Shown: in pieces, positions 1 to 64,000 of the stretch | Layout of the letters: every line of letters begins with the position of its first letter | Position numbering within the stretch: position 1 is the stretch's first letter | Source of the DNA: Cubamyces lactineus | Taxonomy: Eukaryota; Basidiomycota; Agaricomycetes; Polyporales; Polyporaceae | Direction of reading: 5' to 3' | DNA length: 64,000 bases | NCBI GenBank assembly: GCA_022376465.1 | Contig: JACDTU010000016.1 | Location: 806,001-870,000 of the forward strand | Program-made: the position numbers and the translations under genes | The notes under the pieces: model-generated | Database searches by the model: none | Told to the model about the DNA's origin: nothing | Seen by the model: only the letters and a program-made list of their open reading frames with translations

Positions 1-464
1 TGCTAGTGGGTAATGACATACTTGAATTAATCCACTTGGATGCCTTCTATCAGAGAGTCCTACTAGATTGCATGCAACCATCCCAATGCTGTGACGAAAT
101 ATGTCAGTAGGTATCGTGCTAAACAACCCCGAAAGGCATGCATGTGATTGCGCGTCAACGACTATCGTGGTGGCTGCTAGAATGAGTTTCGGACTTGTCG
201 GTTGTGATGCCAGCACTACAGATCAGTGTACATCGACGCATTCACGATCAGCCACTTCTCCACTTGCAAACTCAGATATATACAGCGATCAGCGGCAGTA
301 AAGTAGGGGTTTTGTCGTGCCTGTAGCTGCTCAAGTCAATGCTTGATCGGTGAAGGGATAGAAATGAACGTTATATGCACAACTCTGAAGTTACGTGCAG
401 CACTACTCACCTATTAGGCAGGATATTGTATCATGTGCCCCTCGACACGTCTTCCTCGACTAAC
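1..464. other. intergenic, no gene seen
   Basis: The stretch to the left of F-box gene 1 has only short overlapping open frames with no family resemblance or convincing splice structure. It would hold the 3' untranslated region of the minus-strand F-box gene. Confidence 0.5.
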
Positions 465-1927
465 TTAGACCGCCGTCACCTCTACCGCCATACCTCCCTG
501 GACGAATGGGGCCAACATCGGCAGCAATATGTCATCTCTATCTTGCACGAAACGTGCTTGTTCCTGCTTCAGTACCCATGGGTAGTACGGTGGCTTGAGG
601 TAGCCCGCGAGCATGACATGGATACCCAAGTGTGTCAACCTCGGGTAGCGTCGCCGCCCCGACTCGTCCGTCTCAAGGCAGACATCCGCAAGGCGACTGA
701 ATGCGCTACCGGAATCCCAGAGCCAGGCGAGCGGGACGAGGAACACGAGCGATAGCTGTTCAAGGGCCGGAAATGGAGGGCTCCCGATAGCGCCTAAAAA
801 GTGGGAGAGTTCGTTCAAGAAGATCGGCGGCAATTTGGGCTTTTCCCTCTGTGGAGGCCGATGGAGGCCGTCATGATCTACCCAACCCCAAGCCGTCGAG
901 CAGGAGGTCTGAAGACAGAGAGAGCGTAATACGCTGCACTGCGCCAAGTTAGAGAAGACGTACTGCATATATTCGCCTGCAAGAGACATTCATGGAGCAA
1001 GGGTTGTAAGTCGACTTCAGCGAACAGCCCAAGAGAAGGAAAGGGCTTACGGGTAGTGGGGGCGTCGATGTAGCCGTCAGCGCGCACAAAATGGTTGAAC
1101 ACAATTCCAAAATGCGATAATTGAGGGGCAAAGGAGGGCACACGAAGATGCGGCTTTGAGTGGAAGCTCACGTCCGGGCCCCACCCTTGTGCGGAGCTGC
1201 CACAGTGTACTCCAATTCTCAGCTCTAGGGACCGTAAAGTCGAGGAATACCTCGAGCGTTCCAGCGATGAAATAAGCTCCGGCAGTTCAGAGACGACCCA
1301 GGCCACTATGCTCTCGCTATTGACGATAGAGAAAGCGCGAAGGTGGGGTTGAACCGTTATATCTTCCCCTGCATCATTACGAGTCGGCGACGCGCCCATG
1401 ACTCGGAGCTGTTCCGCCGACGGCAAGCCATAGGATGGTGGTTCATCTATGGGCGGGGTGTCGCTTGGATATACTGGCCTTATGTCACGTAGGTGATACT
1501 CCTCGAGTGTAGGGATGTCATCGATGAGGCCCAGGAGCGAGGAGAAACAGGAATTGGGCGCAAGACCACCCAGAGTGAGTGATCGCAGGTTGGGAAATAT
1601 CTTGCAATAGCCAACAACATAGCCGAGTGAGAGCATGATTCCGGTCCGCCGTTTGCCTGAGCTCGGGTCGTAGTGTAGGGTAAAGGAACGGACAAAAGGG
1701 CGGATGGTTGGGTTAAACGCGAAAACTTCGGACAGCGCCCACAACTCTTCGTTGCCTCTGGGGTCGCCCTTTAGCTTGTTGTGAATCGTTATATCGTGCC
1801 AAAGGAGAGTCCGGCATGCAGGGAGCAGGGCGCGACATACAAGGGAGCATGCTGCAATAGTATGGACGTCTCCGTCAAGGAAGCTGAGGATATGTTCGAT
1901 CGTCTCAATCGGCAGAGGGGTTGGCAT
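465..1927 (-). CDS. F-box/LRR-like protein, copy 1
   Basis: Probable substrate-recognition subunit of an SCF ubiquitin ligase, 462 residues. The N-terminus carries an F-box core (PIETIEHILSFLDGD, then ACSLVCRALLPACRTLLWHDI), the Skp1-binding helices found at the start of all four paralogs in this window. The rest is made of irregular leucine-rich segments (LRSLTLGG, LRSLELRIG, LEQLSLVFL), the likely substrate-binding part. Two exons, 1927-1051 and 976-465, flank a 74-nt intron (1050-977, GTAAGC...TGCAG) that splits an Arg codon after its first base. The same position and phase recur at 9.2, 28.6 and 56.0 kb. The ATG at 1927 is chosen because the paralogs also begin within 5-12 residues of the F-box. 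The substrate cannot be read from sequence. An F-box is clear, the ligase role is inferred from the family. Confidence 0.85.
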
Positions 1928-3004
1928 GTCGAAGACGACGTCCGGTCGAATTCAAAGTAGGATGAGTTTGAGCCATGTCAATCAGTAGTATTGATAAGTG
2001 AGAGCTGATTGGCTTAGCAGCGATACTCCTAACCCTAAGAGGAGGTGCCAAAGCAGGCCAATTTAAAAGCCCGCAACTACTTCCCAGTCGCGGTTCACCG
2101 TTCGATTCTTCGAGAGTCTGCCTTTCCTGAGACACCCCGTTGACCGAGTTCCAGCCGTCCTATGCTGATCCATGCTAATCCAACCCTAGTAAAACGGACG
2201 ACAGACTTCAAGAGCCTATCCTTACATCGGGGGCGCATCGTCGTTCGGCGTGCAGCTGGACAGGCCCTAAGCCGCAAGTTGAAGCTTTAGTAGCAACCTA
2301 GGTGCGCTCTAGCGCCCATATGTAATGTTCGCCGTCTATCCGGCGTAGCTCGTCCTCCTCCTGGGCCATCAATCTCGTAGTTGAAATAGCACGCATGGTA
2401 AAGTTGTAGCGGTGGGATGCTATGTGCAATGCACTCTTTTGGAGCGCCCTCCGATGTTCTCGGGCACGAGCTAAAAACGGTGCTGGCACAAGCCGGTGTG
2501 AACGGGTACAATGACTTCCAAGGTTACCTCCGTGCATCTTCGGTCCCATCTCGCGCTCGCATACCACGATGACTTGTCCTAAAGCACAAGTCATACCCGT
2601 ACCTCCGGCTATATGGGCGTTAAGTGCTCTTGCAGTGAGTCACTGCCCAGCCTCCGCACATCTCGGGTAGCATCATACGTATAGGCCTTCGCTGGCCGGC
2701 GTTGGACCCGGACACTCGGACAAGACGCTTGACTCACATATCCGCAAGGGTACGGTCCCGTCGCTATTTACGAGTGGCAGGGAAGCAGAGCAATGCCGTG
2801 GCCTTCTGGTTCTTGCCGTCCGTTACGGTACCGCAGATCCGGGATAATCGCCTTCTTCCACACCATACAAAAGGTGTCCATGGCCAGGGCAGGAAAAGTA
2901 CCTGTCAAGGACATTCAGCCCAGGAGCAAGCATAGAAGACGACAGCGATCCTGATACGGGCTCTCTCAACTACACAAGCACAAGTACATATACCGCCGCC
3001 TTCC
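1928..3004. other. intergenic, divergent upstream region
   Basis: About 1.1 kb between the start of F-box copy 1 (-) and the start of the carboxylesterase (+), so it should hold both promoters. The open frames here overlap in several frames and show no domain or consistent splice structure. No gene is called. Confidence 0.5.
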
Positions 3005-5506
3005 ATGAACGCGTTGTGGAAGTACGCCCCCTTTGTAGCAGCGCTGCTATACAAGAGCACGAACGCGAGCTCGGGCACGGTCATCCTCGACGATGCGACC
3101 ATCATCGGGACGAGCTCGGGTGGGGTGACACAATACCTCGGCATCCCGTTTGCTCAACCACCGTACGTCTCTCGAGACGTCTTTCCACTCTAGCTGGTGA
3201 CTTATCTGATGTTCTTTCTGAACAGAGTAGGGAAGCTCCGCCTACAACTGCCTCAACCCATCACCTCTTATACGGGCACAATCAATGCAACGACGTATGG
3301 GTACCAATGCATACAGCAAGACTTGGTTCCGCCTGCCATCCCAGATGATCTCCCGGAAGCGATCCACAACTTCCTAGCGTCTATGGGTATACCTTCAATA
3401 CCACAAAGCGAAGACTGTGAGTGATGCGCATGGCCTGGCAGCTCTGTCGAGATACGCTGGCGTACTGATTTCTCTCCCTTGCCCCTGTGCAGGTTTGACC
3501 GTCAACGTGATCGTTCCGACCGGTACCGAGCCTGGCGCAGATCTTCCAGTAGCCGCCGTGAGTTTCACATTGTTGATTCGAGCAATCTCCATTGCTCATG
3601 TACATCTGTACAGTGGATATACGGAGGTATGCATACATCCGGCCTGTGAGAATGGGTAACTTAACATCTAGTCATCGAATTGCAATAGGTGCATATCAGG
3701 TTGGATCGAATGCCGCGTGAGTTTCCGTGAAGTTAGCTGCCTAGAGAGCGTACTTGGTGTTGACGGCGCCTGTCTCAGCCTGCCTGGAGAGGTCGTGGTC
3801 AATCGGTCAATCGCGCTTGGCCAGCCAATCGTCTATGTCGCAATGAACTATCGGTACGCACTCATTCATCTATGTTACCTTGTACGGCTTCTCATTCTTT
3901 TCCTGCAGTGTCGGCGGTGAGTCCCCGGAGAGAGCATATCTTTTGGGTTTGATGGCGAATAATAACTCCTTATAGCCTTCGGATTCTTGGGAGGACGTGA
4001 GGTTCAGGAGGCCGGCGTCGGTAACCTTGGTCTGCAAGACCGTGAGTGAATGACCATTTCGCATGCATCCCATTGACTTACTGCCTACCGTGACCGCATC
4101 TCCAGAACGAGAAGCGCTGAGGTGGATCCAGAAGTACATCACCGCATTCGGTGGTGACCCACAGAAGGTTACACTGTGAGCCCGAGTTCATTCTTATGGT
4201 GGCATCACGTCAGCGTTGATATTCATCCTTCGCATCCAGTTGGGGCGAGAGCGCCGGCAGCCAGTCCATCGCGTTCCATATGGTCACCAACGGCGGCGAT
4301 AACGAAGGCCTCTTCCGTGCTGGGTTCATGGAGTCGGGCACCGTCAGGCCCGCGACGAACATCACGACTCTGCAGCCAACGTTTGACTTCATCGCATCCG
4401 AGGTCGGGTGCACGCCCGGCTCTGCAGGTGTGTTGGACTGTGTCCGCGACGTGTCCACGGATGCGCTCAAGGCGGCGATGGATAAGACTCCGACAATCTT
4501 CACGTATGGGGTACGTCGCGCTGCTATTTTGTGACAGGATCGAGTGATACTCAGCGGTGCCGTTCGATGTGCATAGGGACTAAACACGCCGTGGTTCCCG
4601 GGAGTGGATGGCGTTTTCCTCACTGATGATCCGACTCGCCTCGTCCTCGAAGGAAAGGTGGCTGACGTTCCGTTTGTTCTCGGTGGGTGGTGACCTGTGT
4701 TTCCATGAGCACAGCCAACTAATCTGGCTACCACTCAACACAGGTGATTGCGAGGACGAAGGCACTCTTTTCGCGCTTCCTTCTCTCAACGTTACGTATG
4801 TCTTAGTTCCCGCCCATCCTCGCATAACCGTCTCACAATGACTATCACGCAGCACCGACGACGAGCTCTTCCAATTCCTGAAGGAAAACTTCCTGTCGCA
4901 CGCGCCAGACAGCGCGATCAAGCGCGTGCTTGAGCTGTACCCCGCCGACCCTGCCGCGGGCTCGCCCTTTGGCACTGGAGACGCGTACAACTTTACGCGC
5001 GAATACAAGCGCATCGCTGCGTTCCAGGGCGACTTCGTCTTCGAGGGCATGCGTCGCTTCTTCCTCAAGGAGCGCGCGCATAAGCAGCGCGCGTGGACGT
5101 TCCGTAAGTCTCAGCTGTCACTCTTGCGCACTCGTTTGTGGAGTTGCTGACGATTCGTCCTCCTAGTATTCAAGAAGAACAAGGTTGAAGGACTGGGAGC
5201 AGTAAGTCATCGCCTTGGTTAGCGAGTCGCCGACAGCGTACTCACCGATTTGTCTGACAGGTGCACTCCTCCGACCTTGGAGACGTCTATGGCAACGGAA
5301 GCCTCACCGATCTCCTGGTCCGCTTCGTCAACACGCTCGACCCGAACGCGCCTGACGCGGACGTCTTCTGGCCGACGTACACCCCCGAGTCCCCGAAGAT
5401 GCTCGCGCTCGTCGATGGGGAGACGCCGCTGAAGCTGATTGAGGATACGTTCCGCGCAGAGGCGATGGACTATTTGAACTACCTCAGTACGACGTACCCT
5501 CAATGA
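3005..5506 (+). CDS. type-B carboxylesterase/lipase
   Basis: Serine esterase of the alpha/beta-hydrolase carboxylesterase family, 544 residues, a normal family length, hydrolysing ester or lipid substrates. All three catalytic residues are visible: Ser229 in W-GESAG, Glu356 in GDCEDEGTLF, and His465 in GAVHSSDL. The oxyanion motif WIYGGAY is also present. A hydrophobic N-terminus (FVAALLY, residues 10-16) suggests a short secretion signal. Fifteen exons: 3005-3162, 3226-3416, 3493-3557, 3614-3626, 3689-3716, 3779-3853, 3909-3916, 3976-4041, 4106-4175, 4240-4510, 4577-4682, 4744-4795, 4853-5103, 5167-5201, 5261-5506. All introns are 55-76 nt. Two exons are only 13 nt and 8 nt, and both are needed to keep the family sequence in frame. 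Nothing is broken. The substrate is not known. Confidence 0.9.
3614..3626 (+). other. 13-nt microexon of the carboxylesterase
   Basis: This exon encodes Trp-Ile-Tyr-Gly plus the first base of the next Gly codon, which is the oxyanion-hole motif of the family. It is flanked by a CAG acceptor and a GTATGC donor, with introns of 56 and 62 nt. Skipping it would remove the motif and shift the frame. Confidence 0.85.
3909..3916 (+). other. 8-nt microexon of the carboxylesterase
   Basis: The eight bases TGTCGGCG join NYR to FGFLGG through R-V-G-A, the expected family sequence. The left intron is 55 nt ending TGCAG, the right intron 59 nt beginning GTGAGT. The downstream frame is correct only if it is included. 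Confidence 0.8.
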
Positions 5507-6639
5507 CATGCGCGCAGGCAAGGACTTCGATGATGATGACGAGTAGAGCTGGTGCTAGACACATACTTTCTGATACACAATCAATGGGCCGTATTGGCCG
5601 ATGTGATCACCGCTAGTGTGAGTCGACCGTACAGTTGACATGATGCGCTAGAAGGTAAGTTTCTAGTCGCTCGTAACACTGAAGAATAGATTGGACGCGT
5701 CACCTTTCAATCCCTGACAATGGGTTCCATACCGCGGCGGTTGATATCGAAGGGTTTCGAATGAGCGGTGTTATTTGCGCTGGCTGCTTCAACATACCGA
5801 TGGGTGTGAGCAGTATGGCGTAGTGTGCCAGGGAGTTTCAATATTCACCACGTTCAATCTTCAGACGATGTGATCGCCATCGCCACCCAAGTTGGACGGC
5901 ACAGCATACGTCTTCGCTGTGCTGTCGGAGTAAATCAGTGATGCATGATGACCCACCACGTTTTCACGTCCACGCCTGACCACGCCCCGGAGTTGAAACG
6001 TTGAAGTGCAAAGCCTCCGCCTCAGGCTGGTGCCAGACTCCAGTGCCTGGTACCATCTCAGTTGCGCGGCATAGCGCGCCACCGCCTTTGATATCACTTC
6101 GATTCGTAGGCCGCAGCAAGGTCGTGTCGGTGCCGCCCTATCGCGAAGTCGTGCTATTCGAAATGCCACTGATGTTGCCGTGATATCGTAGTTTTAGGCT
6201 GTGTTGGGTAAGTAGCTAGAGAAGATTGCAAAAGAGCGGAGTGTGTCCGACGCGGGCGCCTAATCAATGTCCCCGGCGCCAATCAAGGGGTGTTCATGGC
6301 ATTCAAAGTTGGCGGAGCGAATATGATCATCCACTATTCAATCAATCAACCCTTGGCCTCTCCTGTGCATGGAACACTGTGAACCTCCCACGGGCGGGAA
6401 ACGTCGGTCGGGTAGAGCCTGCTAAGGACTTGTACTTAAGTTCCCTCAACGCGCTGGGGCCGGTCTGGACAAGCGCACCTCTCACGCCGGCTGTTGCCAC
6501 TACTACCTCAACGCTTCCGAGGACCAAGCCTGGGCCAACGCCAACGTTTCCTCTGTCCTGTACTGACCAAGCATACTCGCTGTTTGACCACGTGCGCTAG
6601 CACGGCACCGAGTCATTCTACCACCATCTCATCCTGCCC
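5507..6639. other. intergenic, no gene seen
   Basis: About 1.1 kb between two plus-strand genes. It should contain the carboxylesterase 3' end and the promoter of the DUF6533 gene. The longest open frame (6226-6600, plus) has no recognisable motif and a composition unlike the neighbours, so it is not called. Confidence 0.45.
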
Positions 6640-8414
6640 ATGTCCTCGGGGACGGATGCCCAAGAAAATGCAGAAATTATCGCATTCTACGAGAGTCTGT
6701 GAGTCGCTATGACTACAACTTAACCTCATGACGGGCGCGGACAGGTACTGATATTCCTGCAGGTTTGTCAACACATGCTGTCCCATCGCGGTTTTGGGTG
6801 AGTTTGAGATCTACACCGCGGAGGTTCTGAAGTTCTGATCCTCGTTGAATATGCAGCCTTCTTGTCGTATGAGTATCTCATAACGTTCGACCGGGAAGTC
6901 TCCCTATTCTGGCGGCGGAAACTCACCGGGGCGTCCGTCCTGTTCTCTACAAACCGATATCTACCCTTATTGGTTAATATCCTCAACCTGACCATATCGG
7001 CACGCATGTCGGATACGGTACGTCCCCTTTGCGCCCTCATACGGACAAGTCACTGAAGTTGGTTTTTAGAGGTGCGCTTTCCCTGTGATCGAGCCCACAG
7101 AATATTTACTGACCTCGGACCTCGTAGTTGCAACGACTATGTGAAGGCGTTGCAAACTATTGAGATTCTGCAATATATGCCTTGGGCAGGTAAGCTCGAA
7201 CATGGTAACGGTCGCAACGGGTGATGCAAAACCGACGCATGCGTTCTATCTATGGCTTTACAGCCTTCTCCGCACTTCGTACATTTGCACTCAGCAGGGG
7301 AAGTTGGGTGCTCGCCATGCTTGTCTTCCTGTTATCCGCTGTGCCCATCGGCGTCAACTTTGTGGGTCTTACTAATAGAATTCTCTATCTGTTCCATGAA
7401 ACTGACCTCGCTTCGCAGTCACAATACCGCTGGCTAGTTGTATATAACGACCCCATGCTCGGCTGTGGCAAATCTAGCACCGTCACACTCGAAACTGCGA
7501 AGAGGTAAGGTTCTCGGTCATGCAGTCTCAGCATTCCGGAATGACGTGTTGACACATCCGTAGACGTGAGTTCTGCTGCTGACTACTTGGATGCCTTGTC
7601 TCTCAACCATTTTCTTATAGTAACCATCGCCTCTCGGACGTGCCTGATGGCCGCCGACATCATCGTCCTCATCGTGACTTGGATGTCGACACTCACAACG
7701 ATGCGTTTGACCGATATTGCCTTGAAAGGCAAGCCTTCTTTTGCACGCATGCTCGTGCGTGATGGTGCGTGATTCCTAGTTGAAGTAGTGCCACATCTTC
7801 TCACATTGTCCCCAGGCACTATATATTTTAGGTAGGCCCATCGAGCGCGATGACGTTTACTTAACATATAACTAATCCGAGGCCCGTAGCGTTCTACTAG
7901 TGTTGAATACGCTGCACCTCACCTTCACCATGCTTTCGGTACGTCCACATCTTCGTGCTAATCCAGCATCTGAGCATCGACTCATCCTTCAAGTACGCCA
8001 CAGATTACCTCGGATGCTCTCTCGCCTGTCAGCTACTTCACAACCTTCACTGAGCCGTACGTCTTTCCTTCCTCCTCATAATCCTCCATTGCCATGGCGC
8101 CCTATGCTAATTGCCTTCACAGGATCACCGCCGTCCTCGTCTCCCGCTTCCTGCTCAACCTGCAAGAAGTAAACCAATACAACCACCGCTCCGCACCCGC
8201 CTCGCTCACCCAGAGCATCACCCTCGACTTCGCATCGCGCGTCGTCGGCTCGCTTGGCTCTTCGCTCGAGCCGAGTGACGATTCTGTGCGCACACCCGAA
8301 GACGGCGCACAGGATCTCGACATAGCGTGGGAAGACAACGAATTGAGTGTGCTCGACTTGAACGGGGAGGCTGGATGCTCGCGGTCCACGCACCTCACGA
8401 TGGGCGATCCGTGA
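6640..8414 (+). CDS. DUF6533-type seven-helix membrane protein
   Basis: Predicted 351-residue integral membrane protein of the basidiomycete DUF6533 family; function unknown. Seven hydrophobic helices can be traced, starting with CCPIAVLAFLSYEYLITF, including AFSALRTFAL and MLVFLLSAVPIGVNF, and ending with FTEPITAVLVSRFLLNLQEV. The signature after helix 1 is SYEYLITFDREVSLFWRRK. The C-terminal tail is acidic and Ser-rich. Proposed exons: 6640-6698, 6763-6797, 6857-7017, 7070-7071, 7128-7189, 7264-7361, 7419-7504, 7564-7565, 7621-7764, 7816-7831, 7890-7938, 7967-7992, 8033-8056, 8123-8414. Two exons are just 2 nt, and without them the frame breaks. The intron 7939-7966 would be only 28 nt. If those 2-nt exons are not used, this copy is a pseudogene. 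Confidence 0.75.
7070..7071 (+). other. candidate 2-nt exon (AG)
   Basis: The upstream exon ends with a whole codon (ACG, 7017) and the downstream exon must start as xxT-TGC to give the conserved S-C-N segment. Dinucleotide AG at 7070-7071 sits between a TTTTTAG acceptor (intron 7018-7069, 52 nt) and a GTGCGC donor (intron 7072-7127, 56 nt). Including it makes AGT-TGC and restores the frame. Treating 7018-7127 as one 110-nt intron gives a stop within 13 codons. Confidence 0.6.
7564..7565 (+). other. candidate 2-nt exon (AC)
   Basis: Second instance in the same gene. AC lies between a CCGTAG acceptor (intron 7505-7563, 59 nt) and a perfect GTGAGT donor (intron 7566-7620, 55 nt). Joining AAG-AG + AC + TA-ACC yields K-R-L-T-I-A-S-R, which leads correctly into the family segment RTCLMAADIIVLIVTW. 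A single 116-nt intron would put the downstream exon out of frame. Confidence 0.6.
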
Positions 8415-8626
8415 GCCTTTGAAATCTGAGTCATCCATTTTTATGCATGCGCAACATTATTTGTACATACGGCTCGCGATCTTGCAATTGTACTGTATAT
8501 CTACCGCGCTATATGTCTGTACGCACCCTGGAATATAGACTCGTACACTCATACCAATACGGGCAGCCTGATGCAAGGTGCTGGGTCGTGGCATGGTATG
8601 TTGAACTATAATGTTCTCACAAGCGG

Positions 8627-10031
8627 TCACGCTCGTTCAACCTGATACATCCTGTCCACCCATAAAATCTCCACCTCCACTCCGGCTCGTGTGAAGCCTG
8701 CGAAGAGAGGCATAGCCTTCTCCCTCATCTCGAGAAAATGCGCGCGCGCCTCTGAGACCCGCGCGTGCTTGCCCAGGACGAAATTCAGGTCCGCGATCAT
8801 CACCTGGATCTCAAGTCGGGCGAAGCGTGGGTAGCGCCGCGTTCCCTGATCGCCGACGTCGAGGAAGGCCTGCGCGAGCTGGTCGAATGCTTCTTGGCAA
8901 TTCAGAAGCCAATCGATGGGGTTCAGGAACACGAGCGTGAGGCGCTCGAGGTCAGGGAACGGAGGGTCTCCAGGCGCGGAAAGGAGGCTGTAGAGTTTCT
9001 CGAGGAAGAAGGGGTATATCCACACACGCGACGAGTCGAGCGGGGCTCTGTGCATCCGTTGCAAATACTCTCTATGAAAGAAAGCCGCCGAGGCATCGTA
9101 CTGGATGCATAAAGATCGGAGGGAGCTGCATCGTGGCAGGTCTGAGAAGACATTCGCCATGTGCTCGCCTGGTAAATGGGGTGGAAGGGTACGCGTTAGT
9201 CCTGAAGCAGCTCATACTACCCATATACGATCAGGGGCAATACTAGTAAGACGTACGGCCAAGAGGATCAATGTCGCCGTTTTCTTGCAAATCGTTGACG
9301 GAGATTCCAAAGTGTATCAATTGCGAAGCGAAGGAGGGAACCCTAGGCTCGTCCTTGAGGTCATTGTTCACGGGTGCCCGCAAGTCCAGAAACCTCAAAG
9401 ATGAGCTCTCGCGTCCTGAGTTCTTGACGAACGGCGCGATCGCTTGGAACGACGGGCCTCGGAGTTTGCGACGTCCCACCATCGAAAGCACGCGAAGATT
9501 GGATTGAAAGGGCGCGCCGCGTTCGGAAGAGTTGTTCGACTTTTCTGTGATATACGGCAGCGGTGGTAGGGATGGAAGCGAGTATAGTGTAGATGCTCTC
9601 ACGAAGTTGTCGCCTATGTCAAACAGGCAGAGAGCCTCCAGCGTAGGGACCGAGTCAACGAGGGCGAACAGGGCAGGCAAGTCAGCGCTATCCACGCTAT
9701 ACAATATGAGTGACTGAAGAGCTGGGAACAGTTGACAGAGGTGAATCGCGCCCTCGACCGACATCCTTGCACGCTGGCCGCAGAGGATGGTAAAGGAGCC
9801 CACGTGGGGGCCAATATCTGGGACTTGTGCGAGGATCTCGGTGAGTTTGTCTAACCTTTCCTTGAGCTTGTATGCGGGTACATTGAGGTCGACGTCCCTC
9901 CAAACGAGCGAGCGGCAACCAGGGAGGAGGCTGCGACATATGAGGGAGCACGCGGCGAGGGCCTGAAGGTCTCCATCGAGGAAGCTGAGTGCATGTTCGA
10001 TCACTTCGATGGGTAAGGACGGTGTCGCCAT
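8627..10031 (-). CDS. F-box/LRR-like protein, copy 2
   Basis: Second member of the local F-box family, 438 residues. The F-box core reads PIEVIEHALSFLDGD followed by ACSLICRSLLPGCRSLVWRDV. Leucine-rich stretches follow (LQSLILYSVD, LRFLDLRAP, LERLTLVFLNP). Two exons, 10031-9257 and 9168-8627, with an 88-nt intron whose position and phase match the other copies. The open frame extends upstream to an ATG at 10139, but 10031 is preferred because all paralogs begin just before the F-box. It is closest in sequence to copy 3 (shared LVWRDVDLNV/LLWRDVDLNV and EGAIHLCRLFPALRSL-like segments). It is read away from the DUF6533 gene, with their 3' ends 212 bp apart. The substrate is unknown. Confidence 0.85.
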
Positions 10032-10494
10032 GGGCGTAGGTGTCGTAGGGAGTCGAGAGCCGATGTACGGATCCACGTAAACAATAAATACTACGGATCG
10101 CGTGGCGTGTGACCGCAGTAATGTTGCTCGCGACGCCACCCTGGATCCAGACTGATCGACTAGATGAAGATAGAAGCGGTCATGAGTAAGGCATTCATCA
10201 GCTCATTGATACGCCTGCCATCCGTCGACACCATATAGCTCCTAAGGACTCAAGTGGCAACCTCTGGAGTCTGAGCCAAACTTAGAGTGTCGCCTTCACA
10301 ACCTCGATGAAGCATGCGCGCGAGACGTTGAAATGTTGCCACACAGCTCGGAGAGGGTCGTCTGCGAGGGATTGTTGGTTGGTGTCCATGAGAGGCGTTC
10401 AGTATCAGACAATGGTGTGAGAGAATCTGAGAATCGACTGTAAGATGTCAGCCTTCGTAGACTACGCCCACTTCATGGCCTGACGTACCTAGAG
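10032..10494. other. intergenic
   Basis: Promoter region of F-box copy 2 and 3' flank of the HET gene. No open frame with any recognisable feature. Confidence 0.5.
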
Positions 10495-12832
10495 TCATAC
10501 GAGCTCTATCTCCACTAGTGGATGCTTCACAATCAAGTGCGCAGGGAAATGCTCTCGGTCAGAGATGGAGTAAAGCCCAACCCGCCGATAGACTTCCCTA
10601 GAGCCCTCCGGTCTTGCACTCGTCCAGACCCCAGGCTCTGCTCGAGTTATTACAAGGCCATGCACATAGGTCGCATTCCGGTGTTCTAGAGGGATGACCC
10701 ACAACGCCTGGAGGGCGCTATCTTCGTCGCGGTCGATCGCGATCGTTCCTACGACATGTACTCCGGGCGCCGAGCTAGAGTACTGTGCGCTACGGCCTAC
10801 GATGACGGTATGCTGCGCCTCCTGTATCGCATCGATTGCCACTTGTTGTACTCCGAGCTTACTGAGACCTGCCCATTTGCACGGGAAGAGCGGTGTGCGA
10901 AGGATGAGGGACCCGCGAGTGACGGGACCGAAGGGGAGGTTCTTGTTCCGGAGCGTGACCGAGCATTCAACGACTTCCGCTAGGGCGTGCAAGTCCGGTC
11001 TGTTCACGTTGAGGTCATATGATGCTAGTTCGTCAATCGAGCCCCATGACCACGACGGTGCATAGTGCTCTAGAGGACGAGGGGAGGAGGGCGGAGACTT
11101 AGAACCATAACGGCTCCATAGAAGGTCGTGAAGGAGGGTGTCGCGCCAGAGACCAGCAACGTACTCTGAACCGAGCGCCTGCGCAAACATCTCGGCGAGC
11201 CCGGAGATCGCGACAAGCCTATCTGACGGATTGGAGAGCAAGCGGTTGGTGTAGTCTTCAACAATCGAGCGCCACCTAGAGCGAATGTGATTCCACTCAT
11301 CTGAGCCTCTCGCGACCTGTCGGTCGGGGAGGAAGGTGGCGTCGGGTAGTCGAGGCAGGTCCCACGCGGGATTGTGTCTAGCTCCTCCAACATTTCGAGT
11401 CTGAGTATGGCATCTGAGTTGGACGGTCTCGGAGGTGAAGACAAGGATTCTGGTTGACATGAGCACTTCTTGCAAGCACCACGCCCTTGCCGCGGTATGA
11501 GTTGTAGGTGGACGTCTGTCCTCGGGCAAGTCAGCCTTGGTAACGAGGTCGCTCAGTGCCGACCCATACACATTGTCGAAGTTCGGGGGAGCGATGTAGA
11601 TCACGCCGACTGGCGCATTGCCTGCTGGCTGGTCTAATGGGCTCCGGGGGCATAGAAACGGCAGCATACGCTCAGGATCAAGGGGGCGTTGATTGCGGAG
11701 GAAACCTTTGGACACACTTGTGGCGCAGGCAGCGTCAATGGTGAGGTAGGCATAGCGGTAGATGTCTCGCATCCGTGCTAGCTCGCGATCCATGTCCTCC
11801 TGCGAGTCCTGAATAATACACAGGCTGTCGATCCACAGAAACCGAAGCCCCAGTGCTCGAGTGACGTAAATAGCATCGCGGATAGTTCGAGGGAGCGTCG
11901 TATAGTCTATCCCGAGACTGATGTAGGACGCCAGGTTGTCCATCGTAGTGCGATGGGGCTGAGCCATACCCCAGACGTAGCTGAACGCAACGTACGGCTC
12001 GCGCACGTTGTGGCAAGTTGTCTCGACAAGACGCGGGAAGAGGGGGTGAGAGCAGTCGATGAGCCGGGATGGGAGAGGAGCCAAGCCGATGGGATGCTGC
12101 GTGACCGCCTGGCAATGAACATGATCACGTACACACTCCTCGATGAGTGCTTTGGCCAAAGACAGTACACGCGGATCCCCGACGTGTGGTATGCGCATTC
12201 GTCCGTCAATCCAAGGAGCTGCGGGATCGTCTAACGGTCCATCATAGTCATATCAGCGCGAGCATATATCAAAAGGTAGAACGTGCAAACCCGAGCGCAC
12301 CTTGAGTTGTATATATCTTGAACAAACGATAACTGCACCCGTCGACCCCTATGAACAAAGTCAGAGTCTTCCGGATGGATTCCCGGGCATCATATGTCCC
12401 CACTCGAATAGTGGCGGCAGCCCTATGCATCAATGACTTGAATCCCCAGGACGACTCTGTGAGCTTCTTCGGAAATAGGTCTGCAACAATTCTACACCAA
12501 AGACACCCAGAGTCGGCGCACTTGAACAACGCAGTGGGCGACACTGTATACACATATCCGCCAGCCCACAAGCATCTGGCTCTCCGAAGCCATCGCAAGG
12601 CACCCTGATAGGAACGAGATTCGACTGGAGCAAGAAAAAGCCCGAAGTGTGCGGCAAAGACACCTGCCCAAGCGGACGCGCAGATATTAGGCGGTCTAGG
12701 TGGTAATTCCGTGGCAAAACTAGCGTTAGCGGTGTGTAGCAGCGAAGTATGACGCGACGAGGCAGCTGAGTCCGCGGGGTCGCAGTGGGAACGGGGTGTT
12801 GCATGGTAGTGGTTTGATCTATGAAGCTTCAT
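10495..12832 (-). CDS. HET-domain (heterokaryon incompatibility) protein
   Basis: Predicted 755-residue HET-domain protein. In other fungi HET domains take part in non-self recognition and can trigger cell death after fusion of unlike hyphae. The domain is recognisable by its blocks: AFSYVWG (near residue 260), FLWIDSLCIIQD (near 310), and RMRDIYRYAYLTIDAA just after. The N-terminal 180 residues carry the Cys-rich lead-in (SALFKCADSGCLWC-like) seen in basidiomycete HET proteins. Two exons, 12832-12301 and 12230-10495, are joined by a 70-nt intron (GTGCGC...GTTAG) that gives T-T-Q-D-D-P-A-A. The start is less sure than the rest, because the first 40 residues have no family match and could instead be upstream leader. 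Allelic specificity and role cannot be read from the sequence. Confidence 0.8.
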
Positions 12833-13200
12833 AAGTATGCTGGTAGAGAGCTCGAGGACGAGGGAAGCTGAGGGATATGATTGTATGAATCGGCGATCAC
12901 GGATACATGTGCGAAATGAACGTTCAATGAAGAGTGCATTACCTGAGGATGTACTACCTCTGGACGTAATACCGCCCAGTGTTACGTGGCAACGGCCACA
13001 GCATCCTGATTGAGCCGCTCGTGTCAGTTGACGAGAGCAGAAGCCTGTTGGTCTTCACGTCTGAGTCGCATGGCAAATCATTCGAGGCAGTAGGACAGTC
13101 TCAGAGGGTTCTCCCCAGATTTGAGCTACCGATGCGTTGTCATGAGGGTTAGGAGGAACTCAAGACGCCGAATGTAACCGTGACTATATAAGCCACACAT
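12833..13200. other. intergenic, left flank of the mobile element
   Basis: Upstream region of the HET gene running to the left end of the transposon. It ends in ACAT (13197-13200), the proposed target duplication. A TATATAA-like run occurs at 13184-13190, outside the element. No gene. Confidence 0.4.
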
Positions 13201-13560
13201 GTCGGAAATTTCCCACCGTACTCCGGATAGCTCGGGATGTGGGTCGAGGCGCCCGAGACGGCCGAGGTACAGATCCCCTTCGGGATGGTTTACTATTCAT
13301 CGGGTGAGACTCGAGTAGGCCTCGGCAGACCCGCGGGCGGGCATCGTAAGGCGATCCCGAGATCATCTCGAGGACATCCGCTTAACGCTAGCCACTAGTA
13401 TCTAGAGGCCATCTCGAGATCATCTTGAGATCATCCAGACGCCCAGTCGGGTACCTCGGGAGTCGAAAGCTGGTCTCGCGATAGGCTGAGTCACATCTCG
13501 AGAATTGAGCATTGTGCCCGATGACCTGACGAGGCGGTTAGGTACTCTCGGGCGAACTGA
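13201..13560 (+). repeat. left inverted/subterminal repeat of the transposon
   Basis: Starts GTCGGAAATTTCCC, then GC-rich sequence dense in CTCGGG, CCCGAG and ATCTCGAGAT palindromes (for example 13350-13440). The counterpart on the opposite strand is at 26960-27219. In CACTA-type elements such subterminal repeats bind the transposase; that role is inferred here. Confidence 0.6.
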
Positions 13561-14211
13561 TACCGTTATTCAAAAGAGACATTAGACAGATTATAGCAAC
13601 TTGATCAAACCGAGAATAAGTAGATGACCGTCGATAGTAAGAAGTTTTAATTTTATTGACAAGCACGACAATCTACGAGTACAGTTATATGTTCCCATTA
13701 GTCTATATACAACAACTACTAAAATACACTCTTAAACATAGCTACAACAGCGGTCACAATATATTATACACCAATAATCATTGAATCTCGCTCGGGGTTG
13801 AAGGTACGACGGTAGTAGTTAGGCGTGGAGGGTTGATCTTCTTATACAAAGGGTTATGCGCACGGACCAAGTGTACTGTTTGGTTCGAACGGAGGGTCAT
13901 CCCATTTTGTTATGTCGGCCAAACGAAGTAAGTGAGGCCTTTCAATCCTAATAAGTCCAAACATATACCAAACTCCACGGCAAAGCGCCTTTTCAATTCA
14001 CTGATGTCAATGACAGCTATCGAAGCGCAGGGTTACAATCAAATAGTAGACAGACCGGAAGATGTCATAACTATGTTTACACGACAGAAACTTCTTTTCC
14101 AAGCTCCCGAGCAACTAATCATACAACACAACGACACTTGACGCAAAGTAGAGAGATATTACAAAGCAAGACACCGCTGACGTACCCTTTGCTCATTGAG
14201 TAGTCAGTGTA
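13561..14211. other. no gene seen inside the element
   Basis: AT-richer sequence between the left subterminal repeat and the DUF6698-like stop codon. It probably contains that gene's 3' untranslated region. The short plus-strand frame at 13932-14141 has no recognisable content. Confidence 0.4.
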
Positions 14212-16721
14212 CTACGTACCTTTGGTCTTCCCCTTGGACCTTCCGCTAACACGACGAGGGGCTGGAACAACGCGCATGTCGTCGCCGGGAGTCGGAGAGA
14301 CTTCTGCAGGGGAGGCTTCTGCAGACGAGTCGGTGACTGCTGCTACAACGGCACCCTTCGCGCCGCGTTTGGTAGTACCACCGCGCCTTCCCCCTCGGGC
14401 TCTGCCGCGGCTGCGCTGGGATGCGATCCAAACCTCTTCCGGGTAATCTTCAGTCAGCTCTATCACCGTAGGTATGGTTGATCCTGGCGCCCCGAAGGCG
14501 TGATCTATTGCGAATCGATCAAGTGCGACAGCGAGTGCATCGGCAGCAGAACGTGCAGGCTGTTGGGGAGGGATGGGAAGTTGGGTGTGTGCGAGAGGCG
14601 GGGTGTGCGCGAGAGGCGGGGTGTGCGCGAGAGGCAGGGTTTGCGTGAGAGGCAGAGTGTGCGCGAGAGGCGGGGTGTGCGCGAGAGGCGGGGTGTGCGC
14701 GAGAGGCGGGGTGTTTGCAGAGCTGGATGGAGCAGAAGATGTAGGAGTAGGGCGATGGCTTCTGTTAGCAGGAACACCACGGCCGTGTGCCGGCGCAGCA
14801 GCCGTGATAGGTATTGCTGGGACTGCTGCGGGGTTTGCCACCGCGGCGACAGGGTGAGCAGGTACTGTTGCGCGGAAGTTACTATCAACGTTAGCGATAC
14901 GATCGTTGACGTGTGCAATGTGTCGCGCCGGCTCATCGGCGCTGTCAACACGAGGAAGAACGTCATTGGGATTGCTTGGGAGGCTGTCGTTGGCGCGTGG
15001 GAGGTTGTTGTCGATGTGCATGATATTGTCAGCGTTGGTGCGCGCGATGTCGTCGGGGTTGTTTTGGGTGTTGCCACGAGAAGGCCCATCGAGCGCCGCG
15101 AGGAGGCGCGGATCCATTCGAGTGATGACACCCGGCGGGACAGCTGCACGACCCGCGCTCGACCTGCTAGACCACCCCGGGGTGCCTTGGAACACGATGT
15201 TGTCATACCAGAGCCGCGTCTGTCGAAAGCCCTCCGAATTCCACTTGCCGACGATCCCAAGCATATGTTCCGACCACTGCAGCTCGTACGGGATGTTTGA
15301 ACTGCTCCCACACGACGCGAAGTTGTTGTCGGAGGAGAGCAGGTGACGCACCTGTTGCATGAGGGATCAGCAATGCACAAGAACATGCGCGACGAGTGAC
15401 GTACAGCGATGATTGCGAATGCGATCATCGACGGTGTGACCGTCTTGATGCCCCAGATTCGTCCATTCGTAGTGGCGTGCGGAGGGTCTGTTGTCGTAAT
15501 GGAACTGGCCCCAAAAAGCGAGAGCCGTATGAACTATAAAGAGGTGTGTTAGCTTTCCAGAATGATGTCGTTGCCGTGATCACGTACCCGCGCGAGAGGC
15601 TCACTCCGGTATGAGACGTCCATACTCATATGTTGTCCCGGCGGGAATATAATGGGCGGGAAGATGTCTTCTGGAATCGCGCCGCGCCAGTGTGTAACGG
15701 TCGGGTCCTTGGCGAGGGCCTGATGGAGAGGCTTCTCGCTGAAGATAGCATGATTGAAGTCGGGGAGGCCTGCAAATATCGCGGCACGTGAAGTCCGAGC
15801 GCTAGAAAGCACTTTATACCGGACGTCCTTGACCCCATGATTGAACTGATGTACAACATTAGTAAGGTCGTAGAGTTTTACGTCGCGCACTTACCACGGC
15901 GGCAAAGTAGGGGTTGGTAACGTGAACCCGAAGCGGCGCAGGAAGCATGTCGTAGATATCGACAGCGTAGCAGCTGACCAAAATGTTGAATTGGTCGAGG
16001 TCAGTGCACCGATATGGATACCGAGCCTCATAGTCCAATGGGTTGATCGTGGGGCGCTCTGCAACTCTGAACGTCTCAGGAGGCAGGGGGAAGGGCATGG
16101 ATGTGATAGAGAATCTTCGTCCAGCGCTGTCGATCTCCGATCGATGGTGAGCGAGCGGGTGGATATCATCTTCCGGGTCAGTCATGGGCGCTGTTGGCAC
16201 AGCGGCGTCGGTTGGCCCGGGCTGGCCAGCCTGCTGCGTCGAAGTATTCTCCGCCTGTGCTGGAGTTCGAGAGGGAGCCTGTCTTGTAGCTTGTGTGGAG
16301 GCCCGCGCCGAAGTCGCGTCCCTCGCGGACCTCATCTGCCTTCTGATTCTATTGGCCTCGTTCTGCGCGGCCTGCATCTCCAGCTCCTTGATCCGGTCTG
16401 CCTTCTTCTGCACTTCAAGCTGCAGGGCGTGGATTTCCTGATATGAGGGAGGAAAACGTCACTTCGAGCGATGAGGACACTCTCACGTCGCTGCGTGCAT
16501 ACCTTGCGATGCTCCGCATCAGCAGTGGAAGCGCTGCTGGTGGCGACGGTGGGCGGGGCAGCAGCCGGTCGTGCACGTCCAACGTTTGTCGATGAGACGT
16601 GTTGCGGCGCGGGATCCTCCGCTTCGTAATCAAACGCCTCGTCGTCATCGCCGTCATCACTATCAATACCCTCATTGATGTCGATATACTCCAGTTCGGA
16701 GGCTGGGTTCGGACGCGCCAT
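14212..16721 (-). CDS. DUF6698-like protein carried by the transposon
   Basis: Predicted 762-residue protein of unknown function. The N-terminus is acidic, then a coiled-coil-like segment (residues about 75-115, KKADRIKELEMQAAQNEANR). The central region has the layout I associate with basidiomycete DUF6698 proteins: SRAAIFAGLPDFNHAIF, HWRGAIPEDIFPPIIFPP, IKTVTPSMIAFAIIAVRHLL, then a segment ending LWYDNIVF. The C-terminus is disordered, with seven LAHTPP-like repeats and a basic RVSGRSKGKTKGT tail. Exons: 16721-16503, 16437-15895, 15845-15588, 15533-15405, 15351-14212. The stop TAG overlaps a GTACGTAG donor-like site, so the last exon might continue. It lies inside the transposon, on the transposase strand, and may be an accessory transposon gene. 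A TATATATA run lies at about 16881-16888 upstream. Confidence 0.65.
14584..14712 (-). repeat. seven 18-nt tandem repeats (LAHTPP units)
   Basis: Seven imperfect copies of an 18-nt unit (plus-strand GCGAGAGGCGGGGTGTGC) in frame within the DUF6698-like gene. They encode units LAHTPP x2, LAHTLP, LTQTLP, LAHTPP x2 and a partial LAHTQL. The unit is a multiple of three, so copy number can change without breaking the frame. Confidence 0.85.
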
Positions 16722-18459
16722 CGCAATCGCTTGACAGCGGCTGAAGAGTATCAAAGGTCAGTTCAAGTGCTTGACAGCCTCCCACAGGGCAAGCAGAGAT
16801 ACGAAGGCGTACGAGAGATGATGATGCGTTTTGTGCAGCCAATCTAGCGAGCCTGATGCCTTGGATGCGCCATTGCAAGTCTGTATATATAGTGTTCAAC
16901 AGTATGACACCTACAGCACAACATACGGATATGCTGGTACTCACGAAGGCACCCTGTCTGACGTTTGGTCATTCCTTCGAGAGGGCTAGAACTGCGTAGA
17001 CGTAAAAAGCTTGGGACCGAATGGTGCCCTTGTTGCTGACGGAGGACCTAGAACGAGCAGCTGAATGAGACAGTGACAAGCATGAGAATGAAACTGATAA
17101 CATACATCTCATTGCCGCATGAACACGGCTCACTTCGTAATACTGTGCGCGGTTAGGAAGTGTGCAGAACAGGACGGAGCTGGTCCTCTGGGAAGTGCGC
17201 AATATAAAGGGTTAGCCGGATAACAAGAGAAGGCTCAGAAGATAGTACGCAGACGGTCAGCAGATTAGTGGAGCACTCACGAGACACCGAGTACGTTCCC
17301 CTGCTTCTTGACCGCGCTGTGCGCAGGCACCACTTGGTGTACACGTAGAACATGTGAGGCTGCGAAGGGCTCGACATGAGTCCTATCGATCGCCCGGAAC
17401 TTGTGGAAGGCTTCGCAATGCTGACCTACAAAGAATGAGCGGTTAACATGTTGTCAGCGCGTACTAGGCTCGGTTTTTTTTAGAACAAGTTGCTCACACG
17501 GGGGTGGAGGTGGTTGATACCGCTTCAGTACAGTGACGCAACCCGGGGTTGAGCAGATCACTCGATGGGCTATCGCTCAAGGGCGCGGAGAGGCCGTAGA
17601 GCACTTGGCAATATAGCGCGACGTTACGCGGAAGGCAGGGTAGAAGACGTCCGCATACACCGTCGTTGGTTCTGTCTCGTCGCCGCTACCAGCCACTGAA
17701 CGTAGGCTATCTATGGTGATGTGAGAGGATTGGATGTGTGAGCAGAGGATACAAGCGGAAATGACCGGTGTTAGACGGAACAAGGTCGAACTTGAACTTA
17801 GGCGGCTTGCGCTGAGCAAGGGAAGGAGACCAGCAGGCACGGTGAGATGTCTGAGAGGAGTGAGCAGACTGGGCAACAATAGGCGGAAACCTCGCTTACC
17901 CAGTCGGAGAAGCCCAGGATGAGGCGCGCATGCCAAGTGGAGGCAGCAGCGCGCAACGATGGCGGCGCCGCCACTCAAAGCATCAGATCTCTAGCGGACA
18001 CTTTCCGATTGTGCGCACCTGCATATTCGAGTCGCTGGCTTTGCTAGAACGACGAGGGAAGTGGGTAGGGTTGGGGCAGCTTGAATTCCAGCGAATATTT
18101 GTAGTACGTCGCGCATAGGACGAGTTGCTGCAGTACAGGAAGTTGCGTGCAGAGGGCGCGACGATCTCCTGTGCTTCAAGTTCAATACGCGGTTGCCACT
18201 GACGTCGAGGGTGAGTCGATTGAGGCGCGGAGAGGTTCCCGGACACTGGTGATCGGTCGGCCCCGGACCAGCATGGAGAGCCTTCACTTGGTTCTCCAGA
18301 GGCTTCGTAACCTCCTGAGAGCCATGCACTAGTGTTTTGACTTGGGATGTGGCCACAGAATCCTGTGCTTGCATAGTTGGGGGCAACTAGGCGAAGATTC
18401 TGTGTCAGTACATAGGTCGGAACACCACAAAGTTATGCACTCACGTCGTTGAGTGCGTG
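16722..18459. other. element interior, gene-like fragments not resolved
   Basis: Minus-strand pieces with plausible splice sites can be read here (for example 17377-17281 and about 17216-17107). I could not assemble a continuous protein, and recognise no family. This may be a decayed or captured gene. It includes the upstream region of the DUF6698-like gene. Confidence 0.35.
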
Positions 18460-18720
18460 GCCCTTGCTCCACACCTTCATGTTCAGTCCTTCTATCGTCC
18501 CACCTCCACCGTGCCCGATCCCCGCCTCAATTCAGGCCGAAAACGTCTCGAGAGTTATTTTGGCCTCCCTATCCAAGATAGCCTCGAGTTTAGGCGCGAT
18601 GTAATGAGCGAGCAAGGTGGATGTTAGGTTGGCCGCAGTGCGAATCAGCCCAATGGTTAAACTGGCTGCTTGACTGACTTACTAGTTCTTCATCGCCTTC
18701 AGCAGCGAGGCAGGTGCCAG
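18460..18720 (-). repeat. internal duplicated block, copy A
   Basis: Resembles 21510-21745 in the same orientation, including an identical run TGGCCTCCCTATCCAAGATAG. On the minus strand it reads like an exon (RTAANL, APKLEAILDREAKITLET, then KVWSKGHALND and a GTGAGTGC donor) with an in-frame TGA near the middle. So both copies are gene debris; the parent gene is not recognised. Confidence 0.6.
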
Positions 18721-19424
18721 TCCGCCTCTGACACGGCCAGCGGAGAGCCGAGTAACAGCATTGGACACTTGTCGATGCGCTCCGCCCCGCCTTCTGCAGG
18801 GGGACGGTGGTCATGCCCATGTCCGTTGCGCTGGATCAAAGATCGCCCGGACGAACGCGGTGGATGAGCGCCGGGTGTGTGTAACGGAGAGCGTCGGCGC
18901 ACCATCCGGGCGGATTCAGAGTATGAGGCTGTCCAGCCTCAAGAGCGTGCACAAGTACCCCGGTTGGCCTCGAGTCCGCGGCCGGCTCGGGAGTGCGGGG
19001 ATGCTATGTCCGACGCTTTGCGCAGACAAGCACAACTGTGTCGACGCAAATTTCGCCTGCGACCGCGACGAGCTCGACGGCTGACCCTCCTCGACGTCGT
19101 GGGCACGAGCAACTTGTCGTCCAGTGACCGGCGTCGTGTACGACAGCGGAGCAAGCATCAAGAGTGTGCCCAGCGGGGGAGGGGGGGGGATACTGCAGAA
19201 GCTCCGCTTGGTCCACCGCAGGCACGTTTCCGATCTCGGGGGACCATGCGAGGCCTGTGCTCGCGTCAGGTTCCGGCACCCGCGCCGCGGGTCTGCCACG
19301 GCCAGGAGTTGCCCCTAGAAGCTCGACATTGGCTTGCACGTCCAGTCTGTACACAAGCATAGTCAGCGGTCGAGGCATGAGTGAGATGGAGGGGGAGGGT
19401 GGCCACGGGATCGTCAGCTGGAGA

Positions 19425-19855
19425 GGTTGAGGGATCGGCAAGCAGGCACACTGCGTAGCAGACACGGCGGCACGTGGGACCCATCATGAGCACGATGTGC
19501 TGCACCGGCTTCATCAAGAGGTCGTCCTTCCTGCCGAGGACGTAGCAGGGGCCCGAATACGAATCTTATGGCCAGCACAGACGGTACTGGAGAAGACGCG
19601 ACCGAAGGCGTAGAAGCGACCCTTGTCGGAAGTGAGCATCGTCTTGGAAAGGTAGCAGTCGGGGGGAAGGGGGGGAGGGGCTCTTGTGTTCACAGTCACG
19701 GATGCCAATAGCGGGCTCGTCGTCGAGGGCCTGGACATGGTAGCGCTGAGCGGCCGCGGGCGAGAGGAGGTTGATGACAATCAGCTCTCGAGAGGAGCCT
19801 TGCCCGTGGCGTTGCGCACATCCTGAGCAGGCTTGATGTCGACTTTGTCGCGCAT
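19425..19855 (-). pseudogene. elongation factor 2 (EF-2) gene fragment, broken
   Basis: Minus-strand translation in shifting frames matches the middle of eukaryotic EF-2, the ribosomal translocase. The segments read in order: [65 protein letters not shown], then after a frameshift [13 protein letters not shown] and VLMMG. VLMMG is followed at once by PTCRRVCYAVCLLADP, which in EF-2 lies several hundred residues further on. A stop follows APLES. So the copy carries a stop, at least one frameshift and a large internal deletion, with no introns evident. It cannot make EF-2. It sits between transposon genes and was probably captured by the element or inserted into it. The match was judged by eye from knowledge of the family. 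Confidence 0.75.
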
Positions 19856-20392
19856 TAACTGGACGAGCTCTTGCTGGATCGCACTTCTTGTCTTGTTACG
19901 AAGCACCCTTGCCACCTGGCGTCTTGTTCTTCACAGGCGAAGGGTTGCTGTTGGTACCGTCCTTCACAGCGGGCGCCCTCATGGCGTAGGCCTTGGAGAC
20001 TTGACCATAGACTTCGTCTTGGCTCAAGGAGAAGTGAGCGTCCTTGATAGACTTCACGCCGGCAGTCAGGCACGATGATTTGTCCACTCCTAAAAGCACC
20101 GTATTAACAACTTGCAAAGTGGATCTGAGGAAACCACGAGTCGGCTGCGAGCCCATACACAGTCCACCGTGATGAACCGACGATGATGCACGGCTTGTAC
20201 ATTGTTGTACAAATAGCTCATGCAAACAGCAACCTGCGAATATTCAAAGCACTGACCTCTTGCCCGTCACGGAACTCTATCCGCGCTCTAACCCTCCGTG
20301 TCCTTCGAGGCGGCACTGAGCGCCCTGCTTGCTTCGTTTAGCATGTCCGTACACCGACCGACAAGGCCTACGAGGCTGATGACGGCCTCAGC

Positions 20393-20964
20393 TTGCGCGG
20401 CGACCGCCTCGCAAAGGGCTTCCTGCCTTGCCTCCGCCTTGATACGCTCCATCTACGCCCTGCGCCAGCGAGCGTCGAGCTTCACGTCTGGACGAGCACC
20501 GTTCTTGCACGGCATGCAGATTTGCCTCGAAGAGCGCGCCAGAGTTGTTCGCCCGCTGCACGTTCGACGCGCTCTCTGACTTGAGGACCTGCTCTTCGGG
20601 TCCCGCCAACACTCGCAGCAATGCATGCTCCACCTCCAGATCCGGCGAAAGAGGGCTCGACGACGAGGACATTTGCGCATCGAGCTCCGTAAGGCTAACG
20701 GATAAGTTTAAGCTTCGCTTCCGCGACGGCGACCTTGCCCGAGCAGCTGGCGCCGTCGGCAATGCTGGGCTGCATCTGCTCGGCCTTGAGTTGGAGGTCG
20801 TTCTTCACCTTCTCGATCTCCATGAGTGCCTCGCGCCGCTTGCGCTTCTCTGCATCTCGCTCAGCGTCGCGCTTTCCCGCAAGCTTCTCCTTGAGCTCCG
20901 GGACCTCGAGGTTGAGCCGACTGATTGCCTCGACGTACTGCCCTACGTATCAGGCGACGTTTAA
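20393..20964 (-). pseudogene. coiled-coil protein remnant
   Basis: On the minus strand, 20964-20700 reads as a charged coiled coil (EAISRLNLEVPELKEKL, then KRRREALMEIEKVKNDLQ). It passes through a stop near 20700 into a second open piece (SLTELDAQMSSSSSPLSPDL) down to 20393. The composition is that of a long coiled-coil protein, but I cannot name it. The in-frame stop and absence of convincing ends suggest a decayed capture. Confidence 0.45.
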
Positions 20965-21509
20965 TGACCTTGGCCTTGATCGTCGTGGCGTGTTCCGCTG
21001 CATAAGGGTGTTGTATGTATCTGTAAAATAAAGAACGGTAAGTCCATGCGAGACGTATTCACAACTAGGACATACGCTGTGGCCGATGTTCTCAACGTCC
21101 AACTCTGGCCTCTTCTCCTAAATGTAAGAGACGGCGAACTGGTACAACTCCTTGAAGACAGCTCCGTCCTTCATGCGCGACGGGACCTCAGCTGGAAGCG
21201 CAACAAGGAGAGCGTATGTCACCTCTTGTTCCTAGTAATCCCGAGCAAGATTAGGATGCGTGAGCTGAACATTTCGAAATCGCCGTCGCACCTTACGAGG
21301 ATCCGCACAATACCTCCTGTACCGCATACCGACAGAGACTAGCAAGACACCCTTGTGAGATATATCATCTTGTGAGGATTCTGCTATGGGATTGAGGTCG
21401 CATCGTGGATTGGGACTGGATGATCGGTGGATAGCAGAGCTCAGTTGATGCCTAATCCACCTAAGATGTAGATACAGTGTTAGAACGTGTGTGAGGAAGC
21501 TATGAAGCG

Positions 21510-21745
21510 ATCTACTCACGTCATTCAGTGCGCGGCCCTTGCTCTACCCCGTCTCGTGAGTTATCTTGGCCTCCCTATCCAAGATAGTCCCGGGTTAAGG
21601 CGCTGCGTAATGAGAGGGGAAGGCGGACGCTAGGTTGGCTGCAGCGCGAATGCATTTCTGGAGCGCGAGTTAGTCTGGTTGACAAGCCAGCTGCACAAGT
21701 GACTCCCTACTTCTTTATCGTCTTCAGTAGCGCGGAGTGCCGCAA
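21510..21745 (-). repeat. internal duplicated block, copy B
   Basis: Second copy of the block at 18460-18720, about 3.05 kb away in the same orientation and more decayed (more stops, a deletion of the segment after KITHET). The splice-like end KGRALND followed by GTGAGTAG is kept. Confidence 0.6.
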
Positions 21746-23203
21746 CAGCCAGCGCCACTCGAAGCCGTGTCTGAAAGGCGGGCTTGAGGTTACTGCAACT
21801 CAGAGCCCGAAGCTGAGATTGGACACACCTGGAATGCAGTCCCTTTGCGTATCGCGTAAGGGCTCATCATTCCCGGCGGGATGTCCAACCGCCAGCAGCA
21901 ACGCGTCGACATTAGCGTCGTTTCGAATGCCACCTATGACAAAAAGCAGACAAGTCAGGAATACCGAGTGTGTGCGCTGTACGAATGAACTTGGAAATTG
22001 ACTTACATTCCATGCATCATATACTAGGCGAAGACGTTTTGAGACAAAGGCTACGTTCAGCTCAATCTTTGACACAGCAGAGTGTTCAAAAACGTCCAGG
22101 AGCTTCGGCTAGTCACAGTAAGGTGAATAGCAAGGTGGGTGTCCGTGGGAGAGAAGGCGTGTTCGCCCGACGTGGGGCTGTTAACGACGGCGCGCGCACA
22201 ATAGCCCTAGCGTCTTCGCATCCTGAGGTATGTCAGAGGGATGGGGGTTCGTGTGGGACGCTGCACTATGGCGGGACTCACTAACCGAGCAGCGTTGGGA
22301 GCGCCCGGTTTCTCCATGACTGTTGTCGCATCGGTCGTCGGGGTGCTGCAGGTGCGCGCCGCCAGCGCCGTCAGTGCATGTCCTGCAAGTTGAACGGCAA
22401 AGCCGTTCAATTAAGCGTCAATACGTACTACTGCATAAACCAGGCTAATTCGCTTGAATACCTGTTCGCAATGGAGGAAACGATACGCTGCAAGGTATTA
22501 TGAGTAAGCCTACAACAACGCTCTGAAAGGAACATGGAACTTACGCATGAGGAGGGGTAATCCGTACACCGCTTCCTTGATTGTCGCTACTCCGGCGGCA
22601 GTCCTGATACGAGCACGCCAAACGCCGCTGAGCGCTGACGCCTCTGCTGTCTCATCGGAGTACATGCGCTGTGTGTTGACCTGTGTGAGCGGGAGTATGT
22701 GCACGCTAAGGGCGTCCCTACCTGTATCTGCGCAGGCACATGCGCGAAGCGAGTGACGATTCGCCGCCGAGTGCCTCCGGTCAATTTCAAGGGAGAAGAG
22801 CGGTATTGGCTTTTGGCCAATCCACGTTCAACGCATTCGACAGAAATGTATCTCTGTATCAAAAGAGCAGTATATAACCGTCCTGTTAGTGCTCAGGCTT
22901 ACCATGGGATATTAGCTCCAGCCCGCCAACGCGCACTTGATGTGCAACCCAACCGAACCCAGCAGCGATCGCAGGGCCCAAGTTCCGACGACGAGTACGC
23001 AGTAAGCCCGACGTCCTGAGAGCAAGTGGTGGTGAGATGCAGAGTCCTGAAGCACGCACACAGCCTACCGCCGACGACCGTAGAACGTACTTCCAAATTT
23101 GGCAACCCTTGTCTTGTGGCGGTAGCGGTCTTTTCGCCCACGACTTCAGACTGCACGTCCACGTATTACATTGCTCTCACGCACGTATCCGACTACTGGA
23201 AAA
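21746..23203. other. element interior, no gene resolved
   Basis: Downstream of the transposase stop. Short minus-strand frames occur, one with a Cys-rich GPCDRCWVRLGC run near 22960, but none can be extended or recognised. Confidence 0.35.
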
Positions 23204-26200
23204 CTACGTCGACCACATGGGTATATCTCGCCTAACGCGCAAGAACATATCCCCGTCAATGGTATCAATGACGAAGCGATCTCGACCGTCCTCCGTGAAC
23301 GCGTTTGACACTAAGGCTCCTCGAACGATCGTTGTCGCAAGTATGAATCTGACGGCGTTCCGGTGTTTGCGAACTCGGTGGAGCCCAAGGTCAATGTCGA
23401 TGGCAGGTCTTCGCTCTGTGACAATATCAAAGTGACTGACAAGCGCGATCGGATACGTAGAATCCGCGAACTTGCACATGAAGACTAGGTGGAGTTGGGC
23501 GAATCCGACGTCCTTGTCACTGATCTTGTATATGACATGGTCGTAGCGTGGTTGGCCGTGGAAGGACGGGTTGCATCGAAGGTAGTCGGTGAGCAATTTC
23601 CATGTGACGCAAGATTCGTAGTCGACTTGAATGTACTGGGACACGATAACCTAGATTTAAAATGGGTTATTAGATCATCAATATATGGACACCGCCGCGA
23701 ACGGTACCTCTTCGTGTGCCTGTAGATGCACCCATTCTGCCCCGGTATTGAACCGCCTGTTAAGGTATTCCTCAAGGCGAAGGCGGAAGCGGACAAACAT
23801 CGGGTCGGCGTTGTGGGATCGCTCGAGGTCGGCATACGTCTGCTTGACAAGAGATCCCAACTGGATGTGGGTGAACCGCTGAAATGAGCTGCTTTGCGAC
23901 TTGGTCGTGTCCCCAGGCTGCTCTGTTGACACTGCAAAAGCGCCTCCCTCGCTCTGATTTTGCCTGTTAGACTGGTTGTCCGGGTCGTTGGCGGTTGTGG
24001 CTGTGGAGACTGGCTGAGTTATGGCATCCACATGTGCGCGGATCCCCTGGGCGATCATAACACGATGTTCGATATCTGCAATCTATAGGTAGAGCTTAGT
24101 GATGACATTGAGAATGAGCACCAAGAGAACCTTGGCACAAACCTGGACATCCACGTTTTTGAAATTGGTCTGTTGAAGATAAATCCGCTTGACAGGCCCA
24201 TGCATCTTCTCGAAGAGCTTCCCGCTGAAGTTTTTGGACACGCCTTTCAACCTAACATCAGAAAGGAAGTGTTGATGTGAATGATCTTTGGGGAAATTCC
24301 AATTCTTGTCAGGGTGTTCCTCTTCATATTTCTTTAGCAGTCATGAGTCAAACTAATATATCAATACCAAACTCAATGGACTTGACAAACCTTGATACTC
24401 TCAGAGAACTTTACAAGTCCTCTAGCATACATCTCCATAGTGTAGGCCATATGGACCTCAAGACCTGCAAGAACATCCAAGACAATATAGCAGCGGAGAC
24501 ACTTGAGTAGAGCATAGCCACGTGGACATGTAGTCTTGGGGAAGATATTGTAGCTTGCAGGGACAATGATCTGATTCTGAGCTAAGCAAATTCCTACGGA
24601 TGTAACTTGGTAATTCAGAGCATACCTTTGATATGTCCTCATATTTAGTCCCATCAGTGAAATTGGTAGTTGCTATTGCTGTGAAGTGGTTGAGATCAGG
24701 CCAACGAGGCATAGCACTGAATCTAGTCAGTAGGATGAGTGTTGCAAGTCAGTCTCATTATAAGAAGCTACTTGCTGGTCATTGACTTGAGCCACTGCAG
24801 GCCTCCCAAGATCATCCAAGATGTCTTGATATTGATCGAATAGATGATCACTGAACAGGCCACCATGGTACGCATGCAGTCGGTCCCATGATAACGCCTG
24901 ATAGACATTGCAGTACGGAATCTCCCAAAAGACATTCTGGCACAATAACAGGTTATTGACTAAGATCACATCAGAATAGTACAGGACTTGCCTTGAGTGG
25001 CCTGAGCCCAAGTGGTTTCAGGAGTTCATCCATCTGACCTTTAGTTAATGTTGTGTTCTCGACTATCGCCCGAACCCGATTGGGATCACGAAGGGGATAT
25101 TGTGGCTCAATTGCAAGATATTTCTGCTCTGCGGCGGGGATCTCGCAGACAGGACAAGGACAAAGTCCATTCGGGCCGCGGATGAGTGACATCACTGCTC
25201 TAAGCAAACCATCCTCAGTCAATTATAACATCAACTTTGAAAAGACTCACTGTTCCTCGTAGTCTGCTATCAACATCAGCACAATAGGGTATAGAATACG
25301 GAATATTCCATCTCCGCATTGACACTTGTACCCGGTCTTGGCGTATCTCTTGATACTTTGAAGAACAATTCTGAATGCTTCATGCCACACAGCCCGTTTG
25401 TGATTTGTGAACCCTTTTTTCTTCTCTTCCCTCTCATCCTCAACCTGGGAATGCAATATACACATGAGGATATCAGACAATGTCATGCGACTGGTCACTG
25501 CTTACAATCGGTAGAAAGCCAACAACTTGTCCGCCACCATGTCCATCACCGTTGCGGATACGCGCAGGAAGGTTCGCTAGTCGGGTCATGATTGGATAAC
25601 CCTTCTGAGTCCCGAACGATGACAAACGTGTCTTATCAGCATATACAGCGAAGCATAAAGGGCTTCCATCGTCGGGCAAAGCGGACTAGCAGCATACCGT
25701 GAACAATCAGTGAGTCTGACAAAGGAAGCGGGTGGTGGCACGACTTGCCTCTACATCCCACCATCCATCAGCAGTATTGGGCTCATCAACAAATCGCTCC
25801 CACTCCTTCCCATTGTATTTGAACAGGCGTTGGCTATTCCAAACAAAATGTGGTGCAAGGAGAGGATCCTTGACGAGTGTAAGCGCCCACTCGAAGGGAT
25901 CGCGCAATTGCATGGTGTACGTTCGCTCCATGTCTTTGTACGGGACAACAACTTTATGTGAAACATACTATAGTTACAGGTATATCAGCAGCAGCTCATC
26001 GCAAAGTAGGTATGGTGGTACAGACGGCGGGAGCCCGATGTGATGCCGCATCCCACGTTTTCTTCAGGTCACGGTACGTACGAAAACTAATGGTGGCGCG
26101 GCCGGTCGCAATGCGGTCGATGAGGTCGAGCAGCTTGTTCACGAGCTGCTGGTTGAGAGACGCGTCCGCCGCGATCTCGGCGAACTCGAAGTCCGCAAAT

Positions 26201-26912
26201 GTCTGGAACGGATCCCAGGGGACCTTAGGTAGCTTCGTAGGATCGACGTCAGGCGCTCTACGATTGAAATCCTCGAAGTGCTCGATGGTTGGTGGGCTTC
26301 GAGCATGAGGATGGTATATCGTCAAGAAGTCGTCCTGCACGAGTTCAGGGACGTGCAAGAGCTTCGGTACTCGAAACGTTGGCAGCTTGAGCGACGCGCC
26401 GGTCGACGTGCCGGTCGACGTTGCATCCGAGATGTTCTCGGCACTTTCGACACCGAGGTCGTCGGCGAAGACAACGTCAAGCGGAGGAAGTTCTACGTTA
26501 CGAGATACGCCAATGAGCTCTTCGTCAGAACGGGCGCTTCAGATCGTATCAGAGAAAACGCTTACCCTCACGAGGAGGCTCCGCATCCATAGGATGATGT
26601 GGAGCGGGGGGTCCTGGCTCGGGGCCGTGTTGGTAATGGTTCGGGATGGATGGATCCACTCCTGACGGACGTTCAAGTGAAGTTCAGTTTGACAACTATG
26701 CAATCACAGTTTACGATGAGAAACTTACCGTCGCGCATACGAACCAATTCGCTAGCCCCCGCCGCGACTTGCAGTTGACGCTGGCAAGTACGCTGATGCG
26801 TTGCGAGCCCGTTTTGAAAGAATTCACGTCCGCATCGTTCACATTGAACTCTGACGTTGTTTTTCTTGCGTCCCGGAGCCATCTGAACTCGAAGCCTTGC
26901 GATGTCGGCCAA
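23204..26912 (-). CDS. Plavaka-type transposase
   Basis: Multi-exon transposase of the basidiomycete Plavaka group, related to CACTA/EnSpm elements. It cuts and joins the element ends. The N-terminus has a C2H2-like zinc finger (CERCGREFF...H-x3-C, residues about 24-44). Further landmarks in order: KVPWDPFQTFADFEFAEIA; PLLAPHFVWNSQRLFKYNG; CFAVYADKTRLSSFGTQKGY; YPIVLMLIADYEEQ; GPNGLCPCPVCEIP; SWDRLHAYHGGLFSDHL; DKNWNFPKDHSHQHF; FTDGTKYEDISK; KLFEKMHGPVKRIYLQQTNF; CNPSFHGQPRYDHVIYK; FVIDTIDGDMFLRV. The acidic residues in YADKT, ADYEEQ and DRLH are candidates for the catalytic site. Every junction I followed stays in frame, including two GC-AG introns (25748-25686, 24991-24937). Not every exon edge was fixed, and the ATG could instead be at 26882. 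Confidence 0.8.
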
Positions 26913-26959
26913 TACTCAGCGTTTCAGGACGATATCGGAAGGAGGTCACTTACACACTT

Positions 26960-27219
26960 ACCAAGAGGTACTCAGACTTGACGTCTCCGGGTGGTAGCAC
27001 GGCGGACGGCCTCAGGATGCCTCAGGATGGTGCCCGAGATGGCTCGAGATAAGAGAGAAAGACGCTCGACTCCCGAATATCTCGGGATGCCTCCCGACCA
27101 CCTACCGATATCGGGTGGCCCTCCGGCGGCCCTCGGTAACCTATCCCGGGCCGGTACGAGGCAATGCCGAGGGGGCCGAGGGGAGGGCGCTACTCCGGAG
27201 ACAATAAGCTTTTTCCGAC
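26960..27219 (-). repeat. right inverted/subterminal repeat of the transposon
   Basis: Inverted counterpart of 13201-13560. Read on the minus strand from 27219 it begins GTCGGAAAAAGC, then CTCCGGAGTAGC, and contains CATCCCGAGAT, GCCATCTCGGG and CATCCTGAGG units. Confidence 0.6.
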
Positions 27220-28017
27220 ACATGGTTACTACTAGATGATTTCATAACGTAGACTCCTGGCCGCGTGAATCCTGTCTGTTGTGCTCGTCTTCTCTCACTC
27301 AATAGAGTGCATCGATCGACTGCCTACGGGAGACTAGTGAAGCCCATGAGGTGGCTATTAAGAGAGACATTACCTTCGAAATATCTCCAATCGTCGTGGT
27401 GCTATCCGGATCTCGACGTCTTTCTCCTCCAAGTTCGGCGTCCGTCTATAGTGCGCATCTACTATACTAGTAGTAAAACTGTACTCACGCTCTTCTAGTG
27501 CTTGGGTGAGGCAGGTTGAACGAGTATGTAATGTTTTCATGCTGCACGAGGTTTTCGATCAGGTCCGCTCGCTCGTCGAGTACGTATCTGATTGCAGGCT
27601 GCGGCTGGAGGACGCCGATGGACATAGTCTCAGGGAGGTGCGCGGGGCGACATGGTAGTTGACAGTCCGAGGTCGTTCGAAGCACGAAAACATGCAACGA
27701 GACTGGCTCCTACGGTTATCCGACCGTATAGATACATACACACCCGACTGCTGACACATGGTTCTCCGCCAGATCCGAGGCGGACACTCTTGCGACGGCT
27801 ATCGAGGTTGCTCTCCAACAAGCGTATTCAACAGGTGATCTCAGCACCGTAGATGCACTGTGCACTTGTCTGGATTGGACGCATCATTGCAAGGTTTTGT
27901 ATATATCATCACTGCACAATGAGAGCACGTAAGTTTGTTGGCTGTAACAGCTATTTCGCCAGAAGGTGCGATATCGCATGCCCTGCTCGGCGCTCGCAAA
28001 ATGTCCATTGAAGGATA
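27220..28017. other. intergenic, right flank of the element
   Basis: Starts with ACAT (27220-27223), the proposed target duplication. The rest has no supportable gene and leads into the 3' end of F-box copy 3. Confidence 0.45.
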
Positions 28018-29421
28018 TCAGTCTCGTCGAGATTGATACATCCTGTCGATCCACAAAATCTTCACCTGGATCCCCGCCTGTGTGAAGCTGGTGAACATCG
28101 GGAAGATGCGCTCCTTAGCCTTCACGAAGCACGCTCGCGCCTGCCAGACCTGCTGCCTTTGACCTATCAAGAAGACCATGTCCGAGGTCATCATCTGAAT
28201 CTCGAGGCAGGTAAATCGTGGATAGCGTCGTGTACCCAAGTCGTCTCCGTTGGTACTGAGGCAGGCCTGTGCGAGCCGTGCGAATGCTGCGCTACAGCTC
28301 GAAAGCCAATCGAGAGGAGTGAGGAACACCAATGAAAGGGTTTCAAGGTCAGGGAAGGGAGGGGCGTCAGGTGCAGAGAGGAGGTCTGAGAGTTCCAGGA
28401 GAAAGAATGGGGAGATAGAGGGTCGCCTGGAGATTGCTGCAGGTCCGTATATCTCCGTCCGTAGGTATCTTCTGTCGGAATAGACGGCAGAGCCATCGTA
28501 CTGGAGACAGAGAGATCGCAAGCGGCTGCATTTTGGCAAGTCAGCGAACACTCGCCGCATATGTTCGCCTATGAAACCGTGTTAGTTTTGGGTACCCGCA
28601 ACATCTCCTTGCAGAAAGGAGCACTTACGTCCGAGGCGATCTATTGCACCCTTTTCGGTGAGGTCGCGGATGACAATGCCGAAGTGAATCAATTGAGGGG
28701 CACAGGAAGGGACTTCAACTCTAGGTATGTCCTTCTGACAGCCAATGACCCGCAAGTCCAAAGACCGCAAGTGGGACGTCTCGAGTGCCGAGCTCCTCCT
28801 GAGGGCCGATGTGATATCTCGAAATACCGCGTCTCGCGTCCTGCGGCGCGCCACAATTGAGAGAACACGAAGGTTGGGTTTCGGAGATGTGTTACGGCTG
28901 TAATCTGACCGACCGTCGGAGAGCGCAGTGATGTATGGGAGCGGCGGCAAGTAGGGAAGTGGGCGGGGTCCAGATGAGTGGCTGTGATCCCCTATGTTGA
29001 ACAGGTATAGTGCGTCCAGTGTATGGATGGACCCGATGAGGAGGAAAAGCCTAGGGAGACTGGCACAGTCCACACCAAATAGCTTGAGCGACCTGAGAGC
29101 CGGGAACAGTCTACATAGGTGGATCGCCCCTTCGAGTGAAAGTTCCGAGCGTTGAGCACAAGAGACGGTGAACGAGTGAACAAGGTAGCCAATGTCTGGG
29201 CACAGGACAAGGATCTCAGACAGCTTAGCGAGCTGATCCTTGAGCTTGAACGATCCAACGTTTAGGTCGACGTCTCTCCACAGGAGCGAGCGACAAGCAG
29301 GGAGGAGACCGCGGCATACGAGGGAGCATGTGGTGAGGACTGGTCGAATGTTGCCGTCCAGGAAGTTGAGCGCGTGTTCGAGCACTTCGATGGGTATGTG
29401 AGGAAGTAGAGACAGCGACAT
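28018..29421 (-). CDS. F-box/LRR-like protein, copy 3
   Basis: Third local family member, 447 residues. F-box core PIEVLEHALNFLDGN, then CSLVCRGLLPACRSLLWRDV, followed by leucine-rich stretches (LRSLKLFGVD, LRSLDLRVIG, LETLSLVFLTP). Exons 29421-28629 and 28568-28018 with a 60-nt intron (GTAAGTGC...AACAC...CATAG) at the conserved family position. The strongest resemblance is to copy 2, with which it shares long stretches throughout, so these two are probably the most recent pair. They now lie about 18 kb apart with the transposon between them. Confidence 0.85.
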
Positions 29422-30243
29422 TTACACAGTGGAGGGTGCTAGCGGGGACCAAGGGTTAATGTCGGTGGAGAGACTTACAAAGCCTACTATTAGTAGTACA
29501 CGGGAATCAATGGCCGCGGCAGGAGCGTCTGACCTGATCCAGAGAAGAGACCGAGTGGTATTCTCAGTGAACTTCGAGTCCACCCCTAGCGCCGTTTGTC
29601 GTGTTGAACGCTTCTGGATGTTCGACGATATATGGACAGAGACAGTCGATGGACTGGTGCATGTTGCTCGACCGGTCCTCACCAGCTGGTGTGCCGAAGG
29701 CCGCACTGGGACTGTCTCATCCGTGACCTGAGCCAGCTTGAACACAAAGTTGACACGGATGCGGGCCAAATGACCTATTGGATCCGAGTTTTGTGAACAT
29801 GGCAGCGCTGAACGAAGACATAGCGTGCGAAGACATCCGTCCTAAGACCGGGCAAAGTCAGCCGTTCTGTCAACGCCATAGGGTATGATTGGAAGAGGCC
29901 ACCTCACTGTTTCATCCTCGACCGCATTGCGAAGTCGAACGAAGGTAAGCTGGGTGTAGGTGTACCATGGGATGATGGTCGTCCATGTCGATGATATCCG
30001 TCATCAACTTTTGCGTGCGCTTAGGCGCCTGCTAAGACGTCTACACGAGTAAGCGCTAGCGCTATTGAGACCCCCATTTGAAACTACACGGACGATGGAT
30101 AGATAGGACGATATCGACTTGTATTCTACTTCGTATACAATCGTGTGCATATGATACAGATACATAGCGACTGGGCCCCCGCGTCCAGGCGACGAAGCCC
30201 AAGCTACACAACAACGTTACTCAAAATATACGTCTACTCAAGC
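29422..30243. other. intergenic, no gene seen
   Basis: Upstream of F-box copy 3 and downstream of the Axl2-like stop codon. A minus-strand open frame (29769-29422) and a plus-strand frame (29429-29731) overlap each other and show no recognisable motif. Confidence 0.5.
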
Positions 30244-33200
30244 TTACCCCGACTTGCGCTCCACGACCTCTACAACCACGCGCCCGACGCACTCCCCGCT
30301 TACCCGCTCATACACACCCATATCGAACGCGCCCACGTCCCCTGCCGCAGGCGTCCCAAAGAACTCCACCACCCGCTTCTCGACGCGCGCGCCCGTGCCG
30401 CTCGGGACGGCGTCCATGTCGACCTTCATGAACTTGGGCAGCGGCTTGCCCGACACGAGCCGTACCTCCAGGCCGCCGGTCGACTTGCGCGACGCGGTGG
30501 TCGACACGCGGTACCGGAACCGATCTCCTACCCGTGCGAGCATCCGCGGAACGTTCGCGGCGGACGCTGACCCGACGTCGTGCCCATTGTGAGAGGACTC
30601 GATGGACGTGAATGACGGCACGGGGGATGGGTCGACTATCGTCTAGTGTCAGCAGTTTCACCAAACGTCGTATAGGGGATGGACGCACTGTGTGATGCCA
30701 GGCTACGTCCGTCGTCTCCCAACGCGCGCACGTACTGAATTCCCGTTTTCAGCTCGTCTGCGCTGGGCTCAGCCTGCACCGGCTGCGCCGCACGCGAGTT
30801 TCTAAACACTTTCGCCATCTGGCTCGCTACCCTCTTCGGCCCGTCTACCGCAGTCTTCCCACCACCGCCGGCAGGCGCATCTGGGTCGGGTGAGAAGAAC
30901 GATGTAGGCAGCTTCGGAACAGGGACGCGGGTGGCGCTCGTGAACGGTACCAGACGTGGGCGTCCTGCATCGCCAGGATGGACGGACTGGAACGAGATCG
31001 CACTGGCAGCACTGCGCACAGACATGGCGCGGGTCGCCCGTTGGATCACTGCCTCGGCCTCGTGCGTGCGTGACGAAGAGTTCGTGGCCAACGACGAGGC
31101 GAGGGACTTCAGAGATGCGAGTTCGCCGTCGGGTCGGTGCGCCTGCGGAGGAGTCGTGATCACCTTGGGCGGAGCAAAGTCGGCACGACGACGAGGAACA
31201 GAGCGTGCATCGGTGGACGACGAGGGCGAATCCATGAGGCTGGTGAGCCCGCTAGGCGCGTAGTTCGTAGGATCGAATCGTGGCAAGTCAGGAAGACTGT
31301 CGGTCGTCATAGGCAGCCCGTCGATGCTGCCGCGAGCTATGGCAGTCCCTGCGCGAGGCTCGCTGGTCATGATGAGCGTAGGCTTCGAGATGACGGGTCG
31401 CTTAGGTCCGCTCACGACGCGCCTATACTTGTCGCTCACGATACGCGCTGTGGCACGAATCTTGCCTAAGAATTCCACCTTCTTCATGACTCCGGGGCTT
31501 TGAGGTAGACTAGCAGGGCTGAGAGGAGATCGAAGATTAGGTGCACCGGTCGTGTTGGAGAGCGTCCGTGTCAGAACGCGAGACAAGGCAGCGCCGAAGC
31601 CCACGTCCTGCTCATCATTCTTGTCGGGCGAAGCGGGGCGGACACCATCGCTCCAGCCGTATCCTTGCTCGCTCTTCGGGCCGTCATAGGTCGCCCCGTC
31701 AACTTCAATGCCGATGCCGTACCACTTCATCTCGGCGTCGGTCCACGCCCTACGGCCCTCCTCGCCTAGCACCGCAGAATCAGGGACGTGAGTACAGCGT
31801 CGCAAGAAAGCAAAGGCAATTGCGATGGACACGAAGGCAGCGATGATGCCGAAGGCGATCTTCAACCCGAGAAGCAGCTTCGCGCGAGCAGCGGTAGACA
31901 GCCCTCCAGTCTTGTTGTGTTGGCTGGCATAGTCTCCTTTAGAAAGCGAGAGGGGCAGGCTCGCGTGAGAGGTTGAGTGAGTGATGCGCGAATACGCCGT
32001 GAACGTGACGGCGATGTGCGAATACGACACATCCGCAGGTATAGTACCAGTGAGCTGCGCAGAGCTAGAGTCAAAGACCAAGTAGTTGCCAGCGTCCGCA
32101 GGATCAAAGGCAGCTGTCAAGTTGACATCCGAGTCCTGCTTCCCGAGACCACTGCTGTTAGAGAAGTACTGCACAAGATCAAAGGAGAAGCTGCTGCCAG
32201 GGTTAACCAGTATGGGTTGTAAATCAGGTGTGGAGAAGAAGGATGGTACCGCAGCGATCATCACTGTCGTCTCGAGTGTCTGATTGACCGAGGATGTGAG
32301 TGTAACCGGTAAGACCCCGTTAGAGAAGTCCGGAGGAGGTTGCCCGCTAAGAGTTCGAGTAGTCTCATTATACCTCAGCCAGCTCTCAAGACCCGAGATA
32401 TCAAGATCTATGGAAGTGATGTTCAACGGCGACACAGGTTCACCGTCCAGTAGTACCCCAGAGTAGTCCATAGAAGAGCTCAAGGCCACTTGAAAGGAAG
32501 CGTCTGCAGTGACGTTGATAGTCGGCAGAGAAGGCGTCATCATTGAGAGGTCATGAGCAGCTACGACGAGGTCAAACGGCACAGACGCAGCCGAGTAGCC
32601 TTCTTGATCAGATGCATGAAGTACCAGGGAGACAACCTGAGGCCCAGTGAGCTCTTCCGGTCGAGGCGTGACTCCGTCGAACGTCATTGCCCTTTCGTTG
32701 AATTTGATCCAATTCGGCATAGGCGATCCGTCAAGTTGAGTAGCAGCATAGTAGAGGCTGTTCGGCGCGACAAAAGTGTTGTACTGAAAGCCGATGCTAT
32801 AGGACCATTTAGGAGGCACGCGCAGGGTCGGTCTAGAATTGTAGAGAGCAGACGTGTTAGAGACCAAGAATACCGAAGATAGTGATGGGTTCTTGTCATT
32901 GAACTGGTCTTCAATTGGGATGTGGAGCTCTGGCGGAGGATACGGAGTGACACAGAGTGTCACTGAGGACGAAGCCGAGTCCGACGACGCTGGATCGCTA
33001 GCGGTAACAGTAATCTGTGGAGATCCCTCGTCGTCAGAATCCGGAGTCCCATGGAATGTAAATGTCTCAGGGTCAAAGAATAGCCATCCCGGGAGCGGAT
33101 CAACGGTGTAAGTCAGAGAATCGTTCGCCGTTGAAACGAACGTATTTGAAGAGAATGTCCAGGAGAAAGGAGCGTTGATGCGGGCGATGGGAGGCAGCTG

Positions 33201-33287
33201 GTCGTCTAGTTCGTAGGACACAGAAACCGACGACGCGCCTGCCAAAAGCGCAGTAAGAAGGACGGGGAGGTAAAGAACGAGGTGCAT
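30244..33287 (-). CDS. AXL2: Axl2-like cadherin-fold polarity protein
   Basis: Type I plasma-membrane protein of 996 residues resembling yeast Axl2, a landmark for bud-site choice and septin organisation. It has a signal peptide (LVLYLPVLLTALLAGASS, residues 3-20) and tandem cadherin-like (CADG) repeats to about residue 460. The first repeat is marked by FSWTFSSNTF, LPGWLFFDPETFTFHGTP and ITVTASDP; the second by SIGFQYNTF and MPNWIKFNERAMTFDG. One membrane helix follows (about 468-492, GIIAAFVSIAIAFAFLRR), then a long Ser/Pro-rich cytoplasmic tail. Two exons, 33287-30689 and 30635-30244, with a 53-nt intron. The last exon holds a conserved-looking C-terminal domain (RVGDRFRYRVSTT...VVEFFGTPAAGDVGAFDMGV). 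It lies 579 bp downstream of the Bud6/Aip3 gene on the same strand. The symbol is by family resemblance. Confidence 0.85.
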
Positions 33288-33866
33288 AGTGATGAATAGA
33301 GAGTGGTGTTAGCTACTGGGATGCGACGGTAGTCGACCAGCGACCTCGTTTCGATGGAACACTGAGATACGCGTAGAGACAGGCGACGGTGTCGGGGCCA
33401 GTGGCTTTCGGGTCGACGAGGACGACGAGGGATACAGAGACCAAGACGCAGAAGACGAGAGGAAGGAGGAAGAGACGAGCAGCAGCGACTGCACCATCCC
33501 GCCAAATATCGAGTTCAAATCAACTCAGTCACGTGGGCGTTCTACTCGTTTCGCCTCCGCGCTCTTCCTTCAGAGGATCTTCAGCCGTACGAACGGTACC
33601 GTGTGCTCAAGTCTCATATCGAAGACGAAAATGGATTACAATTATCGCTAGGCAAGCGTTGCACTAACATACACGAAAGCTGAGCAAACAAACGAGTGTT
33701 AGCGCGGGTGAAGATCGGCACAAGTGACAACGAGTGGAAGGAGCGCCCCTTCATGCCTGGGCACAATCATAAATGGGGACCTGCACAGCCTGTCCATGGA
33801 TAAACATACTAAGCGAACTGGGAGGAAGCAGAATGACGGGTATCGTTCAAGTCGAAGAGGTATTCG
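33288..33866. other. intergenic between Axl2-like and Bud6 genes
   Basis: Promoter and leader of the Axl2-like gene plus the Bud6 3' end. Open frames here are antisense shadows with no motif. Confidence 0.5.
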
Positions 33867-36800
33867 TTACGCTGCCGGCGGGGAAGCCTCAGATGCGGAC
33901 GGCGCTTCGCCTTCCTGGCCCCCTTCGCCCGCGGAAGGCAACGCTGCGGGTGCTGCACCACCAGGAGACGGCAGGCCTGGGCCTGTAGGTACCGCTGGCG
34001 AGGTCAACGCCGAGGCAGGCCCCGCACCCCCGGCACCTCCACCACCGCCAGTGAACATCGCCTTGAGGGTGAGCTCGTTCCTCCGCTGGCGGACGCGCTC
34101 CACTTCCTCTGCGCCGCCCGTCATACGAAGCTTCTTCCCGGCAACAAACCCGGTGAGCTCGTTTTGGAACTCGTCTGTGCGACTGGCGAGCTCCTTTTCC
34201 CTGTTCTTCTCGTTCGCCGCGATGGCCTTTAGCCGCCGCTCCGGGTCGACCGCCGCGCTCCGGATCTCCATCAAGACGGTACTCAGCCCGCCATGGCCTT
34301 CTTCCATCGGCGGGGGCTTGAAGGCTGGTCCGCGGCGCTTCGTCGACGATGCCCCGCGCAGCGAGATGACTTTCTCGACATGGCCGAACACCTCCAGAAC
34401 TGCCTTGTGATCTTCGAAGAGATCTTCGAGGAACTCCTCCTGGTGCTGCAAGAATTGCTGCTCCTCGACGATGTTCTGCAGCTCCTCCTCCCACGTCTTC
34501 TTCCACATCGGTTTGATCGTCTGAATATGGTCCTTGAGGCTCTGCAGCTCCGTCGCGACGGTCTCGATGTCCTCCTTGACCTTCTTGAGGACAACCGACC
34601 TGGGAGACACGTTCCGCTTTAGCACGTCGTCCTTGATGCCCTCCACCGTGTCCTGCAGCTCCTCCATCTGCGTGAGCACCGTCTGCGAGCGCGAATCGAG
34701 CTTCGCCTTGCCCGTGTCGATGTACGCGCGCGCCCCGCCAACCTTCTGGCTCGCAAGCTGCTTGACCGTTTGCGTCTGCTGGCGGAGCGTGCCCAGCGAC
34801 TCCTTCGTCTGTTTCATGAACTCCGTATATAGCTGCCGCATGATGCCCAGATCCCGCCGCAGATTCTGCACCTCATCGAACTGCGTCTTCAGATCGCTCA
34901 CCACGCGCGTCGTGTACTCCGACACGACCGAGGCGCCCGTCATCTGGGGCTGTAACGTCGAGCCAGTATGTTGCATTTGCAGCATCGAGCCCGTCCACTG
35001 CGGTTCGATGGCATGGGGCCCAGGGCTAGGCGAGCGGCCAGACATGGGCGTGACGGTGTTCTCGGGGATGAGGCGCGATATCCGTCTGGCGACATCGCGG
35101 AATCGCTGCTCTGACGGACGTGGCGCGACGGGTGTACTCTCCGCGAGAGGTTGGGTGATGATAGTAGATGTTCGACGGTTGCTGACAACAGCCGTCCGCA
35201 GGTCCTTGATATCCTGCTGCAGTGAGGAAATCTGCGCGTCGATGTGCTGTTTGATCTGATCGAGGGCTAGAGGGAATTCAGCCATTGAATGTAGCCCATG
35301 ACTGGATACCAAAACTTACGTTCAATGTTCAGCGACAGCAAAACTTTCTCCTTGACCTCGTCCACATCCTCCAGCTCGTACTGCACCCCACTGGACGGGT
35401 CTCGGATATAGATCGCGGGGAAATTGTCCTGCCCAGGGCTGTACGAGAACTTGTCCACGAATAGCAGCCTCAAGTTCGCGAGTGAAATGCCCGGTTCGAT
35501 CACGACCTTCTTCACCTCTCGGCCCACCTGTAAGAAGACAGGGAACGGCTTCCCCGGCGACTCCGCACCGCTCTCGTCGGACTCTGCCGTCGAGATGCGT
35601 GTCTCTGTCGTAGGCGCGGACGGAGCTGATTCCCCGGTGCCCTCCGCGGGCTGAGGAGTCGCTCTTCCTGCAGGCTCAGGCGTCGGCGCTCCAGGTTGCG
35701 GCGACGTAGACTTCGGCGGCAGTGGCGGGACGGGTGGAGGCTCCTCACCCTCGACGATAGGCGAGGGACCCCGGGCGCGCTGACTCCGGTTGCGGTCTCG
35801 GTTCTTCCTCGGGCTCGCAGTGTCTCCTTCCTCCGCGAGAGCGGCCAAGTCTCCCGGAGTGAGCGCTCCGGGGGTAGCGATTAACGACCGTCGGTTACTT
35901 CCACCGCCTCCGCCTCCTCCCCGATCGCGCATACCGGTCATTTTCGAGATGTTATATGTCGAAAACCGTTTGCTTGCACGCCGCTCAAGAGCTTCCGCCT
36001 TCTTCAGAGCCGCAAGCGAGTTCTGGACGGCTGGGGGAGGAGGCTCGAGGGGGACGTTGTCTACAGGCGGCGTACCTGGAGCGGACGCGTCGTCGGCCGG
36101 GGGTGGAGACATGGGCGTGGCATCGTTCACGAGCACAGCAGGCGGTGGTGGGACGGGAGCATCGACGAGAGAGAACCGTTTAACATGAGACGGTACGGGT
36201 GCTTGCACTGGTTGTGCTGTTTGCGCGCTCTGGTCTGGAGAAGCAAACCCATTCGACTGTTGTCGAGGATCCCGAGGGAATGAGGGATCCGCAGAGGATG
36301 TCGAATACGCGCGAGGTGGCGGGAAGCTATTCGCCTGACCTAATGATGGACGTGGCTGCGCTGGTGTAGACGAGCGTTGTCGGATAATCTCACTTTCTGC
36401 AGCAGCAACACTTGCGACGCCGGGTGGCGCGAATCCTCCTATGAATGGCTGATCTGATGAACCGTTCAGCGAGGGAGCAGGCGGAAGTACGTTCTCCGAG
36501 CTGGAAGGTTTCCTTCTTGAACCTGACGAAGGCGTCTTGCTGCGACCAGGGACCTCACTCGGACCTCGGGAAGACGGGCGAGGCTGAGCGACATCCTCGC
36601 GCGTGCGTTCTGATCGTGAGGAGCGCGAGTCACGGTCGCTACCTTCGGGGCGCTGCCTGTGATCTTGGACGATGCGCCGGTAGACAGATTGCTTCGCGCG
36701 CAGGCCTTGCAGAAGCCGGGTGATTATGTGTCGGACCTTGGGTAGGAAGCGTTCCAGGTTTTCTGGCGTAGCATCCTCGGAAAGGCACGTCTCAAGGATC

Positions 36801-37425
36801 TCACGGAGGTCTTCCGGGACGGATGAGAGTTCGCTACAGCGACTTGAATGCGATATTGGGCGAATAAGTGATATGTGCACTCACTTCATGTCGATACCAA
36901 AGGCCCCGAATGCAGCCACCGCAGAGTTGAAGTCGTTTCCAAGCCGAACATACACATCGCTGACATAGTTCTCGTCCACAATTTGTTTGCTCCATTGCGT
37001 AAGAGATTCAAGGAGAACCTTGATGGAGACTAGCAGCCGTGTGACTGCGGATTCGACGGCTGGCTGTGAGTATTGTCAGATGAATGAATATGCCAAGGGG
37101 TGTAGATTGAATTCTGCAGCACTCGCACATAGCAGACGGCTATGATAGGTATGGACAGTGCACGACGCGTCCTCTCGCGGCGCGATCGAGACTAGGTCGC
37201 CAAAGCCCTCTGCGTCCACGATGCAGCTCCAGTGCTTCTACCCTCCAACATAGCCCAGCGGCAAAATCGTGCAAATAAGTCATAAGGTCGGCGAGTACTC
37301 ACGTTTGCGGCCGAGCGTGACCTCTCGCTGCGAGAAGAGGAAGCGGAAGCGTTGGACGAGACGGACTGATTGGTACGCCTCGAAGGATGAGAGGGCTGTC
37401 TTGATGATGATGATACAGTAGACAT
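33867..37425 (-). CDS. BUD6: Bud6/Aip3 actin-interacting polarity protein
   Basis: Homolog of Bud6/Aip3, which in yeast helps formins nucleate actin cables at growth sites; 1071 residues. The N-terminal Aip3 segment is clear (VESAVTRLLVSIKVLLESL, DVYVRLGNDFNSAVAAFGA, SSVPEDLREILETCL). After a long Ser/Pro-rich linker comes the PFPVFLQVGREVKKVVIEP domain with LRLLFVDKFSYSPGQDNFP. A C-terminal coiled-coil core follows (DLKTQFDEVQNLRRDLGIMR; TVEGIKDDVLKRNVSPR; FLQHQEEFLEDLFEDHKAVL). Exons: 37425-37303, 37063-36885, 36833-35320, 35266-33867. Introns are 239, 51 and 53 nt. The first is unusually long and could hide a small exon. It is upstream of the Axl2-like gene on the same strand and divergent from the Rad1 gene. 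Confidence 0.9.
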
Positions 37426-37836
37426 CGCGTGGAGAGCCTAAGTCCAGGAGTCCAAAAGGACGGTAGGGAATGAGAGTATGTGCACGCCGCACTCGACGTC
37501 GACTCGCCAATCGAGTTGAGAAGACGGATCCAAGCCCGCGATTGCGCGCCCTTCGTTATGCGGTAATAGGCGGGTAATCAATACTCGTAAGTAGGCTCTT
37601 TAACCATACGATTAGCTGCGCAGCTGAGTTACAAATCTCTGCTTACCAGGCTTACTAGCCGGTTCTATGCCCTGAAGTAGTGGCTACGGTCTTCCGAACT
37701 TCGAAGTCACCGTCATGCCGTTTGTTCCTCTGCCCTCATTCTAGCTTTCCAAGCTTATCCCAGCCTGGTGCTACATGTTTCCTGTATATGCACGCAAACA
37801 CACCGAGGAATATACAACCACTTGATTGCATTCATA
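37426..37836. promoter_or_regulatory. bidirectional upstream region of Bud6 and Rad1 genes
   Basis: The 411 bp between the divergent start codons must contain both promoters. No clear TATA box; some T/C-rich runs lie near the Rad1 start (37730-37790), as in many fungal promoters. Confidence 0.5.
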
Positions 37837-40800
37837 ATGTCTGCTCTCCTCCCGTTCCACAAGTCAATCCTCGAGAAGATCCATGACCCCGCAACATCCG
37901 AGCTCGTCCTCCTAGCCCGCGGTCTCGGGTTGCGGAGGATCATCTGCAAGCTTATGCAGATATACGACTCACCAAACAACCTCGTCCTCCTGGTCAATGC
38001 CACCCAAGAAGAGGAAGCTGCCATTGGCGAGGAGCTTGGTATTATGGGTTGTAGGAACCCAGGCCTCCGCATCGTTGGCTTTGAGACTGGCAGAAAGGAC
38101 AGGTGAGGCGACCTGCCATGTTCGTGTGCACTTGCATTATGCGTTGGAACCGACCGGGTCTCTCATCTGCAATGGGCAGGCAGGATTTATACAAGAAGGG
38201 CGGGCTGGTGTCCATTACCTCCCAGATATTCACGGTCGATATGCTCACGTCCGACATACCGACACATCTCATCACGGGTATCATCGTACTGCATGCTGAG
38301 AGGTAGGTGCCCTACCGTTAGCCAAGAGATATATTGCCTAACGTTCGCTCGAAGAGTAACACCAACGTCTGCAGAAGCGTTCATTGTCCGCTTGTATCGC
38401 GAGAAGAACAAGAATGGGTTCCTCAAGGCGTTTTCTGACCAGCCAGAACACATTACAAGCGGACTGTCGCCCCTTCGGACAATCATGAAGGAGCTACACC
38501 TCCGGACTGTCCATATTTATCCTCGGTAGGTCTTCGTAGGTATAGTCGTAGATCTGGCGCGAAGATCTGGTTTTCTGACCGTAACATGTACAGTTTCCAC
38601 GCGGAAATTAAGGAGTCCTTAGACCGCAAGACGCCAGACATTGTAGAGCTACATCAGGACATGACGGAGGCCATGTCCGAGATTCACCATGCCATCGTGC
38701 AGTGCATGACCACAACGCTCTCCGAGCTCAAACGCGCAAATACCATGGTAAGCTTCTGGGACTTCACAACACTGCGAGGCTCGTCTTTACCTGGTTCAGC
38801 TCGACCTAGACGACCTGACAATCGACAACGCATACTTCCGTTCATTCGACATGATCGTCCGGCGCATGCTCGACCCCGTCTGGCACAAGGTCGGCCCCCG
38901 CACCAAACAGCTCGTGAGCGACCTCGCCACGCTCCGACGTCTGCTCACGTACCTCCTCACGTACGACGCGCTCGCGTTCCACGCCTACCTCGAGACCCTC
39001 ATCGCCGCAAACACGACGACCGAGTCCGGCGCCGCGCGCCAGCACCAGTCGCCCTGGATGCTCACCGATGCCGCGCACACCATCTTCACGTACGCGAAGC
39101 GGCGCTGTTATGTGATGAACCCTGTGCCGAAGGCCGCCGCGCAGGAGAAACCGGTCGAGATCATCAACCTCGTCGATAGCGAGGAAGAGGAGGGGTGGGC
39201 TGCCCTGGATGAGTTGGAAGCCCAAGCCAGGGGCGAGCCCAGCAGCAATCTCAATAAGGGAAAAGGAAAGGCAAAAGAGACTCGCAAGAAGTGGCTGCCA
39301 GAGGGGATGGAGCCCGTCCTCGAGGAGCTTCCCAAATGGTACCTACTTGCCGACATCCTGCACGAAATTGAGGAAGAGATGATCAGACTTGATCCTTTGC
39401 TTACATCCCGTATGTTCGCGCCCTGCATCTTGTCCTGAATACGGTCTCACCGTGTGATGTAGCCTCCCCTGGGTCGAACACCGTGCTCATCATGGCGTCC
39501 TCCCTCCACACCTGCACGCTCATCAAGGACTTCCTGGCCACGATGGACGCCGACGCCCCGCGCGGCTCTCAAGGCCGGCAAATGATGGAAGACAAATTAC
39601 GACTATACCTCTGGTGGAAAGGGAAGCTATCTGAAAGGCGTGCAGATGGCAAAGGTCCTATCGCCCTCCCGACGGGCAAGAAGGACGACGCGAGCGGTGC
39701 CCAGGGTACGCGGCAGGGTGGAGGGAACGACGGGATCAGCGAGGCGCTGAAACGGAAGGACCGCGAGAGGCAGGAACGATCTATGAACCGACGGAGGGTG
39801 CGTGGGGGCGCACCTGCCGCGGCGCCTACGACGCGAGATAGTGCTTCTAGTGGTGCGTTGCCTGAGGGTGAAATCAAGAAAGAGGCGGACGAGATTGCCG
39901 AATTGTGCGTATTGTATCCCGTGGGGTCCCTCGCATTGGCCTGACGACTCGTTTTGTGTAGCCTATCCTCGCAAGGAGTCGATGTCGCCACCCAGGCACT
40001 CATGCCTGATACGCAACTCTTCACGATGGACGACGATTTCGACGCGCATTATGGCTTACTCGCCCCAGCGCAGACGGTACTCGTGCGCGCGTACTCTGAT
40101 GACTCCGACGATCAAGTCCTGCAGGAGATCAAGCCGCGCTTCATCGTCATGTACGAGCCCAACCTCGAGTTCATTCGTCGCATAGAGGTGAGTAACTGCC
40201 TCTGCATGGCCCAGAGGATGCGTTATTGACGGAAGAAATAGGTGTATAGGAACTCGAACCCTGGTTTGGGCGTGCGAGTCTACTTCATGATGTACAAGCT
40301 CAGCTGCGAGGAGGGCAAGTACCTCACCGGGCTCCGACGCGAGAAGGAATCTTTTGAACGGCTCATAAAGGAACGCGGGGTGAGCTTTAGCATTTAGTCT
40401 CCAGATCTACTTTCCACATGCTCATCGAAGCCATTTGCAGTCAATGCTCATGCCAATCCTGGAGGACCGCTCGACCCCGGCCGGCGAGGCGCTCATCAAG
40501 ACGATCAGCAGTCGGATAGCGGGCGGGAGGAAGGAAGTCAGCATGGAGCCTGCAAGAGTACGTTTATCCTAACAACATCGCACCCAGTTCCACTAACAAT
40601 CTTGGAATCCCTCGCTCTTGCTAGGTCATCGTCGACATGAGAGAGTTCCGCTCGTCTCTGCCCTCGTTACTGCATGCCTCGGGGCTGCTTGTCCTTCCAG
40701 TCACGTTGACCGTCGGCGATTACATTTTGACGCCGGATATATGCGTCGAACGCAAGAGCATTCCCGATCTTGTCTCGAGTTTCAATAGTGGGCGACTGTA

Positions 40801-41462
40801 TGCGCATTCTCTGTATGCTTCAATGGACCGCGCTGACAAAGCATCCAGATACACACAATGCGAGCTTATGTCGGCGCATTATAAGCAGCCGATCCTGTTG
40901 ATCGAGTTCGAGGAACACAAGTCCTTTTCGCTAGAGGTACATACCTGTCTTTAACTGCTCGCCTCCCTGAGCTCTCTAATACACCATGATGCAGGCCGTG
41001 GCGGATGTCAAGTCATATGCGAAATCGTCCAAATACCCACCCAAAAAGAAGGGCGACCCGCGCGCGGACAATGCGTCGTCCGCTGCGCAGTCGATCCAGT
41101 CGAAGCTCGTCTTACTCACGCTCACGTTCCCGCGCGTGCGTATCCTCTGGTCGTCCTCGCCGTACGCAACTGCAGAAATCTTCAACGACCTCAAGACGAA
41201 CGTCGCCCAACCCGATCCGGCCAAGGCGGTCCTTGTCGGCGCGGAGGAAGATCCGGACGCTGGGGCGGGCGTGAATACTGCCGCCGAGGAACTGCTGCGC
41301 TCTCTGCCAGGCATCACTGCGAAGAACGTGAAGCATGTCATGAACCGAGTCAAGAGCGTGCGTGAGTTGTGCGAGCTAACGTTGGCGGAGGTGCAAGAGA
41401 TATTGGGCGTCGAGCCTGGCAAAGCATGCTGGGACTTTATTCATCGCGGGGAGCGTAAATGA
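37837..41462 (+). CDS. RAD1: Rad1/XPF structure-specific DNA repair nuclease
   Basis: Catalytic subunit of the 5' nuclease of nucleotide excision repair (XPF/Rad1, which works with ERCC1/Rad10), 1008 residues. The N-terminal half is the inactive helicase-like region ([60 protein letters not shown]). The ERCC4 nuclease motif is intact: GD at 780-781 and ERK at 791-793 in [15 protein letters not shown]. The C-terminal helix-hairpin-helix region reads [18 protein letters not shown]. Exons: 37837-38102, 38180-38302, 38355-38525, 38594-38747, 38800-39409, 39463-39904, 39962-40187, 40242-40379, 40441-40557, 40625-40936, 40995-41462. The acceptor before 38355 is AAG rather than the usual CAG/TAG. 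Convergent with the Con-6 gene (197 bp between stop codons). No damage seen. Confidence 0.92.
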
Positions 41463-41659
41463 CTTCCCTTCCCGCTTTCTCGGCCTCGGGCTTCATCCAT
41501 CTTATGGACTTTCAAACGAATGCAAGGGCTCGCAAAGGCGCTCAGAAAGCTGCGACAAACACGATTTCATACAACACACTGCGATCAGGACTATACGACT
41601 ATGCTACAAGAACCCAGACGATATATTACACTGTTATGGAATAATATTCGAGAGCCTCC

Positions 41660-42041
41660 TCAGAATGCATCGCGCTCCTCGAGGATCTCCTTGGCATGCT
41701 CCTTTGCCTCCTGGCTAACGTTGGGGTCTGCGATCCAATTGTGTCAAGGCCCAGATGGTGAGTTAGCGGAAACGTGCGCTACTCACTTTTCAGGGTGGCC
41801 TTGTAACCTGCGTTCTGGCGGACCTCATCCTTGTCTTCCTCATACCCAGCGCGGGTCTCCTGGGTCTCGGGATCGTCTTCGAGCTCCTCAATCGCTTGGC
41901 GGGAGTGCTCCTTGGCCTCTTCGGAGACCTTGGGGTTGTTGATGGCAGCCTGGACGAATGTTGGTGAGACTGGTGCTGTTCCAGTGATGTGTCGGCGAGA
42001 CTTACCTTGTGGCCTCCGATCTGACGAGTGGGCAGAGACAT
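41660..42041 (-). CDS. Con-6 family small protein
   Basis: Small hydrophilic protein of 88 residues in the conidiation-specific protein 6 (Con-6) family, first found as a conidiation-induced gene in Neurospora and also present in non-conidiating fungi; its biochemical role is unknown. It has two family repeats: NPKVSEEAKEHSRQAIEELE and NPNVSQEAKEHAKEILEE. Three exons, 42041-42006 (12 codons), 41949-41787 and 41727-41660, with introns of 56 and 59 nt. The intron before the second repeat splits its Asn codon. The start is set by the short first exon ending QIGGHK. A TATATGA-like element lies about 90 bp upstream of the ATG. Confidence 0.85.
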
Positions 42042-42301
42042 GGGGATTGGTACTGGATGAAAAGGTGGGTGGAGAGGTGATGTTCGGGTAGGCGTAGAGA
42101 GTGTTTGTGTTCGTCTGGCACATCCGCCGTCCTCATATAGCGTTCGGTGGGGACATGTGAAGAGGAAGTGACGTCGTGGTGACGCTGTGTCAGTGTCGTC
42201 AGGGTGGCATATATCGTCGATCCACGGCGTGAATCACTTCACTTGCTTCCTCCACTGCCCCGTATCCGACGCCCGCACGTCATGCCATCGCGACATCATA
42301 C

Positions 42302-42306
42302 AAAAA
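42302..42306 (-). terminator. RNA polymerase III terminator of tRNA-Asp
   Basis: Five T residues on the minus strand, two bases after the tRNA 3' end. Confidence 0.8.
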
Positions 42307-42307
42307 G

Positions 42308-42390
42308 CTCTCTGTCGGGGAGTCGAACCCCGCTTTCGCGCGGCCATGCTGAATGACAGGCGCGTGTACTAACCGATATACTAACAGAGA
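42308..42390 (-). tRNA. tRNA-Asp (GTC) with a short intron
   Basis: The 83-nt gene folds as a full cloverleaf. The acceptor arm is TCTCTGT/ACAGAGA with G as discriminator base. The D-arm is GTAT...GTAC, the anticodon stem CGCGC/GCGCG with loop CTGTCA-C (anticodon GTC, Asp), and the T-arm CGGGG-TTCGACT-CCCCG. An 11-nt insertion (TTCAGCATGGC) lies right after anticodon-loop position 37, the usual place for tRNA introns. Removing it leaves 72 nt, the normal tRNA-Asp size. Confidence 0.92.
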
Positions 42391-42604
42391 TGTTTGATGG
42401 GTGCAAAATGAAACAATATATCACTATGTAATTGCCTTCATCCCAGAAGGAGCAAGTATACTCGCTGTTCCCGTCGGAACCCAACGTTCGGATGGGCAAT
42501 AATAATAATATCCTGCATTCGATTATAACAAACGGGGAGCATGTAGTATGTACGGATCCAAGATATAGGTATATTATAACACAAGCAAGCTGCGTGAGCG
42601 TCCA

Positions 42605-45104
42605 TCAGACCTTCTCGTCGACAGATACACTCTCTCCTACTTCTACTCCAAGGGCTGTAAGAGAATCCAGAGTTCAGCATTGTCCCAATCATGTAAACGT
42701 CCTGCTGAGGACATCAATTTCGAACCTACCTCTTTCTTGGGCAGCGATGTCTGCGATACGCTTCTCTGCCTGTACGGAGCCGAAAATGATGTCCATCTCC
42801 TCCAAACTGCGCCCCTTCGTCTCGGGGATGAGACTGTCGAGGAGCCATGTCAATACGGCGGAGAATAGACAAGGGACAGCGCACTACGTACAGAGAGAAG
42901 ACGGCCATGCCGCCAATGTTGATGGTGGCAAACATGAGGAAGAGCTTGTACCCGAGGTTGGTCTCGAGAGTAGGTGTGACCTTGGCCACGACGAAGTCTG
43001 CGGCGGTCGTCGTCAGAATGGTTTTCATGTGATCTGGGAGGGCACGCACTGAAGAGCCATTGAGAGGCGCTCGCTACCGCGAGACCGTAGTGACGCGTGC
43101 GAGTCGGGAAGATGTCAGCGACGTACACCCAACTATGCAGTTCCAAGTTAGTCTACGCTAAGCACAGGTTATAATACAAGATCACTCACGGAATCGGGCC
43201 CCATCCAAGACTGTACATCAGGACATAGATGTACAGCATCGCAGCCATGGCCTTGCTTGCGGGCGGAGGGTTGGCACCCGCGTTTTGCGGGGGCGGGAAC
43301 GACTTGAGGAGCGCACCGATGATGAAGAACAGGATGCCCATGCCCATGCCGGAGATGAAGAGTGACAGCTTACGGCCGAGCGTGTCCGCAAGGAAGAACA
43401 CAAAGAATGCGGTCGCGACGACTTTGACGATACCGTAGATGCCAGACGCGAGCAGCGACTGAGACGTCCCGGTGTATCCGATCTACAAGGAGGTGTCAGC
43501 AACTTTCGCATGCTCCTAAACGCCGAGGAGCATGGTACGCACCGACTTAAAGATCTGTGGTGCGTAGTATCCGACAGAGTTCTGGCCACTCCATTGCTGC
43601 AGGATGAAGATCACGATCGCGATGACGAATCGGATGAGGTTTCCCTTGCCAAAGAACGCCTCCTTCCAGCCCAGTCCGCGACGCGCCTCACGCTCCTCTT
43701 CGATGGCAGCCTCGATCTCTGCCATCTCTGCGCGTATAGCGGGGTCGTCGGGGCTGCGGCGGCGCAGGTACGCAAGGTTTTCTAGGGCCTCTTCGATGCG
43801 CCCCTTGGACGCGAGCCAACGCGGGGACTCTTTGACAGTGAGCAGACCCACGGTCATCACGCCCGCCAGAACGAGCTGGAAGCCGAACGGAATACGCCAG
43901 ACCTTGTACCCGGTCGGATTGTGCAGGCTGATGCCCACTGCACGATGAGACTTGTCAGTCCGACGCCTCGCGTGTTACGAGAGAGGACAACGCACAATTA
44001 ATGAAGTATGAGAGCATGACGCCAATTGCTACCATGATTTGGAATAGGCCGGTGATACGGCCACGGACTTCCTTGGGCGAGCATTCCGATACGTACGCGG
44101 GCGCGACGGCAGAAATGGCACCGATACCCAGGCCTGCAACTACGCGACCACCGTAGATGTATCCAAGTCCTCGAGACCCGCCAGACACCGTCTGCAGGAC
44201 CTGTTAGACAAATTTTCGCGTGTGAGCAATTGCCGTCCTCTACGAGTGAAGTTGCAATACGCGACTCACCGCACCGACGGCGAATATGAGAGACCAGGCG
44301 AATAGAGACCACCTCCTACCGATCGCGGCTACACACGGAGGGCGTTAGCCGACATGTTCCTGATTTTGCAGTGTGTGCGGTCACTGCAATGCTTGCTCCT
44401 GCATGCATGCCCTGCCACTGCAAGACATCCACGCTGGAATGGGACAAGCGCAGCTCGGAGGAAAGACACATGACCCCGCCGCCTGCGGCATCAAGTGATG
44501 GCGGTGGGCATGAAACGTAATCCTTGGTCTCCAACTCTCCGCGTACGGTGCCTGCTCCATCTGCTCTCCCGCACGAGAGCACTCTACGGCCGCCGAGGAG
44601 CACGTAGCCTCGATACCTCTCCCAGGCGGATCCATGCTGCCCGCCTCCGAGTCCGACGCTCCTGGAGAACGAGTGCCTACCTGATAGTGGCGCGCTACCA
44701 ATTGCACCGAAGAATGCGCCCGCTTGGAGGACAGAGACAATGTTGGACGTGAGGTCGTCAGCCTTTTGCTTGCTCTGATGGCCGTTAGCATCGACTAGGC
44801 CGAAGTGCAGTTGGAAGTAGTCCTGGGCGACTACACTCCCGCCGACACCACTACGCGCTGTCAGATTGGCGCGAACGGTAGGTTACAGAAGAACTCACGT
44901 ATCATATCCGAACAGGATGATGCCCCAATAGACGATGAACGCGAGCCCTAGGATGGTGGCATGAGCATAGGTGACAGTATGAGAGGCAAAGAAGATGTAC
45001 AATAGACCCTGATGTTCTGGAACAGGCTGTCCTTGCTCATGACGGGCGACTAGGGTGGACAGCAGCGAAGCGAAGAGACTGAGAGGACTCAGGGCGGCCG
45101 CCAC
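42605..45104 (-). CDS. MFS sugar transporter (hexose transporter type)
   Basis: Twelve-helix major facilitator of the sugar-porter family, 557 residues, importing monosaccharides across the plasma membrane. Diagnostic motifs: GYIYGGRVVAGLGIGAISAV; PAYVSECSPKEVRGR; KESPRWLASKGR; the QQWSGQNSVGYYAP sugar-binding helix; VYVADIFPTRTRHYG; PETKGRSLEEMD. Ten exons: 45104-44899, 44850-44681, 44328-44270, 44201-43996, 43938-43543, 43482-43190, 43132-43050, 42997-42891, 42833-42730, 42654-42605. Most introns are 48-75 nt, but the second is 352 nt. An alternative splice giving a 16-nt intron near 43040 was rejected because using the acceptor at 42998 restores W-L-F-N-F-V-V-A-K-V. The exact sugar cannot be told from sequence. 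Confidence 0.92.
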
Positions 45105-47334
45105 TACGCTGGCTGCTCCCTATGCGTCTTTAAGTAGAAGGGGGCCCTGCGCGCGCCAGCTGTGATATGAAACTTCCACGGGCCACATGATCGAGATTGC
45201 GGGGCACTATGGCCATCCCAGTAGTGCGCGTTTAGCGTACGGCAGCGAAGCGAATATCCACACATTGATCAGAGTACATAACTCTCTCACTGTGCAGTCA
45301 GTGCAGTGCGGCGTCACCGATGTCGTGCCTGAATGCCGACACTTTGCCGGGCCGCTCGCCGTGTTTGAGAGAAGAAGCAGACCAGGAGACTCGCGGAGGA
45401 TCTGCCCGTCGTGGGTTCGTGTCTTCGCAACTATCGACGTACAGTTGCCGGCAGGAAGTCGGGTGAGCGAAGCTTGGCTTTCATGTTACGCCGGGCTAGA
45501 GTTCCGAAGAGCAAAAACTTGGCGCATTCGCGGCCCGCATCATGTTTGGATCGGAAACAGCTCGCCTCCTGCATTAAGCAACCACGACGCCCGTTGCATT
45601 TGGTATTTGCTACGCGAGACAGCTGGCGGCAGTCTAGGATAGGTGAATCGCTCGTTGAGGTGTCGAGCTGCAGAGCACCCGCGAGGACGTTTGTGCCAGA
45701 TAGTGTCATTCCTGGAGATCCCCTCGCGAACGAAAGGACGCTGAAGCCCATTAGCCCGATAATTCCCCTCCAGTAAGGCGCGAAAGGCGGGCCGGGAAAT
45801 CGTCAGTGTCAGTCTCGTGGAAGAGGTGTGGCACAGGTGATCTCGCGCCGAGGTATACTCACGAGAACCAGTATAGCCCCAAGTATAGTAGTTGTCGTCT
45901 AGTGATATCTTCGTCGGCCGCCCAGAGATGCACAGATGTCAGCGATATGCAGAGAGGTCTGACGAGACTATAAGAGGCAGGTAATCGGGGGTATTTGTTT
46001 CCCAGAGGTTCAGCGCCTCACGGTCGCCGCGAGGGTTGGTACGATTCTAGTGGAAGAAGTCAGGTCTTTCGGATAGCGGAGTTGTGTCTGGGCAATCACC
46101 TGCCCACGCCGCCCAAGATTGGGGCACATTCGATTCCAGGGTGAAGGGTGGATGCCTGGGAACTGCGCCGAGTCACTGCGGCGGATATGCAATATGATTC
46201 TCAACTATCCAACGCTCTTTGGGTACAGCGCGAGGCGTAAAGCTAGGCATGTCCTGACAGAGATATGCGGTTCCGGATCTAACTTGATGAGCGCGACGAC
46301 ACAGTGACAGCTGAGAGCTCTGGCCAAGTCGACATACCTCATCATCTTCAGACCATGCCAACTCGCGTGTTCTCGCACATATGTAGTTGTCGAATCATCC
46401 TGGAGAATGGCGATGGTCCTAGTACCACTAGTAGTCCAGGATCAAAATCATCGAAACGACTTGAGATGAGTGTAGTCGCGCGATTACGTCATCAGAGTGA
46501 GGATTCGAGCGCCTATCTCATCCCGGCGAGCCTGAGTCTCCGCGTCAGCTTGGACCAGGTCCATGCGCACGACAAGGCAGGATAAGGCCTGTATGGACTC
46601 GTCTTGCTCATGGTTATCTATCAGTACGTATTCTCTCCCAAAATATTCATGTTATAGACCTTGATTAACGAAAGATATAAGTTCGCCGAGCCTATCAGGC
46701 ATCGTGACGCAGACGCGCCCAGGCTGATGGTGGTACCCGCTCTTCTCTCATACGACTGCCCGCGGCCACCAGACTAACATCATGTAGCTGAGGCCTCTGG
46801 GAGAGAGGTAGACCTGATATGTACTGCGATAGTACCAGGGAAGCCTTTTATCTTGTCCAAGTCTAGACAAGGCCGCGGTGGCGATGCAGCGCCCGGAAAG
46901 ATCAGAGTATGCACGACGAGCTCTTCTTCTGTCCCGGGACCCACCTGCTCATTTCGACCCATTTGTTTCGCCGCAGACACGCCGTACGGTATCCGCCGAC
47001 TTGTCCAGCGTGATATTTGTCCGATAATGGGGTCCATATACGTCGCAACAGCTCGAGTGCCTGTCTCCTTCCGACACAATAAGCTGAATAAAGCGAATCT
47101 CGCTTAGCCTGCCGCTTGGACTCGTGCCCTTGTCTTCTGCACTTGCGCCACCCGACCAGGGAAGCATCCAAGAGTCGGAGATGGGTGGCGGTGCCCCTTA
47201 ACTTCCTCGTCCGCCACCCGCCGCTCATTCCCACCTATTCTCTCCCTCACCCCTCCATCTCCTCCTCTACCATATGCCCAAGGCAGAGTCCTTCCACTCG
47301 CCCAAGACACTCCGATTTTGACTCGTACACCTAG
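45105..47334. other. intergenic, 2.2 kb without a supportable gene
   Basis: Divergent region between the sugar transporter and the large disordered-protein gene. Several 60-150 codon frames exist on both strands (for example 45187-45642 plus and 46902-47234 minus) but overlap in conflicting frames and lack motifs or splice order. The 5' exon(s) and promoter of the large plus-strand gene must lie near the right end. Confidence 0.5.
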
Positions 47335-50300
47335 GCAAGAAGATTAAGTCCTGGAAATACCAAGACGGCAACATCATGTGCGATTGTCTCCTGGGATCTC
47401 AATGCCGTTTGTTAATCCGCATATCGCAGGCCCACCCCCGATGAGACAAACGATGTGCCAGAGCAGCAGCCGGAGGATCCAATCCTCAACGGCTTACTTT
47501 CGAGACTAGGAATCCGCTCGAAATCGCGTTCGCCAAGCCCCGATGCACACTCGTATGTGGTCGACGCCACCGTCGATACCATGTTAGCGCCCGCTGACAT
47601 TCCTATCCTACATCTTCGACAGAGGCGGGAAGAAGCGCACCAGGAAGGTTCGGATCCACCTGCCGCGCTACGATCCCATGATCAGGTCGAAACGGCAGAA
47701 GGACGAACGATGTGAACGCAACGCCACATTACCACAACCCAGCCGAGCCAGCGATCCAGAGACCTGGAACGAGAGGCATTCGACTCGGGATTTGGTGGCC
47801 AGCGTTTGCAAAGCGTCCTCAGGGGCTCAGAGCTCCGCCCCGTCGCCCCACGGCGCTGCTCTTGCGAAGACGCAGTCATACAGTCCCGCCTCTACTTCGA
47901 GTGTTGAGCAGAGCTACTGGAGGCCTCAGACCTGGGAGACACACGATGCGGAATTCCCATGCGACAACTTGACGGAAACTGCAAGCTCCGTTTCCGAAGT
48001 GCGCGATTACACCGGGATGGCAGAGACATGGCCGCTGCCACGTGCTCCGACTCCAGCCCAAGGCTTGTTGCACCCCTCTTCCGACCCAGACTCACCTCTG
48101 TATCATGGAATAGCCTTGCAGGGCCTGTGCGAAGAGGACCCGTCTTTTGCCCCGCTGTTGCGCAACGTACTACCCACGATTCAGCTCTCCGAAGCCGATC
48201 CATACTCGGAAGGCCTCCGTGCCTCGTCTCATCAACGAGAGGAAGACCAAGGGGCAGACGCCGACGAGGACATCGACGATGACGAAGGCGAAGGCGAAGA
48301 TGAAGACGAAGACGAGAATGGCGAAGATGACGACGAGGATGCCGACGAAAAGGACGAACTTGACGAGGACGAGGAGAAGCTGGCTCCTCGATCAGAGACA
48401 CACGCTTCGCATGAGCCCGCAGGGGTCTCTGTGGCCTACACATCGCCAGCGGTCGATCCTGATCCTAATCTGGTACCAACTCAACCCAACAGTCCCGTCC
48501 TTGGCTACTGTGGCGCGGCTCTTCTCTCTGCATCCATCTCTAACGCGCAAGCTTCGCACTTAGCACAGCTCACCGAAGCAGAGGTGGGCTCTATCCTCAG
48601 CGATGCGGCTGCGATAGCTCGCAGTGAGGCGGACGTAGTCCTCCAGGAACGACACGGATTACAAGCGCCCGTGCCGTTGCGACATACATCTCCCCCGTTT
48701 TCAAGCGAATACGATGCAGAACGGGGTGCTGAGCACCCTGGGCTGCCAGCGATCGTTGTCGCTTCTCCCACTCCTCCTCATCGAGATTCGCCGTCGACGC
48801 CACCGGCCGGCCTATCCTACCTTGCTCCGACTCCCGTGCGGACAAGAGGACGGCCAAGGAAAACCGTAGTGGATTACTTCGACGAGGAGATCCAGGAGCA
48901 GGAGACCCAGCAGCGCGCAACACTACCTGTTGTCACGCCACCGCCTACGAGTACGCCACCCCAAGTGCCGGGAGGGCTCTGGGCGAATATGGATAAGCAA
49001 TCCATCACGGTATGTGGATCTGCTTGTATGTTTGGGTAACCTGGAGGGTCTGATATTGAGCTCCGCTACCCTGCCCTAATGTAGGCCCTACCTCCTACTT
49101 CCTCCCCCTCCTTCGACATGTTCGCCACCCACAACATGTCGTCCGCCTACGACTACTATTCCTCTGTAGTTCCCCCGTCCTACCAGGCTGATATCTCCTC
49201 GTTGTGCGGCTTCGCGATGTCGAGACCAGACACAATTTTCAACAGCGCAGAGGACGACAGCATGGACGTGCGCGAAGACTCCTTCGCTGGACCCCTCATC
49301 ACCTACCAATATCCGTCTGACCCTCCTGCACGTCCACCCCTACCTCCACCACCGCCACCGCCCTCTTCGCACCCCATCTTGCTCCCAACCATTCCCCAGA
49401 TCCATATCCTCCCTCCCGTCGTTCCGCATCAACTAACGCCACAACCCCTCTACACTCCGTTCGTCGCTACAAGCAACTACCAATCTGGCGGGGACATGGA
49501 ACTTGATGGTCCCGAACCCCTCGGCATGGATTGGGCTGAGGTAGAGACCGACGTCGAGATGACTCAGGTGCTCGAGGAGACTTATCATCCCACCTACCAT
49601 CCGATTGCGATGCCGGCACACATCTACGCTCCTGAGCAACAGGTTGTCCTCGACGCCACAGTAGCTCGCGTGGACCCCGCGCCACCTGCGACGATTCCCA
49701 ACGATGCGCTAGCAGTCTATTCCGACTCTTTCGACGCCACCTCGTCTCCCGCCACTCTGGTTGCTCTTGACGCCACATCCGTTCCGGAGGCCGTACACCC
49801 CCAGACTGAGCTCGATACGGCTCCTCGGCATGCCGACACCATCGACCCCTCCAACTCTCCTCCGTCTGACGCCAACGCCGTCGCTGTGACCACTTCAGTC
49901 CCGGACGCCACCCCAGCTGCTGAGGCCTCGACAGACCTTACGCCTGCCATTGGCGACGCACCATCTATCGCGGCTATAGCTCCGGCGCCGCCTCCGCTGC
50001 CTGTCGTTGCAGTGGTTGTTCCAACCCTCGACTACCTCGCGCCGCCACCGGGTGAAGTGGAGGCTAGTACAGTTGACTCTCAGACTGATGACGACGATGA
50101 AGATGACGATGATGAAGATGATCCATCTCAGTGGGAAGTGGTTGTCGCACCGCTTACCCAGTCTCAGCCTGTCGAGCAGCCTGCAGAAGCTAGTCAGGCG
50201 TTCGCTCAAGTCGCCGAGCCCATAAATAGGGCACCAACTGAGATTCCACCTGCGCCAGTGGAAGAGGTCGCACGTACGCCTACACCACAACCCTCACTCC

Positions 50301-53300
50301 CAACGCCTTCCCCGCCATCGGCATCGGCTACTGCTGTAGACACGTCCGACGCTCAACGTCGGCTTGCGGAGACTGCTCGAGTCTCTGGAGGACCCTACTC
50401 GCGCAGAGGGGGGCCTTCGGGTTGGAGAAGGGCGATAATGGAACGAGAGAGGAGTAAGAAATTGATCGAATCGATCAAAGCGTGAGCCTACACCTCTTGC
50501 ATGCATGTCTGATCTCGACTGATGACCGTGGCCGAATTAGGGACTTGGGCTTGATGGACGAGTCGCCTCGAGAGCAGCGCGGTGGCACACCTGCTACGAC
50601 GACCCAGCCACGTCCCACACCCGCAAGTACGACAGACTGTGCCATGGACCATGAGCCGGCCGAACAAGACGTTCCTGCGCTACGTCTCGACAAAGGCAAA
50701 GGCAGGGACACTAATCCCACTAGCCATGTTCCGGAGGTACCAATGTCGGACGTACCACCAATCGCACCAGAGATCTCCGAAGAGCTGGTCAAGAGCCTGC
50801 TTACGCCGGAGGAACTAGCACTTAACAGCAATCCAACAATCTGGGCGCAATTCCGGCCTCTGAAGTCCCCGTCCGCGCCGCGTCCCGCAGCACGAGACCT
50901 CGACAAGCCCGGATCCAGCCGTCAGCACGGCTCTAACGCTATGCAGGATGTTCCTGCGGTTCAAGTCGGCTCGATTGTGAAGAGCGCGAGCCTCTCGTAC
51001 GTTGTTTACCCCTAGCTACGTACATGAGCTCATATGGGACCAACACGCAGCCCTGCGCGTGACAAGGGTCACGACGCCTTACCTTTGCCTGGGAAGTCCC
51101 TCGTGGATGTGCCGGCAGTATCCCACGTGCAGCCTCAGCACACAGCCGTCGAAGTGGAGAAAAGTCGCCCCGCGCCTGGTCCCCTGGACTGGGACGATGA
51201 GGTCCTTACCACGTCTCCCATCGCCGAGAAATGGCAGCCAATAGTGCCCTCTCCCGTCAAAGACGTTTTCGGGTACGTGTTGTCCCAGATGACAGCACAT
51301 TTTTGTTGCTAATGCATGTAAGTTCACCGTCTAGCTTCGCTTCAAAGCCATCGGTCGAAGACACGCTCGCAAAGCCTACATCGGTTCCAGCTTCTGGTCT
51401 TGACGCCTTAGCTGCTGCTGCTTCGTCAATCGAAGTGTCCGCCTACACAATGGAACGCGATGATGACGACGATGAAGACTTCCCCGAGCCTCTCTGGAAA
51501 CGGTCTGTATCGAAGCCTACCGTCCCGAAAGAGCAGCGACCTATGCGTCAGTTGCCCAAGAGAGCTGCCAAACGAAACCCGACGTCGAGCTATTCATCGC
51601 TCGCCGGTGCCCTGGATGAAAGCCGTGTGCTCCCCTCTGCTGCAGATGTGGGCGCTGCTTCTGAACCACCCGCCTCGAGCGTCACCCCATCCGAACCGGA
51701 GCCTCCTTCCTCTGGGTCCCAGGCTGTGCCCGAACAAGATGAAGGGGAGAGGCCGCCGAGTCCTTGCATATCACTCTACTCCGAGGATGGGGAGCCCGCA
51801 CATCGCATCGTGAACAATATCGCCGAGCAGCCGGCTGCGGTGCCGATGGCCGACCTTGAGCAGTCGATCGATGACAAGAGCAGTGACAAAGAAGCTAACG
51901 AGTCCCCGCAGGATGCGAGGGCGGTATCTGCACCATCGTCCACACTGTCGTCGTCCCAGGATAGATCTGCAGACGAACATGACGTCGCACTGGCTCTTTT
52001 GTCCTTCGGAGCTGCAAGTACCTCATCCGAAGTGCTCTCTTTGTCCAAGGAGGCCACGGATCTCTCCCCCACAGTTGAGCTGCAGCAGCTTGGCAGTGAC
52101 GCGCACGAGACTCCGAGCGCGGAGGAGGAGCGACTGCCTTGGTCGCCACCCGCTTGTGTCTCTCCTCCCGTCTTCGACGGGGTTGAGGAGCAGGATGTTG
52201 CAGAAACATCCGCTCTCGATTCAATGGATACCGCGATCGAATCTACCTTATCCCAGGTAACGGACGAGACCATACGAAGGCTCGAGAACTACATCAAGCG
52301 AGCAAATGATACGGTTATTCTCCAGTCCGCTCAAATGCGCGAACTGAACGGTACCATGCCAATGGTGTTCGACGGAGTGCATGCGTCCGGTAAGAGGATT
52401 GAGTTCGCTGTCTTCTTTCACCAGAGCTGACCAGTTCTCCAGTGAATGACCTCTCGGAGGTTAATCACACACTACCAGAAGAGCCCATGACAGGTCAAAT
52501 CGAAGTTTTCGATACCCAGGACGCTACTATCAGTGACGCCATCCCTAGCTCCGAGGCCGAGTTTGAAGCCATTCTTGATGTAGCCATGGCCCAGGATGAG
52601 ACGCTCTGGCCGGCCCCGTCTATCGTCGCAATGGAGCCGGATGCTAGCTCATCATCGACGTGGGACCTGTCCTCCTGGAAGACCTCTCGCGACGAGGGGG
52701 GAAGGATGTACCTCGACGCCGACTTCTCCGAAGTCGACAAAGTGTTCGACGCGATCTTTGCTCCACCCTCCGATATCGCTGCGCCTGCGGCTAACTGCTC
52801 TGCCGACGATACCCCTGTTGCTCCTGCCAGCCAGGATGTCTCATCCATTCCTCAGGCCGAGCAAGAACACGTACTCTCTCTGGAGACCGAGACTCTCGCA
52901 GAAGTCCACGAAGTCGAGCAAATCCTCTTCTCGTCAGAGGGCGGGATGCAAGCTAGCGACGCCGCAGATACTAGAGCCTCTGGCGCGTATGAGGTAGCAA
53001 GTCACTCAGGGCCGGCATCGCAGTCGGCAATGGCTACGGGCAAGGATGAGGATGCTCAAGCCGAAGAAGCGTCTCCCGCGGCCAACGTCGTAGACGCAGA
53101 AGAAGTGACCAAGGACCCGAGGACTGAGGACTCGGTAAGAGCCGCCATTGGCGCTCCCGACGTCTTGTCCTTCGAGGGTCCCCTCTCTTCTCCATCACAA
53201 GACTGTCCGAGGGATCATGATGGTCCTTCGTACAATGTCCCTCCGGTCGAACCTGAGGTCACGCCAGACTCGGGCACGACCACCGCAGACACAGCGGTCT

Positions 53301-54944
53301 CCGAGGCAGGCGAATGCGGCGTAGCTGAGATCCGCGCTACCCCGGTCACCAACCCTCCTGCTTCAACTGAGGCAGAGGCACCGGACCTCATCTCCTTCGA
53401 CGACCCCCCGGTCGATCTCCAACCTGTCGCTCAGATCTCTCCGCCCGAGCAACCGACACCTGCCGTCCTCGAGTCCTCGCCTGCCGCTTGTCCCTCAAGC
53501 TTAGATGACCAGCCAGCTCCTTCGGAGCAAGAGCTACCTACTATTGTCATCACCGCGCCATCTGAGTGCGGGGAACCTGAGGGAGTTGACTTGGAGCCAG
53601 AGACGCCTCCGCCAGCGGAGGAACACGAGCCCTCGCCCTCCGGATCCGAGAGCGAACAGAGTGTCGAGCCATGCTCAAGTCCTTCACCGTCTCCTCCCTC
53701 GTCCCCGACCCGACCGCGGCGCATTAGAGCAAGCCTGCCTCCTGCTGTATCCAAGAACGTCCTTCGGTTCATTCTGGGAGGGGAGGCTTCGGAGCTTCCC
53801 CCGTCGCCTTACCAGAAGCTGACTCGCGCGGAGCGCCGTGTCAAGACGCGGCAATCCCGCAGGAAGCGGAGAGACCAGCTCAGGAACGTTCCCGAGGCGC
53901 TCCTCGACGAGATCGTCTCGTCGGAGATGAGTAGCAGCGCGTCTGACTCGCCGTCGTCAGAGGTAAGCTTCATCGCGCATGTAATCATACGCAGCGCAAG
54001 TCCTGACCCGATCTCTGCAGAGCGATTCAAGCCCTAGTCCTACTAGGGGCATTGAGGAGCCTCTTGTACCCTACTGGTACGTCACGCATGTGAGGCGAGT
54101 GGCGGAAGAGGCATATGCCCACGCTCCTCGGCCGATTGCCCCTGCGCTCCCTGCGCTACCGTCGCCGCCTCGCGTAGAGCGCGAAGTCAAAGTGAAGGCC
54201 GTCCAGACGGACAGTGCTTTAGTTCCGGAACTGCTGCCAAGGGTGCCGAGACCCTATCGCTCGCTTCCGAGCCGTCCATTGTTACGCCCGCCTCAGCCTG
54301 CGCCAGAGGTGCGTTCATGCAATCGTGTAGACACGTTCGGCTTTGTGCTCATTCATGACATCACGTAGCCCCAGCCAAAGGCGGGAAGCACTACTCATGT
54401 CGGGTGGGACAAGAGGCCCGCAGTTCCGCGTACGACCACTGCGGAAGAGGACACGCGCGACTCGAAGACAGAGCAGACATCCCGTCATTCCAAGAGCGAG
54501 AAGAACCGCTCATCCGCGTCGACAAAGACGGCTTCTCGCTCGAGATGGGATGCCCCTCCTCGTGCATTTACCCAGCCGACCGTTCCTCCTGTGACACGGA
54601 GGAGGAGGGGCCCTCGCCCTGGCTGCTTCTCAGCCAACGTCGATTCGGACGACGAACCCGACTCTGCTCCGCCTCGCCCTCCGACCCGCTGTCCGTCCCC
54701 TGCCCCCGCAGCATCCCCGGCGTCCGATGCCAGCGCCGAGTCAAGTCAAGTCGTCGTGGGTAGTATCTCGGTCACCTCCCGCGTTGGACACGACGAGAAC
54801 GGCAGGTGGGGCACCGGCATAGCCGTCAGGCTGTGGCTCGCTTCTTTCTATTTCTCTTTGCTTTGGATCTCGCTATCGATCTTCCGGTTTGTTGTGCAGA
54901 GTGTGTACGGGGGTGTAGACTTCCTCTCGGACTTGTATCGTTAG
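47335..54944 (+). CDS. very large disordered protein with C-terminal hydrophobic segment
   Basis: One gene of at least 2,350 codons, not recognised. Exons followed in frame: 47335-47377, 47430-47552, 47623-49009, 49085-50481, 50541-50996, 51051-51272, 51335-52389, 52443-53962, 54021-54308, 54369-54944. The first listed exon follows a CTAG acceptor and has no start codon, so the true start lies upstream and was not found. Nearly all of the protein is low-complexity, rich in Pro, Ser, Ala, Glu and Asp, with acidic runs at 48,240-48,390 and 50,085-50,125. Ordered-looking parts are few: GKKIKSWKYQDGN at the start, VPYWYVTHVRRVAEEAYAHA near 54,080 and a basic patch TRRRRGPRPG. It ends with SFYFSLLWISLSIFRFVVQS, which could anchor it in a membrane. 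Function unknown. Confidence 0.7.
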
Positions 54945-55423
54945 TATCTGTGTGTTTGTGTACCGTGTGCCGTCGTCGTCGTATTGCTCCTCGCTCATCG
55001 TTGTTGTACTTTTGCTTGTACTGTACTGGTATCTGTGCTGTCCTGTATCGTCTGCTTGTTTCCCTGTTGTGTTGGGCTTTGTATCGTGCAATTGATTGGT
55101 CTCGGATTTGGTGCTGCTCTCTTTCTAGTCACAAGACGTGCGTCTCTGATATATCGGCTTCACAGGCTCTCAGAGGTAGGGTAACTGAGCCGACAGTCTT
55201 CTCAGATTGGCTTGGAGGATACACTGGCTTAAATCTACTGTATGTGATTCGGCAGATGATCCTGCAATACTTCGGCACTACATCCCCCGTAAGTTGAGAG
55301 GTTGGGAATACGCACGAGCATACACTGGAGCACTTGTCCTACAATAAATACATAAGTACTGACCCAAAGCGTAGCCCGCTAACCGACCAACACTCTACCC
55401 AAGCTGACTCCACAAAGCCCGCG
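54945..55423. other. convergent intergenic region
   Basis: Between the stop codons of the large plus-strand gene and F-box copy 4. T/G-rich sequence just after the stop (54,950-55,130) fits a 3' untranslated region. No gene. Confidence 0.5.
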
Positions 55424-56722
55424 TTAGACCATTAAGACATCTATATCCACCCCTGCTTGAGTAAATTCCGCCAACATCGAGATAAACCTCCCTTTATCCA
55501 CGTCAAATTGCTCCAGTGCCCCCTCAAGACCTCGGTCGCCATACAAAGTGCGCACCGTGTCCACAACCACGAAGCGGAATTCCAGACGTGCAAACTTCGG
55601 GTAGCGTCGCGCGCCGGAGCTGAATTCCCCTAAGATTGTCTGCGCGAGACGTTGGTATACCGCTTCAAAGTCCAAGAGCCAGCTGAGCGGTTGGGAGAAC
55701 ACCAAGGATAGTTGCTCGAGGTCGGGGAAGGGAGGGGTGTGGGACGAGAGGAGATCGGAAAGCTTATCGAGGTAGTAAGGGGAAATAGCGGAGGCGGCAA
55801 GGGCCACGTGGTTGACATCCATGGCGGATATATATTCCTTGAGGAAGAAGCAGGCCAAGCAGTCGTACTGAATGCACAGGGAGCGCAATGCGCCAGCACG
55901 AGGAAGCTCGGAGAAAACATGGTCCATATGCGAGCCTGAGAGGAGCACAGCAGTGAGGGAGGAGGTTAGAGCTGTATGCTGCATCAATGAAGAGCTGATT
56001 GACATACGGCCATCTACGTCGATCGCACCGTCTTCTGTCAGGTCACTGAGTACGATGCCGAAGTGATCCAGCTGAGGGGCGAAAGAGGGTACGCCAGGCC
56101 CCTTGTTGGTATCCTCCTCAGCAAGGCCCATCCGTAGGTCCAGAGACTTCAATGACGAGGAATGCCTCGAACTCTCGAGTGTTGATAGCATCTGTCGATA
56201 TGTTGTGCCCAGTATCTCGCCACCAACCACAGAGAACTTGACGAGACGGGGAAGCAGCACGGTGTCGGGATGCTCATGCACTATACTTCCCGTGAAACCG
56301 TGATCGACTCCAATATCGTTCAAGCGAAACTCCTCGAGGGACGGGAGGATATCGATGGCAGCGAGGAGATGAGGAATTTCAGAGGAGTTGATACTACAGA
56401 GCGTCAACGACCGGAGGGACGGGAAGGATTCGCAGAAGCTGACGGCGATATCGGGCGCATCGACAGAATGCTGGAAGTCGAAAGATGCGGAGCGAATGTA
56501 ACGGCCAATGTCAGGGTTGAGGGCGAGTAGTTCGCGGGCACGACTGAACAGAAGGGACTTTTCCTGGTTGGTCATACTGATCTTGACGTCTCGCCAGATG
56601 AGCGACCGGGAGATAGGAAGGAGACCCTGGCACACAAGAGAGCATGTGGCAAGCGTAGGGAAATCACCATCGAGGAAATGAATCGAGTGTTCGATGAGCT
56701 CGATGGGCATACGCGACGACAT
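55424..56722 (-). CDS. F-box/LRR-like protein, copy 4
   Basis: Fourth local family member, 408 residues when spliced. F-box core MPIELIEHSIHFLDGD, then ATCSLVCQGLLPISRSLIWRDV, and leucine-rich stretches (LRSLTLCSIN, LKSLDLRMGL, LEQLSLVFSQP). Exons 56722-56008 and 55935-55424. The 72-nt intron (56007-55936, GTATGT...CTCAG) is at the family position but is unusual: its length is a multiple of three and it has no stop, so an unspliced transcript stays open and adds 24 residues. The frame also continues upstream to an ATG at 56797; 56722 is chosen by comparison with the paralogs. Confidence 0.82.
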   Translation of the reverse strand: MSSRMPIELIEHSIHFLDGDFPTLATCSLVCQGLLPISRSLIWRDVKISMTNQEKSLLFSRARELLALNPDIGRYIRSASFDFQHSVDAPDIAVSFCESFPSLRSLTLCSINSSEIPHLLAAIDILPSLEEFRLNDIGVDHGFTGSIVHEHPDTVLLPRLVKFSVVGGEILGTTYRQMLSTLESSRHSSSLKSLDLRMGLAEEDTNKGPGVPSFAPQLDHFGIVLSDLTEDGAIDVDGRMSISSSLMQHTALTSSLTAVLLSGSHMDHVFSELPRAGALRSLCIQYDCLACFFLKEYISAMDVNHVALAASAISPYYLDKLSDLLSSHTPPFPDLEQLSLVFSQPLSWLLDFEAVYQRLAQTILGEFSSGARRYPKFARLEFRFVVVDTVRTLYGDRGLEGALEQFDVDKGRFISMLAEFTQAGVDIDVLMV

Positions 56723-57340
56723 GGTGTGCTGGTGAAGGATCAGTGGGGATGGTTTGCAGCAAAGAGAGACGACCCAGCACAAAGTGGTAATAAGCAACTA
56801 GATGCGATGCGCGCAGCACGTCTGCGGCACCACACACAGCATGATTGTTACAGCTCGCTCGTAGAAAACATACAATCAAGCAGTTTCGTCGAGATCCTAG
56901 CGAAGGGTGCGCTCCACGGGAGTATTCAAGTAGTTCGCCCGCCAATTTTCACGAGACGGATTGCACGGCAGAGCAGCACCGATGCGGGGCAAGCCTCTAG
57001 TCCAGACTTTCCGAGGATAGAACACATCCCAAGCGTATAGAGAGGGGCACAACTGCGTCGAGGCGATTATGGAAGCCTGTTTGCATCGACCAAGATAACG
57101 AGGACATCGAGGATGAGGAGAAAGCAGACATACTTAGCCGTGCTAAGACCTGCAGTGCACGGGGCGCGACTTAGTGGGTTAGGGTTCGACCGCGGGTTTG
57201 TGGCACGTGACTAAACACGCCTGCGTTTTCGCGACGGTCGTCGTGCAGCGCACGCGCATCCTCCCCGCCACCTTCCGTCTCACTGCTTTGCTAACTCGAA
57301 TCTAAAGTGCATCGTATACTACATGCCTGTGACGGAATAA
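56723..57340. other. divergent intergenic region
   Basis: Upstream of F-box copy 4 (-) and of the hypothetical gene at 57341 (+), so it carries both promoters. No gene seen. Confidence 0.5.
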
Positions 57341-58623
57341 ATGTCAGAACAATATCACAACAACCCTCTCCCCCAACCCGACGCCAAAAGACGGAAGCTC
57401 GATGCAGCTGCGGCAGAGGCATCCCAGTCTAACGGTGATAAGACCCGCGGTGGCTCATTGGACAGAGCGAAGGCGAACTACGTACGTGTGAATCTATATT
57501 ATATGCACCTCACGGTTTGAGACCCTACACTCCGGTAGCTCTCGGGCCAACTCCGCTTACGTCTCCAGTACGCAAAGCTAAAGGTCGAGCATGGATGGGT
57601 GCGCAACATACCATTACTCCTCTGCGATCAATGAAAACCTGACGTTTTGCAGCAAAAACAATCGCTTAACGAGGTTGAAAATCTGTACTTCCGACATACA
57701 CATTTGACTCGGCCGTACCCAGTCATCTCACCTGGTGGCCGTCGGAATGGGCGTACAGCCTCCAATGGTACCGCCGCCTCCATGACCCAACCAATTGCAA
57801 ACGGCACGAGAGCGCATCAGAGCAATGGTGTCTTTTATAACACATCCACTTTCGCGTCGCCATCGAACACGAGCTTACGCTCATGCGGGACTCTAGGAAG
57901 TTCATGTGAGTGGTCCGATTTTGATCTGCCTGCATAGCTGAGCGATACGCAGCCTCATCATCAAGCATAAGTGCGGATACTACCATGAATCCGTCCGTAC
58001 CATCTACACCGAACTTGGACGGCGGACGAAATGCTCCCACTGCTGCACCCCAAGCGCCACACCTCGGCTTCAATGCAGCGACTCGTTATCCAATATCTCG
58101 CTCAGACTCTACAGCCACCGTCATCCTAGAATCTGCACCTAGCCTATACCAACCTCACACCTCGAAACCCGAGTCCTCTCATGCGTCACTCACCTCATCA
58201 ACGTCCGCACATACGCCCTCTTCGACGGCTCACGCGCCTAGCAGCGCCACCGCCACCGCCAGCCCTTCCTTCCGAGAACCGTTCGACCCAATGCAGCCAA
58301 CAGAACACATCGACTCACAACTCGCCGCGCTCCGTTCGATGATGGCCACCTCTTCCATGCCGATACCCACGCAGACGACATCCATGCCCTCGCTTCCCGT
58401 CAACACCACCTCTAGCAGCGGGCTCACGTACGACGCATTCTGGTCGTCGCATTCGTCCGCGACGGCCTCTTATAGAGCATTGCTCGCTACACAACCTGTC
58501 GGACAAGGTCAGACTACCTTGCCGCTGCAAGCTCATACCAGCGCGCCGGCCGCGCTTGCTCCATCCGCAACGGCCACTTCGCAAACGAACGGACATGGCG
58601 CGAACGAGCGTGCAGGACATTGA
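57341..58623 (+). CDS. Ser/Thr-rich hypothetical protein with basic N-terminus
   Basis: Predicted 364 residues, not recognised. Four exons: 57341-57481, 57569-57598, 57653-57905, 57953-58623. Introns are 87, 54 and 47 nt. The short second exon encodes YAKLKVEHGW and is needed for the frame. The N-terminus has a KRRKLD run that could be a nuclear localisation signal. The segment RAKANYYAKLKVEHGWQKQS, which continues with LNEVENLYF, looks helical. The rest is low-complexity Ser/Thr/Ala/Pro, probably disordered. The exon 3/4 junction depends on a GTGAGT donor at 57906 and gives a run of serines. Possibly a regulatory nuclear protein, but that is a guess. Confidence 0.6.
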
Positions 58624-58868
58624 CGATGTTTTCATTGCCTTACTCATACCTGAATTGCTCTCACATCTACCATGCTGTATCGAAGACTGCGCATCTGCAT
58701 ACTATCTTAACCTCGACATCTATTCAATGCATACTGTAACCCACTGTACGCCAAACACACCGCCCCACCAATTTGCCGCCATCACATGTGAGCAGGCACA
58801 AGTGAAGGTATGCAAGTATCTCTACATTTGCTTGAAACCTACAATACTGTTGACATATGGACACTATC

Positions 58869-60075
58869 CTAATCACCCGAATCATACGCGCTACCAGGTT
58901 CTTCCATCGCGTAGAACTCCATCGCGTACTCCTCCAACGTGTGTCTTGGCAGATCCGGATACAGCTCCCGCACATCGAGGTACCCCAACCGCTTCGCGTT
59001 CTTCAGCGAGTTCTCCTCGAGGATGTGGATGCTGATCATGTACTCGGTCACCGCTATGGTCGACTTGGCCGCGATATCAGCCGGGTCCTTCGCAAGTGCC
59101 GCCTTCGCGTCCGCGAGCCTCTGCTTGAGCATATCCGCAGAGACCTGTGCACAACGTCGCTCAGAAACGGCTCATCATCTCCACTTGACACAGGATGAAT
59201 GGCAACCCACGTATATCCTCTTTGCTCTGAGCGCATCGCCCTCACCCGAAATGCGCTCTCCGATCTCGCGGGCCTCCATCTGAGTAGGTTCGTCCTCCCA
59301 AATCATAACAGCGTGGTTGAGTGTCCGAGGGTCCGCAATGATTCGCGCTACGTACGTCCCGATGCGATTGAAGTTCGTGACGAGCATGCGGTCGTTTCCG
59401 TCGCCGTACACCGTGTCCAGACGTTCCTTCAAGGGACTACGGCTCCGCTCCGGCAGAGGCAGGGAGAGCTGCATCCACCAGCCGACGTCGATGAAGGTGT
59501 ATGGCACCCCGAGCTCCTGGATGAACTCGCGAATCGCGAGTTTCTGTGCATGTGGGAGGTGTCGAGAAGGCAGTATGAGCTCATCGTGCGGACATTTGCC
59601 AGTGTCATGTGCGAACACGTACCTGGTCATGAAGTCCTCGAACGCCTTTGTCGCCTGGAGTGGCGAAGTCGCAAGGGATGACGCGCTTGACACCAGCCGC
59701 CTTCGCAGCCCGTATGACGCCCCTCTGCTCTCCAATGAGCCATGCGACGACCGTGCTGATGAAGACGTCGACCCCAGCGAGAGCCTGCGTGAGTTTCTCG
59801 ACACTGTCGGTGATGTCCCCGACGCGGATCTCAACACCGGACTGGCGAAGCGTCTCCGTTGCAGGCTTGGAGATGGATTCCGGGCGCACCAGCGCTGCAA
59901 CACGCTACACGGGGACCGAGAAGCCGAATAAAATCAGCATATGCTCGTACTGAGTAGTCGACAAAGAAGAGATAGTACGGACGAAATTACCGGACGCGAG
60001 AAGCCCCTTGACGATGCTCCGACCGGTACGCCCCGTGGCTCCAGCTATAAGCACAAGTGGTCGCTCGCTTGCCAT
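58869..60075 (-). CDS. NmrA-like NAD(P)-binding reductase (isoflavone-reductase type)
   Basis: Atypical short-chain dehydrogenase of the NmrA/isoflavone-reductase-like family, 327 residues. The N-terminal dinucleotide-binding loop GATGRTG (residues 12-18) is intact, followed by FRVAALVRPESISK, VEIRVGDITDS and VKRVIPCDFATPGDKG. The middle holds YTFIDVGWWMQLSLPLPE and the C-terminus RIIADPRTLNHAVMIWEDE, matching members that act as reductases of small metabolites or as redox sensors. Exons: 60075-59983, 59904-59623, 59543-59211, 59144-58869. The first intron uses a weak GTCCGT donor. The substrate is unknown. Convergent with the hypothetical gene at 57341-58623, with 245 bp between stop codons. 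Confidence 0.85.
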
Positions 60076-60740
60076 GATGGTCGACCGATATGTCCTTGGA
60101 GGCTTGGACGACTCGGAGCAGTAGTACTTATGTACATAGATCTCAGGCTGGGGTTCTGTTGGGATAGCCCGCCCATCGGGACATCACGCGCGCTGACGAA
60201 GCGAGAAAGTCATTCTTTCTTACTGAAAGCCGATCGGACCTGCACCGTAACTTGTCTGCACTCCGAGACTCAGAGGGCGATGGCCGGGTTCGTGTTCAGG
60301 TCGAACCTCAAGCTAGTACTTTTCTCTGGCTTTGGCAGTTGCGTACTGAATTCTCGGCAATGGCGAAGTAAGTTGTCGTATACTGATGTAGATGTGCCGC
60401 GTTTCACGGAATGTCGCTCGCTCGTGGTAGAATGATAGTGCGGAGAGCCCGAGCATCAGCATACTAGGTGACTGTGTGACAGTGTGGCCAAGAGCCCGTG
60501 CAAATCGTGTTCGAATGTCGGACCATCTTGCAGAGCTCGAGAGCAATCAGCAGCAGCAACAGTCCGCAATGGAGTATCCGATACTAGATCTAGAGTGCGT
60601 GGAAAATCAACAAAGGGAGTTATACACGCTAGATTAAACAGTTCAAACTGCGGATCTGGTACATGTTACTACTAGTAGATTTTAGAAACCTAGAAACACT
60701 ACAACGACGAGCTCATCACAAGGAAGCGGAGCCTTGAAGG
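60076..60740. other. intergenic between two minus-strand genes
   Basis: Upstream region of the NmrA-like gene and 3' flank of the FtsJ-like gene. No motif-bearing frame. Confidence 0.5.
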
Positions 60741-61967
60741 TCAAACGCCTCGTACTCCCCTGCTGGCGAGGAAGCCACCGATAGCCTGCGCTTGGGTCTT
60801 CCAGACATTCCGGCCCAGCTCGACCAAACGAGGCAGGTACCCCTCGGGGTTGAGAATGTCGTCCGCGGATACCACAAAGTCGAAGTCGTCGAAGCGGAGC
60901 CCTCTGGCCGCGCTCGTACCGGTTCCTTCTCCCCCTCCTTGAAGGTTAGCCCAAAGCGCCCTCAAGCCCACCAGATAGCGATCCCTAAGCAGCGCGCGCT
61001 CGGCCGTGGCGGCGACGCCCTTCGCGACGGCGTAAAACGTCGGGCGCGTCGCGCCGCTCCCCCAGTAGCTGGGTTTGTGCACGATGACGGTGTCCGAGAT
61101 CATGTCGAGGAGGTACAGGAGCTGCGCGGAGGGGGATTCCTCCAGGTGCGACAGTCGCGCGACGATGGTGCCTCCGGCCTGCACGAAGGCGAGGGCAGCG
61201 ATGAGATCGCCGATGAGCCGCGCGCTCCCCAGCACGTCGGGGAGGGAGAGCATGGCCTCCTTCTCTTCGCGGGCGAGGTGGACTCGGAGGCGGTTGCCTT
61301 CCAGGACTACCAGCTGGAAGCTGGGGATGTGCGGGAAGGGCGGGAGCTCGTCTGTGCCGAGGTCGCGCTCGGAGCGCATGAAACGCTTGGCTAGCTTCTT
61401 GTCGAGCTTGTCCAGGAGGAATGTGCCCTCTGCGTGCTCTGGGGGGAGGCAAATCCCGACGCCAAATGCGCCGGGAGTCGATTGGAGGACTGCTGAGCTG
61501 TGTCCTCCTTGGACGCATCTGAGGAGATAGCGTTCAGCGTGCATTCTGCCGTCCGAGAGCGGCGATTGACCCACCTCAGACTGAGGAAATCGTATATTCC
61601 GGACTTGGGGACAAAGTCCGCGATTGAGATCAGCTCGCGCATGTCTTTCGCTGCGGCATTGTAGTGGTAACATTGCTGCTCGTAAGTGAGTTCGCCAGCT
61701 GCACGTCTTCGCTTGTCGTAATAGCTCTGCAAAGCTGGCTCATTCCAGCCCTAAACGAGTGTACCGTGAGCAATCATGGAATACGTGGATGAAAACGTCG
61801 ATGGTACGCACAAGCCAGCGCAAACGCTCCAACTCGCGCAGTTCTTGCACGTCGTATCGTTCGAGGATAGAGCGAGCAGAGACTTTCAGGATCTTGCCAT
61901 CGGGTCCGTTCTTGGGAGCGCAGGTAGAATGGTCGGGGAGGGGAGCTTGTATCAGAAGTGCGGGCAT
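60741..61967 (-). CDS. FtsJ-like methyltransferase-fold protein
   Basis: Predicted 369-residue protein resembling basidiomycete FtsJ-like (RrmJ) methyltransferase-domain proteins. Exons: 61967-61812, 61750-61575, 61518-60741, with introns of 61 and 56 nt. The helical N-terminus (YYDKRRRAAGELTYEQQCYH) precedes the expected SAM-binding motif I. Here motif I reads FLSLRCVQGGHSSAVL (residues about 107-122), where active members have something like FLDLGCxPGGFSSY. The acidic residue, the first glycine and the proline are missing. GVGICLPPEH follows as expected. Later segments: ALAFVQAGGTIVARLSH, LLYLLDMISDTVIVHKPSYWGSGATRPTFY. So it may have lost methyltransferase activity or bind cofactor differently. 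The motif spans a splice site, so a wrong junction is possible, but the GTGGGT donor and TCAG acceptor used keep the frame. Confidence 0.7.
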
Positions 61968-64000
61968 TGTAACGTATCAGTGTACAAGTTCGGATGTTGA
62001 GGAGAGTACGGATACTCTTCAACCTCAGCCCCATGCCCGACTTTTATGCCTCTGCAACCTGCTGCAGGGCAGCCCTACCTCCTGCAGTAGCTGCAGGGTG
62101 CAGTCGAGCACCGTCACCTGCAGCAGAGTCGTAGCGAGCGAATACGTTTGCAGGCAGCCAGCAACTGCGTACTGGCTGCTTGATCGGCTGCCGCTGCAGC
62201 ACTTCGCGGTCACGTGAATCTGCAGGGATCGGTGCACCGGACTTGCCAGTTGGAGGAGCGGGCGTGTCGAAAAACGACTGAAACCCATCGTACGGCGGAG
62301 TATAAGGATATTTGAGTATGACCATGTGCGTCCTCACCGCTCTACCCGGCTGAGAATGAGGGTTGTATGGCAGCGTACTCCAGGGCTGAGCGAACATGGC
62401 ACTCCATGCTCATACGCGAAGAAGTCCACCACGCCTGTTCAAGTTCCTGGAGCGGGAAGTTGCACGTGGATGAACAACTGAGTTGCAGCGGAGATACTAC
62501 AGAGCCACCTACCGCGCGTCCATTACAGTGTGCGAAAAACACTGGACAACAGACCGGGGAACAACTCGCTGTGGACTACGCTATGCCGTACGTTACGCTC
62601 CGCCCTGCGTCTGAATCCAGGCCTAGGCCGTGCAGTCGCCGTGCACCACGGGTCAATCAGACACAAGAGAGGAACGACCTCGCATAGTATTGAGCAGTCT
62701 ACGCACCGCGGTCTGTCTTGTTGACAGACAGCCTGTCGCCGCCGCGTCCCACGAGCACATGGAGGAGCACCGCTCGCAGTCCTTCAAGCGCGACCATGCC
62801 CCTTCTCTTCCATCTCCCGTGATGCACGAGGCCGCGCTCGCGCCAACGCCTTGAGGGTCTTCAACACTGCGCAAGGCTGGAATGATGGCTTATAGGCGGA
62901 GAACTTGGAGAGCGGCAGCACACTCTTTGGGAGCTAACGCTCGCCCGCGACCGCTGGCATTCTGACCATTCATCAACTTCGGCGTCGACGTCGACGTGCC
63001 AGTGCCGTTCGGAATAGCAGCCCCCGTGCCCGTGCCCGTGCGGCTGCGGGCGACCCGAGAAGGACAGAGCGCCACCCACAGTCCACTGCGGCCTGAGTGG
63101 ATCATCACCAGACACTGGCGAATGCAGGACCGCCCGCGAACCAGCTCGAGGCCCTTCAGGCGCCGCTGCCCGCTGCAGGCGTACCCGCTCAGCCACCATG
63201 GGAGCCCGGCCACCCCGGATCGTCCGTCAACGCGCGATTGTGGACGCGTGTGTATTTTGTATGGAGGAAGGGGACGGGGCGCTGAGTGGTCAACGATGTC
63301 GATGGGCGATGAGCGATGAGCGCCGTTCGGGCGCTATGCGTAGGATTTGCCTCCGGAGCTGTGAACCTTCTGGACGCGGCACTGGGTGCTGCAACTTGAT
63401 TCAGAGGGGTGCACGCGTACGCGTGTTGACATGGGTGGGGGTGTCCATACCGTCGTGCGGCGTTCGCGAGAGTCGGTGTAGGCTTGTTCCAGCAAGTCGA
63501 ATCCCGTCCACCATGATGGTAAAGCTCAGGCTACGCGTTACTCTTCTGAGAATCGACCGTCCTCAAGCCCGAGTATTTGAGGTACTGTCGAACACTTCCC
63601 CCTGTCCCCTGTGAGCCAGGACGCGATATGTCAGCGCCGGTGACAACGCCGCGGCACTGACGCCTCCGACAGAGCTCCTCCACTGGCAGTTCATAGCGCG
63701 GGCCACCAAGCTTGATTGACTGTTGGGCGCAGAGCGTCCACTCGAGGGTGTTCCTTGACGTCGCCACCCGCCAGGATGTTTCCTGGTCAGCACGCGCGGT
63801 GAGGATTGTCAGCGAGTCGTCAGTCAGCGTACTGTACCATGCCCGGGTTCACATGTAAGCCTAGCTATAGGGTGGACGTACCAAGTCGAGGTCGCATGAA
63901 CTCGTCAGATAGCCTGCTAGTGCCGGGTCCCCGTTTCGGCGTACCGTTGAATCGCATTGCACAAGTGCCGTGCTGACCGTCTAGCATCAATTTGCATGAC
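61968..64000. other. no supportable gene to the window end
   Basis: Upstream region of the FtsJ-like gene, then 1.7 kb of short conflicting open frames. CTGCAG is frequent in 62,050-62,230. A minus-strand frame at 62,890-63,213 has a TGTGTG-rich low-complexity part but no recognisable domain. Confidence 0.45.

Follow-up and report, generated by a model that had tools for sequence, protein, structure and literature searches.

Gene structure and protein product

The window analysed here is a 64,000-nucleotide stretch of DNA from Cubamyces lactineus (Polyporales; genome of 36.3 Mb in 43 contigs), and the gene at positions 6640–8414 encodes a DUF6533 protein (Table 1). When the dinucleotides at two sites, AG at site A and AC at site B, are both retained, the gene yields a 352-residue product whose best protein match is the hypothetical protein C8Q73DRAFT_668207 of the same species (P0001), identical at 352/352 residues. 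If both dinucleotides are dropped, stop codons follow shortly past the first site, and skipping a single 2-nt exon shifts the frame. The coordinates, dinucleotides, splice sites and intron sizes (52 + 56 and 59 + 55 nt) proposed by a sequence-only reading of this gene were all confirmed, and the joined frame gives the residues it had predicted across the junctions, T-S-C-N and K-R-L-T-I-A-S-R, with no stops. At each site an exon within the 1–3 nt range is bounded by canonical splice sites on both sides. Both exons are required by the reading frame and are conserved, as judged from DNA in paralogs and from protein in other species.

Table 1 Parts of the modelled DUF6533 gene, in positions of the window.
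Feature	Positions	Strand	Length	Details	Basis
Exon 1	6640–6698	+	59 nt	start ATG at 6640	product identical to deposited P0001
Exon 2	6763–6797	+	35 nt		joined model
Exon 3	6857–7017	+	161 nt	bulk of DUF6533 domain	joined model, domain match
Intron A1	7018–7069	+	52 nt	phase 0; GTACGT..TTTTTAG	splice-site inspection
2-nt exon A	7070–7071	+	2 nt	AG; bases 1–2 of Ser86, then Cys87	frame, paralogs
Intron A2	7072–7127	+	56 nt	phase 2; GTGCGC..CTGAC..CTCGTAG	splice-site inspection
Exon 5	7128–7189	+	62 nt		joined model
Exon 6	7264–7361	+	98 nt		joined model
Exon 7	7419–7504	+	86 nt		joined model
Intron B1	7505–7563	+	59 nt	phase 2; GTAAGG..CCGTAG	splice-site inspection
2-nt exon B	7564–7565	+	2 nt	AC; base 3 of Arg168 and base 1 of Leu169	frame, paralogs
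Intron B2	7566–7620	+	55 nt	phase 1; GTGAGT..CTCAAC..TTATAG	splice-site inspection
Exon 9	7621–7764	+	144 nt		joined model
16-nt exon	7816–7831	+	16 nt	within DGTIYFS	joined model; same place in 36/41 genes
Exon 11	7890–7938	+	49 nt		joined model
Exon 12	8004–8056	+	53 nt		joined model
Exon 13	8123–8414	+		stop TGA at 8412–8414	joined model

The product belongs to the DUF6533 family (PF20151), with the Pfam domain scoring 53.5 bits over residues 25–70 against a curated cut-off of 24.1. In the AlphaFold2 prediction (mean pLDDT 80), long helices pack into a bundle, with seven long helical stretches provided that residues 84–100 and 102–116 are counted as one. In a fold search with this model, G protein-coupled receptors (GPCRs) were the top but weak matches among those listed (best E = 8e-4), with TM scores normalized by query length of 0.33–0.46 among the 50 matches listed. 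In the alignment and the predicted structure, Cys87 is nearly invariant and directly preceded by Ser86 near the start of a helix, and C155, likewise a nearly invariant cysteine, sits within a pair of strands. The C87/C155 arrangement may resemble the disulfide between helix 3 and loop 2 of class A GPCRs. Another DUF6533 member, SNB1, is described as a seven-helix membrane protein and as needed for developmental patterning of Coprinopsis fruiting bodies (PMC10949477, in excerpt). Searching by sequence for a solved structure of the window protein returned none, and an Rfam scan of the window gave no match.

Short exons at the same codons in paralogs

The genome contains 81 DUF6533 matches, approximately 70 of them above the curated cut-off. 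From 59 chosen paralog places we analyzed the best 40 by domain score, each as a 3.6 kb region, which together with the window gene make up the 41 genes considered below. They were aligned with a splice-aware profile aligner written for this survey, which returns the window model. A 2-nt exon was placed at site A in 36/41 genes and at site B in 29/41 in a first pass with a profile carrying the window protein at triple weight, such that runs with the profile masked, described below, provide the fair test. The second pass used two profiles, which included the window protein, the deposited C. lactineus protein P0025 and the first-pass paralog translations, and its unmasked counts are thus partly circular: 2-nt exons were called at site A in 37/41 genes (36/40 paralog loci) and at site B in 30/41 (29/40 paralog loci), while five further genes (5/41; L055, L057, L059, L063 and L067) carried an 8-nt exon at site B. 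The dinucleotides varied at both sites. AG was the most frequent at site A (24 genes), followed by GG (4), AC (3), GT (2), TC (2), AT (1) and GC (1), in each case followed by one base and then TGC (23) or TGT (14), and at site B we found AC (6), AT (6), TG (4), CT (3) and eight further pairs in 11 genes.

Loci where the unmasked second pass called no short exon were L047, L052, L056 and L068 at site A and L047, L049, L052, L060, L068 and L069 at site B (the 8-nt genes aside), and several of them were informative by eye. L056 has CACAG-AG-GTGAGC at the expected place of site A and L060 has CCGTAG-CA-GTGAGT at site B, while CACTAG-GG-GCACGT at site A of L047 is a candidate GG exon with a GC donor that was called in the first pass and lost in the second. 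In L068 a single exon runs uninterrupted across site A, which makes this locus a naturally occurring reference for the 2-nt join. Site A of L052 is ambiguous and could be a single-intron state; among the 41 genes there was otherwise no clear case of that state at site A, which would fit joint loss of both introns through cDNA. The aligner can err, as a 1-nt exon called in L066 is probably an artefact, and the same probably applies to a 9-nt call in L040.

Short exons were also placed outside the two sites. In the second pass 9-nt exons were called in seven loci, and in L055, L059, L062, L063, L067 and L068 they lay near residues 236–240, where numbering differs between the two profiles; four of these six loci belong to the 8-nt clade. 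Together with the conserved 16-nt exon, the 2-nt exons make this a family with many microexons.

When the profile was made neutral around both sites, 2-nt exons were still placed at site A in 30/41 genes and at site B in 29/41. The remaining 11/41 at site A had no short exon (7) or one of 5–7 nt (4), and the remaining 12/41 at site B had none (6), an 8-nt exon (5) or a 9-nt exon (1). After dinucleotide shuffling of the gaps, which took in only genes already called with a short exon, a 2-nt exon was chosen in 11/222 cases at site A (5%) and 23/180 at site B (13%). In an earlier masked run built on a different profile the values were 29/41 and 28/41, compared to 7/174 and 13/168 in gaps shuffled under the same restriction on genes; the window gene kept both exons, and site A of L061 was lost in the first masked run. 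The 2-nt exon is therefore in excess of chance. Introns flanking the 2-nt exons had median lengths of 58–61 nt, compared to a median of 60 nt among the other introns (n = 288, all before residue 245, with later introns left out), and the outer gaps had medians of 121 nt at site A and 119.5 nt at site B. Counts of AG-N2-GT were 41 in the 37 site A gaps and 32 in the 30 site B gaps, while all other AG-N(k)-GT spacers with k from 0 to 20 numbered 0–11 each, apart from peaks of 29 for k = 0 at site A and of 22 and 19 for k = 6, which AG-AG-GT and GTNNGT probably generate by themselves.

Deposited proteins and the age of the two sites

Species other than C. lactineus are represented by deposited proteins, which serve as indirect witnesses. 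We assessed indels in the 120 relatives listed, leaving out at each site the proteins that did not cover it (n = 90–120). Indels of at least 3 residues were found in 51/117 proteins at site A and 55/120 at site B, compared to 68/910 across eight other introns and 0–27 of 113–120 at nine non-intron control points (highest 27/120, at residue 200). The signal lies in long indels, since counts of any indel at the two sites (63/117 and 66/120) were similar to those at two other introns (55/120 and 61/119) or three control points (64, 69 and 67 of 120). Inserts at site A started with V in 13/29 cases against a background of 8.2% (p = 1.5e-7 assuming independence, which ignores kinship, close relatives such as P0002 and P0003 not being independent), as would be expected from read-through of GTN after a phase-0 donor. 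Four inserts started with RY or RC (P0024, P0039, P0045 and P0055), as AG followed by GTRYG would give. In P0002 (T. cubensis) and P0003 (C. menziesii), 18 extra residues (54 nt) ending in PQ precede S-C, which would fit a retained, stop-free intron A1. The 2-nt exons would also account for the frequency with which annotated DUF6533 proteins are broken at these two places.

We compared four deposited C. lactineus members with our models, and two of them, P0001 and P0025, match models with both 2-nt exons. P0025 equals the aligner model of L061 with AG and CT at 365/365 residues, although both P0025 and the first-pass L061 translation were in the profile. The other two, like many of the relatives, have deviating annotations: P0035 differs from the L048 model at both sites and elsewhere, and P0123 differs from the L067 model at site A. 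From their sequences, P0035 (at A and B) and P0123 (at A) appear to be mis-annotated.

A maximum-likelihood tree of 46 rows divided the family into two clades (support 99/97). The five 8-nt genes formed one group (99/88) together with proteins of other species, which, judging from genus names, presumably represent other Polyporales as well as Agaricales and Hymenochaetales. The tree excluded L049, a truncated locus; L060, though uncalled at site B, was assigned manually to the 2-nt group there, and seven rows, namely L069 plus six proteins from other species, belonged to no group. In both clades the exon at site A is 2 nt long, whereas at site B one clade has 2 nt and the other has 8 nt. Site A, at codon 86, thus probably predates the divergence of the two clades, a dating tempered by the midpoint placement of the root and by the early branching, within one clade, of L047 and L068, both with no called site A. 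At site B (codons 168–169), an in-frame change of 6 nt in either direction could have converted 2 nt into 8 nt or the reverse. The recurrence of 2-nt exons in paralogs and the clustering of indels at both junctions make these exons look ancestral rather than products of local intron gain.

The wider clade was assessed with transcript-like contigs (sources lgn and jgi, 0.9–1.8 kb, with a long open frame), which from their length are probably spliced RNA; six contigs of 2.0–4.3 kb were set aside as ambiguous. Indels of at least 3 residues occurred in 13/20 transcript-like and 70/107 annotated sequences at site A, and in 0/20 and 11/110 at site B, but the loop at site A varies in length, such that this simple test is unusable there. 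Annotated proteins fell outside the transcript-like length range in 35/107 cases at site A (p = 0.0017) and 27/110 at site B (p = 0.013), compared to 13/109 and 5/109 at two control introns, the range being set by 20–21 transcript-like contigs, none of which falls outside it by design. As 12 of the 27 outliers at site B were only 2 residues longer and may be natural, site B of the wider clade is weak evidence. An individual case at site A is P0142, with 19 residues that are absent from the Postia placenta annotation P0145 (66% identical).

Alternative readings, splicing and relation to known systems

If each gap were a single long intron (110 and 116 nt) the gene would be a frameshifted pseudogene, and the frame does break when the dinucleotides are left out. 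We consider this highly unlikely, since most of the 40 paralog loci repeat this frame offset together with a 2-nt exon, a pattern not expected from decay, introns longer than 100 nt are rare among the comparison introns (10/288), and the orthologs P0005, P0006 and P0008 (73–74% identity) are annotated at the joined length at both sites. A gene with one intron per site and a weak alternative splice site (for example 7008–7127, 7018–7071 or 7505–7570), gaining or losing residues, is a reading that draws on 11 frame-true one-intron joins at site A and one at site B, so that the sequence-only reading went too far in making a kept dinucleotide the sole way to join the frame. The orthologs P0004 and P0014 also look by eye as if annotated with a 7008-type donor at site A. 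Every such join, however, uses a low-scoring donor (such as GTCGGA, GTCCCC or GC types) or acceptor (such as GAG), and compared to the 2-nt join would add 5–21 residues (10/11) or remove 4 (1/11) beside the nearly invariant C87, or add 16 at site B, unlike P0001, P0005, P0006, P0008 and the other relatives that are clean at both sites (35/117 in all), making this reading very improbable.

Stwintrons, in which an internal intron splits a splice element of an external one, resemble our sites in that two introns are excised consecutively, by intron definition, from one stretch, as described for fungi in excerpts of PMC12403724. They are nested and their correct splicing leaves no base, whereas here two complete neighboring introns, each with its own GT (GC once, in L047) and AG in the listed pairs, enclose 2 coding nt needed for the frame; the sites fall outside the stwintron class, and this explanation is extremely unlikely. 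Equally unlikely is an origin of genuine 2-nt exons by recent insertion of an intron beside an older one in the window gene. Each gap does resemble two adjacent introns, and intron gain next to an existing intron was one origin that the sequence-only reading had suggested. That suggestion is not supported, given the 2-nt exons at matching codons in the majority of the 40 paralog loci, both sites being common to distant paralogs and site A to both of the well-supported clades, and given the lack of any direct repeat of at least 10 nt between the introns of either pair in the window gene. Its other suggestion, a systematic tolerance, proved right as an inherited feature of the DUF6533 gene family. 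AG at 7070–7071 and AC at 7564–7565 are thus, on sequence evidence, very probably real inherited 2-nt coding exons, each between two ordinary spliceosomal introns of 50–60 nt.

These results are consistent with the two 2-nt exons of the sequence-only reading, and the stepwise splicing of two normal introns that it proposed fits them as something we infer. Introns of Ascomycota are paired by intron definition (PMC12403724, in excerpt), and we assume that intron definition would likewise govern recognition of the basidiomycete introns here, which would then be excised in succession. Removal of the first intron would fuse the 2 nt with a normal exon, after which the other intron could be spliced normally. 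Two successive reactions are likely, as 3′ and 5′ splice sites 2 nt apart could hardly be bound together, and such reactions have been proposed for an Arabidopsis 1-nt exon (PMC4674806, in excerpt). The 2 nt would also double as bases −2 and −1 of the next 5′ splice site, and one sign in the data suggests that they may help define the second donor. The intronic score of donor A2 was 0.59 where the exon is AG (n = 24) and 3.66 otherwise (n = 13; p = 0.001), as AG supplies matching exonic bases such that the intronic part of the donor can be weak; the same trade-off occurred in other introns of these genes (1.86 in 20 introns vs. 3.14 in 214, p = 0.001). The second donor was weaker on average at site A (1.67 vs. 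3.11, p = 0.03), at least partly due to the AG cases, with no clear difference at site B (3.21 vs. 3.8, p = 0.16), and no order of removal could be deduced from splice-site strength at either site of the 2-nt genes.

Ultra-short exons of other kinds offer points of comparison. The 1-nt exons of plant APC11 and VPS55 are, like those described here, ultra-short coding exons between two introns that are conserved, in their case in land plants, and missed by annotation. Those exons are 1 nt long, occur once per gene in few copies and have been proven by RNA, whereas the DUF6533 exons, known from sequence alone, are 2 nt long, occur twice per gene in most examined paralogs of a large family, vary in their dinucleotides and differ in length (2 or 8 nt) between clades. 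The 1-nt exon of the Fusarium P450 genes CYP621A is likewise fungal and was inferred from out-of-phase neighbors and a conserved protein motif, with confirming reads reported; in excerpts of the source it is a single G, constant in 20 orthologs (abstract) or 24 genes (Discussion) (PMC12940212), as opposed to 2-nt exons with variable bases in paralogs of a basidiomycete. The literature, as far as excerpts go, mentions 1-nt exons in plants, in Fusarium and also in mitochondrial genes, and recursive splicing with zero-length exons is named in PMC4674806. Our sites read AG-NN-GT rather than AG-GT and are not recursive splice sites; their introns are only ~58 nt long and 2 nt are kept. In recursive splicing, a 3′ site is directly followed by a 5′ site and removal is stepwise, such that long introns are divided and no bases are kept. 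A keyword search of open-licence PMC papers found no family with two 2-nt exons per gene.

Exons shorter than 3 nt were met in the literature in a handful of genes, whereas here dozens of natural 2-nt copies occur in one genome. Copies with variable bases, an 8-nt version and one copy that is intronless at site A make the splicing rules testable by RNA sequencing, namely the order of removal, the contribution of exonic bases to U1 pairing and the error rate at adjacent 3′ and 5′ sites; a paper on Ganoderma notes that long reads are poorer than short reads at recognizing very short exons (PMC11590231, in excerpt). What might be taken for a defect of a single gene looks like an old, inherited feature of the family that gene finders often mishandle. 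We lean slightly towards the view that the 2-nt exon at codon 86, found in both deep clades, one of which takes in Agaricales, Hymenochaetales and Polyporales members, predates the mushroom orders, and that thousands of receptor-like genes in Agaricomycetes may need obligatory stepwise splicing of this exon next to a conserved cysteine, possibly as a checkpoint on their expression.
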